Below, piece after piece: positions 1 to 45,456 of a stretch of 45,456 nt of DNA. Origin of the DNA: an uncultured Nitrospiraceae bacterium (GTDB lineage Bacteria; Nitrospirota; Thermodesulfovibrionia; Thermodesulfovibrionales; Thermodesulfovibrionaceae); assembly GCA_937139565.1 (NCBI GenBank), contig CAKZQH010000005.1, positions 1-45,456 of the forward strand. The letters run 5' to 3'. Under the pieces are notes generated by a model. It searched no databases and had not been told where the DNA came from. It saw only the letters and a list, made by a program, of their open reading frames with translations. How positions within the stretch are numbered: position 1 is the stretch's first letter; every line of letters starts with the position of its first letter. A program made the position numbers and the translations under genes.

Positions 1-107
1 GTGCAAAAATGAGCAGATTTTGAAGGTATTTTGTTGAAATATCAATGACTTACAAATTTTATCTGACAAAGTCAGGATTTATTTACAGTGGTTTTTAAGT
101 TCTTAGT

Positions 108-516
108 GATGAAGTTGATATACAGAAGGAACTGAAGTTTTTAAGGAAACTTTATGGCCTATTAAGGCTTTATATGAATTTTTTTCAGCTTATTTCTAAA
201 AAGGATAGTTATTATGGTAATCAAGAGATATGATACTGCGAAGACTCCGTATCACAGGATATTAGAGTTAATATAGGTAAGCAAAGAGATGAAGAAGGAG
301 TTAATGAAACAATATGATAGTTTGAATTCTGCAGAAATATCCAGAGAGATTGAGAATTTACAGGAAAGACTGATAGAATTAGCTAAACATAAGCAGAAGG
401 ACATTAGGAATAGAAAACCTATTCATCGCAGAAAGGTTAAATTTTTCTACTTTCGTTTAGAATTTTTATATAAGGAAACTAATTGTATTTTGTTTATATT
501 TTATGTGAGTCAATAG
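108..516 (+). pseudogene. Degraded C-terminal fragment of an IS transposase (integrase-core type)
   Basis: Two frames carry pieces of one protein. Positions 108-234 encode a segment containing LRLYMNFFQLISKK. After a frameshift, 214-516 encode KRYDTAKTPYHRILE, an in-frame TAG at 274-276, then a Lys/Glu-rich helix (LQERLIELAKHKQK). The YDxxKTPYxRxLE pattern followed by a coiled helix is how I remember the C-terminus of IS481-like integrase-core transposases. The frameshift, the stop and the absence of an upstream catalytic DDE region show it is dead. The 75-codon frame at 289-516 could be mistaken for a small gene but is only the tail of this remnant. Family assignment is from memory and moderate in certainty. 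Confidence 0.55.
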
Positions 517-529
517 AGAGGTATTTTTT

Positions 530-1708
530 ATGATTGAAAAGTTTTTTGAATTTTTAGATGAATCCCTTGCTGAGCTAAAAGATAAGGGTCTTTATCGAGG
601 CATTAGGGATCGAGAATATTCATCAAATATGATTATCAAAATTGATGGGAAAAACTATATTAACTTCGCCTCAAACGATTATCTGGGGCTTACTCATCAT
701 CCTTTAGTAATTGAAGCTGCTAAAAAATCTTTGGAATTATTTGGTACAGGTGCCGGTGCCTCGAGACTTTTAAGTGGAGGAACAATCCTTTATAAAAATC
801 TCGAAGAACTTCTATGTAAAATTAAAGGCACACCAAGAGCTCTTTTACTAAACTCAGGTTATACTGCTAATACTACTGTAATACCCTGCCTCATGGAAGA
901 GGAAGATCTTATCTTAAGTGACGAATTAAATCATGCAAGCATTATTGATGGTTGCAGGTTAAGTAAAGCAAAAAGAATAATATTTCCTCATAAAGACATG
1001 GATGCCCTTGAAAAATTAATAAAGAGTAATAGAAGATCCAGTGGAAAACTAATGATTGTCACAGACAGTGTTTTTAGTATGGATGGAGATATTGCGCCTC
1101 TTCGTGATATTTATATTTTATGTAAAAAATACGAAGCTCTCCTTTATGTTGACGATGCCCATGGCACAGGAGTTCTCGGAAATGGTTCAGGAGCTTTGAA
1201 GCACTTTGATATTCCGAGCGAATCTTTTATCCTTCAAATGGGCACGCTTTCTAAAGCTATAGGATCTTTTGGAGCTTTTGTAAGTGGTAATGAGATACTT
1301 ATTGATTGGATTATAAATAAAGGTAGAGGATTTATATTTTCCACCGCTCTACCTCCAGCAGTAGTGGGTGCAGCCTATGCTTCCTTAAAAATCATTGAAG
1401 AAGAAAAATCCCTGATAGAAAAATTATGGAATAATACTAAAATAGTTTTTGAATTTTTAAAAAAGCTTAAATTTCAAATGACAAATACAGAAACTCCAAT
1501 TATTCCGGTTATTTTTAATAACATTGAAGAAGCTCAAAAGGCATCAGATACATTACTTAGATATGGAATATATGCACCTGTTATTAAGCCTCCTACAGTA
1601 AAGAATGTAAGAATAAGAATAACTATCTCAGCTGCTCACTCTGAAAAGGATTTAGAAACTCTCAAAGAAGCTTTTATCCACCTTTACCAACAACTTCGCC
1701 AAGTTTAA
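530..1708 (+). CDS. bioF: 8-amino-7-oxononanoate synthase (BioF)
   Basis: This 392-residue PLP-dependent alpha-oxoamine synthase condenses pimeloyl-ACP or pimeloyl-CoA with alanine, the first ring-forming step of biotin synthesis, in the cytoplasm. Visible motifs are the N-terminal NFASNDYLGL, LNHASI with His135, the PLP-binding VDDAHGTG at 207-214, and the Schiff-base lysine K242 in TLSKAIGSFG. The closing PPTV...RIRITISAAH is closer to BioF than to 2-amino-3-ketobutyrate CoA ligase (Kbl), the main alternative. An AGAGAGG ribosome site sits 8 bases before the ATG. No other biotin genes adjoin it, although an alpha/beta hydrolase that could serve pimelate release lies 9 kb away. Its last 35 bases overlap the end of pilC on the opposite strand. 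Confidence 0.85.
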   Translation: MIEKFFEFLDESLAELKDKGLYRGIRDREYSSNMIIKIDGKNYINFASNDYLGLTHHPLVIEAAKKSLELFGTGAGASRLLSGGTILYKNLEELLCKIKGTPRALLLNSGYTANTTVIPCLMEEEDLILSDELNHASIIDGCRLSKAKRIIFPHKDMDALEKLIKSNRRSSGKLMIVTDSVFSMDGDIAPLRDIYILCKKYEALLYVDDAHGTGVLGNGSGALKHFDIPSESFILQMGTLSKAIGSFGAFVSGNEILIDWIINKGRGFIFSTALPPAVVGAAYASLKIIEEEKSLIEKLWNNTKIVFEFLKKLKFQMTNTETPIIPVIFNNIEEAQKASDTLLRYGIYAPVIKPPTVKNVRIRITISAAHSEKDLETLKEAFIHLYQQLRQV

Positions 1709-2885
1709 ATATAGGAAGATATAAGGAGATGACAATAAAACCTATAGTTACTCCAAGAAAAACTATTAGCGCAGGTTCAAGCATACTCATAAGATTAGCA
1801 ACTGCATTATCAACCTCTTCATCATAAAAATCAGAAATTTTATTTAACATATCATCGGTAGCACCTGTAGACTCTCCGACATTTACCATTTGCGTAAATA
1901 CAGGTGGAAACAAATGAGATTTACCTTTAAAAGTCTCAGTAAGAGATTTACCTGCTGTAATCTCATCTTTCATTTCCATAACTACCATTTCTATTAACTT
2001 ATTACCACAGGCTCTTCCTGCTATTTCTATACTCGTGAGAATCGGCACACCACTTCCGAGTAACGTACCAAGAGTTCGAGAAAATCTTGACAAAGCTGCT
2101 TTTTGAAGTATGACTCCTAAGATTGGAATTTTTAAAAGAATTCTGTCAGTCAAAAGAAGTCCTGGATCAGTTTTTCTTGTAATTTTAATTAGAATAAAAA
2201 GACCAATAAATCCAGATAAAATAAAAATTCCAGAGCTTGCCATAAAGTTACTAAGACCAATTGTAATCTTGGTAGGAAGAGGCAAATCCATTCCCATTTC
2301 GCCAAATAATTTCGCAAAAGTAGGAATAACAAATATCATAATAACCGCAACCACAAGAACAGCAATAGCTATAACCAATGATGGATATATCATTGCACCA
2401 ATTATTTTTCTCTTTAACTTTATCATCTTTTCAAGATAGTCAGCCATTCGCTGCAAAACCTTATCAAGCATACCGCCTTCTTCTCCAGCTCTTACCATAT
2501 TTATAAAAAGTGTGCTAAAAACTTTTGGATGCCTTCTCATAGCATCAGCTAAAGAAGCACCTTTTTCTATATCATTTCTCATCTGAATGAGTATTTTCCT
2601 GAAGGTTTTGTTTTTAATCTGTCCTATAAGGGCATCAAATGCTTGTACAATAGGAACGCCTGATGAAAGCAAAGTGGCAAACTGACGAGTAAAAAATAAA
2701 AGATCTTTCGAAGAAACTTTACCAAAACTGATAACTCTTCTTTCCTCTTTCTCTCTTATATAACGAGGAATAATTCCGTTTTTTCGTAAAGCAAGGATAA
2801 CCTCTCCTTCACTTTCAGCTTCAAGCTCGCCAGATACTAAATTTCCCTCTTCTGTTCTACCTTTCCATATGTAAATTGCTGGCAT
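1674..2885 (-). CDS. pilC: Type IV pilus / type II secretion inner-membrane protein PilC (GspF family)
   Basis: This 403-residue polytopic protein is the inner-membrane platform of a type IV pilus or type II secretion machine and works with the PilB/PilT ATPases. The short N-terminal segment (YIWKGRTEEGNLVSGELEA) is typical of the family. Two T2SSF domains follow, at about 65-190 and 270-395. Each has the FTRQFATLLSSGVP / FSRTLGTLLGSGVP repeat at its head and a hydrophobic segment at its end (about 165-190 and 370-395). A third membrane segment lies near 215-235. It starts 15 bases after sdhD with its own AGGAGAT site, so it looks like the last gene of the sdh transcript, an odd placement with no other pilus genes nearby. 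Its 3' end overlaps bioF convergently. Confidence 0.9.
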   Translation of the reverse strand: MPAIYIWKGRTEEGNLVSGELEAESEGEVILALRKNGIIPRYIREKEERRVISFGKVSSKDLLFFTRQFATLLSSGVPIVQAFDALIGQIKNKTFRKILIQMRNDIEKGASLADAMRRHPKVFSTLFINMVRAGEEGGMLDKVLQRMADYLEKMIKLKRKIIGAMIYPSLVIAIAVLVVAVIMIFVIPTFAKLFGEMGMDLPLPTKITIGLSNFMASSGIFILSGFIGLFILIKITRKTDPGLLLTDRILLKIPILGVILQKAALSRFSRTLGTLLGSGVPILTSIEIAGRACGNKLIEMVVMEMKDEITAGKSLTETFKGKSHLFPPVFTQMVNVGESTGATDDMLNKISDFYDEEVDNAVANLMSMLEPALIVFLGVTIGFIVISLYLPIFKLGEVVGKGG

Positions 2886-2900
2886 ATTAAAATCTCCTAA

Positions 2901-3218
2901 TTAATTAAACAATACAATTTTTATCCCAAAAAAAACAAGTATCATTGGAACAATAATTATTAAATACCTCATGAGCTTTCTTAAAGGTCTCTCTCTTATA
3001 TACTCAGTAACCAAACCATTTAATCCATAAAAGCCATGATAAACTGCAGCAAGTAAAAAAATTATATTAAAAACCTTCCACCAAGGATCACTCAATCTGG
3101 CCATAACTGCTTCATATGAATAGTTATTGTGTCCCATAAAGTGCATCAAAATAAAGTGATACAGCAAACCAAAAACTAAAATCACACCAGTTATTCGATG
3201 AAGTAACCAGCTCCACAT
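2901..3218 (-). CDS. sdhD: Succinate dehydrogenase membrane anchor subunit SdhD
   Basis: This 105-residue protein has three predicted membrane helices (about 7-27, 50-70 and 84-103) and belongs to the SdhC/SdhD cytochrome b fold. The opening SWLLHRITGVIL matches the pattern at the start of the preceding gene product, with the serine-arginine pair expected at the quinone site. Histidines in helix I (YHFILMHF) and helix II (AAVYHGFYGLNG) are candidate haem b ligands. It follows sdhC with no gap (TAA directly followed by ATG), indicating translational coupling. It anchors the SdhAB catalytic head and passes electrons between succinate/fumarate and quinone. SdhC and SdhD labels are interchangeable at this level of similarity. 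Confidence 0.85.
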   Translation of the reverse strand: MWSWLLHRITGVILVFGLLYHFILMHFMGHNNYSYEAVMARLSDPWWKVFNIIFLLAAVYHGFYGLNGLVTEYIRERPLRKLMRYLIIIVPMILVFFGIKIVLFN

Positions 3219-3563
3219 TTAAAATACCTCCATTAAAAAGAAAAATCCGCAAACAATCCATATCACTGCCACGGCCACTACTCCCAAATATGCCAAAGGC
3301 TTTTGAATTTTAGTTGAAAGTCCAGCTTCAAGTAAAGTAATCCTGATTCCTGCAAAAACATGAATAAGAACTGCGGCAAATAGTAATAATTCACCAATCT
3401 TTAGAATCGGATTTTTCATAAAATTCATTAATTGATCATAGGCAGATGGATTTTTTAGATGGCTTAAAACAAATATATGTGCAATTAAATAAAAAGTCAA
3501 TATAACACCCGTAATTCGGTGAACAAGCCATGCTAAAGAACCTGTATTCCATCTGTATCTCAT
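3219..3563 (-). CDS. sdhC: Succinate dehydrogenase cytochrome b subunit SdhC
   Basis: This 114-residue membrane subunit of complex II has three hydrophobic helices at about 10-33, 52-72 and 88-112. The start SLAWLVHRITGVILTFYLIAHI carries the Ser/Arg quinone-site pattern and a helix-I histidine. AAVLIHVFAGIRITL has the conserved His of helix II that ligates haem b. Its ATG shares one base with the sdhB stop codon, and its own stop abuts sdhD, so the four subunits are translationally coupled. Two separate anchor subunits with haem-ligand histidines fit a type with one or two b haems. Direction of operation (succinate oxidation or fumarate reduction) cannot be read from the sequence. Confidence 0.87.
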   Translation of the reverse strand: MRYRWNTGSLAWLVHRITGVILTFYLIAHIFVLSHLKNPSAYDQLMNFMKNPILKIGELLLFAAVLIHVFAGIRITLLEAGLSTKIQKPLAYLGVVAVAVIWIVCGFFFLMEVF

Positions 3564-4279
3564 TAATCGCCTCCTTTAAAACCTTTTTTTACAGCAAGTC
3601 TCTTTATTTTAAGTATATGCTTGGTTATATCTATTTCCTTTGGACAAACCTCAACACAGTTAAAAATAGAATGACATCTCCATACGCCATGTTCTCCTGT
3701 TATTCTCTCTAATCTGCTATCTGTGGCTTTATCACGAGTATCAAAAAGAAATCTATATGCCTTAAGCAAAGCAGAAGGGCCGAGATATTCCTTGTCTGCC
3801 CAAAAAACTGGACAGGAAGTAGTACAACTGCCACACATAATACAAGTTATGGATTCAAGGATTTTATGCTGATCCTCTTGAGACTGAATTCGCTCTCTTT
3901 CTGGGGGAGGATCATCATTAATGAGATAAGGTAAAACCCTGTCATTCTTTTCAAAAAAAAGAGTCATATCAACCACAAGATCCTTGATTACCGGAAGTGA
4001 TGGAAGAGGTTCAATTTCAATCAACTCTGGTAAATCCTTTACAAGAGTCTGACACGCAAGTCTGTTTAAACCATTTATTTTCATGGCGCAGGAACCACAG
4101 ACACCGTGAGCGCAAGATTTTCTGAATGTAAGAGTGCCATCTAAGTTTTCCTTAATCTTAATAAGACCATCCAAAACCCTTTCCATACTTTCAAGTTTAA
4201 TTCTAAACTCATCCCATCTTGATGAAGGTGATTCCTCAGGTAAATATCTTTTAATACGAAAGGTGTAGAATTTACTCAT
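3563..4279 (-). CDS. sdhB: Succinate dehydrogenase iron-sulfur subunit SdhB
   Basis: This 238-residue electron-transfer subunit of complex II carries all three cluster motifs. CAHGVCGSC with a later Cys in RLACQTL binds [2Fe-2S]. CIMCGSCTTSCPV binds [4Fe-4S]. CHSIFNCVEVCPKEI completes the [3Fe-4S] and [4Fe-4S] ligation. The N-terminal ferredoxin-like domain covers about 1-105 and the bacterial-ferredoxin domain about 130-225. Length is normal for the family. Its ATG overlaps the sdhA stop by one base (TGATG), and its stop overlaps the sdhC start by one base. It relays electrons from the FAD of SdhA to the membrane quinone site. Confidence 0.95.
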   Translation of the reverse strand: MSKFYTFRIKRYLPEESPSSRWDEFRIKLESMERVLDGLIKIKENLDGTLTFRKSCAHGVCGSCAMKINGLNRLACQTLVKDLPELIEIEPLPSLPVIKDLVVDMTLFFEKNDRVLPYLINDDPPPERERIQSQEDQHKILESITCIMCGSCTTSCPVFWADKEYLGPSALLKAYRFLFDTRDKATDSRLERITGEHGVWRCHSIFNCVEVCPKEIDITKHILKIKRLAVKKGFKGGD

Positions 4280-6012
4280 CAGTATTTCCTCTCCTCAGGT
4301 TTAAATCTCGTTATTTTTACAGGCTTATATTTGAATGTAATTCCTCTGTCAGACTTAAACGCAAAGGTATGTTTAAGCCAGTTCTCATCATCTCTGTTCG
4401 GATAATCCTCTCTACAATGGGCTCCTCTACTTTCTGTTCTTACCAATGCTGACTGAGCAACAACTTCAGACAGGGTGATCATGTGACTGAGTTCAATAGC
4501 CTCGAGAAGTTCCGTATTAAATGTTTTAGACCTGTCAGTAAGAGATATTTCTTTAAATCTTGTCTTTAAATCTTCAAGTTCCACTAAAAGTTCTTTTAAC
4601 TCCTTCTCTATTCTAAAAACCGAACACTTATCCATCATGGTTGTCTGCAAATCTTTTCTTATAGAGGCTATACTTTCTTTTCCCTTTGCATTCCTTAAAT
4701 TTTCAATCTCCTCAAAAGTCTTATCAATTCTATCCTTTTTAACTCTCCCCTTTTGCATATCTTTAAGCATTTGAGTTGCCGTTTTCCCAGCTCTTCTACC
4801 AAAAACCACTGTATCAAGGAGAGAGTTACAGCCCAATCTATTTGCTCCGTGAACAGAAACACAAGCACATTCTCCTGCTGCAAAAAGTCCATATATCACT
4901 GAGCCATCAACATCCTTTAAAACTCTTCCATCAATGTCAGTTGGAATTCCTCCCATTGCATAATGGGCAGTAGGCACAACTGGAATTGGAGCCTCAGAAG
5001 GATCAATTCCCATATAAATTTTTGAAAATGTTGTTATTTCAGGGAGCCTTTCTTCAAGAATCTTTTTATCTACATGTCTGAGGTCCAGATAAACATAATC
5101 TTTGCCATTGATTCCCCTTCCCTCTCTTATTTCTGTTAGAATAGCACGTGAAACCATATCTCTCGGTGCAAGGTCTTTAATGGTAGGAGCGTATCTTTCC
5201 ATAAATCTTTCACCTTTTCCGTTTATTAAAATTCCACCTTCTCCTCTTGCACCCTCAGTAATCAATATACCAAGTCCGTATAAACCAGTTGGATGAAACT
5301 GGAAAAATTCCATATCTTCAAGAGGTAATCCCTGCCTAAAAAGCATGCTTAAGCACTCACCAGTGCTTGCATAGGCATTGGAAGTTACTTTAAAAATCTT
5401 TCCATATCCACCGCTCGCTATAATTACAGCCTTTGATTCAAAAACATGTAAAGAACCATCCTTTATGTTAACTGCGATAATACCTTGCACTGAATTATTC
5501 TCTACAACAATATCAAGGACTTGAAACTCCTGAAAAAACCTTACTCCCCTTAACTGACACTGCTCATAAAGTGCAAACAAAACTGCATGGCCTGTTCTAT
5601 CTGCCGAATAACAGGCTCTTCTTACTGGTGCTGCACCAAAATCTCTTGTGTGTCCACCAAAACGCCGCTGTGCAATTTTACCCTCAGGTGTGCGGGAAAA
5701 AGGAACTCCCATGTGTTCAAGCTCTATAATTGTGGGAATTGCGTCATAACACATTATCTCTATAGCATCCTGATCACCAAGAAAATCACTCCCTTTTACA
5801 GTGTCGTAGGTATGCCACTCTGGACTATCAGGCTCTTCATTTCCAAGAGCCGCACCTATTCCTCCCTGAGCAGCAGTAGAGTGAGATCGAGTGGGATAAA
5901 GTTTACTCAAAACAGCTACTGAACCGGTATTAATACACTCAATTGCTGCACGGCAACCTGCTAATCCTGAACCAATTATAACCGTATCAAAATAGTGCTT
6001 ATTAATTTCCAT
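4279..6012 (-). CDS. sdhA: Succinate dehydrogenase flavoprotein subunit SdhA
   Basis: This 577-residue catalytic subunit interconverts succinate and fumarate on the cytoplasmic face of the membrane. It has the N-terminal dinucleotide fold VIIGSGLAGCRAA and the covalent-FAD histidine region TRSHSTAAQGGIGAALGN. The active-site stretch FQFHPTGLYG is followed by TEGARGEGG, then HYAMGGIPTD and HGANRLGCNSLLD. A helical C-terminal domain includes RTESRGAHCREDYP. An AGGAGAGG site precedes the ATG. It is the first gene of sdhABCD(-pilC) and is divergent from the malic enzyme gene, whose product makes pyruvate from malate, so the two operons share a 75-base control region. Confidence 0.96.
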   Translation of the reverse strand: MEINKHYFDTVIIGSGLAGCRAAIECINTGSVAVLSKLYPTRSHSTAAQGGIGAALGNEEPDSPEWHTYDTVKGSDFLGDQDAIEIMCYDAIPTIIELEHMGVPFSRTPEGKIAQRRFGGHTRDFGAAPVRRACYSADRTGHAVLFALYEQCQLRGVRFFQEFQVLDIVVENNSVQGIIAVNIKDGSLHVFESKAVIIASGGYGKIFKVTSNAYASTGECLSMLFRQGLPLEDMEFFQFHPTGLYGLGILITEGARGEGGILINGKGERFMERYAPTIKDLAPRDMVSRAILTEIREGRGINGKDYVYLDLRHVDKKILEERLPEITTFSKIYMGIDPSEAPIPVVPTAHYAMGGIPTDIDGRVLKDVDGSVIYGLFAAGECACVSVHGANRLGCNSLLDTVVFGRRAGKTATQMLKDMQKGRVKKDRIDKTFEEIENLRNAKGKESIASIRKDLQTTMMDKCSVFRIEKELKELLVELEDLKTRFKEISLTDRSKTFNTELLEAIELSHMITLSEVVAQSALVRTESRGAHCREDYPNRDDENWLKHTFAFKSDRGITFKYKPVKITRFKPEERKY

Positions 6013-6025
6013 TCGCCTCTCCTAA

Positions 6026-6054
6026 TTTGCAAAAATAATTTTATTTTGTATAAT
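6026..6054 (+). promoter_or_regulatory. Sigma-70-type promoter for the malic enzyme gene
   Basis: TTTGCA at 6026-6031 and a perfect TATAAT at 6049-6054 are separated by 17 bases. The promoter points at the malic enzyme start at 6088, leaving a leader of about 28 bases that contains AGGAGGGG. It lies in the divergent gap shared with sdhA. Confidence 0.6.
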
Positions 6055-6087
6055 TTAATTCACAATGTCAAGTTAGGAGGGGAAAAA

Positions 6088-7491
6088 ATGGGATATGTGC
6101 CAAGTCCAAGTTATAGTATAACAATACGAGTAGAAATAGAAAATCGAATTGGAATGTTTGCAAAGATTGCATCAGCTATTAGTGGAGCAGGCGGAGATTT
6201 GGGTTCAATTGATATTGTAAAAGTAGAAAAAGGACGAATAATCAGAGACATAACTATAAACGCACGAGATGAAGATCACGAGAGAAAAATTATTAAAGCC
6301 CTCAAACATATAGAAGGAGTAAAAATCCTACGGGTAATGGATAGAACCTTCCTTGTTCATGAAGGAGGGAAAATTGGTATATATAATAAAATAAATATAA
6401 AAGGTAGAGAAGACCTATCCAGAGTTTACACACCTGGAGTAGCAAGAGTATGCCTTGACATTCACAAAAATCCAGAACATGTTTATAGATATACGATTAA
6501 GGGAAATACAGTTGCTGTCATTACGGATGGCACTGCTGTTTTAGGACTTGGAAACATAGGACCTGAGGCTGCGATGCCTGTTATGGAGGGAAAGTGTATG
6601 CTCTTTAAAGAATTTGGTGGAGTAGATGCCTTTCCAATTGCGATTAGGAGCACAGATGTGGATGAATTGGTTAATATCATTAAAAAAATATCCACTCCTT
6701 TTGGAGGAATAAATCTTGAAGACATTTCTGCCCCTCGATGTTTTGAAGTAGAAAAAAGACTTCGTGATGAGCTTAACATTCCAGTTATTCATGATGACCA
6801 GCATGGAACTGCTATAGTTACGCTTGCAGCTCTCATTAATGTTGGTAGAATACTTAAAAAAGACATTAGAGAATTTAAAATAGTTATCTCAGGTGCTGGT
6901 GCAGCAGGAACTGCTACTACCTACATGCTTCTTGATTACGGAATAGAAGATATTATTGTTTGCGACAGAGAAGGCACTATTTATGAAGATAGAACAAAAG
7001 ATATGGACGGTTACAAAAAAGAGATTGCTCAGAAAACAAATCCCAGGAAAATAAAAGGTTCTCTCAGTGATGCCCTTGTAGATGCCGATGTTTTTATCGG
7101 ACTTTCTGCTCCAAACATTCTAAAGCCTGAAGATATTGAAAAGATGGCAAAAAATAGGGTAGTTTTTGCTTTAGCAAATCCCGATCCTGAAATAGCTCCA
7201 GAGCTTGCAATGCCCCTTGTGAAAATAATGGCCACAGGCAGGTCTGATTATCCAAATCAGATAAATAATGTTCTTGCCTTTCCAGGACTATTCAAAGGAC
7301 TACTCGAAGTTCGTGCAAAAGGAGTTGACAAAGAGATATTTTTTGCAGCTGCCCATGCCATTGCAAATATTATCAAAGAGGATGAATTAAGCGAAGATTA
7401 TATAATACCAAGCATTTTCAATAAGAAGGTGGCTATAGCCGTCTCTCATGCAGTTGCTGAAAAAGCCAAAAAACTTAAGTTAGCAAGGTAG
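6088..7491 (+). CDS. ACT-domain malic enzyme, NAD(P)-dependent
   Basis: This 467-residue protein oxidatively decarboxylates malate to pyruvate. An ACT regulatory domain fills about 1-80 (ITIRVEIENRIGMFAKIASAISGAGGDLG). The malic enzyme core follows with RVYTPGVARVC, DGTAVLGLGNIGPEAAMPVMEGK, the acidic metal site near IPVIHDDQHGTA, and the nucleotide fold ISGAGAAGTATTYMLL. I chose the ATG at 6088 because AGGAGGGG lies 7 bases upstream; an upstream ATG in the same frame at 5995 has no ribosome site and would overlap sdhA. The ACT fusion suggests allosteric control by a small metabolite, probably an amino acid. It is followed by a TRAP dicarboxylate-type transporter, consistent with import and use of malate. 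Confidence 0.93.
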   Translation: MGYVPSPSYSITIRVEIENRIGMFAKIASAISGAGGDLGSIDIVKVEKGRIIRDITINARDEDHERKIIKALKHIEGVKILRVMDRTFLVHEGGKIGIYNKINIKGREDLSRVYTPGVARVCLDIHKNPEHVYRYTIKGNTVAVITDGTAVLGLGNIGPEAAMPVMEGKCMLFKEFGGVDAFPIAIRSTDVDELVNIIKKISTPFGGINLEDISAPRCFEVEKRLRDELNIPVIHDDQHGTAIVTLAALINVGRILKKDIREFKIVISGAGAAGTATTYMLLDYGIEDIIVCDREGTIYEDRTKDMDGYKKEIAQKTNPRKIKGSLSDALVDADVFIGLSAPNILKPEDIEKMAKNRVVFALANPDPEIAPELAMPLVKIMATGRSDYPNQINNVLAFPGLFKGLLEVRAKGVDKEIFFAAAHAIANIIKEDELSEDYIIPSIFNKKVAIAVSHAVAEKAKKLKLAR

Positions 7492-7494
7492 ATA

Positions 7495-7523
7495 TTGACT
7501 TTTTTAAGGTTTTTTAATATTAT
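7495..7523 (+). promoter_or_regulatory. Promoter for the TRAP transporter operon
   Basis: TTGACT at 7495-7500 and TATTAT at 7518-7523 are separated by exactly 17 bases and lie just after the malic enzyme stop codon. The TAXI receptor starts at 7553 after an AGGAGGGG site. The transporter can therefore be expressed separately from malic enzyme. Confidence 0.6.
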
Positions 7524-7552
7524 CATTTAAAACTTTTAAAAGGAGGGGTAAT

Positions 7553-8560
7553 ATGAAAGGGTCTAGTCGTTGGTTATTAGCTTTAACATGCCTCGTTTTT
7601 TTATTAGGCCTTACAGCATTGGCTGAAGCCCAGAAAAAAGTCTATATCAAATGGGGAGCCACATCTGTCCGTTCAGGTCTTTATGCTAACACAGTAGCAA
7701 TGGCCAAAGTAGTCAACAAAGCCTATCCGGGTGAAATTGAAGTTACTGTTGTCGAAACAGGAGGATTCCTTGAGAATCTTACAAGGCTTCAAAGAAAAGC
7801 AATACACATAGGACCTGCTGATGCTTCTGCAGGATATGCTAATTATGCAGGTATTATCGATTATCAAGGTAAAGCAAATCCAAATTTAAGAATTCTCTGG
7901 GGTGGTTATATAACACCTATACACATAGTAGTAGCTGAAAAAGCAGGAATTAAATCCATAAAGGAAATAAAAGGCGTTCCATTTGCTATGAATCCTGGAA
8001 CAACTTCTGGTAGAGTGGTTGAATTGTTTTTCAAAGCACTTAATATCCAGCCTGACTATAAACTAATGGGAATAGGAGCCAGTGCTGATGCAATGAAATC
8101 TGGTGTAGTTAAGGGATGGTATAAGGCTGGTTTTAAAGATGCTGCCATTCTCGATCTTGAAGCAAACATGGATATTAAGATCTTACCGGTTACAAAGGCT
8201 ATGGTTGACGAGTTTAACAAAGTATATCCAGGACAGGGACTTTCAATGGAGATTCCTGCAGGACTTTTTAAGAGTGTAAAGAAACCCCAACTCAGTCTTG
8301 CCTATGTGGTTACTGATTTTGTAGACAAAGATGTTCCGGAGGATGTGGTATTCAAGATAGTCAAAGCAGTTTGGGAAAATAGAAAAGAAATTGTCGGTTC
8401 CTTAGCAACGCTTAAAGAAGGAAATTTTGAAGATATGTTTGGAATGGCAGCAAAATACTGCAATGTTCCCCTTCATCCCGGAGCTGTTAAATTCTACAGA
8501 GATGTCCTCAAGGTTAAAATTCCAGATAAGCTAATACCACCAGAGATGAAAAAGAAATAA
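7553..8560 (+). CDS. TRAP transporter substrate-binding protein, TAXI family
   Basis: This 335-residue periplasmic receptor captures a small organic acid for the membrane permease two genes downstream. The signal peptide covers about 1-26 (hydrophobic core LLALTCLVFLLGLTALAEA, cut before QKK). The mature part has the TAXI-family start KWGATSVRSGLYANTVAMAKVVN, then IGPADASAGYANYAG, WGGYITPIHIVV, PFAMNPGTTSGRV and a second-lobe region near GIGASADAMKSGVVKGW. TAXI proteins are known to bind C4/C5 dicarboxylates such as malate, alpha-ketoglutarate or glutamate. Adjacent malic enzyme and SDH make malate, fumarate or succinate the likely cargo, which is inference. Confidence 0.9.
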   Translation: MKGSSRWLLALTCLVFLLGLTALAEAQKKVYIKWGATSVRSGLYANTVAMAKVVNKAYPGEIEVTVVETGGFLENLTRLQRKAIHIGPADASAGYANYAGIIDYQGKANPNLRILWGGYITPIHIVVAEKAGIKSIKEIKGVPFAMNPGTTSGRVVELFFKALNIQPDYKLMGIGASADAMKSGVVKGWYKAGFKDAAILDLEANMDIKILPVTKAMVDEFNKVYPGQGLSMEIPAGLFKSVKKPQLSLAYVVTDFVDKDVPEDVVFKIVKAVWENRKEIVGSLATLKEGNFEDMFGMAAKYCNVPLHPGAVKFYRDVLKVKIPDKLIPPEMKKK

Positions 8561-8570
8561 GGAGGGAAAA

Positions 8571-8936
8571 ATGCAAAAGCTTATACTTTTTTCAGTATTT
8601 CTCCTTTTTGTATTCATAACGCCAATTCTATGTTTTGCACAACCAACTGTCACAATTACACCGGCCTCTGGTGCTCCTGCAACGGTTATTTCCATTGATG
8701 GAAAAGGCTTTCAACCACAAGAAGAAATAGAAATTATCATAACCCTGGAAGAAGGTGAAAAGGTAGGTCTTGGGACAGAAAAGGTTGATGTAATTGTGAC
8801 AAATAATGAAGGTGTTTTTTCTGTAAAATCAGGTATTCCTGTGAATGCAAAACCAGGAATGCATAAAATTGAGATAAGAGGAAGTAAAGGGAGTTTAGTC
8901 GAGACAAAAGTTGAAGTGACACCTGCTAAAAAATAA
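8571..8936 (+). CDS. Small secreted beta-sandwich protein within the TRAP operon
   Basis: This 121-residue protein has a signal peptide (about 1-23, ending CFAQ). A single Ig/IPT-like beta domain follows: VTITPASGAPATVISIDGKGFQPQEEIEI is the characteristic start of a filamin/IPT-type sandwich, and the rest alternates polar and hydrophobic residues in strand pattern. It starts 10 bases after the receptor gene with GGAGGG and ends 22 bases before the permease, so it is cotranscribed with both. I do not recognise a named family. Position suggests a periplasmic accessory to the TRAP system, for example assisting receptor-permease docking. No catalytic or metal-binding residues are obvious, and it contains no cysteine in the mature part. 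Confidence 0.75.
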   Translation: MQKLILFSVFLLFVFITPILCFAQPTVTITPASGAPATVISIDGKGFQPQEEIEIIITLEEGEKVGLGTEKVDVIVTNNEGVFSVKSGIPVNAKPGMHKIEIRGSKGSLVETKVEVTPAKK

Positions 8937-8958
8937 ATGAGGAGGAACTATAGTTTTT

Positions 8959-10917
8959 ATGCGTGAACTGACAGGCGCTTGGAAAGTAATAGTTGGAATT
9001 CTAGTTGGCATATGGGGAATTTTTATCATATATACTGCGCTTTTATATTCTCTTCACCCTCTTCTTCAGGGTGGAATCTCACTCTCAATTGGACTTGCTA
9101 TAGTATTTCTTGTCTATCCTATTTCTAAAAGACTACTGAAGAAAAAAATACCTAAGATTGTTCAAGTTTTCATCACTGGTACTAAGAATGCTCCGTCACT
9201 GATTGATTTCATATTTATTGCTCTTAGCCTTATTCCAAGTCTATATATAATGTTAAACTGGGAAGAAATTGTTCGGAATCCGGGAGTTTTTGAGACATAT
9301 CATCTTGTGCTTGGTGGACTTCTAATTTTTGCTCTTCTCGAAGGCACTCGTAGGTCCCTTGGGTTAACCATACCACTTTTAGTGCTTTTCTTTATTTTAT
9401 ATACGATTCTTGGACCTAAAATTCCTGGAAGATTTGCTCATCCTGGCTTCAATTTTACAGATATTCTTTATCAACTCTATCTGATGACCGAAGGTGTTTG
9501 GGGATTACTCACAGACATGACAAGCAGAATAATAGCACCATTTATTATATTCGGACCGATTCTTTTTGCAACTGGTGTTGGCTCTACAGTAATGGATTTA
9601 TCCACATACTTTGGCGGAAAAATCAGAGGAGGACCAGGACACGTTGCGGTAATATCAAGCTCTATGTTTGGAATGCTTTCAGGTTCTTCAGTTGCTAATG
9701 CTGCAACGACAGGCTCTTTTACAATTCCTCTTATGAAACGCTTTGGTTTTTCAAGAGAATTTGCTGCTGCTGTTGAAGCTGCGGCATCATCGGGTGGTCA
9801 GATAATGCCACCAATCATGGGTGCTGGTTGTTTTGTTATGGCAGAGTTTTTAAATATTCCTTACACATCCATCATGATTGCTGGCTTGATTCCTGCCCTG
9901 ATTTATTTTGCAGGCATTGCAGCTGGAATTTGGATTGAGGCAGGAAGAACTGGTATGGGTAAGCTTCCCAAGGAGCTTATGCCTGAGTTAAAAGCAATAT
10001 TAAAACCAGAACGAATACTCGGCTTTGCTCTTCCTATAGGTACACTGGGAGTTCTTTTATTTATGTTTTTCCCACCACAAGTTTGTGCTGCATGGGCTAT
10101 TGTTGTATCAGTAGTGTTTTTCACACTCTTTGGCGGTCCTCTGAATCCAGCGCAAATTTGGGATAGAGTAAAAAAAATCTGGCAAGGTTTGTTTGAGGGG
10201 GTAGTAAAAGCTCTTGCCTGGCTGATGGTTATGATGGCATGTGTACAGATTGCAGTAAGTCTTATCTCTCTTACAGGATTTGGTGTAAAAATCTCTGAGC
10301 TTATCATAGAAATCTCAGGATACAATGTTTATTTGGCATTAATAGCTACCATGCTTACAGCAATTATACTTGGAATGGGAATGACAACCACAGCTGCTTA
10401 TGTAATAGCTGCAGCTGTTTTAGTACCAGCTCTTCAACAAATGGGGATAGATCCTCTTGCTGCCCATCTCTTCATATTCTATTTTGCCATTAAATCTGGA
10501 CTTACACCTCCGGTCTGCATTACGGTCTTTACAACTGCTGCTATTGCAGGTAGCAATTGGCTTAAATCAGCCTGGGATTCGATGAAGCTTGGAATTGGTG
10601 GATATATAATGCCCTTTTTCTTTATGTTTGTACCAGCCTATCTAATGAAAGGACCTGGTTGGGAAATTGCCTTTATTTTCGTAGGTGCCTTTCTTGCCAT
10701 GTTTGCTATTGAAGCTGCTGTTTTAGGCTACTTTACGAAACCTTCTACACCTATTGAAAGAATACTCTATCTCATTGGTGGACTCGTAATGATGGCTCCT
10801 GATCACTGGACTTTCATTGGAATAGGTATATTTTTTATTGGATACCTCCTTGAAAGATTTGACATACAAATTCCAATAATTGGAAAAAGACCAGTACAGA
10901 TTGTAAGGGCTAAATAG
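8959..10917 (+). CDS. TRAP transporter fused permease (4TM/12TM, TAXI-associated)
   Basis: This 652-residue membrane protein is the fused small and large permease of a tripartite ATP-independent transporter, using an ion gradient to import the cargo of the TAXI receptor encoded two genes upstream. Many hydrophobic helices are visible. The DctM-like core shows MFGMLSGSSVANAATTGSFTIPLMKRFGF, the conserved VEAAASSGGQIMPPIMGAG, and a second inverted-repeat half with LGMGMTTTAAYVIAAA and KSGLTPPVCITVFTTAAIAG. These paired glycine/serine-rich hairpins form the substrate and Na+ sites in this family. The start at 8959 follows GAGGAAC at about 12 bases. The stop codon lies inside the stem of a strong terminator hairpin. 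Confidence 0.93.
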   Translation: MRELTGAWKVIVGILVGIWGIFIIYTALLYSLHPLLQGGISLSIGLAIVFLVYPISKRLLKKKIPKIVQVFITGTKNAPSLIDFIFIALSLIPSLYIMLNWEEIVRNPGVFETYHLVLGGLLIFALLEGTRRSLGLTIPLLVLFFILYTILGPKIPGRFAHPGFNFTDILYQLYLMTEGVWGLLTDMTSRIIAPFIIFGPILFATGVGSTVMDLSTYFGGKIRGGPGHVAVISSSMFGMLSGSSVANAATTGSFTIPLMKRFGFSREFAAAVEAAASSGGQIMPPIMGAGCFVMAEFLNIPYTSIMIAGLIPALIYFAGIAAGIWIEAGRTGMGKLPKELMPELKAILKPERILGFALPIGTLGVLLFMFFPPQVCAAWAIVVSVVFFTLFGGPLNPAQIWDRVKKIWQGLFEGVVKALAWLMVMMACVQIAVSLISLTGFGVKISELIIEISGYNVYLALIATMLTAIILGMGMTTTAAYVIAAAVLVPALQQMGIDPLAAHLFIFYFAIKSGLTPPVCITVFTTAAIAGSNWLKSAWDSMKLGIGGYIMPFFFMFVPAYLMKGPGWEIAFIFVGAFLAMFAIEAAVLGYFTKPSTPIERILYLIGGLVMMAPDHWTFIGIGIFFIGYLLERFDIQIPIIGKRPVQIVRAK

Positions 10918-10946
10918 AGGAAGCCTCCTTTTAAGGAGGCTTCCTC
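10917..10946. terminator. Bidirectional intrinsic terminator
   Basis: A perfect inverted repeat has arms GAGGAAGCCTCC (10917-10928) and its complement (10935-10946), and the loop bases TTTTAA can extend the stem further. It sits between the convergent TRAP permease and the alpha/beta hydrolase gene. A T-rich tail is weak on both sides, so termination efficiency is inferred from stem strength. Confidence 0.75.
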
Positions 10947-10959
10947 TTCCATATAAAAA

Positions 10960-11562
10960 TTATTTCTCTCTACTCAAAAATTTCCTTATTTTTTCAAAAG
11001 ACACCCAATGAGGTGCATTATCCAATAGATAGACTTCAGCCTGTGGGAAAATTTCCTTCAGATCAAAAATTGCTTTTACTGGAAGAATTTTATCCTGTGT
11101 TCCATGAATTAATTTCAAGTTGCGGATGTTTAATTTTTGAGAGACTTCTATTTTTGAAGAACAAAGATATTCAAGGCCCTTTATCAGTTTATCATGATCG
11201 AAATCAGGAAAAGTAGGTGTGCATCCCGCACTTATTAAAAAATCTTTAACCACATTGTGAGGACTAAGACTCATTTTATTAATCATCCTTCTAATCACTT
11301 TTTCTTTAACATAATCTGTAAATCTTATAAACCCGGCTACAATTATTATAGATTCAAATCGTTGAGTGAAAAAGGAGATATTTTTAAGCACTATGTGACC
11401 ACCTGTTGACCAAGCAATTAGGTTACTGCCTTTCCTATCTTTTAAAAAATCAATAATGCCTCTTTCATCATAATCTACAAAAGGAATAATAAATAGGCAA
11501 TCTTCTTGAGTATCTCCTAATGCCTCCTTGAAACCAGCCCAACCTGAAATAAATAAATTCAT
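10960..11562 (-). CDS. Alpha/beta-fold hydrolase (possible BioH/BioG-like esterase)
   Basis: This 200-residue cytoplasmic alpha/beta hydrolase has a visible triad: the nucleophile elbow IAWSTGGH (Ser), an acid in HGTQDKILPV (Asp), and the histidine of APHWV near the C-terminus. The beginning NLFISGWAG matches the oxyanion-loop HGW region of small esterases. Its size and short lid resemble pimeloyl-ACP methyl ester esterases of the BioH/BioG type, and a bioF gene lies in the same window, but that link is inference from size and context. I prefer the ATG at 11562, preceded by AAGGAC, over an in-frame TTG six codons upstream. It is divergent from the sensor kinase gene. Confidence 0.75.
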   Translation of the reverse strand: MNLFISGWAGFKEALGDTQEDCLFIIPFVDYDERGIIDFLKDRKGSNLIAWSTGGHIVLKNISFFTQRFESIIIVAGFIRFTDYVKEKVIRRMINKMSLSPHNVVKDFLISAGCTPTFPDFDHDKLIKGLEYLCSSKIEVSQKLNIRNLKLIHGTQDKILPVKAIFDLKEIFPQAEVYLLDNAPHWVSFEKIRKFLSREK

Positions 11563-11591
11563 CGAGTCCTTAATCCTCAATCGGAAAAAAT

Positions 11592-11620
11592 TTGCCCTTA
11601 TTAATCTATTCTGCTATAAT
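11592..11620 (+). promoter_or_regulatory. Promoter placing the transcription start at the kinase start codon
   Basis: TTGCCC at 11592-11597, a 17-base spacer, and a perfect TATAAT at 11615-11620. Only 7 bases separate the -10 box from the ATG at 11628, and no purine-rich ribosome site lies between, so the transcript is probably leaderless. Confidence 0.55.
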
Positions 11621-11627
11621 TTAACAA

Positions 11628-13331
11628 ATGTTGAACCTTATAAGACAATTTTTAACAAAGCTTACTGAAGACAGATACTTTTATCTTAAGTTTCGTCTTA
11701 TTCTGCTGAATACATTTTTTGCAATCATTCCTCTTGTTATTGTTGTAACAATCACATATTTCTGGATCTACAACATAGTTCATGACGAATTTAGAAATAA
11801 TCTAAGATGGCAGATGGCAGAAACAAGACACTCCCTTGAATTTTTCATTTCTGAGAGAATTTCTGCCCTTAAATTTATTGCCCATTCCTATCCTGAAGAC
11901 TACTTCAGTGATGAAAAAAAATTCTATAGGCTTTTTTTGGATTTTAAAAAGGAGTTTGAAGGAATAGTTGATATGGGAATAGTCAACAGCAAAGGAATAC
12001 AGATTTTATACGTAGGACCCTATCAACTAAAAGGGAAAGACTATTCTCAGGCAGAATGGTTTAAAGAAATGACCTTAAGGACTGAATATGTGACAGATGT
12101 CTTTCTCGGATACAGAAAAATCCCTCATTTTTCAATAATAATAAAACAAGATTTAACTTCCAAGGATGACTATAGGCTTTTAAGAGTATCCATAAATATG
12201 GATATATTACAAAGATTTGTATCAAAGCTTGAGCTCGGCTCTCAGGATGACATCTTCCTTATAAATAAAGACAAAATTCTTCAAACTAATTCAAAGCTTT
12301 TTGGTTCCGCTTTAGAACCATTCAAGTCTTTTGCATTAAAAATTGAGACGGATAACAAAGATATAAAAATTTACGAGATAGATCTTAATAAAAAGCAGGC
12401 ATACTTAGCTTATGGCCCGATCAAAGAAACAAACTGGATTCTTCTAACTATAATAGGTTCAAAACCATATAAAAAAATTCCTTCCTTTTTTACCAAAGAA
12501 GTTACCTTAATCAGTCTTTTCAGTATTGCTCTCATTTTTTTTGTGATAACAAGTTCAATAAACAGTCTGGTGAACAGAATACATAGAGCAGACCAGGAGA
12601 GAGAAATTGCCATTGCCAATGCAGAACATGCTGATAAGCTTGCTTCCATCGGAAGATTGGCTGCAGGAGTTGCCCATGAGATAAATAATCCTTTGGCGAT
12701 AATAAATGAAAAAGCAGGATTAATGAAAGATCTCCTCGAATATGGAGATATTTGTCAAAACAAAGATAGATTTATTCAGCTTATAAGTGCAATACAGGAG
12801 AATGTTACAAGATGTAAAACAATTACTCATAGACTTTTGAGCTTTTCTAAAAAGATTGATAGAGCAAGAGAAGATTTTTATATTAATGAGGCAATACAGG
12901 AGGTAATCGGATTTATAGAAAAAGAAATTCAAACAAAGGGCATAAAAATAGTTTACGATTTTCAGAAAAATTTGCCTAAAATTAGAACTGATAAGGGACA
13001 ACTTCAACAGGTATTGTTAAATATTATAAACAATGCTGTTGATGCTGTTGACATTGGGGGGCTAATAGAGATTAAAACAGAATCTATCGATAATGATAGA
13101 ATAAAGATATCAATTAAAGACAACGGACCGGGAATTCCGAAAGATCGTATGAAACATATTTTTGAACCTTTTTACACTACCAAAAGCAAAGGAACAGGGC
13201 TGGGTCTATATATTTCTTACGGAATTATAAAAAAACTTGGAGGAGACTTGAAAGTATTAAGCGAAATTGGTAAAGGAAGTATATTCTCAATACAAATACC
13301 TGTTAATCCTGAAGCGGAGGAGATTAAATGA
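11628..13331 (+). CDS. Membrane sensor histidine kinase with extracytoplasmic Cache-like domain
   Basis: This 567-residue kinase has a first membrane helix at about 24-45, a large extracytoplasmic sensor to about 285, and a second helix near 290-315. DHp and ATPase domains follow. The phospho-acceptor is His350 in AAGVAHEINNPLAI. The ATPase N box (LLNIINNAVDAV), G1 (DNGPGIP), F (FEPFYTTK) and G2 (GTGLGLYIS) boxes are intact. The sensor has the alternating pattern of double-Cache domains (GIVDMGIVNSKGIQILYVGPY, DYSQAEWFKEM), which usually bind small organic acids or amino acids. It overlaps the following receiver gene by 4 bases and starts without a ribosome site. The signal is unknown; nearby TRAP genes make a carboxylate plausible. 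Confidence 0.9.
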   Translation: MLNLIRQFLTKLTEDRYFYLKFRLILLNTFFAIIPLVIVVTITYFWIYNIVHDEFRNNLRWQMAETRHSLEFFISERISALKFIAHSYPEDYFSDEKKFYRLFLDFKKEFEGIVDMGIVNSKGIQILYVGPYQLKGKDYSQAEWFKEMTLRTEYVTDVFLGYRKIPHFSIIIKQDLTSKDDYRLLRVSINMDILQRFVSKLELGSQDDIFLINKDKILQTNSKLFGSALEPFKSFALKIETDNKDIKIYEIDLNKKQAYLAYGPIKETNWILLTIIGSKPYKKIPSFFTKEVTLISLFSIALIFFVITSSINSLVNRIHRADQEREIAIANAEHADKLASIGRLAAGVAHEINNPLAIINEKAGLMKDLLEYGDICQNKDRFIQLISAIQENVTRCKTITHRLLSFSKKIDRAREDFYINEAIQEVIGFIEKEIQTKGIKIVYDFQKNLPKIRTDKGQLQQVLLNIINNAVDAVDIGGLIEIKTESIDNDRIKISIKDNGPGIPKDRMKHIFEPFYTTKSKGTGLGLYISYGIIKKLGGDLKVLSEIGKGSIFSIQIPVNPEAEEIK

Positions 13332-13705
13332 AAAAAGGAAAAATACTGATTATTGACGATGAACAGGAGCTGGTTACAACATTAGCAGAAAGGCTTAATA
13401 TCAGAGGATATGAAGCACACGGACTTTCTAACTTTGCTGGAGCATTTAAATTCTTAAATGATGTTCTTGATGTTGTTATTCTCGATATTGGACTACAGGA
13501 TACAGATGGACTTGAAGTATTAAAAAGAATAAAAGAAATAAATCCATCTATTCAAGTAATAATGCTATCAGGGTATGGTGATGATGAGAGAATAAATAAA
13601 AGCCTGCAGTTAGGAGCATTTGATTATCTTATAAAGCCTGTTGAAATAGAAGATTTGATCTCAAAGATTGAAACAGCGAAACAGAAAAAGGAGAAATCAA
13701 AATGA
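13328..13705 (+). CDS. Single-domain response regulator (receiver only)
   Basis: This 125-residue CheY-like receiver has the acidic pocket D10-D11, phospho-acceptor D53 in VVILDIG, the switch Ser in IMLSGYG, and the lysine in YLIKPVE. It has no output domain. ATGA overlaps link it to the upstream kinase and to the downstream degenerate kinase, so it is almost certainly the partner of both. It probably acts by protein-protein contact or as a relay to the histidine of the third gene. Confidence 0.9.
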   Translation: MKKGKILIIDDEQELVTTLAERLNIRGYEAHGLSNFAGAFKFLNDVLDVVILDIGLQDTDGLEVLKRIKEINPSIQVIMLSGYGDDERINKSLQLGAFDYLIKPVEIEDLISKIETAKQKKEKSK

Positions 13706-14331
13706 TGGATAAACCATTTGCTTTTATAGGAAAAATAATAGCCGATTTTACTCATGAAATTAACAATCACCTTGCCTTAATAAAGGAATCAGCAGGGCTT
13801 ATATCAGATGTATGTAGAGGAAAAAAAACAATCGATAAAAAAGAAATGCCATATATTATTGAAAGTGTTGAGGCTATTGAAAATCAGATAAACAAAAGTG
13901 TGAATTTTATCACTTATTTCAATAGATTTGCCCATAGAATGGATAGCTTTAAAAGCACTTTCAAATTAAACGCTGTTGTTGAAGAAATGTATGAATTACT
14001 TAAAAGATACTTAAACAGAAAAAAAGTATCTTTCAACTATGAATTACCATCAAATCTTCCTGATGTTGATAGCTCTCCATTTATATTACAGTTTGTAATA
14101 TTCTATGCAATAGATAGTTTTTTGAAAAAATCCCAACCAGGTGCAAGGATTTTCATGACAGCTGATAGAGAAAATGATTTAATTAAGCTGATAATAAAAT
14201 ATGAAGGTGAATTCAATGAAAATATCAGTCAGGATATATGGCCACTTTTTTCTGTCCAGGAGATTGTATCAAATACAAATATAAAAATCTCAGCCACCGA
14301 GAAAACCATGAATATAGAAATTAATTTATAA
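13702..14331 (+). CDS. Degenerate histidine kinase / histidine phosphotransfer-like protein
   Basis: This 209-residue soluble protein has a clear DHp-like start, IADFTHEINNHLALIKESAG, with His18 in the H-box context. A region with the shape of a HATPase domain follows (about 100-209). The ATP-binding boxes are missing: the N-box asparagine is not seen in QFVIFYAIDSFLKK, no DxGxG G1 motif is present, and there is no GxGLGL G2 loop. I infer a phosphotransfer or scaffold protein that dimerises through its DHp and receives or delivers phosphate to the receiver whose gene it overlaps (ATGA). The alternative is a decaying kinase, but the open frame and tight coupling argue for function. Confidence 0.7.
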   Translation: MMDKPFAFIGKIIADFTHEINNHLALIKESAGLISDVCRGKKTIDKKEMPYIIESVEAIENQINKSVNFITYFNRFAHRMDSFKSTFKLNAVVEEMYELLKRYLNRKKVSFNYELPSNLPDVDSSPFILQFVIFYAIDSFLKKSQPGARIFMTADRENDLIKLIIKYEGEFNENISQDIWPLFSVQEIVSNTNIKISATEKTMNIEINL

Positions 14332-14344
14332 ATAATGTGAAAAG

Positions 14345-14803
14345 CTATTTGTTTTCCTTATTTTCCATAATCTTTCTTGCCGTGTCAAATTCACCTTCTT
14401 CAGCAAATGCTATAGCAGACATTGTAAGCTCAAGTTTTCTCTGATAGGCACCTTTAATTTTATCCATTAGAGTTTCAATATCAACAGGTTTTCTTAAAAA
14501 CTCATAAGCACCCAGTTTCTGAGCTTCTTCCTGATCCTTTTCTGTACCATGTGCGGTAAGAATAATAATCTGAGTTGTGGGATATGCCTGTCTAATCTGC
14601 CTTAAGACTTCAATTCCATCCATTCCAGGCATTCTTAAATCGAGAACTATTACATCAGGCTCCTGTTCTTTAGCGTAACTTATTGCCTCCTCACCACTAT
14701 AGACAGTATCTGGCTTAAGCTCTCTCATCTCAAGCCTTTTGGCAAGAGTCTTTACAAACTCTACTTCATCATCTACAAGTAAAACTCGCATTTGTCTTCC
14801 CAT
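14345..14803 (-). CDS. Single-domain response regulator with C-terminal helix
   Basis: This 152-residue CheY-like receiver has D11-D12, phospho-acceptor D55 in VIVLDLRMPG, the switch Thr in IILTAHG, and the lysine in FLRKPVD. A tail of about 30 residues follows (ELTMSAIAFAEEGEFDTARKIMENK), predicted helical, with no DNA-binding motif. An AGGAGG site lies 6 bases before the ATG. It converges with the degenerate kinase gene and is divergent from the TauE exporter gene. A perfect TATAAT lies on its strand at 14838-14843, with a TTTACA 15 bases upstream. Confidence 0.88.
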   Translation of the reverse strand: MGRQMRVLLVDDEVEFVKTLAKRLEMRELKPDTVYSGEEAISYAKEQEPDVIVLDLRMPGMDGIEVLRQIRQAYPTTQIIILTAHGTEKDQEEAQKLGAYEFLRKPVDIETLMDKIKGAYQRKLELTMSAIAFAEEGEFDTARKIMENKENK

Positions 14804-14966
14804 ATTTACCTCCTATTATTTTAGATCTTTTAAAGATATTATAAAATTTTAAGAAAAATGTAAAGCAATTATAAATTATTCACTTATAAAAAATTATAAT
14901 AACATTTTTTTATGTCATTTATGTAATAATTTTATAATCTTATATCTAAAAAGTCAGGAGGTTAGG

Positions 14967-15911
14967 ATGAAGATAAGCTGTCTGATCTTGTTGATTCTTA
15001 TGCTATTTACTGTTATTATCGTTAATCCTGTTTTTGCGGAAAACTCACCATCCACCGAAAGTTCAATGCCATGGTGGGCATGGCCATTAATTTTATTTGT
15101 GGTTACTTTTATACTCGGAGTATTAGCTGTGTTGGGAGGGGTCGGAGGTGGTGTTCTTTTTGTCCCAATAGTTGGTGGATTTTTTCCTTTTAACATGGAT
15201 TTCGTAAGAGGTGCAGGGCTTTTTGTTGCATTAGCCGGTGCGCTTGCTGCTGGACCAGGACTTCTAAAAAGAGGCTTTGCTGATTTGCGGCTTGCAATAC
15301 CGCTTGCATTGATAGCATCTGCCTCTGCAATAGTAGGTGCCATGATAGGACTTGCTCTTCCACCGCATATAGTTAATATAGCATTAGGTACAACAATTCT
15401 TATGATTGTTGCAATTATGCTTCTTGCAAAAAAGTCCGAATATCCTGAAGTAAAAAAAGCGGATGCACTTTCGCAGGCATTAAGAATAAACGGAATATAC
15501 CATGAAATTTCTACAGGAAAGGAAATCGAATGGAAAGTTCACAGAACTCCTCAGGCTCTTATCCTCTTCGTAGCCATCGGAATAATGGCTGGAATGTTCG
15601 GTTTAGGTGCTGGATGGGCAAATGTCCCTGTTTTAAACCTGTTAATGGGCGCACCTCTTAAGGTTTCGGTTGCAACAAGTAAATTTCTTCTTTCAATTAC
15701 TGATACATCAGCAGCATGGATTTATCTAAATAATGGTGCGGTTCTTCCAATGTTGGTTGCTCCAAGTATAGTAGGAATAATGCTTGGTTCAGTAGTCGGA
15801 GTTAGAATACTTGCTGTAGCAAAACCGAAAATAGTTAGATACATTGTTATAGGAATGCTTCTTTTTGCAGGAATAAGGGCATTACTAAAGGGACTTGGAA
15901 TATGGAAGTAA
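14967..15911 (+). CDS. TauE/SafE-family membrane exporter (probable sulfite/organosulfonate or anion)
   Basis: This 314-residue protein begins with a hydrophobic signal-like segment ending VFAENSP. Paired four-helix TauE/SafE repeats follow: GVLAVLGGVGGGVLFVPIV heads the first and GIMAGMFGLGAGWANVPVLNLLMGAPLKVSVATSK heads the second. Glycine-rich hairpins and the following K/T/S residues are the family signature. A soluble insert of about 50 residues (KKSEYPEVKKADALSQ...) lies between the halves. Family members export sulfite, sulfoacetate or related anions; substrate here is inferred from the sulfur setting. The start is fixed by TCAGGAGG 8 bases upstream. It is cotranscribed with the next small membrane gene 13 bases downstream. 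Confidence 0.88.
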   Translation: MKISCLILLILMLFTVIIVNPVFAENSPSTESSMPWWAWPLILFVVTFILGVLAVLGGVGGGVLFVPIVGGFFPFNMDFVRGAGLFVALAGALAAGPGLLKRGFADLRLAIPLALIASASAIVGAMIGLALPPHIVNIALGTTILMIVAIMLLAKKSEYPEVKKADALSQALRINGIYHEISTGKEIEWKVHRTPQALILFVAIGIMAGMFGLGAGWANVPVLNLLMGAPLKVSVATSKFLLSITDTSAAWIYLNNGAVLPMLVAPSIVGIMLGSVVGVRILAVAKPKIVRYIVIGMLLFAGIRALLKGLGIWK

Positions 15912-15924
15912 AGGAGGGACAAAA

Positions 15925-16338
15925 ATGACAAAACATAAAATTAAGGAAGAACAGCTCGTATATGCAAAATGGCTTGATTGGGGTATGAAGATTGGTCTTC
16001 TTTTGCTTATTTTGACTTTTATAGTTTATCTGACTGGTATACTTTCTCCCAAAATACCAATATCAGAATTGCCTAATTACTGGAAACTAAAGGCTCATCA
16101 ATATATGGCTTCAGCAGGTCTGCAGCCTGGCTGGGCATGGGTAGCCCTTATCACAAAGGCAGATTTTTTAAACTTTATACCTATAGCATTTCTTGGAGCT
16201 GTAACCATCTTCTGCTATATAAGAATATTGCCTATTTTTTTAAAAAATAAACAGATTGCTTATTTTATTTTTGCCTTAATTGAGTGTTTGATTCTAATCC
16301 TTGCTGCATCGGGAATTTTACATGTTGGAGGACATTAA
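15925..16338 (+). CDS. Small four-helix membrane protein paired with the TauE exporter
   Basis: This 137-residue protein has four predicted membrane helices (about 20-42, 70-90, 88-110 and 115-135). A short conserved-looking loop with ELPNYWKLKAHQYMASAG lies between helices 1 and 2. I do not recognise a family with confidence; small membrane partners are common next to TauE/SafE genes (DUF1634 is one such family), and this could be a relative. The ATG at 15925 is preceded by AAAGGAGGG; an in-frame ATG at 15895 lies inside the tauE frame and lacks a site. It is followed immediately by a strong terminator hairpin. Confidence 0.7.
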   Translation: MTKHKIKEEQLVYAKWLDWGMKIGLLLLILTFIVYLTGILSPKIPISELPNYWKLKAHQYMASAGLQPGWAWVALITKADFLNFIPIAFLGAVTIFCYIRILPIFLKNKQIAYFIFALIECLILILAASGILHVGGH

Positions 16339-16367
16339 AAGAGAGGAGGGTTAAACCTCCTCTCTTT
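16338..16367. terminator. Bidirectional intrinsic terminator
   Basis: GAGAGGAGG (16341-16349) and CCTCCTCTC (16356-16364) form a 9-bp GC-rich stem with loop GTTAAA, extended by flanking A/T pairs. Runs of A and T on the two sides make it work in both directions between the convergent membrane-protein and receiver genes. Confidence 0.8.
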
Positions 16368-16368
16368 C

Positions 16369-16812
16369 TTACCATGGTTTGCTTTTAAGAATTTCGTTCA
16401 GATGTTCTTCTGCTTTCTTTTCAATTATCAAAAATCTTTTGTTTTTTGCTTCTGCTATTTTTTCAAGAAGCTTATCAAAATCTACGGGCTTTTGCATAAA
16501 ATCAATTGCACCTTCTTTAATAGCCTCAACTCCTGCTTCCACACTTCCATGACCAGTTAAGATAATAATCTGTAGGTCAGGATGTTTCTTTTTAATTTCC
16601 TTCAATACATCTATTCCACTTTTACCCGGCATAACAAGATCAAGAATAATTGCATCAAAACTCCGCTGATCAACCTTTTTAATGGCTTCATCCCCACTTG
16701 TAGCAGTTTCTAACTTAAGTCCTCTCATGCCAAGCCTTTGTGAAACAACTTTTAGAAACTGTTCTTCATCATCTACTAATAAAACATTTGCCTTTAGCTC
16801 TTCATTAGACAT
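16369..16812 (-). CDS. Single-domain response regulator with C-terminal extension
   Basis: This 147-residue receiver has the acidic pair D14-D15, D58 in AIILDLVMPG, the Thr of IILTGHG, and the Lys of FMQKPVD. After the receiver, a basic helical tail of about 25 residues (KNKRFLIIEKKAEEHLNEILKSK) takes the place of an output domain. It begins one base after the stop of another receiver gene and ends at the terminator, the last gene of a UspA-receiver-receiver series. GGGAGGAC precedes the ATG. Confidence 0.9.
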   Translation of the reverse strand: MSNEELKANVLLVDDEEQFLKVVSQRLGMRGLKLETATSGDEAIKKVDQRSFDAIILDLVMPGKSGIDVLKEIKKKHPDLQIIILTGHGSVEAGVEAIKEGAIDFMQKPVDFDKLLEKIAEAKNKRFLIIEKKAEEHLNEILKSKPW

Positions 16813-16813
16813 C

Positions 16814-17191
16814 TCAGAGTCCTCCCTCTTTTTGTAATTTTTCTCTAACCCTTTCTACCTTTATTATAAGCTCTTTTATATCTATCGGTTTAATTATATA
16901 TTCAATCACTCCATTTTTCATAGCTTCTTCAACGTAATTCATATTTCCGTATGCCGTTAGCATTATAACCTCAATAGAAGGATTGATTTTTTTTATTAAT
17001 TTAAGAAATTCAATTCCGTTTACTTCTGGCATTTTTATATCGAGAATAACAAGATGAGGTGAATAACTATAAATCAACGACATTGCTTCAATGGCAGATG
17101 TAGCAATTCGGATATCATAATTCCGAAGCGATAGTCTCTCAGAAAGAGTGGTTATAAAATCAACCTCATCATCAACAAGAAGAATTTTCAT
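16814..17191 (-). CDS. Single-domain response regulator (CheY-like)
   Basis: This 125-residue receiver has D7-D8, phospho-acceptor D51 in LVILDIKMPE, the Thr of IMLTAYG, and the Lys of YIIKPID. It has no output domain. It lies 18 bases after the tandem universal stress protein gene and one base before another receiver gene. Two different receivers in tandem suggest a branched or competing phosphorelay rather than gene duplication of identical function, since they share only the family residues. Confidence 0.9.
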   Translation of the reverse strand: MKILLVDDEVDFITTLSERLSLRNYDIRIATSAIEAMSLIYSYSPHLVILDIKMPEVNGIEFLKLIKKINPSIEVIMLTAYGNMNYVEEAMKNGVIEYIIKPIDIKELIIKVERVREKLQKEGGL

Positions 17192-17209
17192 TCGCTCCTC
17201 TTTGTCTAC

Positions 17210-18139
17210 CTACTGATTTATAATTGCAACCGTTTGGTCGGTACAGTTGTTAAGGATTGCAGAGCTTACTCCACCAAGAACAAGATCTTTAAGTGCGGAA
17301 CGTCCTTTTCTCCCCATAACCACAAGATTGTAATTTCCTTCCTGCACCTCTTTTATAATTTCATCCTTTGGAAAACCTACAGAACTCTTCGTTTCTATCA
17401 GTTGCGCTGAGACTCCCTCATCTTGTAGCATCTTCTTTGCCTTAGTAAGTATTTCCTCAGCCTCTATTTCAGGATCAATGCCTTGTCTCACTCTCTCAAG
17501 ATAAAGAGAGACATTGATAACTCTAAAAATAGTTATTCTCTCGATCGCGTTAGTTAGTTTTGCAAGATTAGACACATGTTCTACCGCTTTGAATGAATAT
17601 TCTGAACCATCAACAGGTAAAAGAATTCTTGCCAAAGGATTATCTACTATTTTCTGTCCCACAATGTATATGTTCTCATTAAGCAAGCCATGAATAACCT
17701 TATTAGAGACACTTCCGAGGACATAACTCTTCCACTCTGACATACCTCTTCTGGACATAACAACAGTTTTAAATCCCTTCTGAGTTGCAACTTCTATAAT
17801 CTTATTGCCAGCATCACCTTCTTCAATAATCTTATAGATTACGCCTTTAAATCCTGCATCTCTTAAGTTTTTTTCATAACCACTAAGAAATGGCATTATA
17901 TTTTCTTCTATATGTTTTGCCCTAATCTTCTTGAAAACCTCTGTCTGCCTGACTAACTCTGCTCTAAAATCAATATTTTTCATCCGTTCACTTAAATATC
18001 CACCGGTCATAACATATAGAAGTGAAAGCTCAACGTTTTCAGCTTTGGAAAGTAATACAGAGGCAAACTTTATTGCTCTCTTTGAGTTATCACTATTATC
18101 CACTGGCATCAAAATTTTTTCTAAAGTTGATTTACTCAT
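17210..18139 (-). CDS. Tandem universal stress protein (two UspA domains)
   Basis: This 309-residue cytoplasmic protein has two UspA folds, at about 1-155 and 165-309. Each starts with the strand-plus-Asp pattern (ILMPVDNSDNSKRAIKFA; ILLPVDGSEYSFKAVEH). Each ends with the ATP-binding loop: VMSRRGMSEWKSYVLGSVSNKVIH in the first and VVMGRKGRSALKDLVLGGVSSAIL in the second. The second loop matches the G-2x-G-9x-G(S/T) ATP-binding consensus well; the first is altered. AGGAGG precedes the ATG. It sits 15 bases downstream of an ArsB/NhaD-type transporter gene and upstream of two receivers, so it may link transport or energy status to signalling (inference). Confidence 0.92.
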   Translation of the reverse strand: MSKSTLEKILMPVDNSDNSKRAIKFASVLLSKAENVELSLLYVMTGGYLSERMKNIDFRAELVRQTEVFKKIRAKHIEENIMPFLSGYEKNLRDAGFKGVIYKIIEEGDAGNKIIEVATQKGFKTVVMSRRGMSEWKSYVLGSVSNKVIHGLLNENIYIVGQKIVDNPLARILLPVDGSEYSFKAVEHVSNLAKLTNAIERITIFRVINVSLYLERVRQGIDPEIEAEEILTKAKKMLQDEGVSAQLIETKSSVGFPKDEIIKEVQEGNYNLVVMGRKGRSALKDLVLGGVSSAILNNCTDQTVAIINQ

Positions 18140-18154
18140 AGCAAACCTCCTATT

Positions 18155-19885
18155 TTAGTAGAAAAGCAATAGCCAAATATTAGCGATTGCTACACTTATC
18201 ATCATAAAAAGAAAAGCATATTTCATAAAACCAAAAAAGCTTATTTTGTGTCCTGCTGACTCTGCAATTCCAATTGTAACTACATTTGCTGATGCACCAA
18301 TAAGGGTGCCATTTCCACCAAAGCATGCACCAAGTGCCAGTGCCCACCAAAGCACATTACTCTCAGCACCTGGAATAACCTTAGATAGATAAGCAACTAT
18401 TGGCAACATTGTAGCAGTAAATGGAATGTTATCAACAAAGGCACTCATTATTGCAGAAACCCACAGAATAAGACAAATTGCAACAGTAAGATTGCCTGCT
18501 GAAAGATCGTGTACCCAGTCAGCTATTACAGCAAGAAGACCTGCTTCTTCCACTGCTCCTACAATTATAAAAAGAAAGATAAAGAATAGCAGAGTAGTCC
18601 ACTCAATATCTTTTTCAATGAGTTCAAGCATTTTTACTTTTTTTGTCACAACTGCGTATGTAAATAGAAGTCCTGCTCCGAAAAGAGCTGGTATGGATAC
18701 TTCCATGTGCCAGAAGCCATGTGTGGCAAAGAAGGCAACCACTAAACCCATAATAAACAAACCATATCCAAGAAGAGTTTTATCCGTGATTTTATACTCT
18801 TCTCTAAGATAACTTATAAATGCATCAACATCTTCAACCTTTCCCTTCCTATACTCCTTTGAATAGAAAAATTTGTTGTAAATTACTAAAGCAACCATAC
18901 TCAAAATAACAACTGGAGTAAGAGCATAAACAAACTGCATAAATGTAAGGCCGGTGTAAGAACCTATCATTATGTTTGGTGGATCACCTATGAGTGTTGC
19001 TGTTCCTCCTACATTTGAAGCCATAATTCCTGGAATAAGAAGCGACAGCGGATTGATTTTAAGCGCAATAGCTATTTCTATAAGAACAGGTGTGTAAAGA
19101 AGCATGGTTGTAACATTATCAAGAAAAGCAGAAGTAATTGTAATAAAAAAGCAGGAGATTATTGCAAGGATCATTATATTTCCTCTTGCAATTTTATATG
19201 ACATATAGGCACACCACTGGAAGACACCCGTATGCTTTAAAACTCCAATTATAATCATCATTCCCATAAGCAGAAATATCACATTCATGTCAATAGCTGC
19301 TATTGCTCTTTCAAAGGAGATTATGTGAAACTCTGGATTAAATGTTCCGAGGGTGTAAGTAAGTATAAGCAGGGTAGCAGCACCAATCATAGCAGCCACT
19401 GTTCGATGAAGAAGCTCAAAGGATATTAGGGCATAGGCAATAAGGAATACGATTGTGGCAATCCAGAAAGCTGGACCTAAATGTCGCTCAAGCAGTATAT
19501 CCCGGCTTAAATAAAATTCATTTCCTTTCACTGCAAATTCATCATTTTTAAACTCAACCCTTGTTCTTTTGTAGGAGCTTTTTACTATCTCAATTTCAAT
19601 CTTTGCCTTTTCTATTTCTCCTTTTGCAAGGTTAAAATTGAGCATAAAGGTTCCATGAGAAGAAGTAATAGTCTTTTCAACTTCCTTATGATCATCAATA
19701 ATTTTATGGGGTATTCCATTTACAAGTAGATGAATCTCTGCATCTTTAACCGGTTCTTTGTGGGAGTCCAAAACTGTTCCAGAAATAAAGAATACATCAT
19801 TATCATCCTTTTTTGTCTCCGATGCAAAGGCTGAGATATTAAATGCAAGGAGACATAATAATAGGAAAAAAAGTAATTTTTTCAT
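18155..19885 (-). CDS. ArsB/NhaD-like ion transporter with extracytoplasmic N-terminal domain
   Basis: This 576-residue protein starts with a signal peptide (about 1-21, ending AFASE). A secreted beta domain of about 110 residues follows, with the carboxypeptidase-regulatory-like pattern FISGTVLDSHKEPVKDAEIHLLVNG. The remainder is an ion-transporter-superfamily membrane domain of 10-12 helices. Two pseudo-repeated helical hairpins are visible: SAFLDNVTTMLLYTPVL with NVGGTATLIGDPPNIMIGS, and SAFVDNIPFTATMLPIV with CFGGNGTLIGASANVVTIG. These duplicated NVT/DNIP and GGxxTLIGxxxN motifs are typical of NhaD/ArsB/P-protein antiporters. The cargo (Na+/H+, organic anion or metalloid) cannot be decided. 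The periplasmic domain fusion is unusual. Confidence 0.85.
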   Translation of the reverse strand: MKKLLFFLLLCLLAFNISAFASETKKDDNDVFFISGTVLDSHKEPVKDAEIHLLVNGIPHKIIDDHKEVEKTITSSHGTFMLNFNLAKGEIEKAKIEIEIVKSSYKRTRVEFKNDEFAVKGNEFYLSRDILLERHLGPAFWIATIVFLIAYALISFELLHRTVAAMIGAATLLILTYTLGTFNPEFHIISFERAIAAIDMNVIFLLMGMMIIIGVLKHTGVFQWCAYMSYKIARGNIMILAIISCFFITITSAFLDNVTTMLLYTPVLIEIAIALKINPLSLLIPGIMASNVGGTATLIGDPPNIMIGSYTGLTFMQFVYALTPVVILSMVALVIYNKFFYSKEYRKGKVEDVDAFISYLREEYKITDKTLLGYGLFIMGLVVAFFATHGFWHMEVSIPALFGAGLLFTYAVVTKKVKMLELIEKDIEWTTLLFFIFLFIIVGAVEEAGLLAVIADWVHDLSAGNLTVAICLILWVSAIMSAFVDNIPFTATMLPIVAYLSKVIPGAESNVLWWALALGACFGGNGTLIGASANVVTIGIAESAGHKISFFGFMKYAFLFMMISVAIANIWLLLFY

Positions 19886-19895
19886 GTATCCTCCC

Positions 19896-20606
19896 CTAAA
19901 TACTTATCTTTTTCTTTTCTCCAGTAATAACCACATAGGATTCATCAGGAATAATGTAGTTTTCCTGCGGTCCGTGAATCTGTATACCAGAAATAAGAGC
20001 ATAATCTGCCTTATTTTTGTCAACAACCTTTTCGATTATATTCTCAAGGTCCTCTATGATGACCTTTAGAGTTAATTTAGTTAGCGAAAGAAGGTCTGGA
20101 ACCTCTCCGTATTTTAATTCTCTTAAAAGTCTTCTTTTAAGGATACTCTCCTCAATGTCTTCTTCATCAAGCCTAATATTAATTTTTCCATTTAGTAATT
20201 CTCCTTGGAATAAACATAAGGCACCGCAGGCATGGGATTTTTCAAGTCCTTTTCTTTTGCATACTCCCATATTCTCATTTTCGTCGATTGCAATGTGAGA
20301 GAAAGCGTAAAATACATATCTTTCCCTTCCATCTACCTGTGGGGCATGACTTATAAATGCTCTCATTCCAGTCTTGCCGGCTGTGAAAAGACCGGCAAGA
20401 CTGGAAAAATTAAAAGCCTCTCCCCACATTCTCTTTACATGGCTTCTTACAGTCTGGGATATTTCATCTCTGCATATGCAGACCGATGCAATTGAGTTGT
20501 CTTCATTAAATCCAAAATCTTTTAAAATGTCATATGACTTTTTAATAAAATCGTATTCTTTGTAGTAATTCCCGAATAGTTTTTCCAAAATAGGTTTAAT
20601 AATCAT
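19896..20606 (-). CDS. LCIB-family (theta-type) beta-carbonic anhydrase-like protein
   Basis: This 236-residue soluble protein lacks a signal peptide. It shows the pattern I associate with the LCIB/LCIC family, known from algae as beta-carbonic-anhydrase-like zinc enzymes with a Cys-His-Cys site and an Asp-Arg pair. Here VCICRDEIS supplies C45, R46 and D47. YAFSHIAID supplies H104. EKSHACGALC supplies C127. The intervening WGEAFNFSSLAG, GKTGMRAFISHAP and GRERYVFYAF fit the family layout. It lies 10 bases after a DASS anion transporter gene and 11 bases before an ArsB/NhaD-like transporter gene, both on its strand. I infer CO2/bicarbonate interconversion coupled to anion transport or carboxylation. 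Assignment rests on motif memory. Confidence 0.7.
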   Translation of the reverse strand: MIIKPILEKLFGNYYKEYDFIKKSYDILKDFGFNEDNSIASVCICRDEISQTVRSHVKRMWGEAFNFSSLAGLFTAGKTGMRAFISHAPQVDGRERYVFYAFSHIAIDENENMGVCKRKGLEKSHACGALCLFQGELLNGKINIRLDEEDIEESILKRRLLRELKYGEVPDLLSLTKLTLKVIIEDLENIIEKVVDKNKADYALISGIQIHGPQENYIIPDESYVVITGEKKKISI

Positions 20607-20616
20607 AAATAACCTC

Positions 20617-22128
20617 CTACTTTAAAAGTATTGGCATGCCAAGTATTGGCCATACTGTCACTAAGAATATGGCAAGAATTATTATAAGCACAATACTCAT
20701 TGGAATACCATGCTTGAAAAACTCTCCAGCAGTAAACTGTCCTGACTGATAGGCTATTGCATTCGGTGCTGCACCTATGAGAAGCAAAAAAGGCATACCT
20801 GCTGTAACAAGAGATGCATAAAGAATAACATCTGGAGCAACCCCAAGATATTGAGCTATAACAAGAGAAACTGGCAGAGAAATAGCAATCGCTGCCACAT
20901 TCATTATGAAGTTTGTCATTAAAAGAACAAATGTTGCGATACTTATGACAAATATAAGCCATGGAGCTTGCTGAAACATAACTAACCAGTTAACAGCCAT
21001 CCACTGAGCTGCACCTGTTTTCCAAAGACAAAATCCTATGCTCATTGCACCACTAAAAAGAAGGATAATGTTCCATGGTATATCTTCAAGTTCTTTAATA
21101 GTCAGAACTCCTGTAAGGAAGAAAAGAAGCGTAGAGCAAAGCATTATAGCTGAACGATCAAGTGGTTTTAATGCTGGCACAAAAGACTGAAGTGACATCA
21201 CTACAATAACAGCAAGAACACAGATTATTACAAATTTCTCCTGACCACTCATTGGCCCAAGTTCTTTCATCATTGTTTTAACTTTTTCCCTTAAACCATG
21301 GATAACATTCTTTTCAGGCTTAAGGAAAATCATAAGATAAACCCAGATAAGAAAAACCATTATCCAGCCCAGAAGAAACATATACTTAGTAAGTTCAAAG
21401 AATCCGATATCTCTTCCCGTAAACTCCTTAAACATACCTGCTGCTGCAGGACCTCTGGCTGCACCTAAGAAAGTGATAATACTTCCTGCACCTGCTGCAT
21501 ATGCCATTCCGATGAAAAGAGCCTTACCAAACTTTGTCGGCTTATCCCCTTCACCATAAAGAGCATTTATTGCAAGAAGTATTGGAAAAACTGTTGCAGC
21601 TGCTGCAGTATGAGCCATAAGATGAGCAAGTCCTGCTGTGACAACTAAGGCACCCAGGACTATCATACTTGTTCTTTCACCAACCACATTAAGCATGTTA
21701 TAGGCTAAACGCTTTGTAAGGCCTGTTTTTGTGAATGCAAGACCCACAACAACAGACCCAAAAATAAACATAACTGAGGGATCCATAAAATCACGAAAGG
21801 CATCCTTTGCTGAACGAATTGCAAAGAGTGCTTGGAACACTCCTATAGCAATACTTGTAACACCAATAGGCACAACTTCAAAAACCCACCAAATACCAGC
21901 CATCATAAAGAGAGCTATTGCTCCTTTCCCTTCCTTTGAGAGAGGAAAGTGCTTTCCCATAGGATCAACTGCATCAGGCCATGACGGTGAAAAGTAAATG
22001 CCGAAAAAAAAGGCAAGACCAAGAAATATAAAAAATATTTTCTTCCATGGAATCTTTCTTTTTTCCTTTGCAACATAAATTTCTTGCGGTGGTTTTGGTA
22101 ACCCTTCTGATCTTTTTGTCTCAGCCAT
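20617..22128 (-). CDS. DASS/SLC13-family sodium:anion symporter
   Basis: This 503-residue membrane protein has a cytoplasmic N-terminus of about 28 charged residues and about 11-12 helices. Family features include WWVFEVVPIGVTSIAIGVFQ, the first hairpin region with GAGSIITFLGAARGPAAAGMF, and the second-half TNFIMNVAAIAISLPVSL with LIGAAPNAIAYQSGQF. The canonical SNT Na+-binding motifs are modified here: TNFIMN and SIITFLG occupy the expected places, so substrate or ion use may differ from the usual dicarboxylate carriers. Possible cargo is a dicarboxylate, sulfate or another divalent anion. It follows a CBS-pair gene by 9 bases and precedes the carbonic anhydrase-like gene by 10. Confidence 0.85.
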   Translation of the reverse strand: MAETKRSEGLPKPPQEIYVAKEKRKIPWKKIFFIFLGLAFFFGIYFSPSWPDAVDPMGKHFPLSKEGKGAIALFMMAGIWWVFEVVPIGVTSIAIGVFQALFAIRSAKDAFRDFMDPSVMFIFGSVVVGLAFTKTGLTKRLAYNMLNVVGERTSMIVLGALVVTAGLAHLMAHTAAAATVFPILLAINALYGEGDKPTKFGKALFIGMAYAAGAGSIITFLGAARGPAAAGMFKEFTGRDIGFFELTKYMFLLGWIMVFLIWVYLMIFLKPEKNVIHGLREKVKTMMKELGPMSGQEKFVIICVLAVIVVMSLQSFVPALKPLDRSAIMLCSTLLFFLTGVLTIKELEDIPWNIILLFSGAMSIGFCLWKTGAAQWMAVNWLVMFQQAPWLIFVISIATFVLLMTNFIMNVAAIAISLPVSLVIAQYLGVAPDVILYASLVTAGMPFLLLIGAAPNAIAYQSGQFTAGEFFKHGIPMSIVLIIILAIFLVTVWPILGMPILLK

Positions 22129-22137
22129 TTCCTCCTC

Positions 22138-22659
22138 CTATTCTTTTATTAATTCTTCTGAAATTGCATCGAACACTTCAACCATTCTCACAATTCCAAC
22201 AAATTTCTTTTTGTCCTCAATAACAGGTAAAACAGGCAGATCGAAATGAATCATTAAATAGGCAGCCTTTGTAACCGGATCTGAAGGATCAACAAAATGC
22301 TTGGCAGGTACCATAATTTCACTAACTGGCTTTTGGGCAAGCTTCTTAGACTCTTGAGTGAAAAGGCTATCCCATACAATTGCAAGACCTGTTTTTTCCT
22401 CTTCCAATACCTGCGCCTTTGCAGGCTGTTTGAGAAAAGATGGTTCAAGTCCTCTCAGAATATCCTTAAGTGTCACTGTTCCGAGAAGATTATACTTTTC
22501 ATCAAAAACAAGCACAGCAAGAGGATCTAATTGTTTTTGCACATGAATGAATGAAGCCTTTACAACCTTAATAGCTTGTTCAATGCTGAACCAGTAGGGA
22601 ATATGAGGATACTCAAAAATTCCCAACATAACATCCTTTACTAATTTTCCTTCTGACAT
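22138..22659 (-). CDS. CBS-domain-pair regulatory protein
   Basis: This 173-residue cytoplasmic protein consists of two CBS motifs forming one Bateman module, at about 5-75 (VKDVMLGIFEYPHIPYW...LLGTVTLKDILRGL) and 110-170 (VSEIMVPAKHFVDPSDPVTKAAYLMIHFDLPVLPVI...FVGIVRMVEVFDAI). Such modules bind adenine nucleotides and tune the activity of attached or partner proteins. It is a free-standing module directly upstream of the DASS transporter gene (9 bases), the likely partner for energy-dependent gating (inference). TAGGAGGTGGGG precedes its ATG. Confidence 0.88.
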   Translation of the reverse strand: MSEGKLVKDVMLGIFEYPHIPYWFSIEQAIKVVKASFIHVQKQLDPLAVLVFDEKYNLLGTVTLKDILRGLEPSFLKQPAKAQVLEEEKTGLAIVWDSLFTQESKKLAQKPVSEIMVPAKHFVDPSDPVTKAAYLMIHFDLPVLPVIEDKKKFVGIVRMVEVFDAISEELIKE

Positions 22660-22677
22660 ACCCCACCTCCTAAGGAT

Positions 22678-23418
22678 TTATAAAGCTTTTCTCTGAAAAG
22701 AGATAAATAGCCTAATTTTATCATTCTTTTTATACAGTTTATTCAGAAGAATCACTGTGTCTCCTGAAAAAACTTGCTGAGACATTAAAAGAACCGGTGA
22801 ACCTTCTGAAATTTCAAGTGATTGAGCTATTTCTTTACTGATATTGATCAATTCAAAATAATTGTTAACCTTTGTTGTTTTAATGCTATATTTTTTCTCA
22901 AAAAGATCAATTATGGACTGAGTCTCTAAGTCTTCCTCAAGCAATTGAGGACATATATTAAAAGGAACAAATGATTCCTGAAGGATAGAAGTATTTTCTT
23001 CATAAATCCATCTTGCCTTGATATATAATATATGTTTATTTTCAGGAATACCGAGTTCTTTACTTAACTCGCCTACAGGCATGATTACAGTTTTAGCAAT
23101 TATCTCTTTGTTAAACAAAGCTTCTTCCTCAACCCATAATTTTTTAAAAAGAGCTGTCATTAAAAGTCCTTCCTGACCGTAGTTTCTGCTCACAAAAGTG
23201 CCCTTGCCCTGCTGTCTAATCAGATATCCCTGTCTTACAAGTTCAAGTACAGCGTTTCTTACAGTTGCCCTGCTTACATTAAACATCCTACAGAGCTGAT
23301 CTTCGGTTGGAATCTGCATTCCTGCTGTCCATTCTTTGTTATCAATCTTTCTTTTTAAGATGTCAAAAAGTTGCATATATAATTTTTCATGTTCATCTCT
23401 GCTTATTAGCTCTACCAT
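22678..23418 (-). CDS. GntR/HutC-family transcriptional regulator
   Basis: This 246-residue repressor-type protein has an N-terminal winged helix at about 8-75 (IDNKEWTAGMQIPTEDQLCRMFNVSRATVRNAVLELVRQGYLIRQQGKGTFV). The C-terminal UTRA ligand domain spans about 95-240. It heads the series regulator, CBS protein, DASS transporter, carbonic anhydrase, NhaD-like transporter, UspA and two receivers, all in one direction with gaps of 1 to 19 bases. It is divergent from the PEP/pyruvate dikinase-like gene. Two palindromes in the shared 139-base gap are probably its operators, so it likely controls both sides in response to a small metabolite. Confidence 0.9.
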   Translation of the reverse strand: MVELISRDEHEKLYMQLFDILKRKIDNKEWTAGMQIPTEDQLCRMFNVSRATVRNAVLELVRQGYLIRQQGKGTFVSRNYGQEGLLMTALFKKLWVEEEALFNKEIIAKTVIMPVGELSKELGIPENKHILYIKARWIYEENTSILQESFVPFNICPQLLEEDLETQSIIDLFEKKYSIKTTKVNNYFELINISKEIAQSLEISEGSPVLLMSQQVFSGDTVILLNKLYKKNDKIRLFISFQRKAL

Positions 23419-23436
23419 TGCTACTCCTTATTATTT

Positions 23437-23470
23437 TGTTATAACATTATTATATTGTTATAATGTAACA
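23437..23470. promoter_or_regulatory. Tandem palindromic operator candidates for the GntR regulator
   Basis: TGTTATAACA (23437-23446, perfect palindrome) and TGTTATAATGTAACA (23456-23470, arms TGTTA/TAACA) have centres about 21 bases apart, two helical turns. They lie 19-52 bases upstream of the gntR start and about 90 bases upstream of the divergent PEP/pyruvate dikinase-like gene. TGT-N-ACA type palindromes fit GntR operators. Confidence 0.5.
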
Positions 23471-23557
23471 TTGTAATTTTAAATATCATACTCACATTAT
23501 TTAACTTTGTCAAAAAAAAATATGTTATAGAAGGATTAAAATCGTTTATAATTAAAA

Positions 23558-26110
23558 ATGGTCGATTTTTTTGGACTTTTTAAGTCTAAATCAAAAAAAA
23601 TGGACGAGAGACAAAAGCTGAAAGAACTATTAAAGGAAAAATATAAATATTTTCAAAATGTTCTCAATAGCAATAACTATGTTCTCAGCATAATGGCTGA
23701 TCTTGAAGAAAAGTTATCGGGAGAATATCTCTTTGATATGGCTTACATACAAAATAATATAAAAGCCCTTTCAGATGGAGTTGCGGATATAATAAAAAAT
23801 TTAAATGCCCTTTCTGAAAATAAATATCTCCAATTAGAAAAAGTTCAAAGCCATATACAACAGGAAATAGAAAAAATCCTATCATCAAAAGTGGAAATCC
23901 CTAAAACTGATTTTGTAATTCCTATTGAAAAAATCCAAAAAAACTCGATAAACATTGCAGGTGGGAAAATAGCCCATTTAGCAGAGTTGAGAAACGAACT
24001 TAATCTTCCCACTCCTGATGGATTTGTAATTACCGCTTACGCATTTATTAAATTTTTAGAGCATTCAAATTTAAGGGAAAAAATATCTGAAATCATTAAT
24101 TCTATAGACATAAATAGAGTAGAAGAATTAGAAGAAGCGAGTCAAAAAATTCAGGAACTTATAAGTTCAGCAGAACTTCCAGTGGAAATTGAAAAATCCA
24201 TATTAGAGGCCTATCAAAAACTTCCACAGAAAAGTAATGAAGCGTGTATGGTATCTGTAAGAAGTAGTGCCATCCATGAAGACTCAGATTTCAGCTTTGC
24301 TGGCCAATATTCATCCTATCTTAATGTGCCGGAAAATCTAATTATTCTCACTTATAAAAAAGTCATTGCCAGTCTTTTCAATAAAAGAGCAATTTTTTAT
24401 TACAAAACAAAAGGATTTACAGAAACTCATATGGTTATGGCGGTAGGTGTTTTAAAGATGATAAACGCAGCAGCTGGTGGTGTAATGTATTCGACAAATC
24501 CTAACAATCCGGAGAGTAATACAATAATTATAAATGCAGTAAAAGGTCTTGGAAAGCTAATTGTTGATGGTGCTGTAACAGCCGAGACATATATAGTTTC
24601 AAAAACTCCTGAGCTTAAAATTTTAGAGAAAATACCGGGCAAACAAAATAAAATTCTTCTTTGTAAAAAAGAGGGTGATGTAGAGGAAATTGTTCTTCCA
24701 AGCCCCATAACAGGAAACTCTCTCACTGACGAGCAAATTATTGCACTTGCTGAAATAGCATTAAAAATCGAAAATTACTATGAATATCCTCAGGATATCG
24801 AATGGGCAATTGATGAAGATGGAAAAATTTACTTACTTCAAGCAAGACTCCTTAGGGTAGTTGAAAAAAAGAATGAGCCACGGGTTTACTTGCCTACAAG
24901 AATTAAAGGATATAATGTGCTGTTGGATAAAGGATTGACTGCCTGTAAAGGAGTTGGGTATGGCAAGGCATTTATTCTTAACTCAGAAGAGGAACTTGCA
25001 GATTTTCCAGAAGGCGCTATTTTAGTTGCCAAGCATACAAATCCAAAATATGTTATCGTAATGAATAAAGCTACTGCTATTGTAACCGATGTTGGAAGCC
25101 CTACAGGACATATGGCATCTCTGTCAAGAGAGTATAATGTGCCAACTCTGATAAATGCAGAAAATGCCACTAAAATAATAAAATCTGGCCAAGAGATTAC
25201 AGTAGATGCTACTAATTGTGTAGTATATGAAGGTAAAGTGAATAAATTAATTGAAGCCTTCAAGAACAATAAAGAACCATTCAAAGAGACTCTGCTTTTT
25301 AAAACCCTTACAAAAACTTTAAAGTTAATCGTTCCTTTGAATCTGGTAGATCCAACATCTGAGGACTTCAAGCCTGACAACTGCAAAACCTATCACGATA
25401 TCACTCGTTTTTGTCATGAAATGGTCATGTATGAGATGTTCACCATGTGGGATAGATATGATAGTGAGCATCATGCCATACCTCTTTTAGCAGGAATTCC
25501 AATTGGCGTTTTGGTGCTTGATATAGAAGATGGATTAAAGGAAGGAGTAAAAAAGGCAACTCCAGAGGATATACTTTCAATTCCATTTCAGGCAATTTTG
25601 AGAGGAATGAAATCAATGCAATGGCCCGGTCCACCACCTGTTGATGCTGGTGGATTTCTTGAAATGGTAGCACATACAGTTTCAATTCCTGAAGAAGAAC
25701 TTAGGGAAACAGCAAAAAAGAGTTTTGCAATAATAACAAAGAATTACATGAACTTTAGCCTGCGATTGGGTTATCATTTTTCTATGATAGAGGCTTACAC
25801 AGGAGAAAATATAAATGACAATTATATAAAATTTTTCTTCAAAGGTGGAGGCGCTGCAATCGACAGACGACTCAGAAGAATAAAATTAATTACACAAATT
25901 TTAAAAACTATGAACTTCCGAGTAATAACCAAAGAGGATGTACTCGATGCTTTAATTACAAAATATAGCATAATTGAAATAGAAAAAAGACTGGAAATCT
26001 TGGGAAAACTAACAGCCTATACCAAACAACTTGACATGGTGCTCTTTAATGATATGGTTGCTCAAATGTATGCCGATGATTTCATTAAAAAGCACTTAAA
26101 AGATATATAA
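23558..26110 (+). CDS. PEP/pyruvate dikinase-like phosphotransferase with novel C-terminal domain
   Basis: This 850-residue protein has four parts. Residues 1-115 are a charged helical region. About 120-440 is the ATP-grasp PEP/pyruvate-binding domain (GGKIAHLAELRN, VSVRSSAIHEDSDFSFAGQYSSYLNV, QDIEWAIDEDGKIYLLQAR). About 465-545 is the swivelling phosphohistidine domain with catalytic H518 in TDVGSPTGHMASLSREYNVPT. The PEP-binding TIM barrel of PPDK/PpsA is absent; about 280 residues that I do not recognise replace it (HDITRFCHEMVMYEMF, MQWPGPPPVDAGGFLEM, FFKGGGAAIDRRLRRI). ATP can probably phosphorylate H518, but the final acceptor is unknown, as in rifampin phosphotransferase or ester-forming relatives. 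The ATG lies 5 bases after a TATAAT with no ribosome site, suggesting a leaderless mRNA. Confidence 0.8.
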   Translation: MVDFFGLFKSKSKKMDERQKLKELLKEKYKYFQNVLNSNNYVLSIMADLEEKLSGEYLFDMAYIQNNIKALSDGVADIIKNLNALSENKYLQLEKVQSHIQQEIEKILSSKVEIPKTDFVIPIEKIQKNSINIAGGKIAHLAELRNELNLPTPDGFVITAYAFIKFLEHSNLREKISEIINSIDINRVEELEEASQKIQELISSAELPVEIEKSILEAYQKLPQKSNEACMVSVRSSAIHEDSDFSFAGQYSSYLNVPENLIILTYKKVIASLFNKRAIFYYKTKGFTETHMVMAVGVLKMINAAAGGVMYSTNPNNPESNTIIINAVKGLGKLIVDGAVTAETYIVSKTPELKILEKIPGKQNKILLCKKEGDVEEIVLPSPITGNSLTDEQIIALAEIALKIENYYEYPQDIEWAIDEDGKIYLLQARLLRVVEKKNEPRVYLPTRIKGYNVLLDKGLTACKGVGYGKAFILNSEEELADFPEGAILVAKHTNPKYVIVMNKATAIVTDVGSPTGHMASLSREYNVPTLINAENATKIIKSGQEITVDATNCVVYEGKVNKLIEAFKNNKEPFKETLLFKTLTKTLKLIVPLNLVDPTSEDFKPDNCKTYHDITRFCHEMVMYEMFTMWDRYDSEHHAIPLLAGIPIGVLVLDIEDGLKEGVKKATPEDILSIPFQAILRGMKSMQWPGPPPVDAGGFLEMVAHTVSIPEEELRETAKKSFAIITKNYMNFSLRLGYHFSMIEAYTGENINDNYIKFFFKGGGAAIDRRLRRIKLITQILKTMNFRVITKEDVLDALITKYSIIEIEKRLEILGKLTAYTKQLDMVLFNDMVAQMYADDFIKKHLKDI

Positions 26111-26114
26111 AAAT

Positions 26115-26534
26115 TTAAAAACTCGATTTAAGCTTTTCTTTAAGCATTTTGTTTTCTCTTTGAACTCTTAACCATTTTATAGCTTTTTCAATTGTAAAGA
26201 GAATTTGCTCTTTCTTAAAAGGTTTTGTAATAAAATCAAATCCTCCTTTTTCAATTGCCTCGGTGGCAGCATCTATTGTTCCGTAAGCTGTTATTATTAT
26301 TACAGGCACATCTTCATCTCGCTTTTTCACTTCCTCAAGTAGTTGTAGTCCATCAAGTCCTGGCATCTTCAAATCTGTAATTACAAGATCAAAGTTTCCG
26401 CTTCTGGTAAGCTCTAATGCTTCGATAGGATTATTAGTTGTTGTGACACTATAAGAAGTTTTTTCTCTAAGAATCATAGAGAGAAGTTTAAGCATATCTG
26501 GTTCATCATCGACAATTAAAATTTTTTCTGACAT
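26115..26534 (-). CDS. Single-domain response regulator
   Basis: This 139-residue receiver has D9-D10, phospho-acceptor D54 in LVITDLKMPG, the Thr of IIITAYG, and the Lys of FITKPFK. A short C-terminal helix (AIKWLRVQRENKMLKEKLKSSF) resembles the linker of NtrC-type regulators, but no ATPase or DNA-binding domain follows. I take the ATG at 26534, because the upstream in-frame ATG at 26549 contains the ribosome site GGGAGGAG itself. It is cotranscribed behind the large sensor kinase and converges with the PEP/pyruvate dikinase-like gene, 4 bases away. Confidence 0.9.
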   Translation of the reverse strand: MSEKILIVDDEPDMLKLLSMILREKTSYSVTTTNNPIEALELTRSGNFDLVITDLKMPGLDGLQLLEEVKKRDEDVPVIIITAYGTIDAATEAIEKGGFDFITKPFKKEQILFTIEKAIKWLRVQRENKMLKEKLKSSF

Positions 26535-26564
26535 ATTTTCTCCTCCCATTTAAGTAAAAACTTT

Positions 26565-28775
26565 TTATTTAGATGCTGGCAACTTAATAATAAATTTTGT
26601 GCCCGTTTCTTCGGATTCTTCCTTTGTTTTTGTTTCAAAAGTAATTATACCATTATGCTTCTTAATAATGTTATAGGATACCCATAGGCCAAGCCCTGTG
26701 CCTTTACCAACTTCTTTAGTAGTAAAGAAAGGATCAAAAATTCTCTGTCTGTGCTCCTTTTTAATTCCACAGCCTGTGTCAGAGATAATAACTTCAATCC
26801 ATTCATCATCATACTTTGTGATTATTGTAAGAATCCCTCCTCCTTTCATTACATATATAGCATTGTTGATTATATTGAAAAGTACCTGCTGAAGCTCTCC
26901 TGCATCTCCTTTAACTAAAGGTAGTTCTTTCTGTAAGCTTTTTCTTACTTCTATGTTATTTATAGAGATTGTATTATTCATCACATCAAGAACTGTTTCA
27001 ATGCTCTCGTTTATATTTACCAAGCTCTCTTTGTGTTCCCTGTGTCTTACAAAGCTAAGCAAGTTTTCTACGATTCTTTTAGCATTAGTTGCCTGTTTTT
27101 CAATAGTCCTGAGCATATCATATTCCTCAGATTCTGGTGGTTTTTTTTCAATAAGTATATCTGTAAAGCCTAAAATTATTGCAAGAGGATTATTTATCTC
27201 ATGGGCTACCCCTGCTGCAAGTGTTCCAAGTGAGGCAAGCTTCTCAGTGTAATAGCTTTGCTCCTCCATTTTTTTTCTATCTGTAATGTCACGGGATATG
27301 GCTAAAACAGAATAAATATTTCCCTTTTCATCCTTTAGAGAACTTAAATTTGTGTTTATCCAGTAATCCTTTGTATCAATACGAACTCTATGGGTGATTT
27401 GTTTCCTTTCTCCTGTTTTAAATATATTTTTTATGTTAATAAGTAGTAAAACTCCATCAGGAGTAAAAATCTCCGATAGATTTTTCCCTAAAATTTCCTT
27501 TTCATCTTTATTGAAAAATTCTGCTCCGAATCTGTTTATAGAAACAATCCTTCCTTCACTATCTATTGTTAAAATAATGTCTTCTGCATTTTCAATAAGG
27601 GATTTGTATTTTTCTTCCGATTTCTTTAACTCTACAGTTTTTTTTGTAACTTCTCGCTCTAAAATATTTGACCATGTGACCAGAATAAAATTAATAAACA
27701 AGCCACCAAAAAGAATAATTACTACGATTATACCCTGAAGAATCATCTGTTGAACATGCACTGTGTGAATTGCTCCCTCTACCTCACTGATAGGAGCAAC
27801 TACTGCAATAGACCACTTTACAACTTCAGGTTTTTCCTTTAGATTAATTGGTGCATAGGCAATTAATTTTTTTATCTCACCTTCAACTCCTCTATGCCAT
27901 CCAGACATATACCAGCTCATCCCTTCTTCTCCTCTTAACATCTTCTCTCGCTGAATTTCATTGATTCTTTCAAAGGATATGGTTGGTTTCTTGCCTTTTC
28001 TTGCTTCAAAAGCATTTTGTCCTATAAAGGTACTCTCCTCGTGATAAAGAAAAATACCCCTGTGGTCAATAACCCAGGCATATCCTGTTTTACCGGATCT
28101 GATTTTTTTTGTAACTTTGCTTACAAGATGAGTTACATCAACCGTAAAAACAATAACTCCCGAAAATTCATTTGTTGGCATAGGATGCGATTGATCTATA
28201 GATACCTGCCACACAGGAATAACCATTTTCATAACCAATATCTTTGGATTGTCACTACATCTTTCAACTTCTGTAAAAAACACCTCTCCTTTATTTTTCT
28301 CATTAGCTGCCCATTTAAGAAAAATCTGATCCTCTTCCTCAGCTTTTTGTATGTTACAATCTTTATTCAGGGAGATTATATATTTTTTATTTGTTCTATT
28401 CTCTATAAATACTATCTCTCTTACACCCTCATATTTCACACTTGAAAAGGTAATATTCATTCTGTTCATAAGCGCTGGTTTTTCCGAATACTCGATAGCT
28501 GGTGATAAACTTAAAAGAGTTATTTCTCTTTTTAAAAGTTCGATAGAGTTTTCAATTTGATTTGCCGCATGCTTTGCAAGCATAAGCTGCTGTTGATTAA
28601 AATCTTCGGTTACGATTTCAGTAATTTTTTTTGTAGATATCCAGCCCAAAAAAAGCACACCACCAAGCAAAACTATCATTGCAATGGTGACAATCAATTT
28701 AAAATATCTCAAATTAAAAGGATGGTATTTTTCAACAAAAGCCATTAGGCTATTGATAAGTCGCTGAAAAAACAT
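26565..28775 (-). CDS. Membrane sensor histidine kinase with Cache and PAS domains
   Basis: This 736-residue kinase has a membrane helix at about 25-48, an extracytoplasmic double-Cache-type sensor to about 345 (TGYAWVIDHRGIFLYHEESTFIGQNAFE is characteristic), and a second helix near 345-370. A cytoplasmic PAS domain follows at about 390-500 (YKSLIENAEDIILTIDSEGRIVSINRFG). The DHp carries His525 in AAGVAHEINNPLAIILGFTD, and the ATPase has intact N (LFNIINNAIYVM), G1 (DTGCGI), F (FDPFFTTK) and G2 (GTGLGLWVS) boxes. A lone receiver gene follows 30 bases downstream and is the probable partner. The Cache fold suggests an extracellular small-molecule signal. Confidence 0.92.
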   Translation of the reverse strand: MFFQRLINSLMAFVEKYHPFNLRYFKLIVTIAMIVLLGGVLFLGWISTKKITEIVTEDFNQQQLMLAKHAANQIENSIELLKREITLLSLSPAIEYSEKPALMNRMNITFSSVKYEGVREIVFIENRTNKKYIISLNKDCNIQKAEEEDQIFLKWAANEKNKGEVFFTEVERCSDNPKILVMKMVIPVWQVSIDQSHPMPTNEFSGVIVFTVDVTHLVSKVTKKIRSGKTGYAWVIDHRGIFLYHEESTFIGQNAFEARKGKKPTISFERINEIQREKMLRGEEGMSWYMSGWHRGVEGEIKKLIAYAPINLKEKPEVVKWSIAVVAPISEVEGAIHTVHVQQMILQGIIVVIILFGGLFINFILVTWSNILEREVTKKTVELKKSEEKYKSLIENAEDIILTIDSEGRIVSINRFGAEFFNKDEKEILGKNLSEIFTPDGVLLLINIKNIFKTGERKQITHRVRIDTKDYWINTNLSSLKDEKGNIYSVLAISRDITDRKKMEEQSYYTEKLASLGTLAAGVAHEINNPLAIILGFTDILIEKKPPESEEYDMLRTIEKQATNAKRIVENLLSFVRHREHKESLVNINESIETVLDVMNNTISINNIEVRKSLQKELPLVKGDAGELQQVLFNIINNAIYVMKGGGILTIITKYDDEWIEVIISDTGCGIKKEHRQRIFDPFFTTKEVGKGTGLGLWVSYNIIKKHNGIITFETKTKEESEETGTKFIIKLPASK

Positions 28776-28825
28776 TTTTACCTCTTCATTAGTTTCATTT
28801 AATTATATTCCTAAACCTCTAAAAA

Positions 28826-29752
28826 TTAAAAGAACAAAAAAACCGAAGAGATTAAAACCAAAGAAAAAATCGTAGTAAGAAAAATCATCTCCACAGCAGT
28901 TCTCATATCGACACCAAAAGCAGTAGCAAAAATCATACTAAGAAGCATAGATGGCATAGAAGCCTCTATAAGGCACACATTTAAAGGAATATCTGAAAGA
29001 CCGAACAGATTTCCGTATATGAATGCCAAAATAGGCGAGACTAAAAGCTTTATACCAATTGCTGGCAAGGCAATAAAAAATCTCTCAGGAGTTACAGCCT
29101 TAATTGAAAGACCAACAATTACGAGCATTAAAGAGGTTACATAGCCTGAAACTACTCCAATTGATTCTAAAATTATAGATGGTATATCGATATGCACTTC
29201 TCTCATAAGAAAACCTAACAATAGACCCCAAATTGGGGGAATTTTTAAAATCGTAAGGAAAGAATCCTTAATTTTTATTGCCTTTGCTCTTCCGTATTTC
29301 ATACATAGTAAAACAGCCACTGTCCATGTAAGAGGGGTGCTTGCTAAAAAATCATAAGTAAAGGCATAACTCATACCCTCATCTCCATATAGTTCAGTTA
29401 AAATAGGAAGTCCAATATAAAGAACATTTCCAAAGGCTGAGCACATTACCAGAGAGCCGATTATCTCAGATTTTATTCCCTTTATCTTTCCAATCCTTTT
29501 ATATATAAGCAAAGAAAGCCCAACAGCACTAAGGATAGTTAAATTTGCCACAACCGAAATTTTAATATGGCTCATACCAAAGGGCATAGAATAGGCAGTT
29601 TTTAAACAAACAAAAGGAATAATGTAATAGAAAACAACATAATTTATCCTACTTCTAAACCTATCAACATTCTCCGCAGAAATACCTATAACAGTAAGCA
29701 AAACCCTTAACAGAAGACCCGCTAAAAGATAAAGAAAAATATTGGAAAGCAT
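28826..29752 (-). CDS. AEC-family permease (auxin efflux carrier type)
   Basis: This 308-residue membrane protein has about ten helices arranged as two five-helix halves, with the family start NIFLYLLAGLLLRVLLTVIGIS and helix-breaking regions GNVLYIGLPIL and EASMPSMLLSMIFATAFGVD. AEC permeases move organic anions such as malate, and could serve here with the dicarboxylate genes, though no cargo motif is decisive. The ATG has no clear ribosome site. It directly follows (TAATATG) an 18-codon frame that itself starts on the hemY stop codon, so translation may be coupled. Confidence 0.82.
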   Translation of the reverse strand: MLSNIFLYLLAGLLLRVLLTVIGISAENVDRFRSRINYVVFYYIIPFVCLKTAYSMPFGMSHIKISVVANLTILSAVGLSLLIYKRIGKIKGIKSEIIGSLVMCSAFGNVLYIGLPILTELYGDEGMSYAFTYDFLASTPLTWTVAVLLCMKYGRAKAIKIKDSFLTILKIPPIWGLLLGFLMREVHIDIPSIILESIGVVSGYVTSLMLVIVGLSIKAVTPERFFIALPAIGIKLLVSPILAFIYGNLFGLSDIPLNVCLIEASMPSMLLSMIFATAFGVDMRTAVEMIFLTTIFSLVLISSVFLFF

Positions 29753-29809
29753 ATTAAGAAGTGATCAAAACATGATAAAAAGGAATAATTTTTTCTTCTA
29801 TAACTTTCA

Positions 29810-31159
29810 TTATATCAACTTTTCAGCAAGCTTATGGGAATTTTCAATACAGTCATTTACACTTACACCTCTGTAAGCATTACCTGTTAAAAAAAGACCT
29901 GGAATTTCCTTTAAAATTTTTTCCATTTGCCTTAATTTTTCTTCATGTCCTATTTCGTATTGAGGAATTGCCTTTTCCCATCTAAAAATTTTTACAAATT
30001 CTGGCTCACCTTTTATCTTTAGGAGATCCTGCAATTCAGAAAAGGCATAATCTACAAGATTTTGATCTTCAAGCATAGCAAGCTCTGGCGCCCTTCTTCC
30101 GCCAATCATGCTTCTAAGAAGCACATAACCTTCAGGAGCTCTATTAGGAAAAATGCTTGAATCAAAAAGAGTTCCTAAAATTTTTCTTTTTTCCCTATTT
30201 GGAACAAGAAAACCATATAAAGATGTTCCAAAGCCAACTTGCTCTTTCCTAAATCCAAAAGCAACCACACTTAAGGGTGGATAGGGTATAGTTTCCAAGA
30301 TATTGGAAAGATCACTATTTAACTGCTTTAAAATTCTCGCAGACTCATGAGCAGGAGTAGCAAGAACAACTCTATTTGCCTCTATGGATTCCCCATCTTC
30401 AAAGTAAACACAAAAAAAGGAACCATTTTTATCTATACTCTTTACCTTTTTACCTTTGAGTATATGAGACTTAAGAGAACTTTCCAATTCTTTAATTAAA
30501 TCAGACATCCCGCCATTGAAAGACATAAGAACCGTTTCTGGCTGCGCTTTTACATCTTTCTTTTCTTTTTTTAGAGCAAAAAGGCCCTTAATAAGACCTC
30601 CATATTTCTTTTCAAGGTAATATACCTTCGGAAAACAACTTTTCATGCTCATCCTTGCTGGGTCTCCTGCGTATATTCCCGTTGACATGGCATCAATCAA
30701 CTTTTCACAAAATTCTCTACCAACTCTTCTTGATACAAAACTCTCTACGGACTCATCAATCTCCTCTTTCAGTTGCGGGACAAAGTATTCCCTTAGCATT
30801 CTAATTTTTCCACCAAAAGAAAGAAGAGAGGAAAAGAAAAACTTAACTGGATTCGTAGGCACTTTCATTAGCTGTCCATTTATAAGAATATATCTAATCT
30901 TTGACTCTTCGCTTCCTCTAATTGGCTTTAAGTTTAATTTTTTCGACAGAGCAAGTGTTGAATCCTTATTGGTGAGAAAACCGTTAACTCCACCTTCGCA
31001 AACAAAACCATTTACATGTTCGGTAATGATTTTTCCTCCTGCTTTTTTCTCAGCTTCAACCACTTTTATATCAAGTTTAGGGTTTTTAGCAAGCAAAAAA
31101 TAAGCTAAAGAAAGACCTGAAATACCTCCGCCAACAATTAGTATTTCTGTGTTACCCAT
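29810..31159 (-). CDS. hemY: Protoporphyrinogen/coproporphyrinogen oxidase HemY-type
   Basis: This 449-residue FAD enzyme performs the six-electron oxidation of a porphyrinogen late in haem synthesis. The N-terminal dinucleotide fold ILIVGGGISGLSLAYFLL is followed by the acidic ribose contact (VVEAEKKAGGKI). The C-terminus has the FAD-closing LFLTGNAYRGVSVNDCIENSHKLA typical of HemY/HemG. I take the ATG at 31159, preceded by GGTGGAGG; a longer frame to 31228 lies inside the upstream gene and lacks a site. The start overlaps the end of the cobA-hemD gene by 22 bases, which shows co-translation. Whether the product is protoporphyrin or coproporphyrin III cannot be told here. Confidence 0.9.
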   Translation of the reverse strand: MGNTEILIVGGGISGLSLAYFLLAKNPKLDIKVVEAEKKAGGKIITEHVNGFVCEGGVNGFLTNKDSTLALSKKLNLKPIRGSEESKIRYILINGQLMKVPTNPVKFFFSSLLSFGGKIRMLREYFVPQLKEEIDESVESFVSRRVGREFCEKLIDAMSTGIYAGDPARMSMKSCFPKVYYLEKKYGGLIKGLFALKKEKKDVKAQPETVLMSFNGGMSDLIKELESSLKSHILKGKKVKSIDKNGSFFCVYFEDGESIEANRVVLATPAHESARILKQLNSDLSNILETIPYPPLSVVAFGFRKEQVGFGTSLYGFLVPNREKRKILGTLFDSSIFPNRAPEGYVLLRSMIGGRRAPELAMLEDQNLVDYAFSELQDLLKIKGEPEFVKIFRWEKAIPQYEIGHEEKLRQMEKILKEIPGLFLTGNAYRGVSVNDCIENSHKLAEKLI

Positions 31160-32664
31160 TTTACTATTGCCTCCACCATGTCTTTTATTGTTGAATTCTC
31201 TGGCACAATGCTTACTTTGTAACCGCATTGCTCAATGGCTTTCTTAGTAGTTTTACCTATGGCAGCAATAACCACATCTCTTAACATATGCTTTGCATCA
31301 TCTTTAAGAATGTCTAAAAGATTATTAAAACTTGACGGAGATGTAAATGTGGCGATGGTTATTTTACCCTCCCTTAAAAATCTTATCAATCTCTTTCCAT
31401 GTTCAGTAGGTTTAACTGTTTTATAGGCAATAACTTTGTCAACTTGTATGCCAAGTATATTAAGACTATCAACAGTCTCCTTAACAGCCAAGTCTGAGGT
31501 TGGATAGAGAATCTTTTTAACTTTTAACGACCAACTTTCAATCTCTTGCTTAAGAGCATCAAATAAAGATTCTGAATTGTATTCAGATGGCATAATATCT
31601 GGCTTTAAACCATAGGCCCTAAGTTCCTTAGCCGTCTCTATACCAACCGAGCAGATAATAATGTCTTTCAAATCTCTTATGTCTTTTCCTAAGTTTAAAA
31701 ATCTCTCGAAAAAGAATTTAACAGCCCTCGGCGAAGGAAAAACAATAGCTCCATATTCTTCTAAAGCCTCTATTGATTTATCTAAATGGGAAAAATCATC
31801 AGCAGGTAAGAAATCTATGGTAGGGAATATGAAAAGCTCTGCTCCAAGATCTTCAAGCTTTAAATATTCCTCTGTGAGTTGCCTCGTAATAAGGATTCGA
31901 TGTCCGTAAAGAGGCTTCATTTCATACCATTTTAATTTATCTCTTAAAGAGACAACATCTCCAATTACAAGAATAGCTGGTGGAGAGATATTTTTTTCCT
32001 TTGCAAGCTCTGCGATATTTGAAATACTTCCTGTAACAACCCTTTGCTCAGGTCTCGTTCCCCAGCGAATTAAAGCTGCAGGAGTTTGAGGCTTAAGCCC
32101 CTCTAAAATAAGTTTTTCAGTAATAGTCTCAAGATTGCGAACACACATCAGAAAAATCATTGTTTCTGCAGCATTAGAAGCTCTAATGTGAGTAAAAATT
32201 TTTTCCTGTTTAGAAAGGTCTTCATTCCCAGTTATAACTGTAAATGCCGAAGCAACCTTGCGATGAGTTATTGGAATCCCTGCATAGGCGGGAACAGCAA
32301 TTGCAGAACTTACACCTGGTATTATCTCAAACTCAATATCTTCTCCTGAAAGTACCTCTATCTCTTCTCCACCTCTACCAAAAACAAAGGGATCTCCACC
32401 CTTTAGCCTACAGACTATCTTGCCCTCTTTAGCTTTATCCACAAGAAGTTGATTTATCTCATCCTGGGTTCTTTCATGATATCCCCCTCTTTTACCAACA
32501 TAGACAAATTCGGCAGATTTCTTAGCATAGGTTAAAAGTCTCGGATTTATATGAAAATCATAAATAATACAATCTGCTTGTTCAATTGCCCTTAAACCTT
32601 TAAGAGTAATTAAACCTGCATCACCAGGGCCTGCTCCAACAAGAAAAACCTTTCCCTTCTTCAC
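31138..32664 (-). CDS. cobA-hemD: Uroporphyrinogen-III C-methyltransferase / uroporphyrinogen-III synthase fusion
   Basis: This 508-residue bifunctional enzyme lies at the haem/sirohaem branch point. Residues 1-245 form the SAM-dependent methyltransferase that makes precorrin-2 (VFLVGAGPGDAGLITLKGLRAI, GGDPFVFGRGGEE, VIPGVSSAIAVPAYAGIPITHR, TMIFLMCVRNLE). About 250-505 form uroporphyrinogen-III synthase (ILITRQ, FPSPRAVKFFFERF, CSVGIETAKELRAYG, ITIATFTSPSSFNNLL, AIGKTTKKAIEQCGY). The start is GTG with AAGGAGAA upstream. Sirohaem is the cofactor of dissimilatory sulfite reductase, so this fits a sulfur-metabolising cell. The next gene, hemY, overlaps its end. Confidence 0.92.
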   Translation of the reverse strand: MKKGKVFLVGAGPGDAGLITLKGLRAIEQADCIIYDFHINPRLLTYAKKSAEFVYVGKRGGYHERTQDEINQLLVDKAKEGKIVCRLKGGDPFVFGRGGEEIEVLSGEDIEFEIIPGVSSAIAVPAYAGIPITHRKVASAFTVITGNEDLSKQEKIFTHIRASNAAETMIFLMCVRNLETITEKLILEGLKPQTPAALIRWGTRPEQRVVTGSISNIAELAKEKNISPPAILVIGDVVSLRDKLKWYEMKPLYGHRILITRQLTEEYLKLEDLGAELFIFPTIDFLPADDFSHLDKSIEALEEYGAIVFPSPRAVKFFFERFLNLGKDIRDLKDIIICSVGIETAKELRAYGLKPDIMPSEYNSESLFDALKQEIESWSLKVKKILYPTSDLAVKETVDSLNILGIQVDKVIAYKTVKPTEHGKRLIRFLREGKITIATFTSPSSFNNLLDILKDDAKHMLRDVVIAAIGKTTKKAIEQCGYKVSIVPENSTIKDMVEAIVKWVTQKY

Positions 32665-32962
32665 TCTGTTCTCCTTTTCATATTATTTATTTCCCTGAAT
32701 GCCTCCACATTTGAGGCATATAGTAACATTTTAACACATAAATAGGCATGGCACTTAATGAAATATTTAGAATCTAAGATGAGCAATCACCCTGCAAGTC
32801 CATTAGGTTGGTTAAGGAGCAAATTAAGTTCCCTAACTTTTAAGGCCTTGAAATATAAATTAAAAGCAGGACTAATTTACTATTGTTTGCCAGTAATATC
32901 CCTTTATATAGATAAATAGCTAAAATCTTAAAGTTAAAAATTTGATTGATTAAAAATAAAAA
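32665..32962. other. Non-coding gap upstream of cobA-hemD with a small hairpin
   Basis: About 300 bases without a supported gene. The only structure I see is a 7-bp hairpin in the cobA-hemD leader: ATGCCTC at 32699-32705 and GAGGCAT at 32713-32719, with a 7-base loop. I see no riboswitch I can name, and the remainder is AT-rich and featureless. Confidence 0.4.
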
Positions 32963-33037
32963 TCGGGGCGAGTGGATTTGAACCACCGACCCCCTGCTCC
33001 CAAGGCAGGTGCGCTATCCAAGCTGCGCTACGCCCCG
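32963..33037 (-). tRNA. tRNA-Pro (anticodon TGG)
   Basis: The minus strand folds into a complete cloverleaf. Acceptor arms CGGGGCG and CGCCCCG pair over 7 bp and the discriminator is A. The D arm has GCGC/GCGC. The anticodon arm CCTGC-CTTGGGA-GCAGG puts TGG at 33002-33000. The T loop is GGTTCAAATCC. The CCA end is not encoded. A TTGACT about 18 bases before a TAACTT upstream could be its promoter. Confidence 0.95.
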
Positions 33038-33163
33038 TAACTTTTTAAGTTACTAAAAACAGCCTAAAAAAGTCAAATTTAAAGCAACGATTTATTTAAT
33101 ATACATAAGAGCGAGAGTATCTTCGAACATAGAGAATATGATCAAAATAAAACTATTGAATTT

Positions 33164-33188
33164 AAGGGAGGGTTGAGCACCCTCCCTT
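33164..33188 (-). terminator. Intrinsic terminator after the sulfur reductase operon
   Basis: AAGGGAGGG (33164-33172) and CCCTCCCTT (33180-33188) form a strong stem with a 7-base loop, directly after the stop codon of the small exported protein. It also insulates the tRNA gene. Confidence 0.75.
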
Positions 33189-33193
33189 AATTA

Positions 33194-33508
33194 TTAGCAA
33201 CCCTCTACTGCTTTTTTCTTCTTTGGCTTTTCTTCTTTCTTTGTTTCTCCTTGTTTTTGCTTCTCCTCTTGCTTCTTCACAACACCATTCTTAACAGTCA
33301 CATTGTCACCAACCTTTATTCCCTTGGTGCTCTTTACCTCAACAGTAGTCTCTTTACCGTCAGCCTGCTTGATTGTTAGTTTATTCCCTTCGATCTTGGT
33401 GACTGTGCCTTTTACTTCCTCAGCTTTCATATGTCCAGTAGCAAAAGAAGAAAGAGCGAATCCAAATACAAAGGTTACTACTACTAAAAGGGCTATGGCT
33501 TTCCTCAT
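33194..33508 (-). CDS. Small exported protein with a DUF5666/OB-like domain
   Basis: This 104-residue protein has a signal peptide (about 1-23, LLVVVTFVFGFALSSFA). A small beta domain follows (VKGTVTKIEGNKLTIKQADGKETTVEV...GIKVGDNVTVKNG), resembling the DUF5666-type OB fold. It ends with a tail rich in Lys, Glu and Gln and a terminal Gly-Cys. A strong AAAGGAGGTG precedes the ATG. It lies 41 bases after the NrfD subunit gene, so it may be the last gene of the reductase operon, although a TATAAT in the gap could give it its own promoter. Function unknown; a similar OB-like segment follows the CX4CH site in the triple-rhodanese protein of this window. Confidence 0.75.
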   Translation of the reverse strand: MRKAIALLVVVTFVFGFALSSFATGHMKAEEVKGTVTKIEGNKLTIKQADGKETTVEVKSTKGIKVGDNVTVKNGVVKKQEEKQKQGETKKEEKPKKKKAVEGC

Positions 33509-33549
33509 TTTTTTTCACCTCCTTTCTTTTTTGAATTTACTCAATTATA

Positions 33550-34536
33550 TCAATAAGACGAAAGTTTTGTTAACTGTCCAGCATACACAATAGCTGCTCT
33601 TAAAATAAGTGTTCCAGTAAGAACTAAAATGGCTGCAAAATTCATACGAAATATCTGGTGTTTTGTAAATTCTCCGTGAACTTCTCCTTCAAATTCTTTA
33701 AGTTCGCCTAGTTTTATTCTGAGGGCAAGAGGCAATAGAAGGAAAATAGCAATAAGAGCCATTGAAAAGATAAAGTGTTCACTGGTCAAGGAAAAGAATG
33801 GTTCTATTGCCTTTTTATAAGGTGCTGTAGAGGTGTAAAGTCCATAGAAGAAAAGCAAAATAACTACCAGTTCTGCAACAATGAGCCAAATATCAATTTT
33901 CGTGAAAAGAAATTTTATCTCTGGTTTGTGCGCAATTATAACAATCATAGCAGCACCTGAAGAAAGAGCCGATACAAGAAAAAGTATTGGAAGTGTTGCA
34001 TTATTCCAAAGCGGTATTGCTGAAAAAGAACTCAAAAGAACTCCGGTGTAAATGCCAAGAAAAATACCGAGTGCAAAATTTATCTTTGCTATAGTCCTCA
34101 TTTTTGAAGCAGCCCACTGAGCTACTTTAACGAAAAAGGCAAATTTTAATAAATTACGCTTATCTGGCGGAATAACAGCAAACATGTAAAATACATTTCC
34201 AAGAAGAACCGCTGCTACTCCCCAGGCACCCCATGACATAAGTGAAAGAGGCTGAAAGGTAAGAAATAGCCAGAAAGAATTAAAAGGTCTACCTAGATCA
34301 AGAAGAATAAATGGAGCACCAATTGCAAGAGAAACAAAAGCAATAAAAGGAGCTTTAAAACATTGAGCTAACTCTTCAACTGGCTGTTTTGGTATCCTAA
34401 GATTAGCAATAGAACACATAACAAGAGTTCCAGCTGATAGGCCACCAAGGAAAAGATATACAACGATTCTCCAATCCCAAACTTCAAGATAGGGAAAAGT
34501 TATTGCATTTGTTCCAGTTATACTTATCTCTATCAT
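33550..34536 (-). CDS. NrfD/PsrC-type quinone-linked membrane subunit
   Basis: This 328-residue membrane anchor of a molybdenum sulfur-compound reductase exchanges electrons with the quinone pool. About 8-9 helices are visible. The family start WDWRIVVYLFLGGLSAGTLVMC and the second region APFILLDLGRPFNSFWLF are characteristic of NrfD/PsrC, with the Asp/Arg pair near the quinone site. I choose the ATG at 34536, which shares one base with the ferredoxin stop (TGATG) and is spaced properly from GGAGG. An in-frame GTG one codon upstream is possible. Confidence 0.9.
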   Translation of the reverse strand: MIEISITGTNAITFPYLEVWDWRIVVYLFLGGLSAGTLVMCSIANLRIPKQPVEELAQCFKAPFIAFVSLAIGAPFILLDLGRPFNSFWLFLTFQPLSLMSWGAWGVAAVLLGNVFYMFAVIPPDKRNLLKFAFFVKVAQWAASKMRTIAKINFALGIFLGIYTGVLLSSFSAIPLWNNATLPILFLVSALSSGAAMIVIIAHKPEIKFLFTKIDIWLIVAELVVILLFFYGLYTSTAPYKKAIEPFFSLTSEHFIFSMALIAIFLLLPLALRIKLGELKEFEGEVHGEFTKHQIFRMNFAAILVLTGTLILRAAIVYAGQLTKLSSY

Positions 34537-35093
34537 CACATACCTCCTGCAAATTTCTTTTTAATGTAAAAAACCCGTGGCCTTGTTCCTGCAAACTCTA
34601 ATCTCACTGAAGCGTCATATTTTTTAATGAGCTCTGACACTTCACTTTTTGGATCTTCTAAATCACCGAATATTCTTGATTTACCAAGGCAAGTCTCTAC
34701 ACATGCTGGAGTCTTTCCCTCTTTGAGTCTATGATCACAAAAAGAGCATTTATCAGCATATCCATCTGGATGAGAATATCTCGCATCATAAGGACATGCA
34801 AGAATACAAGCCTTGCAACCAATGCACTTTACTTTATCTATTTGGACGGTGCCATCCTTTGCTCGATAGGAGGCTCTTGTTGGACAGGCATCTATGCATG
34901 GTGCATACTCACAATGATTACAAAGCTCAGACCTTAGCTCCATGCGAAGATGAGGAAATTCGCCCCTAACCTCCTCCACTACACGAGTTCGATAGTGTTC
35001 AGGCGGAACATTGTTTTCCTTTTTACAAGCAATAACGCATGCCATACAACCGATACATTTTTCCACATCTATTACCATTACATATTTGGGCAT
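34536..35093 (-). CDS. Four-cluster ferredoxin subunit (PsrB/PhsB type)
   Basis: This 185-residue electron-transfer subunit carries four cysteine groups: CIGCMACVIACKKEN, CNHCEYAPCIDACPT, CIGCKACILACPYD, and CSFCDHRLKEGKTPACVETC. Together they bind four [4Fe-4S] clusters, as in PsrB, PhsB, NrfC and DmsB. It carries electrons between the molybdopterin subunit encoded just upstream (2-base gap) and the NrfD anchor encoded downstream (overlap). It has no signal peptide, as usual; it would be co-exported with the Tat-bearing large subunit. Confidence 0.93.
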   Translation of the reverse strand: MPKYVMVIDVEKCIGCMACVIACKKENNVPPEHYRTRVVEEVRGEFPHLRMELRSELCNHCEYAPCIDACPTRASYRAKDGTVQIDKVKCIGCKACILACPYDARYSHPDGYADKCSFCDHRLKEGKTPACVETCLGKSRIFGDLEDPKSEVSELIKKYDASVRLEFAGTRPRVFYIKKKFAGGM

Positions 35094-35095
35094 AT

Positions 35096-37285
35096 TTATA
35101 CCTCCTTGCTAACCTTTACAAAGTTCACCCTCATTCCAACACTTCCAGATATAGGATCTATTGCATACTTTGATATAAGCTGCTGATCATCTGCTCCCCT
35201 TAGATAGGCCTTTTTAAGAAGCTTCGATGTTGAACCAAAACCGTGAACTATATATATACAATCTGACCTTATTCTTTCTGTTACTTTTGCTCTAACTTTA
35301 TTGCTTTTTATTCCATCCTGATTAATAAGAACCACATAGTCACCATTTTTTATCCCGATTCTTTTTGCGACCCTTGCATTTATCCATGCAACATTTTCTT
35401 CCATAAGTTCCCAAAGGGAGGGATTATTTGTTGTTCTTGAAAAAGTATGAACCTGTGCTCTTCCGTAGATTAGTCTAAACCATCCCTCAGGCGGCTGTTC
35501 ATGTTTGGTGTATTTAGGCACAGGGTCGAAACCATGCTCTTTTAATTCTTTGCTTACAAGCTCTATTTTTCCAGAAGGAGTTTTAAATTTAAAGTCCTCT
35601 CCGGGTAAAATGTAAGGCTTTTCAGATTCAGGGAAGTTTATATATCCATTTTTTGAGAGCTCACTATAGTTAATTCCCCAAATTTCAGCCTTTTTCTTTA
35701 GAAATTCCTCAAAGGTATTCCACGGAAAATATTTCTCAAGCCCGAGTTTTTTACCCAATTCTTTTGCAATCCACCAGCCTGGTTTTGTATCATACATGGG
35801 CTGAACAACAGGCTGTCTAATAGAAATTCCTAAAGCTCTCTCTTTCACCACAAAAAAATCATCATGTCTCTCTAAATAAGTGCTCTCTGGTAGAACCACA
35901 TCTGCTAGCATCACTCCATCATAGGGCATCATATCTACTGCTACAAGAAGGTCTAGTTTCTGAATTGCCTGAAGGGTCTCTTTTTGATTTGGCATAGCTT
36001 TCATTATGTTACATCCTGTGATAAACCAACCCTTAATAGGATATGGCTGCTCAGTTATGGTTGACTTTACGATTGCATGGGTTATACCTTCATCCCCGGC
36101 AAAAGGATAGTTCCCCTTATTCAGCTCAGGTTTATGGTCAGGATAATCTTCATCTGAGAGGAAAACTGGTTCAAGTTTTTTCTTAGGATTCAGATATATT
36201 CCACCTGGCCTTCCATAAGCTCCAAGAAGTGCTGTTAGAATTGCCACTGCTCTTTGTCTTTGTACATTGTCAGAATACCATGCAGTATGCCTTCCTGGAT
36301 GAATAAGCACATGAGGTTTATTTTTTCCTAAAACCCTCCCGGTCTCCACAATTAGAGATGCAGGAATATCTGTCTCTCTCTCAGCCCACTCAGGTGTATA
36401 GTCCTTAACTGCTTGCATGAGCTCACTAAATCCGGAGGTGTATTTTGCTACATATTCTTTATCGTAAAGCCCTTCACTGATTATTAAATTAATCCAGGCA
36501 AGAAGAATAGCAAGGTCTGTAGCTGGTCTGATCGGCAACCAATATTTTGCTTTTCCAGCAGCAGTGGAAAATCTTGGATCAAGCACAATCAAAGTAGCAC
36601 CCTTTCCTACAGCTTCAGCAAATTCCTGACACTGAGAGTTGTGAGCATTTTCTCCTAAATGACTGCCAATTAATACAACAGCCTTACTGTTTTGAAGATC
36701 AAGTCTTTCCGGATTTCCCACATCCTCACCAAAAGTAAGCTCAAAAGCAACTCCCCGTGCACCACGACAAAGAGCAAAAGAGGGCATGGCAAAATTTGGT
36801 GAGCCATAGGCTTGAAGCAGATGCATAAAATAGGTCGAAATTGTTCCATGAGTAAGAAGTGCCATGGATTCTGCACCATATTTTTCCTTGATCTTTACCA
36901 TTTTCTCAGCTACATATCCCAGGGCTTCATCCCATGATGCTTTCTTAAACTTTGCTTCTCCCCGAGAACCTGTGTTAATTAAAGGTGTTTTCAATCTGTC
37001 AGGATCATACAATAGACCTATTCCTCCGTGACCTCTTGCACATAGTTTACCCCTTGAGTTAGGATGAATAGGGTTACCTTCAAGCTTTACAACCTTGCCG
37101 TCAATTACTTTTGCAATTACTCCACATCGCCAGAAGCACATTTCACAGGTCGTAGGAATATACTGAGGAAGTGGCGCTGGTTTCTTACCTAAGGCTAAAA
37201 CAGATTTCACTGCAGGGGTTCCTACTGCAACAGCTCCACCCGTTACAGCTGCAATTTTTAAGAAATCTCTTCGGGTAATATTCAT
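35096..37285 (-). CDS. Molybdopterin oxidoreductase catalytic subunit (polysulfide/thiosulfate reductase type)
   Basis: This 729-residue enzyme of the DMSO reductase superfamily has a Tat signal at about 1-31 (ITRRDFLKIAAVTGGAVAVG). The [4Fe-4S] ligands are in CEMCFWRCGVIAKV with the fourth Cys in GKLCARGHGG. The molybdenum-ligand Cys is seen in FALCRGARGVAF, the PsrA/PhsA pattern. Later guanine-dinucleotide contacts include GSHLGENAHNSQ, LIHPGRHTAWYS and GCNIMKAMPN. A final Asp-rich barrel follows. Size matches PhsA/PsrA. Likely substrates are polysulfide, thiosulfate or tetrathionate; sequence alone does not separate them. First gene of a three- or four-gene operon, preceded by AAGGGGGTGAGG. 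Confidence 0.88.
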   Translation of the reverse strand: MNITRRDFLKIAAVTGGAVAVGTPAVKSVLALGKKPAPLPQYIPTTCEMCFWRCGVIAKVIDGKVVKLEGNPIHPNSRGKLCARGHGGIGLLYDPDRLKTPLINTGSRGEAKFKKASWDEALGYVAEKMVKIKEKYGAESMALLTHGTISTYFMHLLQAYGSPNFAMPSFALCRGARGVAFELTFGEDVGNPERLDLQNSKAVVLIGSHLGENAHNSQCQEFAEAVGKGATLIVLDPRFSTAAGKAKYWLPIRPATDLAILLAWINLIISEGLYDKEYVAKYTSGFSELMQAVKDYTPEWAERETDIPASLIVETGRVLGKNKPHVLIHPGRHTAWYSDNVQRQRAVAILTALLGAYGRPGGIYLNPKKKLEPVFLSDEDYPDHKPELNKGNYPFAGDEGITHAIVKSTITEQPYPIKGWFITGCNIMKAMPNQKETLQAIQKLDLLVAVDMMPYDGVMLADVVLPESTYLERHDDFFVVKERALGISIRQPVVQPMYDTKPGWWIAKELGKKLGLEKYFPWNTFEEFLKKKAEIWGINYSELSKNGYINFPESEKPYILPGEDFKFKTPSGKIELVSKELKEHGFDPVPKYTKHEQPPEGWFRLIYGRAQVHTFSRTTNNPSLWELMEENVAWINARVAKRIGIKNGDYVVLINQDGIKSNKVRAKVTERIRSDCIYIVHGFGSTSKLLKKAYLRGADDQQLISKYAIDPISGSVGMRVNFVKVSKEV

Positions 37286-37333
37286 ACCCTCACCCCCTTT
37301 AGATTTGCTATACTATTTTATACTATTTAGTAA

Positions 37334-37362
37334 ATACTACATTAAAAAATATAAATTGTCAA
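37334..37362 (-). promoter_or_regulatory. Promoter for the molybdopterin oxidoreductase operon
   Basis: On the minus strand TTGACA (37362-37357), a 17-base spacer and TAGTAT (37339-37334). The leader is about 45 bases. In the same gap a 10-base direct repeat TATACTATTT occurs twice in tandem at 37309-37328, downstream of the -10 box, a possible control site. Confidence 0.6.
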
Positions 37363-37393
37363 TAGTTTTTTTCTTAGGGGGTGGGGGTATAAA

Positions 37394-37864
37394 TTGAGAG
37401 ATTTTATTCATGAAGAGAGAATTGACAAAAGGCGAAGAATGTTTTTAAAAAAAATTATCTCTTTTTTCTTTATAATTTTTTCATTTTTTTTTGTTTTTGT
37501 GGGTATAACTATATTAAAACCTTCGAATCCAAAAAGAAGGGAGTTCAAATACTTTGAAGTATCGAGAGAGAAAGTTCCCAAAGAAGGAGTGAAGAGATTA
37601 GAAATCCAAATAGAAACGAGTAAAAGAAACCTTAAAGTCTTTCTCGTCCGGCATGAAGGAAACCTTATGGCTTTATCACCAGTTTGTACCCATCTTGGTT
37701 GTTTTGTAAACTACGACCCACCTACAAACGAATTTATCTGTCCCTGCCATGGAGGTAGATATGATATTACAGGAAAGGTTCTTTCAGGTCCTCCTTCTCA
37801 GGCTCTTGAAAAACTACCTGTTAAAATAGAAGGTGATAAGGTTTTTGTAGGATTAAAAATATGA
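37394..37864 (+). CDS. Rieske [2Fe-2S] subunit of a cytochrome bc/b6f-type complex
   Basis: This 156-residue protein has a basic N-terminus, one membrane helix at about 20-40, and a Rieske domain with both boxes: CTHLGC (C98, H100) and CPCHGG (C116, H119). No twin-arginine pair of the usual form is seen, but RRR at 13-15 precedes the helix. The start is TTG, chosen because AGGGGGTGGGGG ends 7 bases upstream; an in-frame ATG at 37439 would give a shorter N-terminus without the basic stretch. It overlaps the cytochrome b gene by 4 bases. It oxidises quinol and hands electrons to a cytochrome c. Confidence 0.92.
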   Translation: MRDFIHEERIDKRRRMFLKKIISFFFIIFSFFFVFVGITILKPSNPKRREFKYFEVSREKVPKEGVKRLEIQIETSKRNLKVFLVRHEGNLMALSPVCTHLGCFVNYDPPTNEFICPCHGGRYDITGKVLSGPPSQALEKLPVKIEGDKVFVGLKI

Positions 37865-38505
37865 AAATAATTGAATGGTTTCTCGATCGTTTCAGACTTA
37901 GAAGCACCCATCGAGGAATTTTTGATAGAAATATTCCTGAGGGAATAAACTACTTTTACTGTCTTGGAGGAATAGCCTTTACAGCCTTTCTTATTTGCCT
38001 TTTTTCAGGGCTTTTTCTGTCTTTTCACTACATCCCATCAGAAAAAGAAGCCTATTTAAGCATAATAAGAATTCATGAAGAGGTGAATTTAGGAAAACTA
38101 ATGAGGAGCGTTCACAAATGGTCAGCCAATGTGCTAATTGTAAGTATAATTCTTCATTCCATAAGGGTATTTATTACAAAAAGTTATCGTCCACCGAGGG
38201 AACTTAATTGGATTGTGGGTGTTTTAATGTTTTTTCTTGTAATGATTGAGGGATTTACTGGCTATCTTCTTCCATGGGATCAAAAAGCCTATTGGGCAAC
38301 GGTGGTAGGAACTAATATTGTAGGAAGCATCCCTTTTATTGGAGAGTTTCTTATGTTGCTTATCCGTGGTGGATACGAAGTAAGCGGAACAACTCTAACA
38401 AGATTTTACAGCTTCCATGTTCTTTGGTTTCCTTTGCTTATGGCAGTGCTTCTCTGGGCACATTTTCACATGGTTAAAAAACTTGGAATATCGAAGCCGC
38501 TATGA
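37861..38505 (+). CDS. Cytochrome b (N-terminal, b6-like) subunit
   Basis: This 214-residue protein has four helices and carries the two haem b groups of a split cytochrome b. Helix B has RSVHKWSANVLIVSIILHSIR with histidines 14 residues apart. Helix D has YSFHVLWFPLLMAVLLWAH with histidines 15 apart, the one-residue-longer spacing known for b6f and Gram-positive bc complexes. The Qo-site GYLLPWDQKAYWATVV is present. It overlaps the Rieske gene by 4 bases and subunit IV by 4 bases (ATGA). No cytochrome c1 or f gene follows, so the electron acceptor must be encoded elsewhere or be the multiheme cytochrome nearby. Confidence 0.93.
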   Translation: MKIIEWFLDRFRLRSTHRGIFDRNIPEGINYFYCLGGIAFTAFLICLFSGLFLSFHYIPSEKEAYLSIIRIHEEVNLGKLMRSVHKWSANVLIVSIILHSIRVFITKSYRPPRELNWIVGVLMFFLVMIEGFTGYLLPWDQKAYWATVVGTNIVGSIPFIGEFLMLLIRGGYEVSGTTLTRFYSFHVLWFPLLMAVLLWAHFHMVKKLGISKPL

Positions 38506-38861
38506 AAAAGAAATTTTATCCCGATTATCTAATTGAAATTCTGTTTTTTGCTATTCTTACTTTTGAGGTGATTCTGCTTCTCTCATTTATTTTTCCTCCT
38601 GTTATCGGAAGAGAGATTGATTTTATTTCACCCTATCAACCCAGACCAGAGTGGTATTATCTCTGGCTTTTCTGGCTTCTTAGATTCTTCTCCACTGACA
38701 CAGTTTTCATTGGTGGAGTGATTATACCTCTTATCTGCATTCTCTTTCTTATATGTATTCCCTGGCTGGATAAGAGAATTGGCTGGAGGTGGACTGCTAT
38801 ATTAGGTTTTATTATTCTTTTGCTATTTATTGTTGGAACTATTGTTGAGGGATTATCCTAA
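38502..38861 (+). CDS. Cytochrome b C-terminal (subunit IV-like) subunit
   Basis: This 119-residue protein has three helices and completes the split cytochrome b. The Qo-site motif PEWY is seen in QPRPEWYYLWLFWLL. YPDYLIEI at the N-terminus matches the PDYLxEI/PNYF-type start of subunit IV. It overlaps the cytochrome b gene by ATGA and ends just before a terminator hairpin, closing a three-gene Rieske-b-IV operon. Confidence 0.92.
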   Translation: MKKKFYPDYLIEILFFAILTFEVILLLSFIFPPVIGREIDFISPYQPRPEWYYLWLFWLLRFFSTDTVFIGGVIIPLICILFLICIPWLDKRIGWRWTAILGFIILLLFIVGTIVEGLS

Positions 38862-38863
38862 AG

Positions 38864-38890
38864 GCATGTGAGGCATTGCGCCTCACATGC
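38864..38890. terminator. Bidirectional intrinsic terminator
   Basis: GCATGTGAGGC (38864-38874) and its complement (38880-38890) form an 11-bp perfect stem with loop ATTGC, between the convergent subunit IV and YedE-type transporter genes. Confidence 0.75.
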
Positions 38891-38894
38891 TGTA

Positions 38895-40004
38895 TTAAAT
38901 GTCTTTCATGGGTTTTATGAACTTAAAATAAACCATAGTCCAATTGCCAAGTATAATAAATATTGTAGCAACAAAGCTTGAAATAGCTCCGGTGGAGGCA
39001 CCTGTAAGTCCATGTCCCACATTACATCCACCACCGATGGCTGCACCAATACCCATGATGAACCCACCGAAAAGGGAAGTTAGAAGGTCATTTATAGGAG
39101 GAACTTTCCATTTAAATTCCTTAAGTAGTTTTGCACTTATATATGCACCAATTGGAACTCCAGCCACATAAAAAGCAGACCAAGTTGATGTAAAAACTCC
39201 AAAGAAATCAAACTGCGCTCTTGGACTCATCGAGTTACCTGTAAGCAGACTCAGAAAAAACTCCTTTGTTGGTCCAGTAAAGGATAGTCCACGAGGATCA
39301 CCTCCAAAATATCCAGATGCCCACCATGCAAGAATGGCTACAATTCCAGTTAAAACACCCACCGTTGACCAGTAAAATCCCTTACCAGGTGCTTTTCCAA
39401 AGGGCTTTCCTTTAAGAACATAAATAATAAATACCGCACAGATTATGCAGATGATTATCCATTTTATCTCTTGAGAACCGCCAAAGATGTCCCAAAGTGA
39501 AGGATTTACCTTTCCGTTAATCTCTAACTTAATGCCCCTTAAGAATTCATATACAGGTTTAAGCCAGCCATGCATTGTAGCAGAAATCCCTATGAAAAAG
39601 CCGAAGACCGCCACAATAGCTGCGAATACGCCCTCTCCTATCCTAAATAGAATACCGCTTCCGCATCCACCTGCAAGAACAATTCCAAGTCCAAAAAGGT
39701 ATCCGCCAAGGATATTTGCCACAGGAGCAAAAGTCTGTCTTGACAATTCCGTAGCTACAAGCTCTCCTGATTCCTCATCAAATCCAAATATTAATCCCAT
39801 ATCCTCGAGAAGATTAGCACCTATCATGGTTATTGCAAGGGCTAACAAATAAGCTCTAAATAGTGAGACTTCCTGTATCCACATCACATCCCTGAAACAG
39901 GTGTTCATGCAGAATCTTCCTCTTTGAAGAACAAAACCAAAAATAATACCTACAACCAGTGAACTGAATATTGTTATGACACTTCCGGCTGGCAAAGTTT
40001 CCAT
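38895..40004 (-). CDS. YeeE/YedE (TsuA)-family thiosulfate/sulfur transporter
   Basis: This 369-residue membrane protein is the two-repeat form of the YeeE/YedE family, known to move thiosulfate by relaying it along conserved cysteines. Three such regions are seen: RGRFCMNTCFRDVMW near residue 30, LAGGCGSGILFRIGEG near 112, and IGGGCNVGHGLTGASTG near 325. About ten helices are predicted. It follows a TusA-like gene by 21 bases and ends a five-gene sulfur relay operon. Imported or exported sulfane sulfur would be passed to or from TusA (established pairing; direction is inferred). Confidence 0.9.
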   Translation of the reverse strand: METLPAGSVITIFSSLVVGIIFGFVLQRGRFCMNTCFRDVMWIQEVSLFRAYLLALAITMIGANLLEDMGLIFGFDEESGELVATELSRQTFAPVANILGGYLFGLGIVLAGGCGSGILFRIGEGVFAAIVAVFGFFIGISATMHGWLKPVYEFLRGIKLEINGKVNPSLWDIFGGSQEIKWIIICIICAVFIIYVLKGKPFGKAPGKGFYWSTVGVLTGIVAILAWWASGYFGGDPRGLSFTGPTKEFFLSLLTGNSMSPRAQFDFFGVFTSTWSAFYVAGVPIGAYISAKLLKEFKWKVPPINDLLTSLFGGFIMGIGAAIGGGCNVGHGLTGASTGAISSFVATIFIILGNWTMVYFKFIKPMKDI

Positions 40005-40025
40005 AAATTCCTCCTCAAAAAGATT

Positions 40026-40274
40026 TTACTTCTTCTGGATATACACCTCCCACTGGCCTTTGTCTTCTAGCTTAACTACCTCGTATTCGTATCCGTATTT
40101 TTGAGCCAATTTTGGAATAGCATCTTCTGCAGAAGCAACTGAATCAGTAACAATCTTAAGAATAGCCCCGGAAGGTAGTTTTTCGAGTGACTTTTTTGTT
40201 AACACCTGCGGATATGGACATACCCTTCCCAAAACATCTAAAACCTCTGTTGGTTTTTGATCTTTTAATGCCAT
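40026..40274 (-). CDS. tusA: TusA/SirA-family sulfur carrier
   Basis: This 82-residue soluble protein has the TusA fold and the CPxP motif (VCPYPQVLTKKSLEKLPSG) whose first Cys carries persulfide sulfur. The C-terminal strand (GYEYEVVKLEDKGQWEVYIQKK) is normal. It lies between a DsrF/TusC-like gene (17 bases upstream) and the YedE-type transporter gene, which places it as the shuttle between the membrane transporter and the DsrEFH-like complex. A GAGGGG site precedes the ATG. Confidence 0.92.
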   Translation of the reverse strand: MALKDQKPTEVLDVLGRVCPYPQVLTKKSLEKLPSGAILKIVTDSVASAEDAIPKLAQKYGYEYEVVKLEDKGQWEVYIQKK

Positions 40275-40291
40275 TTTACCCCTCCTCTTTT

Positions 40292-40708
40292 TTAAAAATA
40301 GAGCAGATGATCTGCTCTTTTAATTATTTCTTTTATCTCGTCCTTAGATACAATTTTTATAGACTTTTCTGCTCCAATATCTTCGGCATTCACTATTCTT
40401 TCAGGTAAAACTCCAAATTTTTCTATACTTTCTTTACAAACATAAATATCCATTTCAACTAAAAGAGCATTTTTTAAATGTGTTTCCACACTCGTTAGTT
40501 CATAATGCTCCATACTTTTATGATTTTTTATACAATTTAACACTCCCTCATCAACAAAAATTAAAGAAGGCGTTATTGTTTGATTATCCTCAAGCAGAAC
40601 TTCTACTGTTTGATAAGAAAGAGCATGGGTTATAGCAAGCCTTGATGTTTCAGACTTGTAGGGCAACTTAGTTACAATAAAAGCTAATTTAACATCACCG
40701 GTTTTCAT
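40292..40708 (-). CDS. DsrE/DsrF-like protein (TusC-type subunit)
   Basis: This 138-residue soluble protein is of the DsrE/F-like fold (KLAFIVTKLPYKSETSRLAITHALSYQTVEVLL, later LVEMDIYVCKESIEKFGVL). It has the position and pattern of DsrF/TusC, the subunit that usually lacks the catalytic cysteine; the Cys in YVCKES is at the site where DsrE-type proteins carry one, so activity is possible. The chosen ATG shares a base with the stop of the preceding DsrE-like gene (TGATG). A GTG one codon earlier is the alternative. Confidence 0.78.
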   Translation of the reverse strand: MKTGDVKLAFIVTKLPYKSETSRLAITHALSYQTVEVLLEDNQTITPSLIFVDEGVLNCIKNHKSMEHYELTSVETHLKNALLVEMDIYVCKESIEKFGVLPERIVNAEDIGAEKSIKIVSKDEIKEIIKRADHLLYF

Positions 40709-41067
40709 CACTCTCCTCCTATAAGCAAGACTCTGTCAGCCTCGTAAATCTTACTAAGAAACCAATGCATTGCACTCCATTTAGCACCCTCAATAACATC
40801 CTCCTTCATAATGCCACGAGCATAAGCGCAGGATTCACAAACGCATATTTCAACACCATTACTTATTAGTTCTCTCAAATGTTTTTCTCCATGAGAGTAA
40901 TCTTTAAGAATTTTTTGACCCTTTTTAATTGATGAAGAGCCATTTCCTGAAAACCATATGCTTACTCGGTGTCCTTTCCTTTGGGCCGCTTTCGACAGTC
41001 TTAATAAAAAATCATAATTCATAGACCCTGTCAAAGAAGCAAAACAACCTATGGTAAGATATCCCAT
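40708..41067 (-). CDS. DsrE/TusD-like sulfurtransferase subunit
   Basis: This 119-residue protein has the DsrE fold (YLTIGCFASLTGSMNYDFLLRLSKAAQRKGHRVSIWF). The catalytic-cysteine region ICVCESCAYARGI corresponds to the sulfur-accepting Cys of TusD/DsrE followed by the ARG turn; the extra Cys residues form a CxCxxC cluster that is richer than usual. The ATG at 41067 has AGGGAGG 5 bases upstream; a GTG two codons earlier overlaps that site. It is the second gene of the operon, 10 bases after the DsrH-like gene. Confidence 0.82.
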   Translation of the reverse strand: MGYLTIGCFASLTGSMNYDFLLRLSKAAQRKGHRVSIWFSGNGSSSIKKGQKILKDYSHGEKHLRELISNGVEICVCESCAYARGIMKEDVIEGAKWSAMHWFLSKIYEADRVLLIGGE

Positions 41068-41077
41068 ACCCACCTCC

Positions 41078-41377
41078 CTATTGTAGCCACATTAATTTTT
41101 CATATTCATAAAAAATTAAATCTACAAGATCATCGTATGTGACTGGTTTTACTTTCGGATTAATACAATCCGTCTCGCATCCCCTGGTCTCAAGATCCTC
41201 AAGAAGAACATAAAAATCACCTTTTTGCTGAAGAATAGGAGAATCTTGGTAATTCTCTTTGAGCACTGCATGATATACGCCGTTACCCACAAGAATAAAC
41301 CCTAATTTTTCAGCAGGAATATACTCTAGAGGATTAAGGTTACATCTGTACTCACTTACAAAAACTGCAACTTTCAT
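41078..41377 (-). CDS. DsrH/TusB-like protein
   Basis: This 99-residue protein resembles DsrH/TusB, the third subunit of the hexameric sulfur-transfer complex. The typical middle YVLLEDLETRGC is followed by the closing VTYDDLVDLIFYEYEKLMWL. Three cysteines (RC near the start, RGCETDC) are present. It is the first gene of dsrH-dsrE-dsrF-tusA-yedE, a gene order unlike the usual dsrEFH/tusDCB order. A GGGGGG-type site and a good promoter lie upstream. Together with TusA this makes a full cytoplasmic sulfur relay. Confidence 0.78.
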   Translation of the reverse strand: MKVAVFVSEYRCNLNPLEYIPAEKLGFILVGNGVYHAVLKENYQDSPILQQKGDFYVLLEDLETRGCETDCINPKVKPVTYDDLVDLIFYEYEKLMWLQ

Positions 41378-41403
41378 ATACCCCCCTCACCTAAATTTTT
41401 TAG

Positions 41404-41433
41404 ATTTTATTCTATAAGTTTATTTTATGTCAA
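41404..41433 (-). promoter_or_regulatory. Promoter for the DsrHEF-TusA-YedE operon
   Basis: On the minus strand TTGACA (41433-41428), an 18-base spacer and TAAAAT (41409-41404), about 27 bases before the DsrH-like start. Confidence 0.65.
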
Positions 41434-41530
41434 GAAAAAATTTTTTAATATTTCAGCAAAACAATTGACTCAGATAAAAAGAAATAAAAAAATGGATATT
41501 GAATTATAACAGGGCCAGATATCCTTTTAC

Positions 41531-43423
41531 TCAAAGCTCCTCCATTTTATGTAGAACAACACCTCTCAATGTTTTAAACTCTGTCTTTTCGGACTCTGTC
41601 CTTATTTTTCTATCAAGCTCATTTAATCTTGAAAGGTTTTTCTTAAATATTCTCTCGTATTTCTTATATTTTTTCTCATCAACTCTTATACTGAAATCAC
41701 CAGGAACAAACCATTTGTCTTTTAAATAAATCCACGAGGCAAAATCAGATATTTCAAAGCCATTCAAAACATTGATTTTTTCGTGCCAGAAATCTACAAT
41801 CCTCAATCCGTTCTTGTCCCCTATAATCTTGTAACCTCCCTCAAATGGCTCTGCACCCTGTGTATCTTCATATTTCCATCTAGAATGAGTTATCTGTGCA
41901 CTTCTGTGACAGCTTTTGCAGTCCCTTGCCTTTCCGAGAGGATGAGATACCTCCTCTATCTGAAGCCACAGCAAATGTTTGTTTGCCGATGGCAGCCCAT
42001 CAAAGGTTCCTAAGATGGCATACATATCCCTCGTCTCCCCATCGGGCCATCTAAATTTTATACCAGTAGGACTCAAATCTTTACCAAAATTACCAAGAAT
42101 GTGAGGAAAAATTTTAACTGGAAACCATATACCTCTTTGATCTTTCATGAGAAAAAGGGGTTTTTGCATGCCATAATAGAGGGAGTATTTTTTGAAAAGT
42201 GTCCTTTTTTCTCCAATATAGCCCTTACCCCAAACTGTTATCTGATATCCTCCTGCCTCAGAAACATGACAGGCTGTGCAAGTGAGATTTTTATGAATCG
42301 ACTGAGCATGAGCTTTTTCAATGTCCACATGACAGTCTCCACAGGTGGCTTTTCTTTTCATGTCTCCCATTCCTTTTCGTCCAGTTGGATGACACTCCAC
42401 GCAATGAATTCCCTTTTTAAAATGAATATCAGGCTCCCTTCCTTGAGGTATTGAATAAAATTTGCCTATATATGTCTCTCCCCTTCTTGAATGACCTGAA
42501 CCTGTATGACAAACAGAATTTCCCCTTCCTCTGCCCATGCAACTATAGGAATCAGGGACTTTTATGAATTTGTGGGAACTTTGTTTACTCGGTGCATAGT
42601 GACAGTCAAGACATCCTGCATGACATACATTGCAGAGTCTTTGTTTTCGCATGGCATCGTCATCCGTAAACCCCGTGTTCATCTCCTTTCTAATCTTCTC
42701 AGTATTAGCAAAATCGAATCCTGCTTCCTTCAGAATCTCCGATGGTGGAATGTCAGCAAAGGATGGACCGCAGTTGTGTGGTCCATAAGGTTCAAGCCAT
42801 GTTCGCATGGTGCGCTGACGGAAATTAACTCCCATGATCGTAGTCTGAAATTGTTTAAGCTCTTCTGAATGACATCCTCTTTTGCCACAAGTTTTTTTAG
42901 CAATTTCTGGGTCAAAATTAAAACTCTGAGGGTTTCTATCATGCCAAAGGATGTTTCTTACTTTATGATGGAGTACAATTTCATCATCAATCCTTTCCTT
43001 TGGAAGAATTTCAAATAACTCATTCTCTCCTAAAGGTGTAATCCTATTTAAAACACTTTCCTCTTTGCTATAAATTTTCGTTCTCTCAGCGAAGTCTGCA
43101 TCTTCAGTTACAAATATCGGTTTCAGCATACCTTTATGGGCTTTATCCTTATCATTGACTCTTCCATTTCCAAGATGGCAGTCTCTGCAAAAAACAGTTT
43201 TATGTCCAGATTGAGCTCTTACCTCTTCAAGGGTTACATGAAACTGAGGATATCCAAATTCTTTCATCTTATCTTCGGAGCCATGGCAGTTAATACAACT
43301 ATCTGATGAATCCATGTAATATTCATATCCAAAATAACCAATAAATAAAGCAAACTGTAAGATAAATAGGAAAACTGTAAGAGGTTTTGCAAGACTACTT
43401 ATAGATCCTAGTTTGAAGGACAT
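41531..43423 (-). CDS. Membrane-anchored multiheme cytochrome c (8 CXXCH plus variant sites)
   Basis: This 630-residue protein has an N-terminal membrane anchor (about 13-33) and a large extracytoplasmic part. Eight CXXCH haem sites are seen, starting at C43, C79, C264, C271, C341, C361, C382 and C502. A CX4CH site lies at C179 (CGKRGCH), and VCH306 with a Cys at 295 is a possible wider site. I do not recognise the family beyond general multiheme electron-transfer or reductase proteins of sulfur/nitrogen respiration. The long haem-poor C-terminal stretch (about 390-630) is unusual. Its ATG lies 5 bases from a TATAAT on its strand, without a ribosome site, and 49 bases downstream of the selenoprotein rhodanese gene. 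Confidence 0.85.
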   Translation of the reverse strand: MSFKLGSISSLAKPLTVFLFILQFALFIGYFGYEYYMDSSDSCINCHGSEDKMKEFGYPQFHVTLEEVRAQSGHKTVFCRDCHLGNGRVNDKDKAHKGMLKPIFVTEDADFAERTKIYSKEESVLNRITPLGENELFEILPKERIDDEIVLHHKVRNILWHDRNPQSFNFDPEIAKKTCGKRGCHSEELKQFQTTIMGVNFRQRTMRTWLEPYGPHNCGPSFADIPPSEILKEAGFDFANTEKIRKEMNTGFTDDDAMRKQRLCNVCHAGCLDCHYAPSKQSSHKFIKVPDSYSCMGRGRGNSVCHTGSGHSRRGETYIGKFYSIPQGREPDIHFKKGIHCVECHPTGRKGMGDMKRKATCGDCHVDIEKAHAQSIHKNLTCTACHVSEAGGYQITVWGKGYIGEKRTLFKKYSLYYGMQKPLFLMKDQRGIWFPVKIFPHILGNFGKDLSPTGIKFRWPDGETRDMYAILGTFDGLPSANKHLLWLQIEEVSHPLGKARDCKSCHRSAQITHSRWKYEDTQGAEPFEGGYKIIGDKNGLRIVDFWHEKINVLNGFEISDFASWIYLKDKWFVPGDFSIRVDEKKYKKYERIFKKNLSRLNELDRKIRTESEKTEFKTLRGVVLHKMEEL

Positions 43424-43444
43424 TTAAAATTATAGCAGAGAAAA

Positions 43445-43461
43445 GGGGGCTAAATGCCCCC
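43445..43461 (-). terminator. Intrinsic terminator after the rhodanese gene
   Basis: On the minus strand GGGGGC (43461-43456), loop ATTTA, GCCCCC (43450-43445), then TTTTC. It separates the rhodanese gene from the multiheme cytochrome gene, which then needs its own promoter or read-through. Confidence 0.75.
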
Positions 43462-43472
43462 TCAAGGTTTGA

Positions 43473-44825
43473 TTAATTCTCAGTTATCGTATATTTGCCG
43501 CCTTTTTTAATCTTAATGGTTGCATCAAGAAATCTTGCTTTATAACCAGCATCCTTAAGAATATTGTAAGCCATTTCTGCTCTCATTCCTGTAGCACAAT
43601 GAACAATAATTTCCTTATCTTTTGGTAGCTCATTAAGCCTATCCTTCAACTCATTTACAGGAATGTTAATCGCACCCTTGATAACACCCATCTGTGTCTC
43701 TTCAGGATCTCTTACATCAAGAATTATCATATTCTGAGGAATTTTTCCCGTTACTTTTTTGAACTCTTCTGTTCCTATTGCACCTATTTTTGGTTTTGGA
43801 ACATAGTTTATTTTTGCAACAAGTTTATCTGAAACAACCTCTGCACCTGCTTTTTTCCAAGCATCAATTCCACCAACAAGATATGAAGTGTTTATATATC
43901 CCCACTTTCTTACAATATCGAACGCTTTAATTGAAACACTGTCATCAGAAGAATAAATGATTATAGGAGCATTTTGCTGTTTTGGAAATTCCTTCTTTGC
44001 TTTTGCAAGCTTATCAATAGGGATATTAACAGCACCTTTAATATGCTCTTTTTTTGCTTCATCCTGGGGTCTTACATCAATAAGCACATGGGATATATCT
44101 TTGCTCTGAAGTTCCTGAATGTACTTAACTGTGGAAGCAACAGGATAGCCTTTTTTCTTCCACTCGGGTATGCCATCTACAAACTGCTTTACATTTGTGT
44201 AGCCAAGTGCTTCTGCCCTACGAGCAGATGATGGAGTAAGAGCTCAAGTAGGGCCTTGACAATAATAGACTATAAGAGTATTTTTATCCTGCGGGAGTTT
44301 ATCGATATATTTATCAAACTCAGCAAACCATATGTGAAGTGAGCCTGGAATATGTCCTTCATTGTACCTTCCAGCAGGCCTACAATCAATAATAACTCCC
44401 TTCTTTTCATCGAAAATCTTCTTCATTTCTTCTACTTTTACAATCTTTGCAGGATCAACCTTTACAGGAGGCTTGACATTTACACTAGTGGCATAAAGCT
44501 CTCCGTCTTTTTCAACAACTGCAACATATACTTCTTTTTCCTTGGGAATTTTGTTAATTGGCTGATTCCAGTTGATAAGCTTTGTGTTATCATCAAATTT
44601 CACAGTCCATAAGGCTCCTGTATCAACCTGTAGCATTTGCGCCTTAGCTGAGACTGTCTTAAGACTTCCTCTCAGCTCTCCTTCTTTAGCAGTATGACAA
44701 CCAGGAAGGGAACAGCCCTTTGCTATAATTGGCTTCTGCTGAGAGATACCCTGAGAGGCTAAAAAAGCAAGAGAAAGAAGAAAAATAAAAACCACGAAAA
44801 ACCTTTGTTTTCGAAGTTTTTTCAT
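43473..44825 (-). CDS. Exported triple-rhodanese selenoprotein (in-frame TGA read as selenocysteine)
   Basis: Read through one TGA (44246-44244), this is a 450-residue protein. The signal peptide covers about 1-29. CSLPGCH (C38-H44) is a CX4CH haem-type site. A small beta segment precedes rhodanese domain 1 (about 125-230), which holds VYYCQGPT-U-ALTPSSARRA: C189 and Sec194 both lie in the active-site loop. Domain 2 (about 235-330) has Ser292 in IIYSSDD where the Cys should be, so it is probably inactive. Domain 3 (about 350-435) has a normal Cys410 (IVHCATGMRAEMA). Coding is intact for 52 codons from the TGA to a chance internal GTG and on to 43473. The ATG at 44825 is preceded by AGGGAGG; a GTG two codons earlier lies on that site. 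Alternative: a nonsense mutation in a cysteine codon. Confidence 0.85.
44212..44246 (-). promoter_or_regulatory. Bacterial SECIS-like hairpin directing selenocysteine insertion
   Basis: After the TGA (44246-44244) come 15 bases, then UCUGCUC (44228-44222), loop GUA (44221-44219) and GGGCAGA (44218-44212): a 7-bp stem with one G-U pair. The apical G is the 23rd base after the UGA. Bacterial SECIS elements are known to have a short stem-loop within roughly 16-37 bases of the UGA with a G at the start of the loop, which this matches. Confidence 0.7.
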
Positions 44826-44848
44826 ATACACCTCCCTATTTTTCTATA

Positions 44849-44877
44849 ATTTTAACTTTATTTGTAGACTTTGTCAA
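44849..44877 (-). promoter_or_regulatory. Promoter for the selenoprotein rhodanese gene
   Basis: On the minus strand a perfect TTGACA (44877-44872), a 17-base spacer and TAAAAT (44854-44849), followed by AGGGAGG and the ATG at 44825. Confidence 0.7.
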
Positions 44878-44879
44878 TC

Positions 44880-45256
44880 GCACGCATTTCCTCAAAAATA
44901 ATCTCTTCGAAAAAGGATTGTTTCCTTACAATTGACAAAATAAGGCAATCATCTTATAAAACCCATCATTCAAACATTCCAATCTTCTCTCAGAAGGTTA
45001 TCAAGATGATTACCGTTATACCCAACCTTCATCACTAGGAACTTAAAAAACCACTGTAAATCAATGAGTTATCATCTACAAATTAGTTTATATGCCTTCT
45101 AAGCGATTTTTAAACCATCCAATTTTTCCTCTAACTGTCTATATTTTCCTCCTGCCTTGTTATCTCATTTGCGAAACTGATCATCTCTCTTCGCTTCGCT
45201 CTCTTCTTGCAATTAGAGCCTCTCTCCCTTTCTTTCATTGCAAGCCCCATTCTTCT
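44880..45256. other. Gene-free region upstream of the rhodanese gene
   Basis: No supported gene. Besides the inverted repeat copy at 45023-45061 I see AT-rich, stop-rich sequence that may be the rest of a decayed mobile element, since a minus-strand segment near 45065-45130 reads as broken coding (RQLEEKLDGLKIA before a stop). Confidence 0.4.
45023..45061 (-). repeat. Interspersed repeat copy, inverted relative to positions 81-115
   Basis: The minus strand here matches positions 81-115 of the plus strand at 35 aligned bases with two substitutions-class differences and two single-base insertions (shared core ATTTACAGTGG, AAGTTC, TAGTGATGAAG). This is too close for chance and marks a repeated element near both ends of the window. 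Confidence 0.6.
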
Positions 45257-45456
45257 GTCATTGCGAGGAGCGCAAGCGACGAAGGGATCTTGCCTTTGCG
45301 TCATTGCGAGCAAAGCGAAGCAATCTCGTCTCTCCTCTCTTCTGTCATTGCGAGCCTCCTTTTCCGTCATTGCGAGCGTAAGCGAAGCAATCTCGTCTCT
45401 CCTCTCTTCTGTCATTGCGAGCGCCAGCGAAGCAATCTCGTCGTTCCTCCTACTTG
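45257..45456. repeat. Tandem cluster of a GC-richer short interspersed repeat
   Basis: Five copies beginning GTCATTGCGAG start at 45257, 45300, 45344, 45366 and 45411; the fuller ones contain GCGAAGCAATCTCGTC. Copies at 45300 (44 bases) and 45366 (45 bases) are nearly identical, the one at 45344 is cut to 22 bases, and the last runs to the window end. ATTGC and GCAAT arms make each an imperfect inverted repeat. A decayed half copy lies near 45233. Base composition is clearly different from the surroundings. Repeats of this ATTGCGAGC...GCAATC kind are widespread in several phyla. Confidence 0.8.

Follow-up and report, generated by a model that had tools for sequence, protein, structure and literature searches.

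The periplasmic protein Sud of Wolinella succinogenes is a rhodanese-type transferase that feeds polysulfide sulfur to Psr, and its single-domain subunits carry one Cys and neither Sec nor haem. It serves here as the model for the proposed working mode of a predicted selenoprotein encoded by a Nitrospiraceae bacterium, which differs from Sud by its three rhodanese domains, its Sec and a haem-like motif. Several rhodanese domains per chain, as in the selenoprotein, are also found in YnjE (2wlr, 3ipo) and 1yt8, in which we know of no haem motif or Sec; the whole-chain TM-scores obtained with Foldseek were low (0.2-0.3), the agreement being at domain level only.

In Desulfurivibrio dismutans, the available part of the report describes a Psr operon that is strongly upregulated in sulfur disproportionation and that includes a secreted three-rhodanese sulfurtransferase, RS06465 (PMC12142623). 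Compared by description only, RS06465 resembles the selenoprotein in its three rhodanese domains, its export and its encoding together with Psr, but it differs in being a predicted lipoprotein, and the description in that part of the report mentions neither Sec nor haem (PMC12142623). ExtH, a rhodanese encoded beside a porin and multihaem cytochromes in the Geobacter selenite/tellurite operon (PMC5877670), has approximately 49 kDa and resembles the selenoprotein in its context. The ExtH model NF040901 (cut-off 200) matched neither the selenoprotein at an E-value of 0.01 nor any part of its genome, and membership in ExtH was therefore rejected.

Rhodanese-like selenoproteins are already known, and a list of the prokaryotic selenoproteome includes forms 1 to 5 (PMC13188914). 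The UxxS motif of form 1 (WP_010941598.1) fits the U-x-[LM]-S of most relatives of the protein described here, whereas the CxU motif of form 3 differs in spacing from C189-x4-U194, and a triple-domain, haem-motif protein with CxxxxU is absent from the list (PMC13188914). Form 1, compared by motif alone, may be a relative of the selenoprotein or even the same family, in which case the latter would be a new member whose context had not been described before. TsoB, a rhodanese/DsbD-fusion-like selenoprotein, has a UxxxxU of the same spacing as C189-x4-U194 and a rhodanese part to which domain 1 of the selenoprotein aligns, but it is a DsbD-like fusion with two Sec. The TsoB model (NF045694) gave 88.7 bits on the rhodanese part only, below its cut-off of 805, and the rhodanese_LYCAU (seleno)protein model (NF041203) gave 94.6 bits over three stretches, below its cut-off of 115; no NCBIfam cut-off was reached by the selenoprotein. 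The literature search found no paper joining rhodanese, selenocysteine and Nitrospirota, none joining rhodanese, multiheme cytochrome and Geothrix, and no description of a haem-motif triple-rhodanese selenoprotein. What would be new, as set apart from the listed forms by their descriptions, is the triple-rhodanese protein with a haem-like motif and CxxxxU.

The in-frame TGA codon and its hairpin

The window, i.e., the whole stretch of 45,456 nucleotides that was analysed, carries the following features:

43473..44825, minus strand: selenoprotein coding sequence of 450 amino acids (ATG 44825-44823, TAA 43475-43473, TGA read through)
44754..44825, minus strand: N-terminal signal-like sequence, hydrophobic helix at residues ~3-24 (sequence and AF2 helix 3-23)
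44694..44714, minus strand: predicted haem-c-like motif CSLPGCH, residues 38-44 (motif reading)
44475..44678, minus strand: small beta-rich domain, residues ~50-117 (AF2 model; without Pfam match)
44139..44435, minus strand: rhodanese domain 1, residues ~131-229, loop C189-QGPT-U194 (Pfam, alignment, AF2)
44244..44246, minus strand: TGA codon of the predicted Sec194 (same-column TGA in relatives)
44212..44228, minus strand: SECIS hairpin, 7-bp stem at +16 to +22 and +26 to +32 after the TGA (fold, conservation, covariation)
43818..44117, minus strand: rhodanese domain 2, residues ~237-336, without active-site Cys (IYSSDDS; sequence, alignment)
43509..43775, minus strand: rhodanese domain 3, residues ~351-439, canonical loop C410-ATGMR (sequence, alignment, AF2)
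41531..43423, minus strand: multihaem cytochrome c with eight CxxCH and one longer-spaced motif, downstream, ~50 bp after the selenoprotein gene
38895..41377, minus strand: YTD-type cluster of DsrH-, DsrE- and DsrF-like genes, TusA (40026-40274) and a YedE/TsuA-like transporter
33550..37285, minus strand: PsrABC/PhsABC-like molybdo-oxidoreductase (A 35096-37285, B 34536-35093, C 33550-34539)

The first-pass annotation of this DNA had joined two apparent genes into one triple-rhodanese frame across a single TGA, and this reading was confirmed. When TGA is translated as U, the minus strand from 44825 to 43473 gives 450 codons, of which only codon 194 is an in-frame TGA, and the frame continues beyond it for 256 codons before the TAA, while gene calling with table 11 splits the gene into the frames 44831-44244 and 44087-43473. 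PF00581 matched three rhodanese stretches with 182 bits (gathering cut-off 22.2), and the AF2 model, based on an alignment of 30 window and locus sequences, reached a mean pLDDT of 88.9. The signal-like N-terminus, which is kept among relatives, was assigned by visual inspection of the sequence together with the AF2 helix 3-23. The product is predicted to be exported, its three rhodanese domains being preceded by a single haem-c-like motif and a small beta domain.

At the position for which Sec had been proposed, the relatives have Sec or Cys with few exceptions, rather than unrelated residues, and this includes a clade without the 189 Cys. Among 152 distinct relatives, a count that predates the extra Sec forms from the order of the Geobacter-type locus L126, the loop is Cys..Sec with TGA at codon 194 in 88 and Cys..Cys in 47, the rest being one Sec..Sec, five with a shorter CVGGC-type loop, nine without Cys189 (eight of which retain the second Cys), one with Asp and one unclassed. 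In an order-wide scan of 149 genomes, nearly all long matches, from tens of genomes, had exactly one TGA, in the U194 column, the exceptions being L022, L024, L044 and L068, with TGT or TGC in that column. The scan of named genomes found the TGA form in Thermodesulfovibrio, including strain N1 (L112), as well as in other Nitrospirota, in Desulfopila and Desulfosediminicola and in a single record titled Deltaproteobacteria, and the Cys form in Geothrix and other Holophagaceae, Geobacter-type records and Betaproteobacteria; further Sec forms came from the order of Desulfopila (Desulfobulbales) and from that of L126. The relatives are many and belong to sulfur- and metal-breathing bacteria, and eight Sec/Cys changes were counted on a quick tree, at least six of them by well-supported branches. 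This widespread family swaps Sec and Cys repeatedly at a single position of the loop, and its genes often share operons with Psr-like and multihaem partners; its natural Sec/Cys pairs at a defined residue of a defined protein constitute test material. Since the Sec forms are broken up or shortened by standard gene calling, the family is likely mis-annotated in many genomes.

A 7-bp hairpin with an apical G at +23 after the TGA, another element of the first-pass annotation, is indeed present and covaries among relatives. It belongs to the minimum-energy fold of its stretch and has the apical loop GUA, with G at +23, but its z-score against shuffles was -0.32, so that the hairpin of this one sequence alone is unconvincing. 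What raises the reading above chance is the conserved TGA column together with the hairpin covariation. In 64 distinct Sec genes, the stem formed on average 6.34 of seven pairs (minimum 5) and G+23 was found in 62, whereas the same columns in 40 Cys genes formed on average 3.35 of seven pairs, with G+23 in 10. Additionally, compensatory changes on both sides were seen in five of the seven stem pairs (34 cells versus 1-14 for slid stems), and stem pairing was 90.6% as against 44-51% for slid stems. The hairpin is kept in Sec genes and decayed in Cys genes, a contrast that sets the RNA constraint apart from the protein constraint.

The machinery for Sec, whose presence the first-pass annotation had left to be searched, was entirely recovered: the genome that encodes the selenoprotein (1.99 Mb, 99.97% complete) contains selA, selB, selD and a tRNA-Sec (selC) with anticodon UCA, and in its selD the tenth codon of the matched stretch is an in-frame UGA. 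Elsewhere, selB was found in all 25 further Sec-form genomes versus 5 of 16 plain Cys-form genomes. No selB match was obtained in G113, a 95% complete MAG with a Sec-form gene, nor in the Cys-form genomes G095, which retains selA, and G118 (72% complete), both within the genus. The selenoprotein's genome also encodes a long-arm tRNA-Cys with anticodon GCA (L009 1501-1590; G000:C21:68818-68907, minus strand), which passes the Rfam tRNA-Sec cut-off and resembles a selC*-type tRNA-Cys, a type described for Nitrospirae (PMC7609411).

Two other readings of the TGA have to be weighed against this evidence. The codon could terminate translation in the ordinary way or stem from a sequencing error or a pseudogene mutation, so that there would be two genes or one broken gene, as the two open frames of table 11 and a hairpin that folds no better than shuffles in this single sequence would allow. 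Nevertheless, dozens of genomes from several phyla, each assembled separately, share this single TGA at the same codon, coding is conserved on both sides of it, the hairpin covaries and the codon alternates with Cys. Recurrence of the TGA across phyla excludes the sequencing error (TGC or TGT misread as TGA) that the first-pass annotation had considered, and this whole reading can be regarded as already refuted by conservation. It would also be conceivable that UGA is decoded as another amino acid, e.g., Cys by a selC*-type tRNA-Cys, given the score of the long-arm tRNA-Cys on the tRNA-Sec model and the selC* tRNA-Cys with UCA anticodon described in Desulfobacterales (PMC7609411). However, the selC*-like tRNA of this genome has the anticodon GCA, by which it was ruled out as the decoder of UGA 194, while a separate UCA tRNA-Sec, SelA, SelB and SelD are present and the SECIS-like hairpin has been lost from Cys genes but retained in Sec genes, making such decoding highly improbable. 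Translation of UGA 194 as Sec, under the SECIS hairpin and by the cell's own SelABCD, is almost certainly the correct reading, and the product would be a Sec-containing protein.

The Sec loop and the haem-like motif

The Sec of rhodanese domain 1 lies in the loop YYCQGPT-U-ALTPSSA, and the first-pass annotation had suggested that it may be the true sulfur-accepting residue, taking its spacing to match that of the catalytic Cys of classic rhodaneses. In the profile alignment to the solved rhodanese 6mxv, C189 falls on the canonical Cys and residue 194 within a two-residue insertion. In the AF2 model, C189 directly follows the strand 185-188, as C410 follows the strand 405-409 in domain 3, and the helices begin at 196 and 414, respectively. 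Both lines of evidence place C189 in the classical catalytic position and Sec194 at the end of an enlarged loop, at least as modelled, and the assignment of Sec194 to the canonical position by spacing alone was not supported. On the other hand, a Desulfobulbales clade with the loop YGVGGC (L180-L185, L187, L189) has lost the Cys at 189 and kept the second Cys, and residue 194 may therefore still be the key one. A Cys-x4-Sec selenenylsulfide pair formed by C189 and Sec194 would be chemically sensible. As a separate observation, L185/L226, a member of the YGVGGC clade, was found near PsrB/PsrA-like genes.

As for the haem that the first-pass annotation had held possible, a haem-c-like motif was found, at which a haem may be attached. 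The selenoprotein has C38-SLPG-C43-H44, i.e., CX4CH, which is the form of this genus and for which attachment is less certain, whereas nearly all close relatives outside the genus have CxxCH at the N-terminus and one distant clade is devoid of the motif. The members of the family are probably exported, haem-bearing rhodaneses.

Gene neighbourhood and proposed role

The selenoprotein gene is followed downstream by genes for the multihaem cytochrome, the DsrH-, DsrE- and DsrF-like proteins, TusA, the YedE/TsuA-like transporter, a Rieske protein and cytochrome b, and the PsrABC-like enzyme. Flanked by the rhodanese-cytochrome pair on one side and by the Rieske/Psr genes on the other, the DsrEFH-like, TusA and YedE/TsuA-like genes resemble the YTD cluster, which was described for sulfur disproportionators and proposed as a marker of disproportionation (PMC9751629, PMC13047784). 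These genes were not beside the selenoprotein gene in the other genus members read. The rhodanese-cytochrome pair is conserved in Thermodesulfovibrio, with a gap of ~50 bp in most cases, and the same pair occurs at the Sec loci L265, L266, L269 and L271 of the Geobacter-type order, in another phylum, with gaps of 93-121 bp and a cytochrome identity of 31-32%. In L126, L138, L233, L235-L237, L247, L250, L254, L255 and L257, a PsrA homologue follows downstream of the Cys homologue at a distance of 85-204 bp, and in L148 and L168 the Cys homologue precedes another multihaem cytochrome and then PsrA. Within the flanks read, Psr genes were missing from many relatives, including most of those in Desulfobulbales and many loci of Nitrospirota and Geothrix, and the Psr partnership is thus not universal. 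These conclusions rest on direct tblastn matches to named genes, a clustering of all neighbouring ORFs having been set aside due to the many spurious ORFs in the GC-rich Geothrix loci.

The closest counterpart of the nearby PsrA is Thermus 2vpw (756 bits), which the PDB file calls a thiosulfate reductase and which we take to be a polysulfide reductase, and the nearby enzyme scored 561 against the PhsA cut-off of 694, i.e., below it. By similarity, its substrate would be polysulfide or thiosulfate. The overall best explanation, to which we assign a probability of roughly 0.6, is that the Sec triple-rhodanese is a Sud-like sulfane-sulfur carrier working with these partners. The selenoprotein would then be a periplasmic Sud-type carrier or reductase of sulfane sulfur (polysulfide or thiosulfate) serving the neighbouring Psr/Phs-like molybdoenzyme and the multihaem cytochrome. 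Domain 1 would take up sulfane sulfur as a persulfide or selenylsulfide, and the C189-Sec194 pair would form a selenenylsulfide bond and in this way release the sulfur or hand it over. Electron exchange would involve the haem motif, as an electron path, and the partner cytochrome, and Sec would accelerate the thiol/persulfide chemistry. The cellular location, the partners and the Sec are here read from sequence, whereas we infer sulfur carrying, electron transfer and direction. The gene neighbourhood supports a Sud-like transfer of polysulfide sulfur to Psr, the Psr operon of D. dismutans with its triple-rhodanese gene offers an independent parallel, and a role in respiratory sulfane-sulfur metabolism with these partners, presumably in the context of polysulfide/thiosulfate respiration or disproportionation, is slightly favoured. 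Direct electron exchange between the Cys-Sec pair and a haem is a tentative idea, on the unlikely side. Similarly doubtful is a sulfur transferase with a direct connection to the respiratory chain, in which the Cys-Sec loop and a c-type haem on one chain would carry sulfane sulfur and move electrons. If this were true, one protein would both move electrons to or from the multihaem cytochrome and carry sulfur, and we know of no rhodanese in which sulfur carrying and haem electron transfer are combined on one chain.

Two further functions compete with the Sud-like carrier. In a periplasmic thiol/selenol redox protein (a disulfide reductase or antioxidant), Sec194 and C189 would act as a redox pair only and no sulfur would be carried, which would suit the CxxxxU pair, the haem motif, the cytochrome partner and the disappearance of the canonical Cys 189 in some Desulfobulbales. 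Such a function is unlikely, considering that domain 3 keeps the canonical rhodanese Cys loop and that genomic links to polysulfide-reductase-like genes are found. Reduction or detoxification of selenite, tellurite or another metalloid, as in the Ext system of Geobacter, in place of respiratory sulfur carrying, is less likely still: although the context of ExtH is similar, Cys homologues also have a DUF3373 porin-like gene and multihaem cytochromes in their vicinity, and the neighbouring cytochrome has weak similarity to ExtN/ExtO, the ExtH model matched neither the selenoprotein nor its genome, and the selenoprotein gene is surrounded here by sulfur genes of Psr-, DsrEFH-, TusA- and YedE-like type.

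Contig-end repeats and other rhodanese candidates

At the contig end, upstream of the selenoprotein gene, the window contains repeated CATTGCGAGC-type motifs (45220-45440), which also yield a 94-amino-acid ORF that is probably spurious. Among the loci, L065 (1971-2876) encodes a relative with two loop TGA codons (FYUGGYHUAF), with the UxxxxU spacing of TsoB, and its frame breaks further down. In L069-L078 and L272-L276, exported one-domain rhodaneses combine a C-x4-U loop with a SECIS-like stem. Finally, a further type of rhodanese selenoprotein may be represented by L079-L082: ~1000 bases into these loci, a small exported rhodanese of one domain has its TGA at the canonical catalytic position itself (VVIUMFDKRSPLA).
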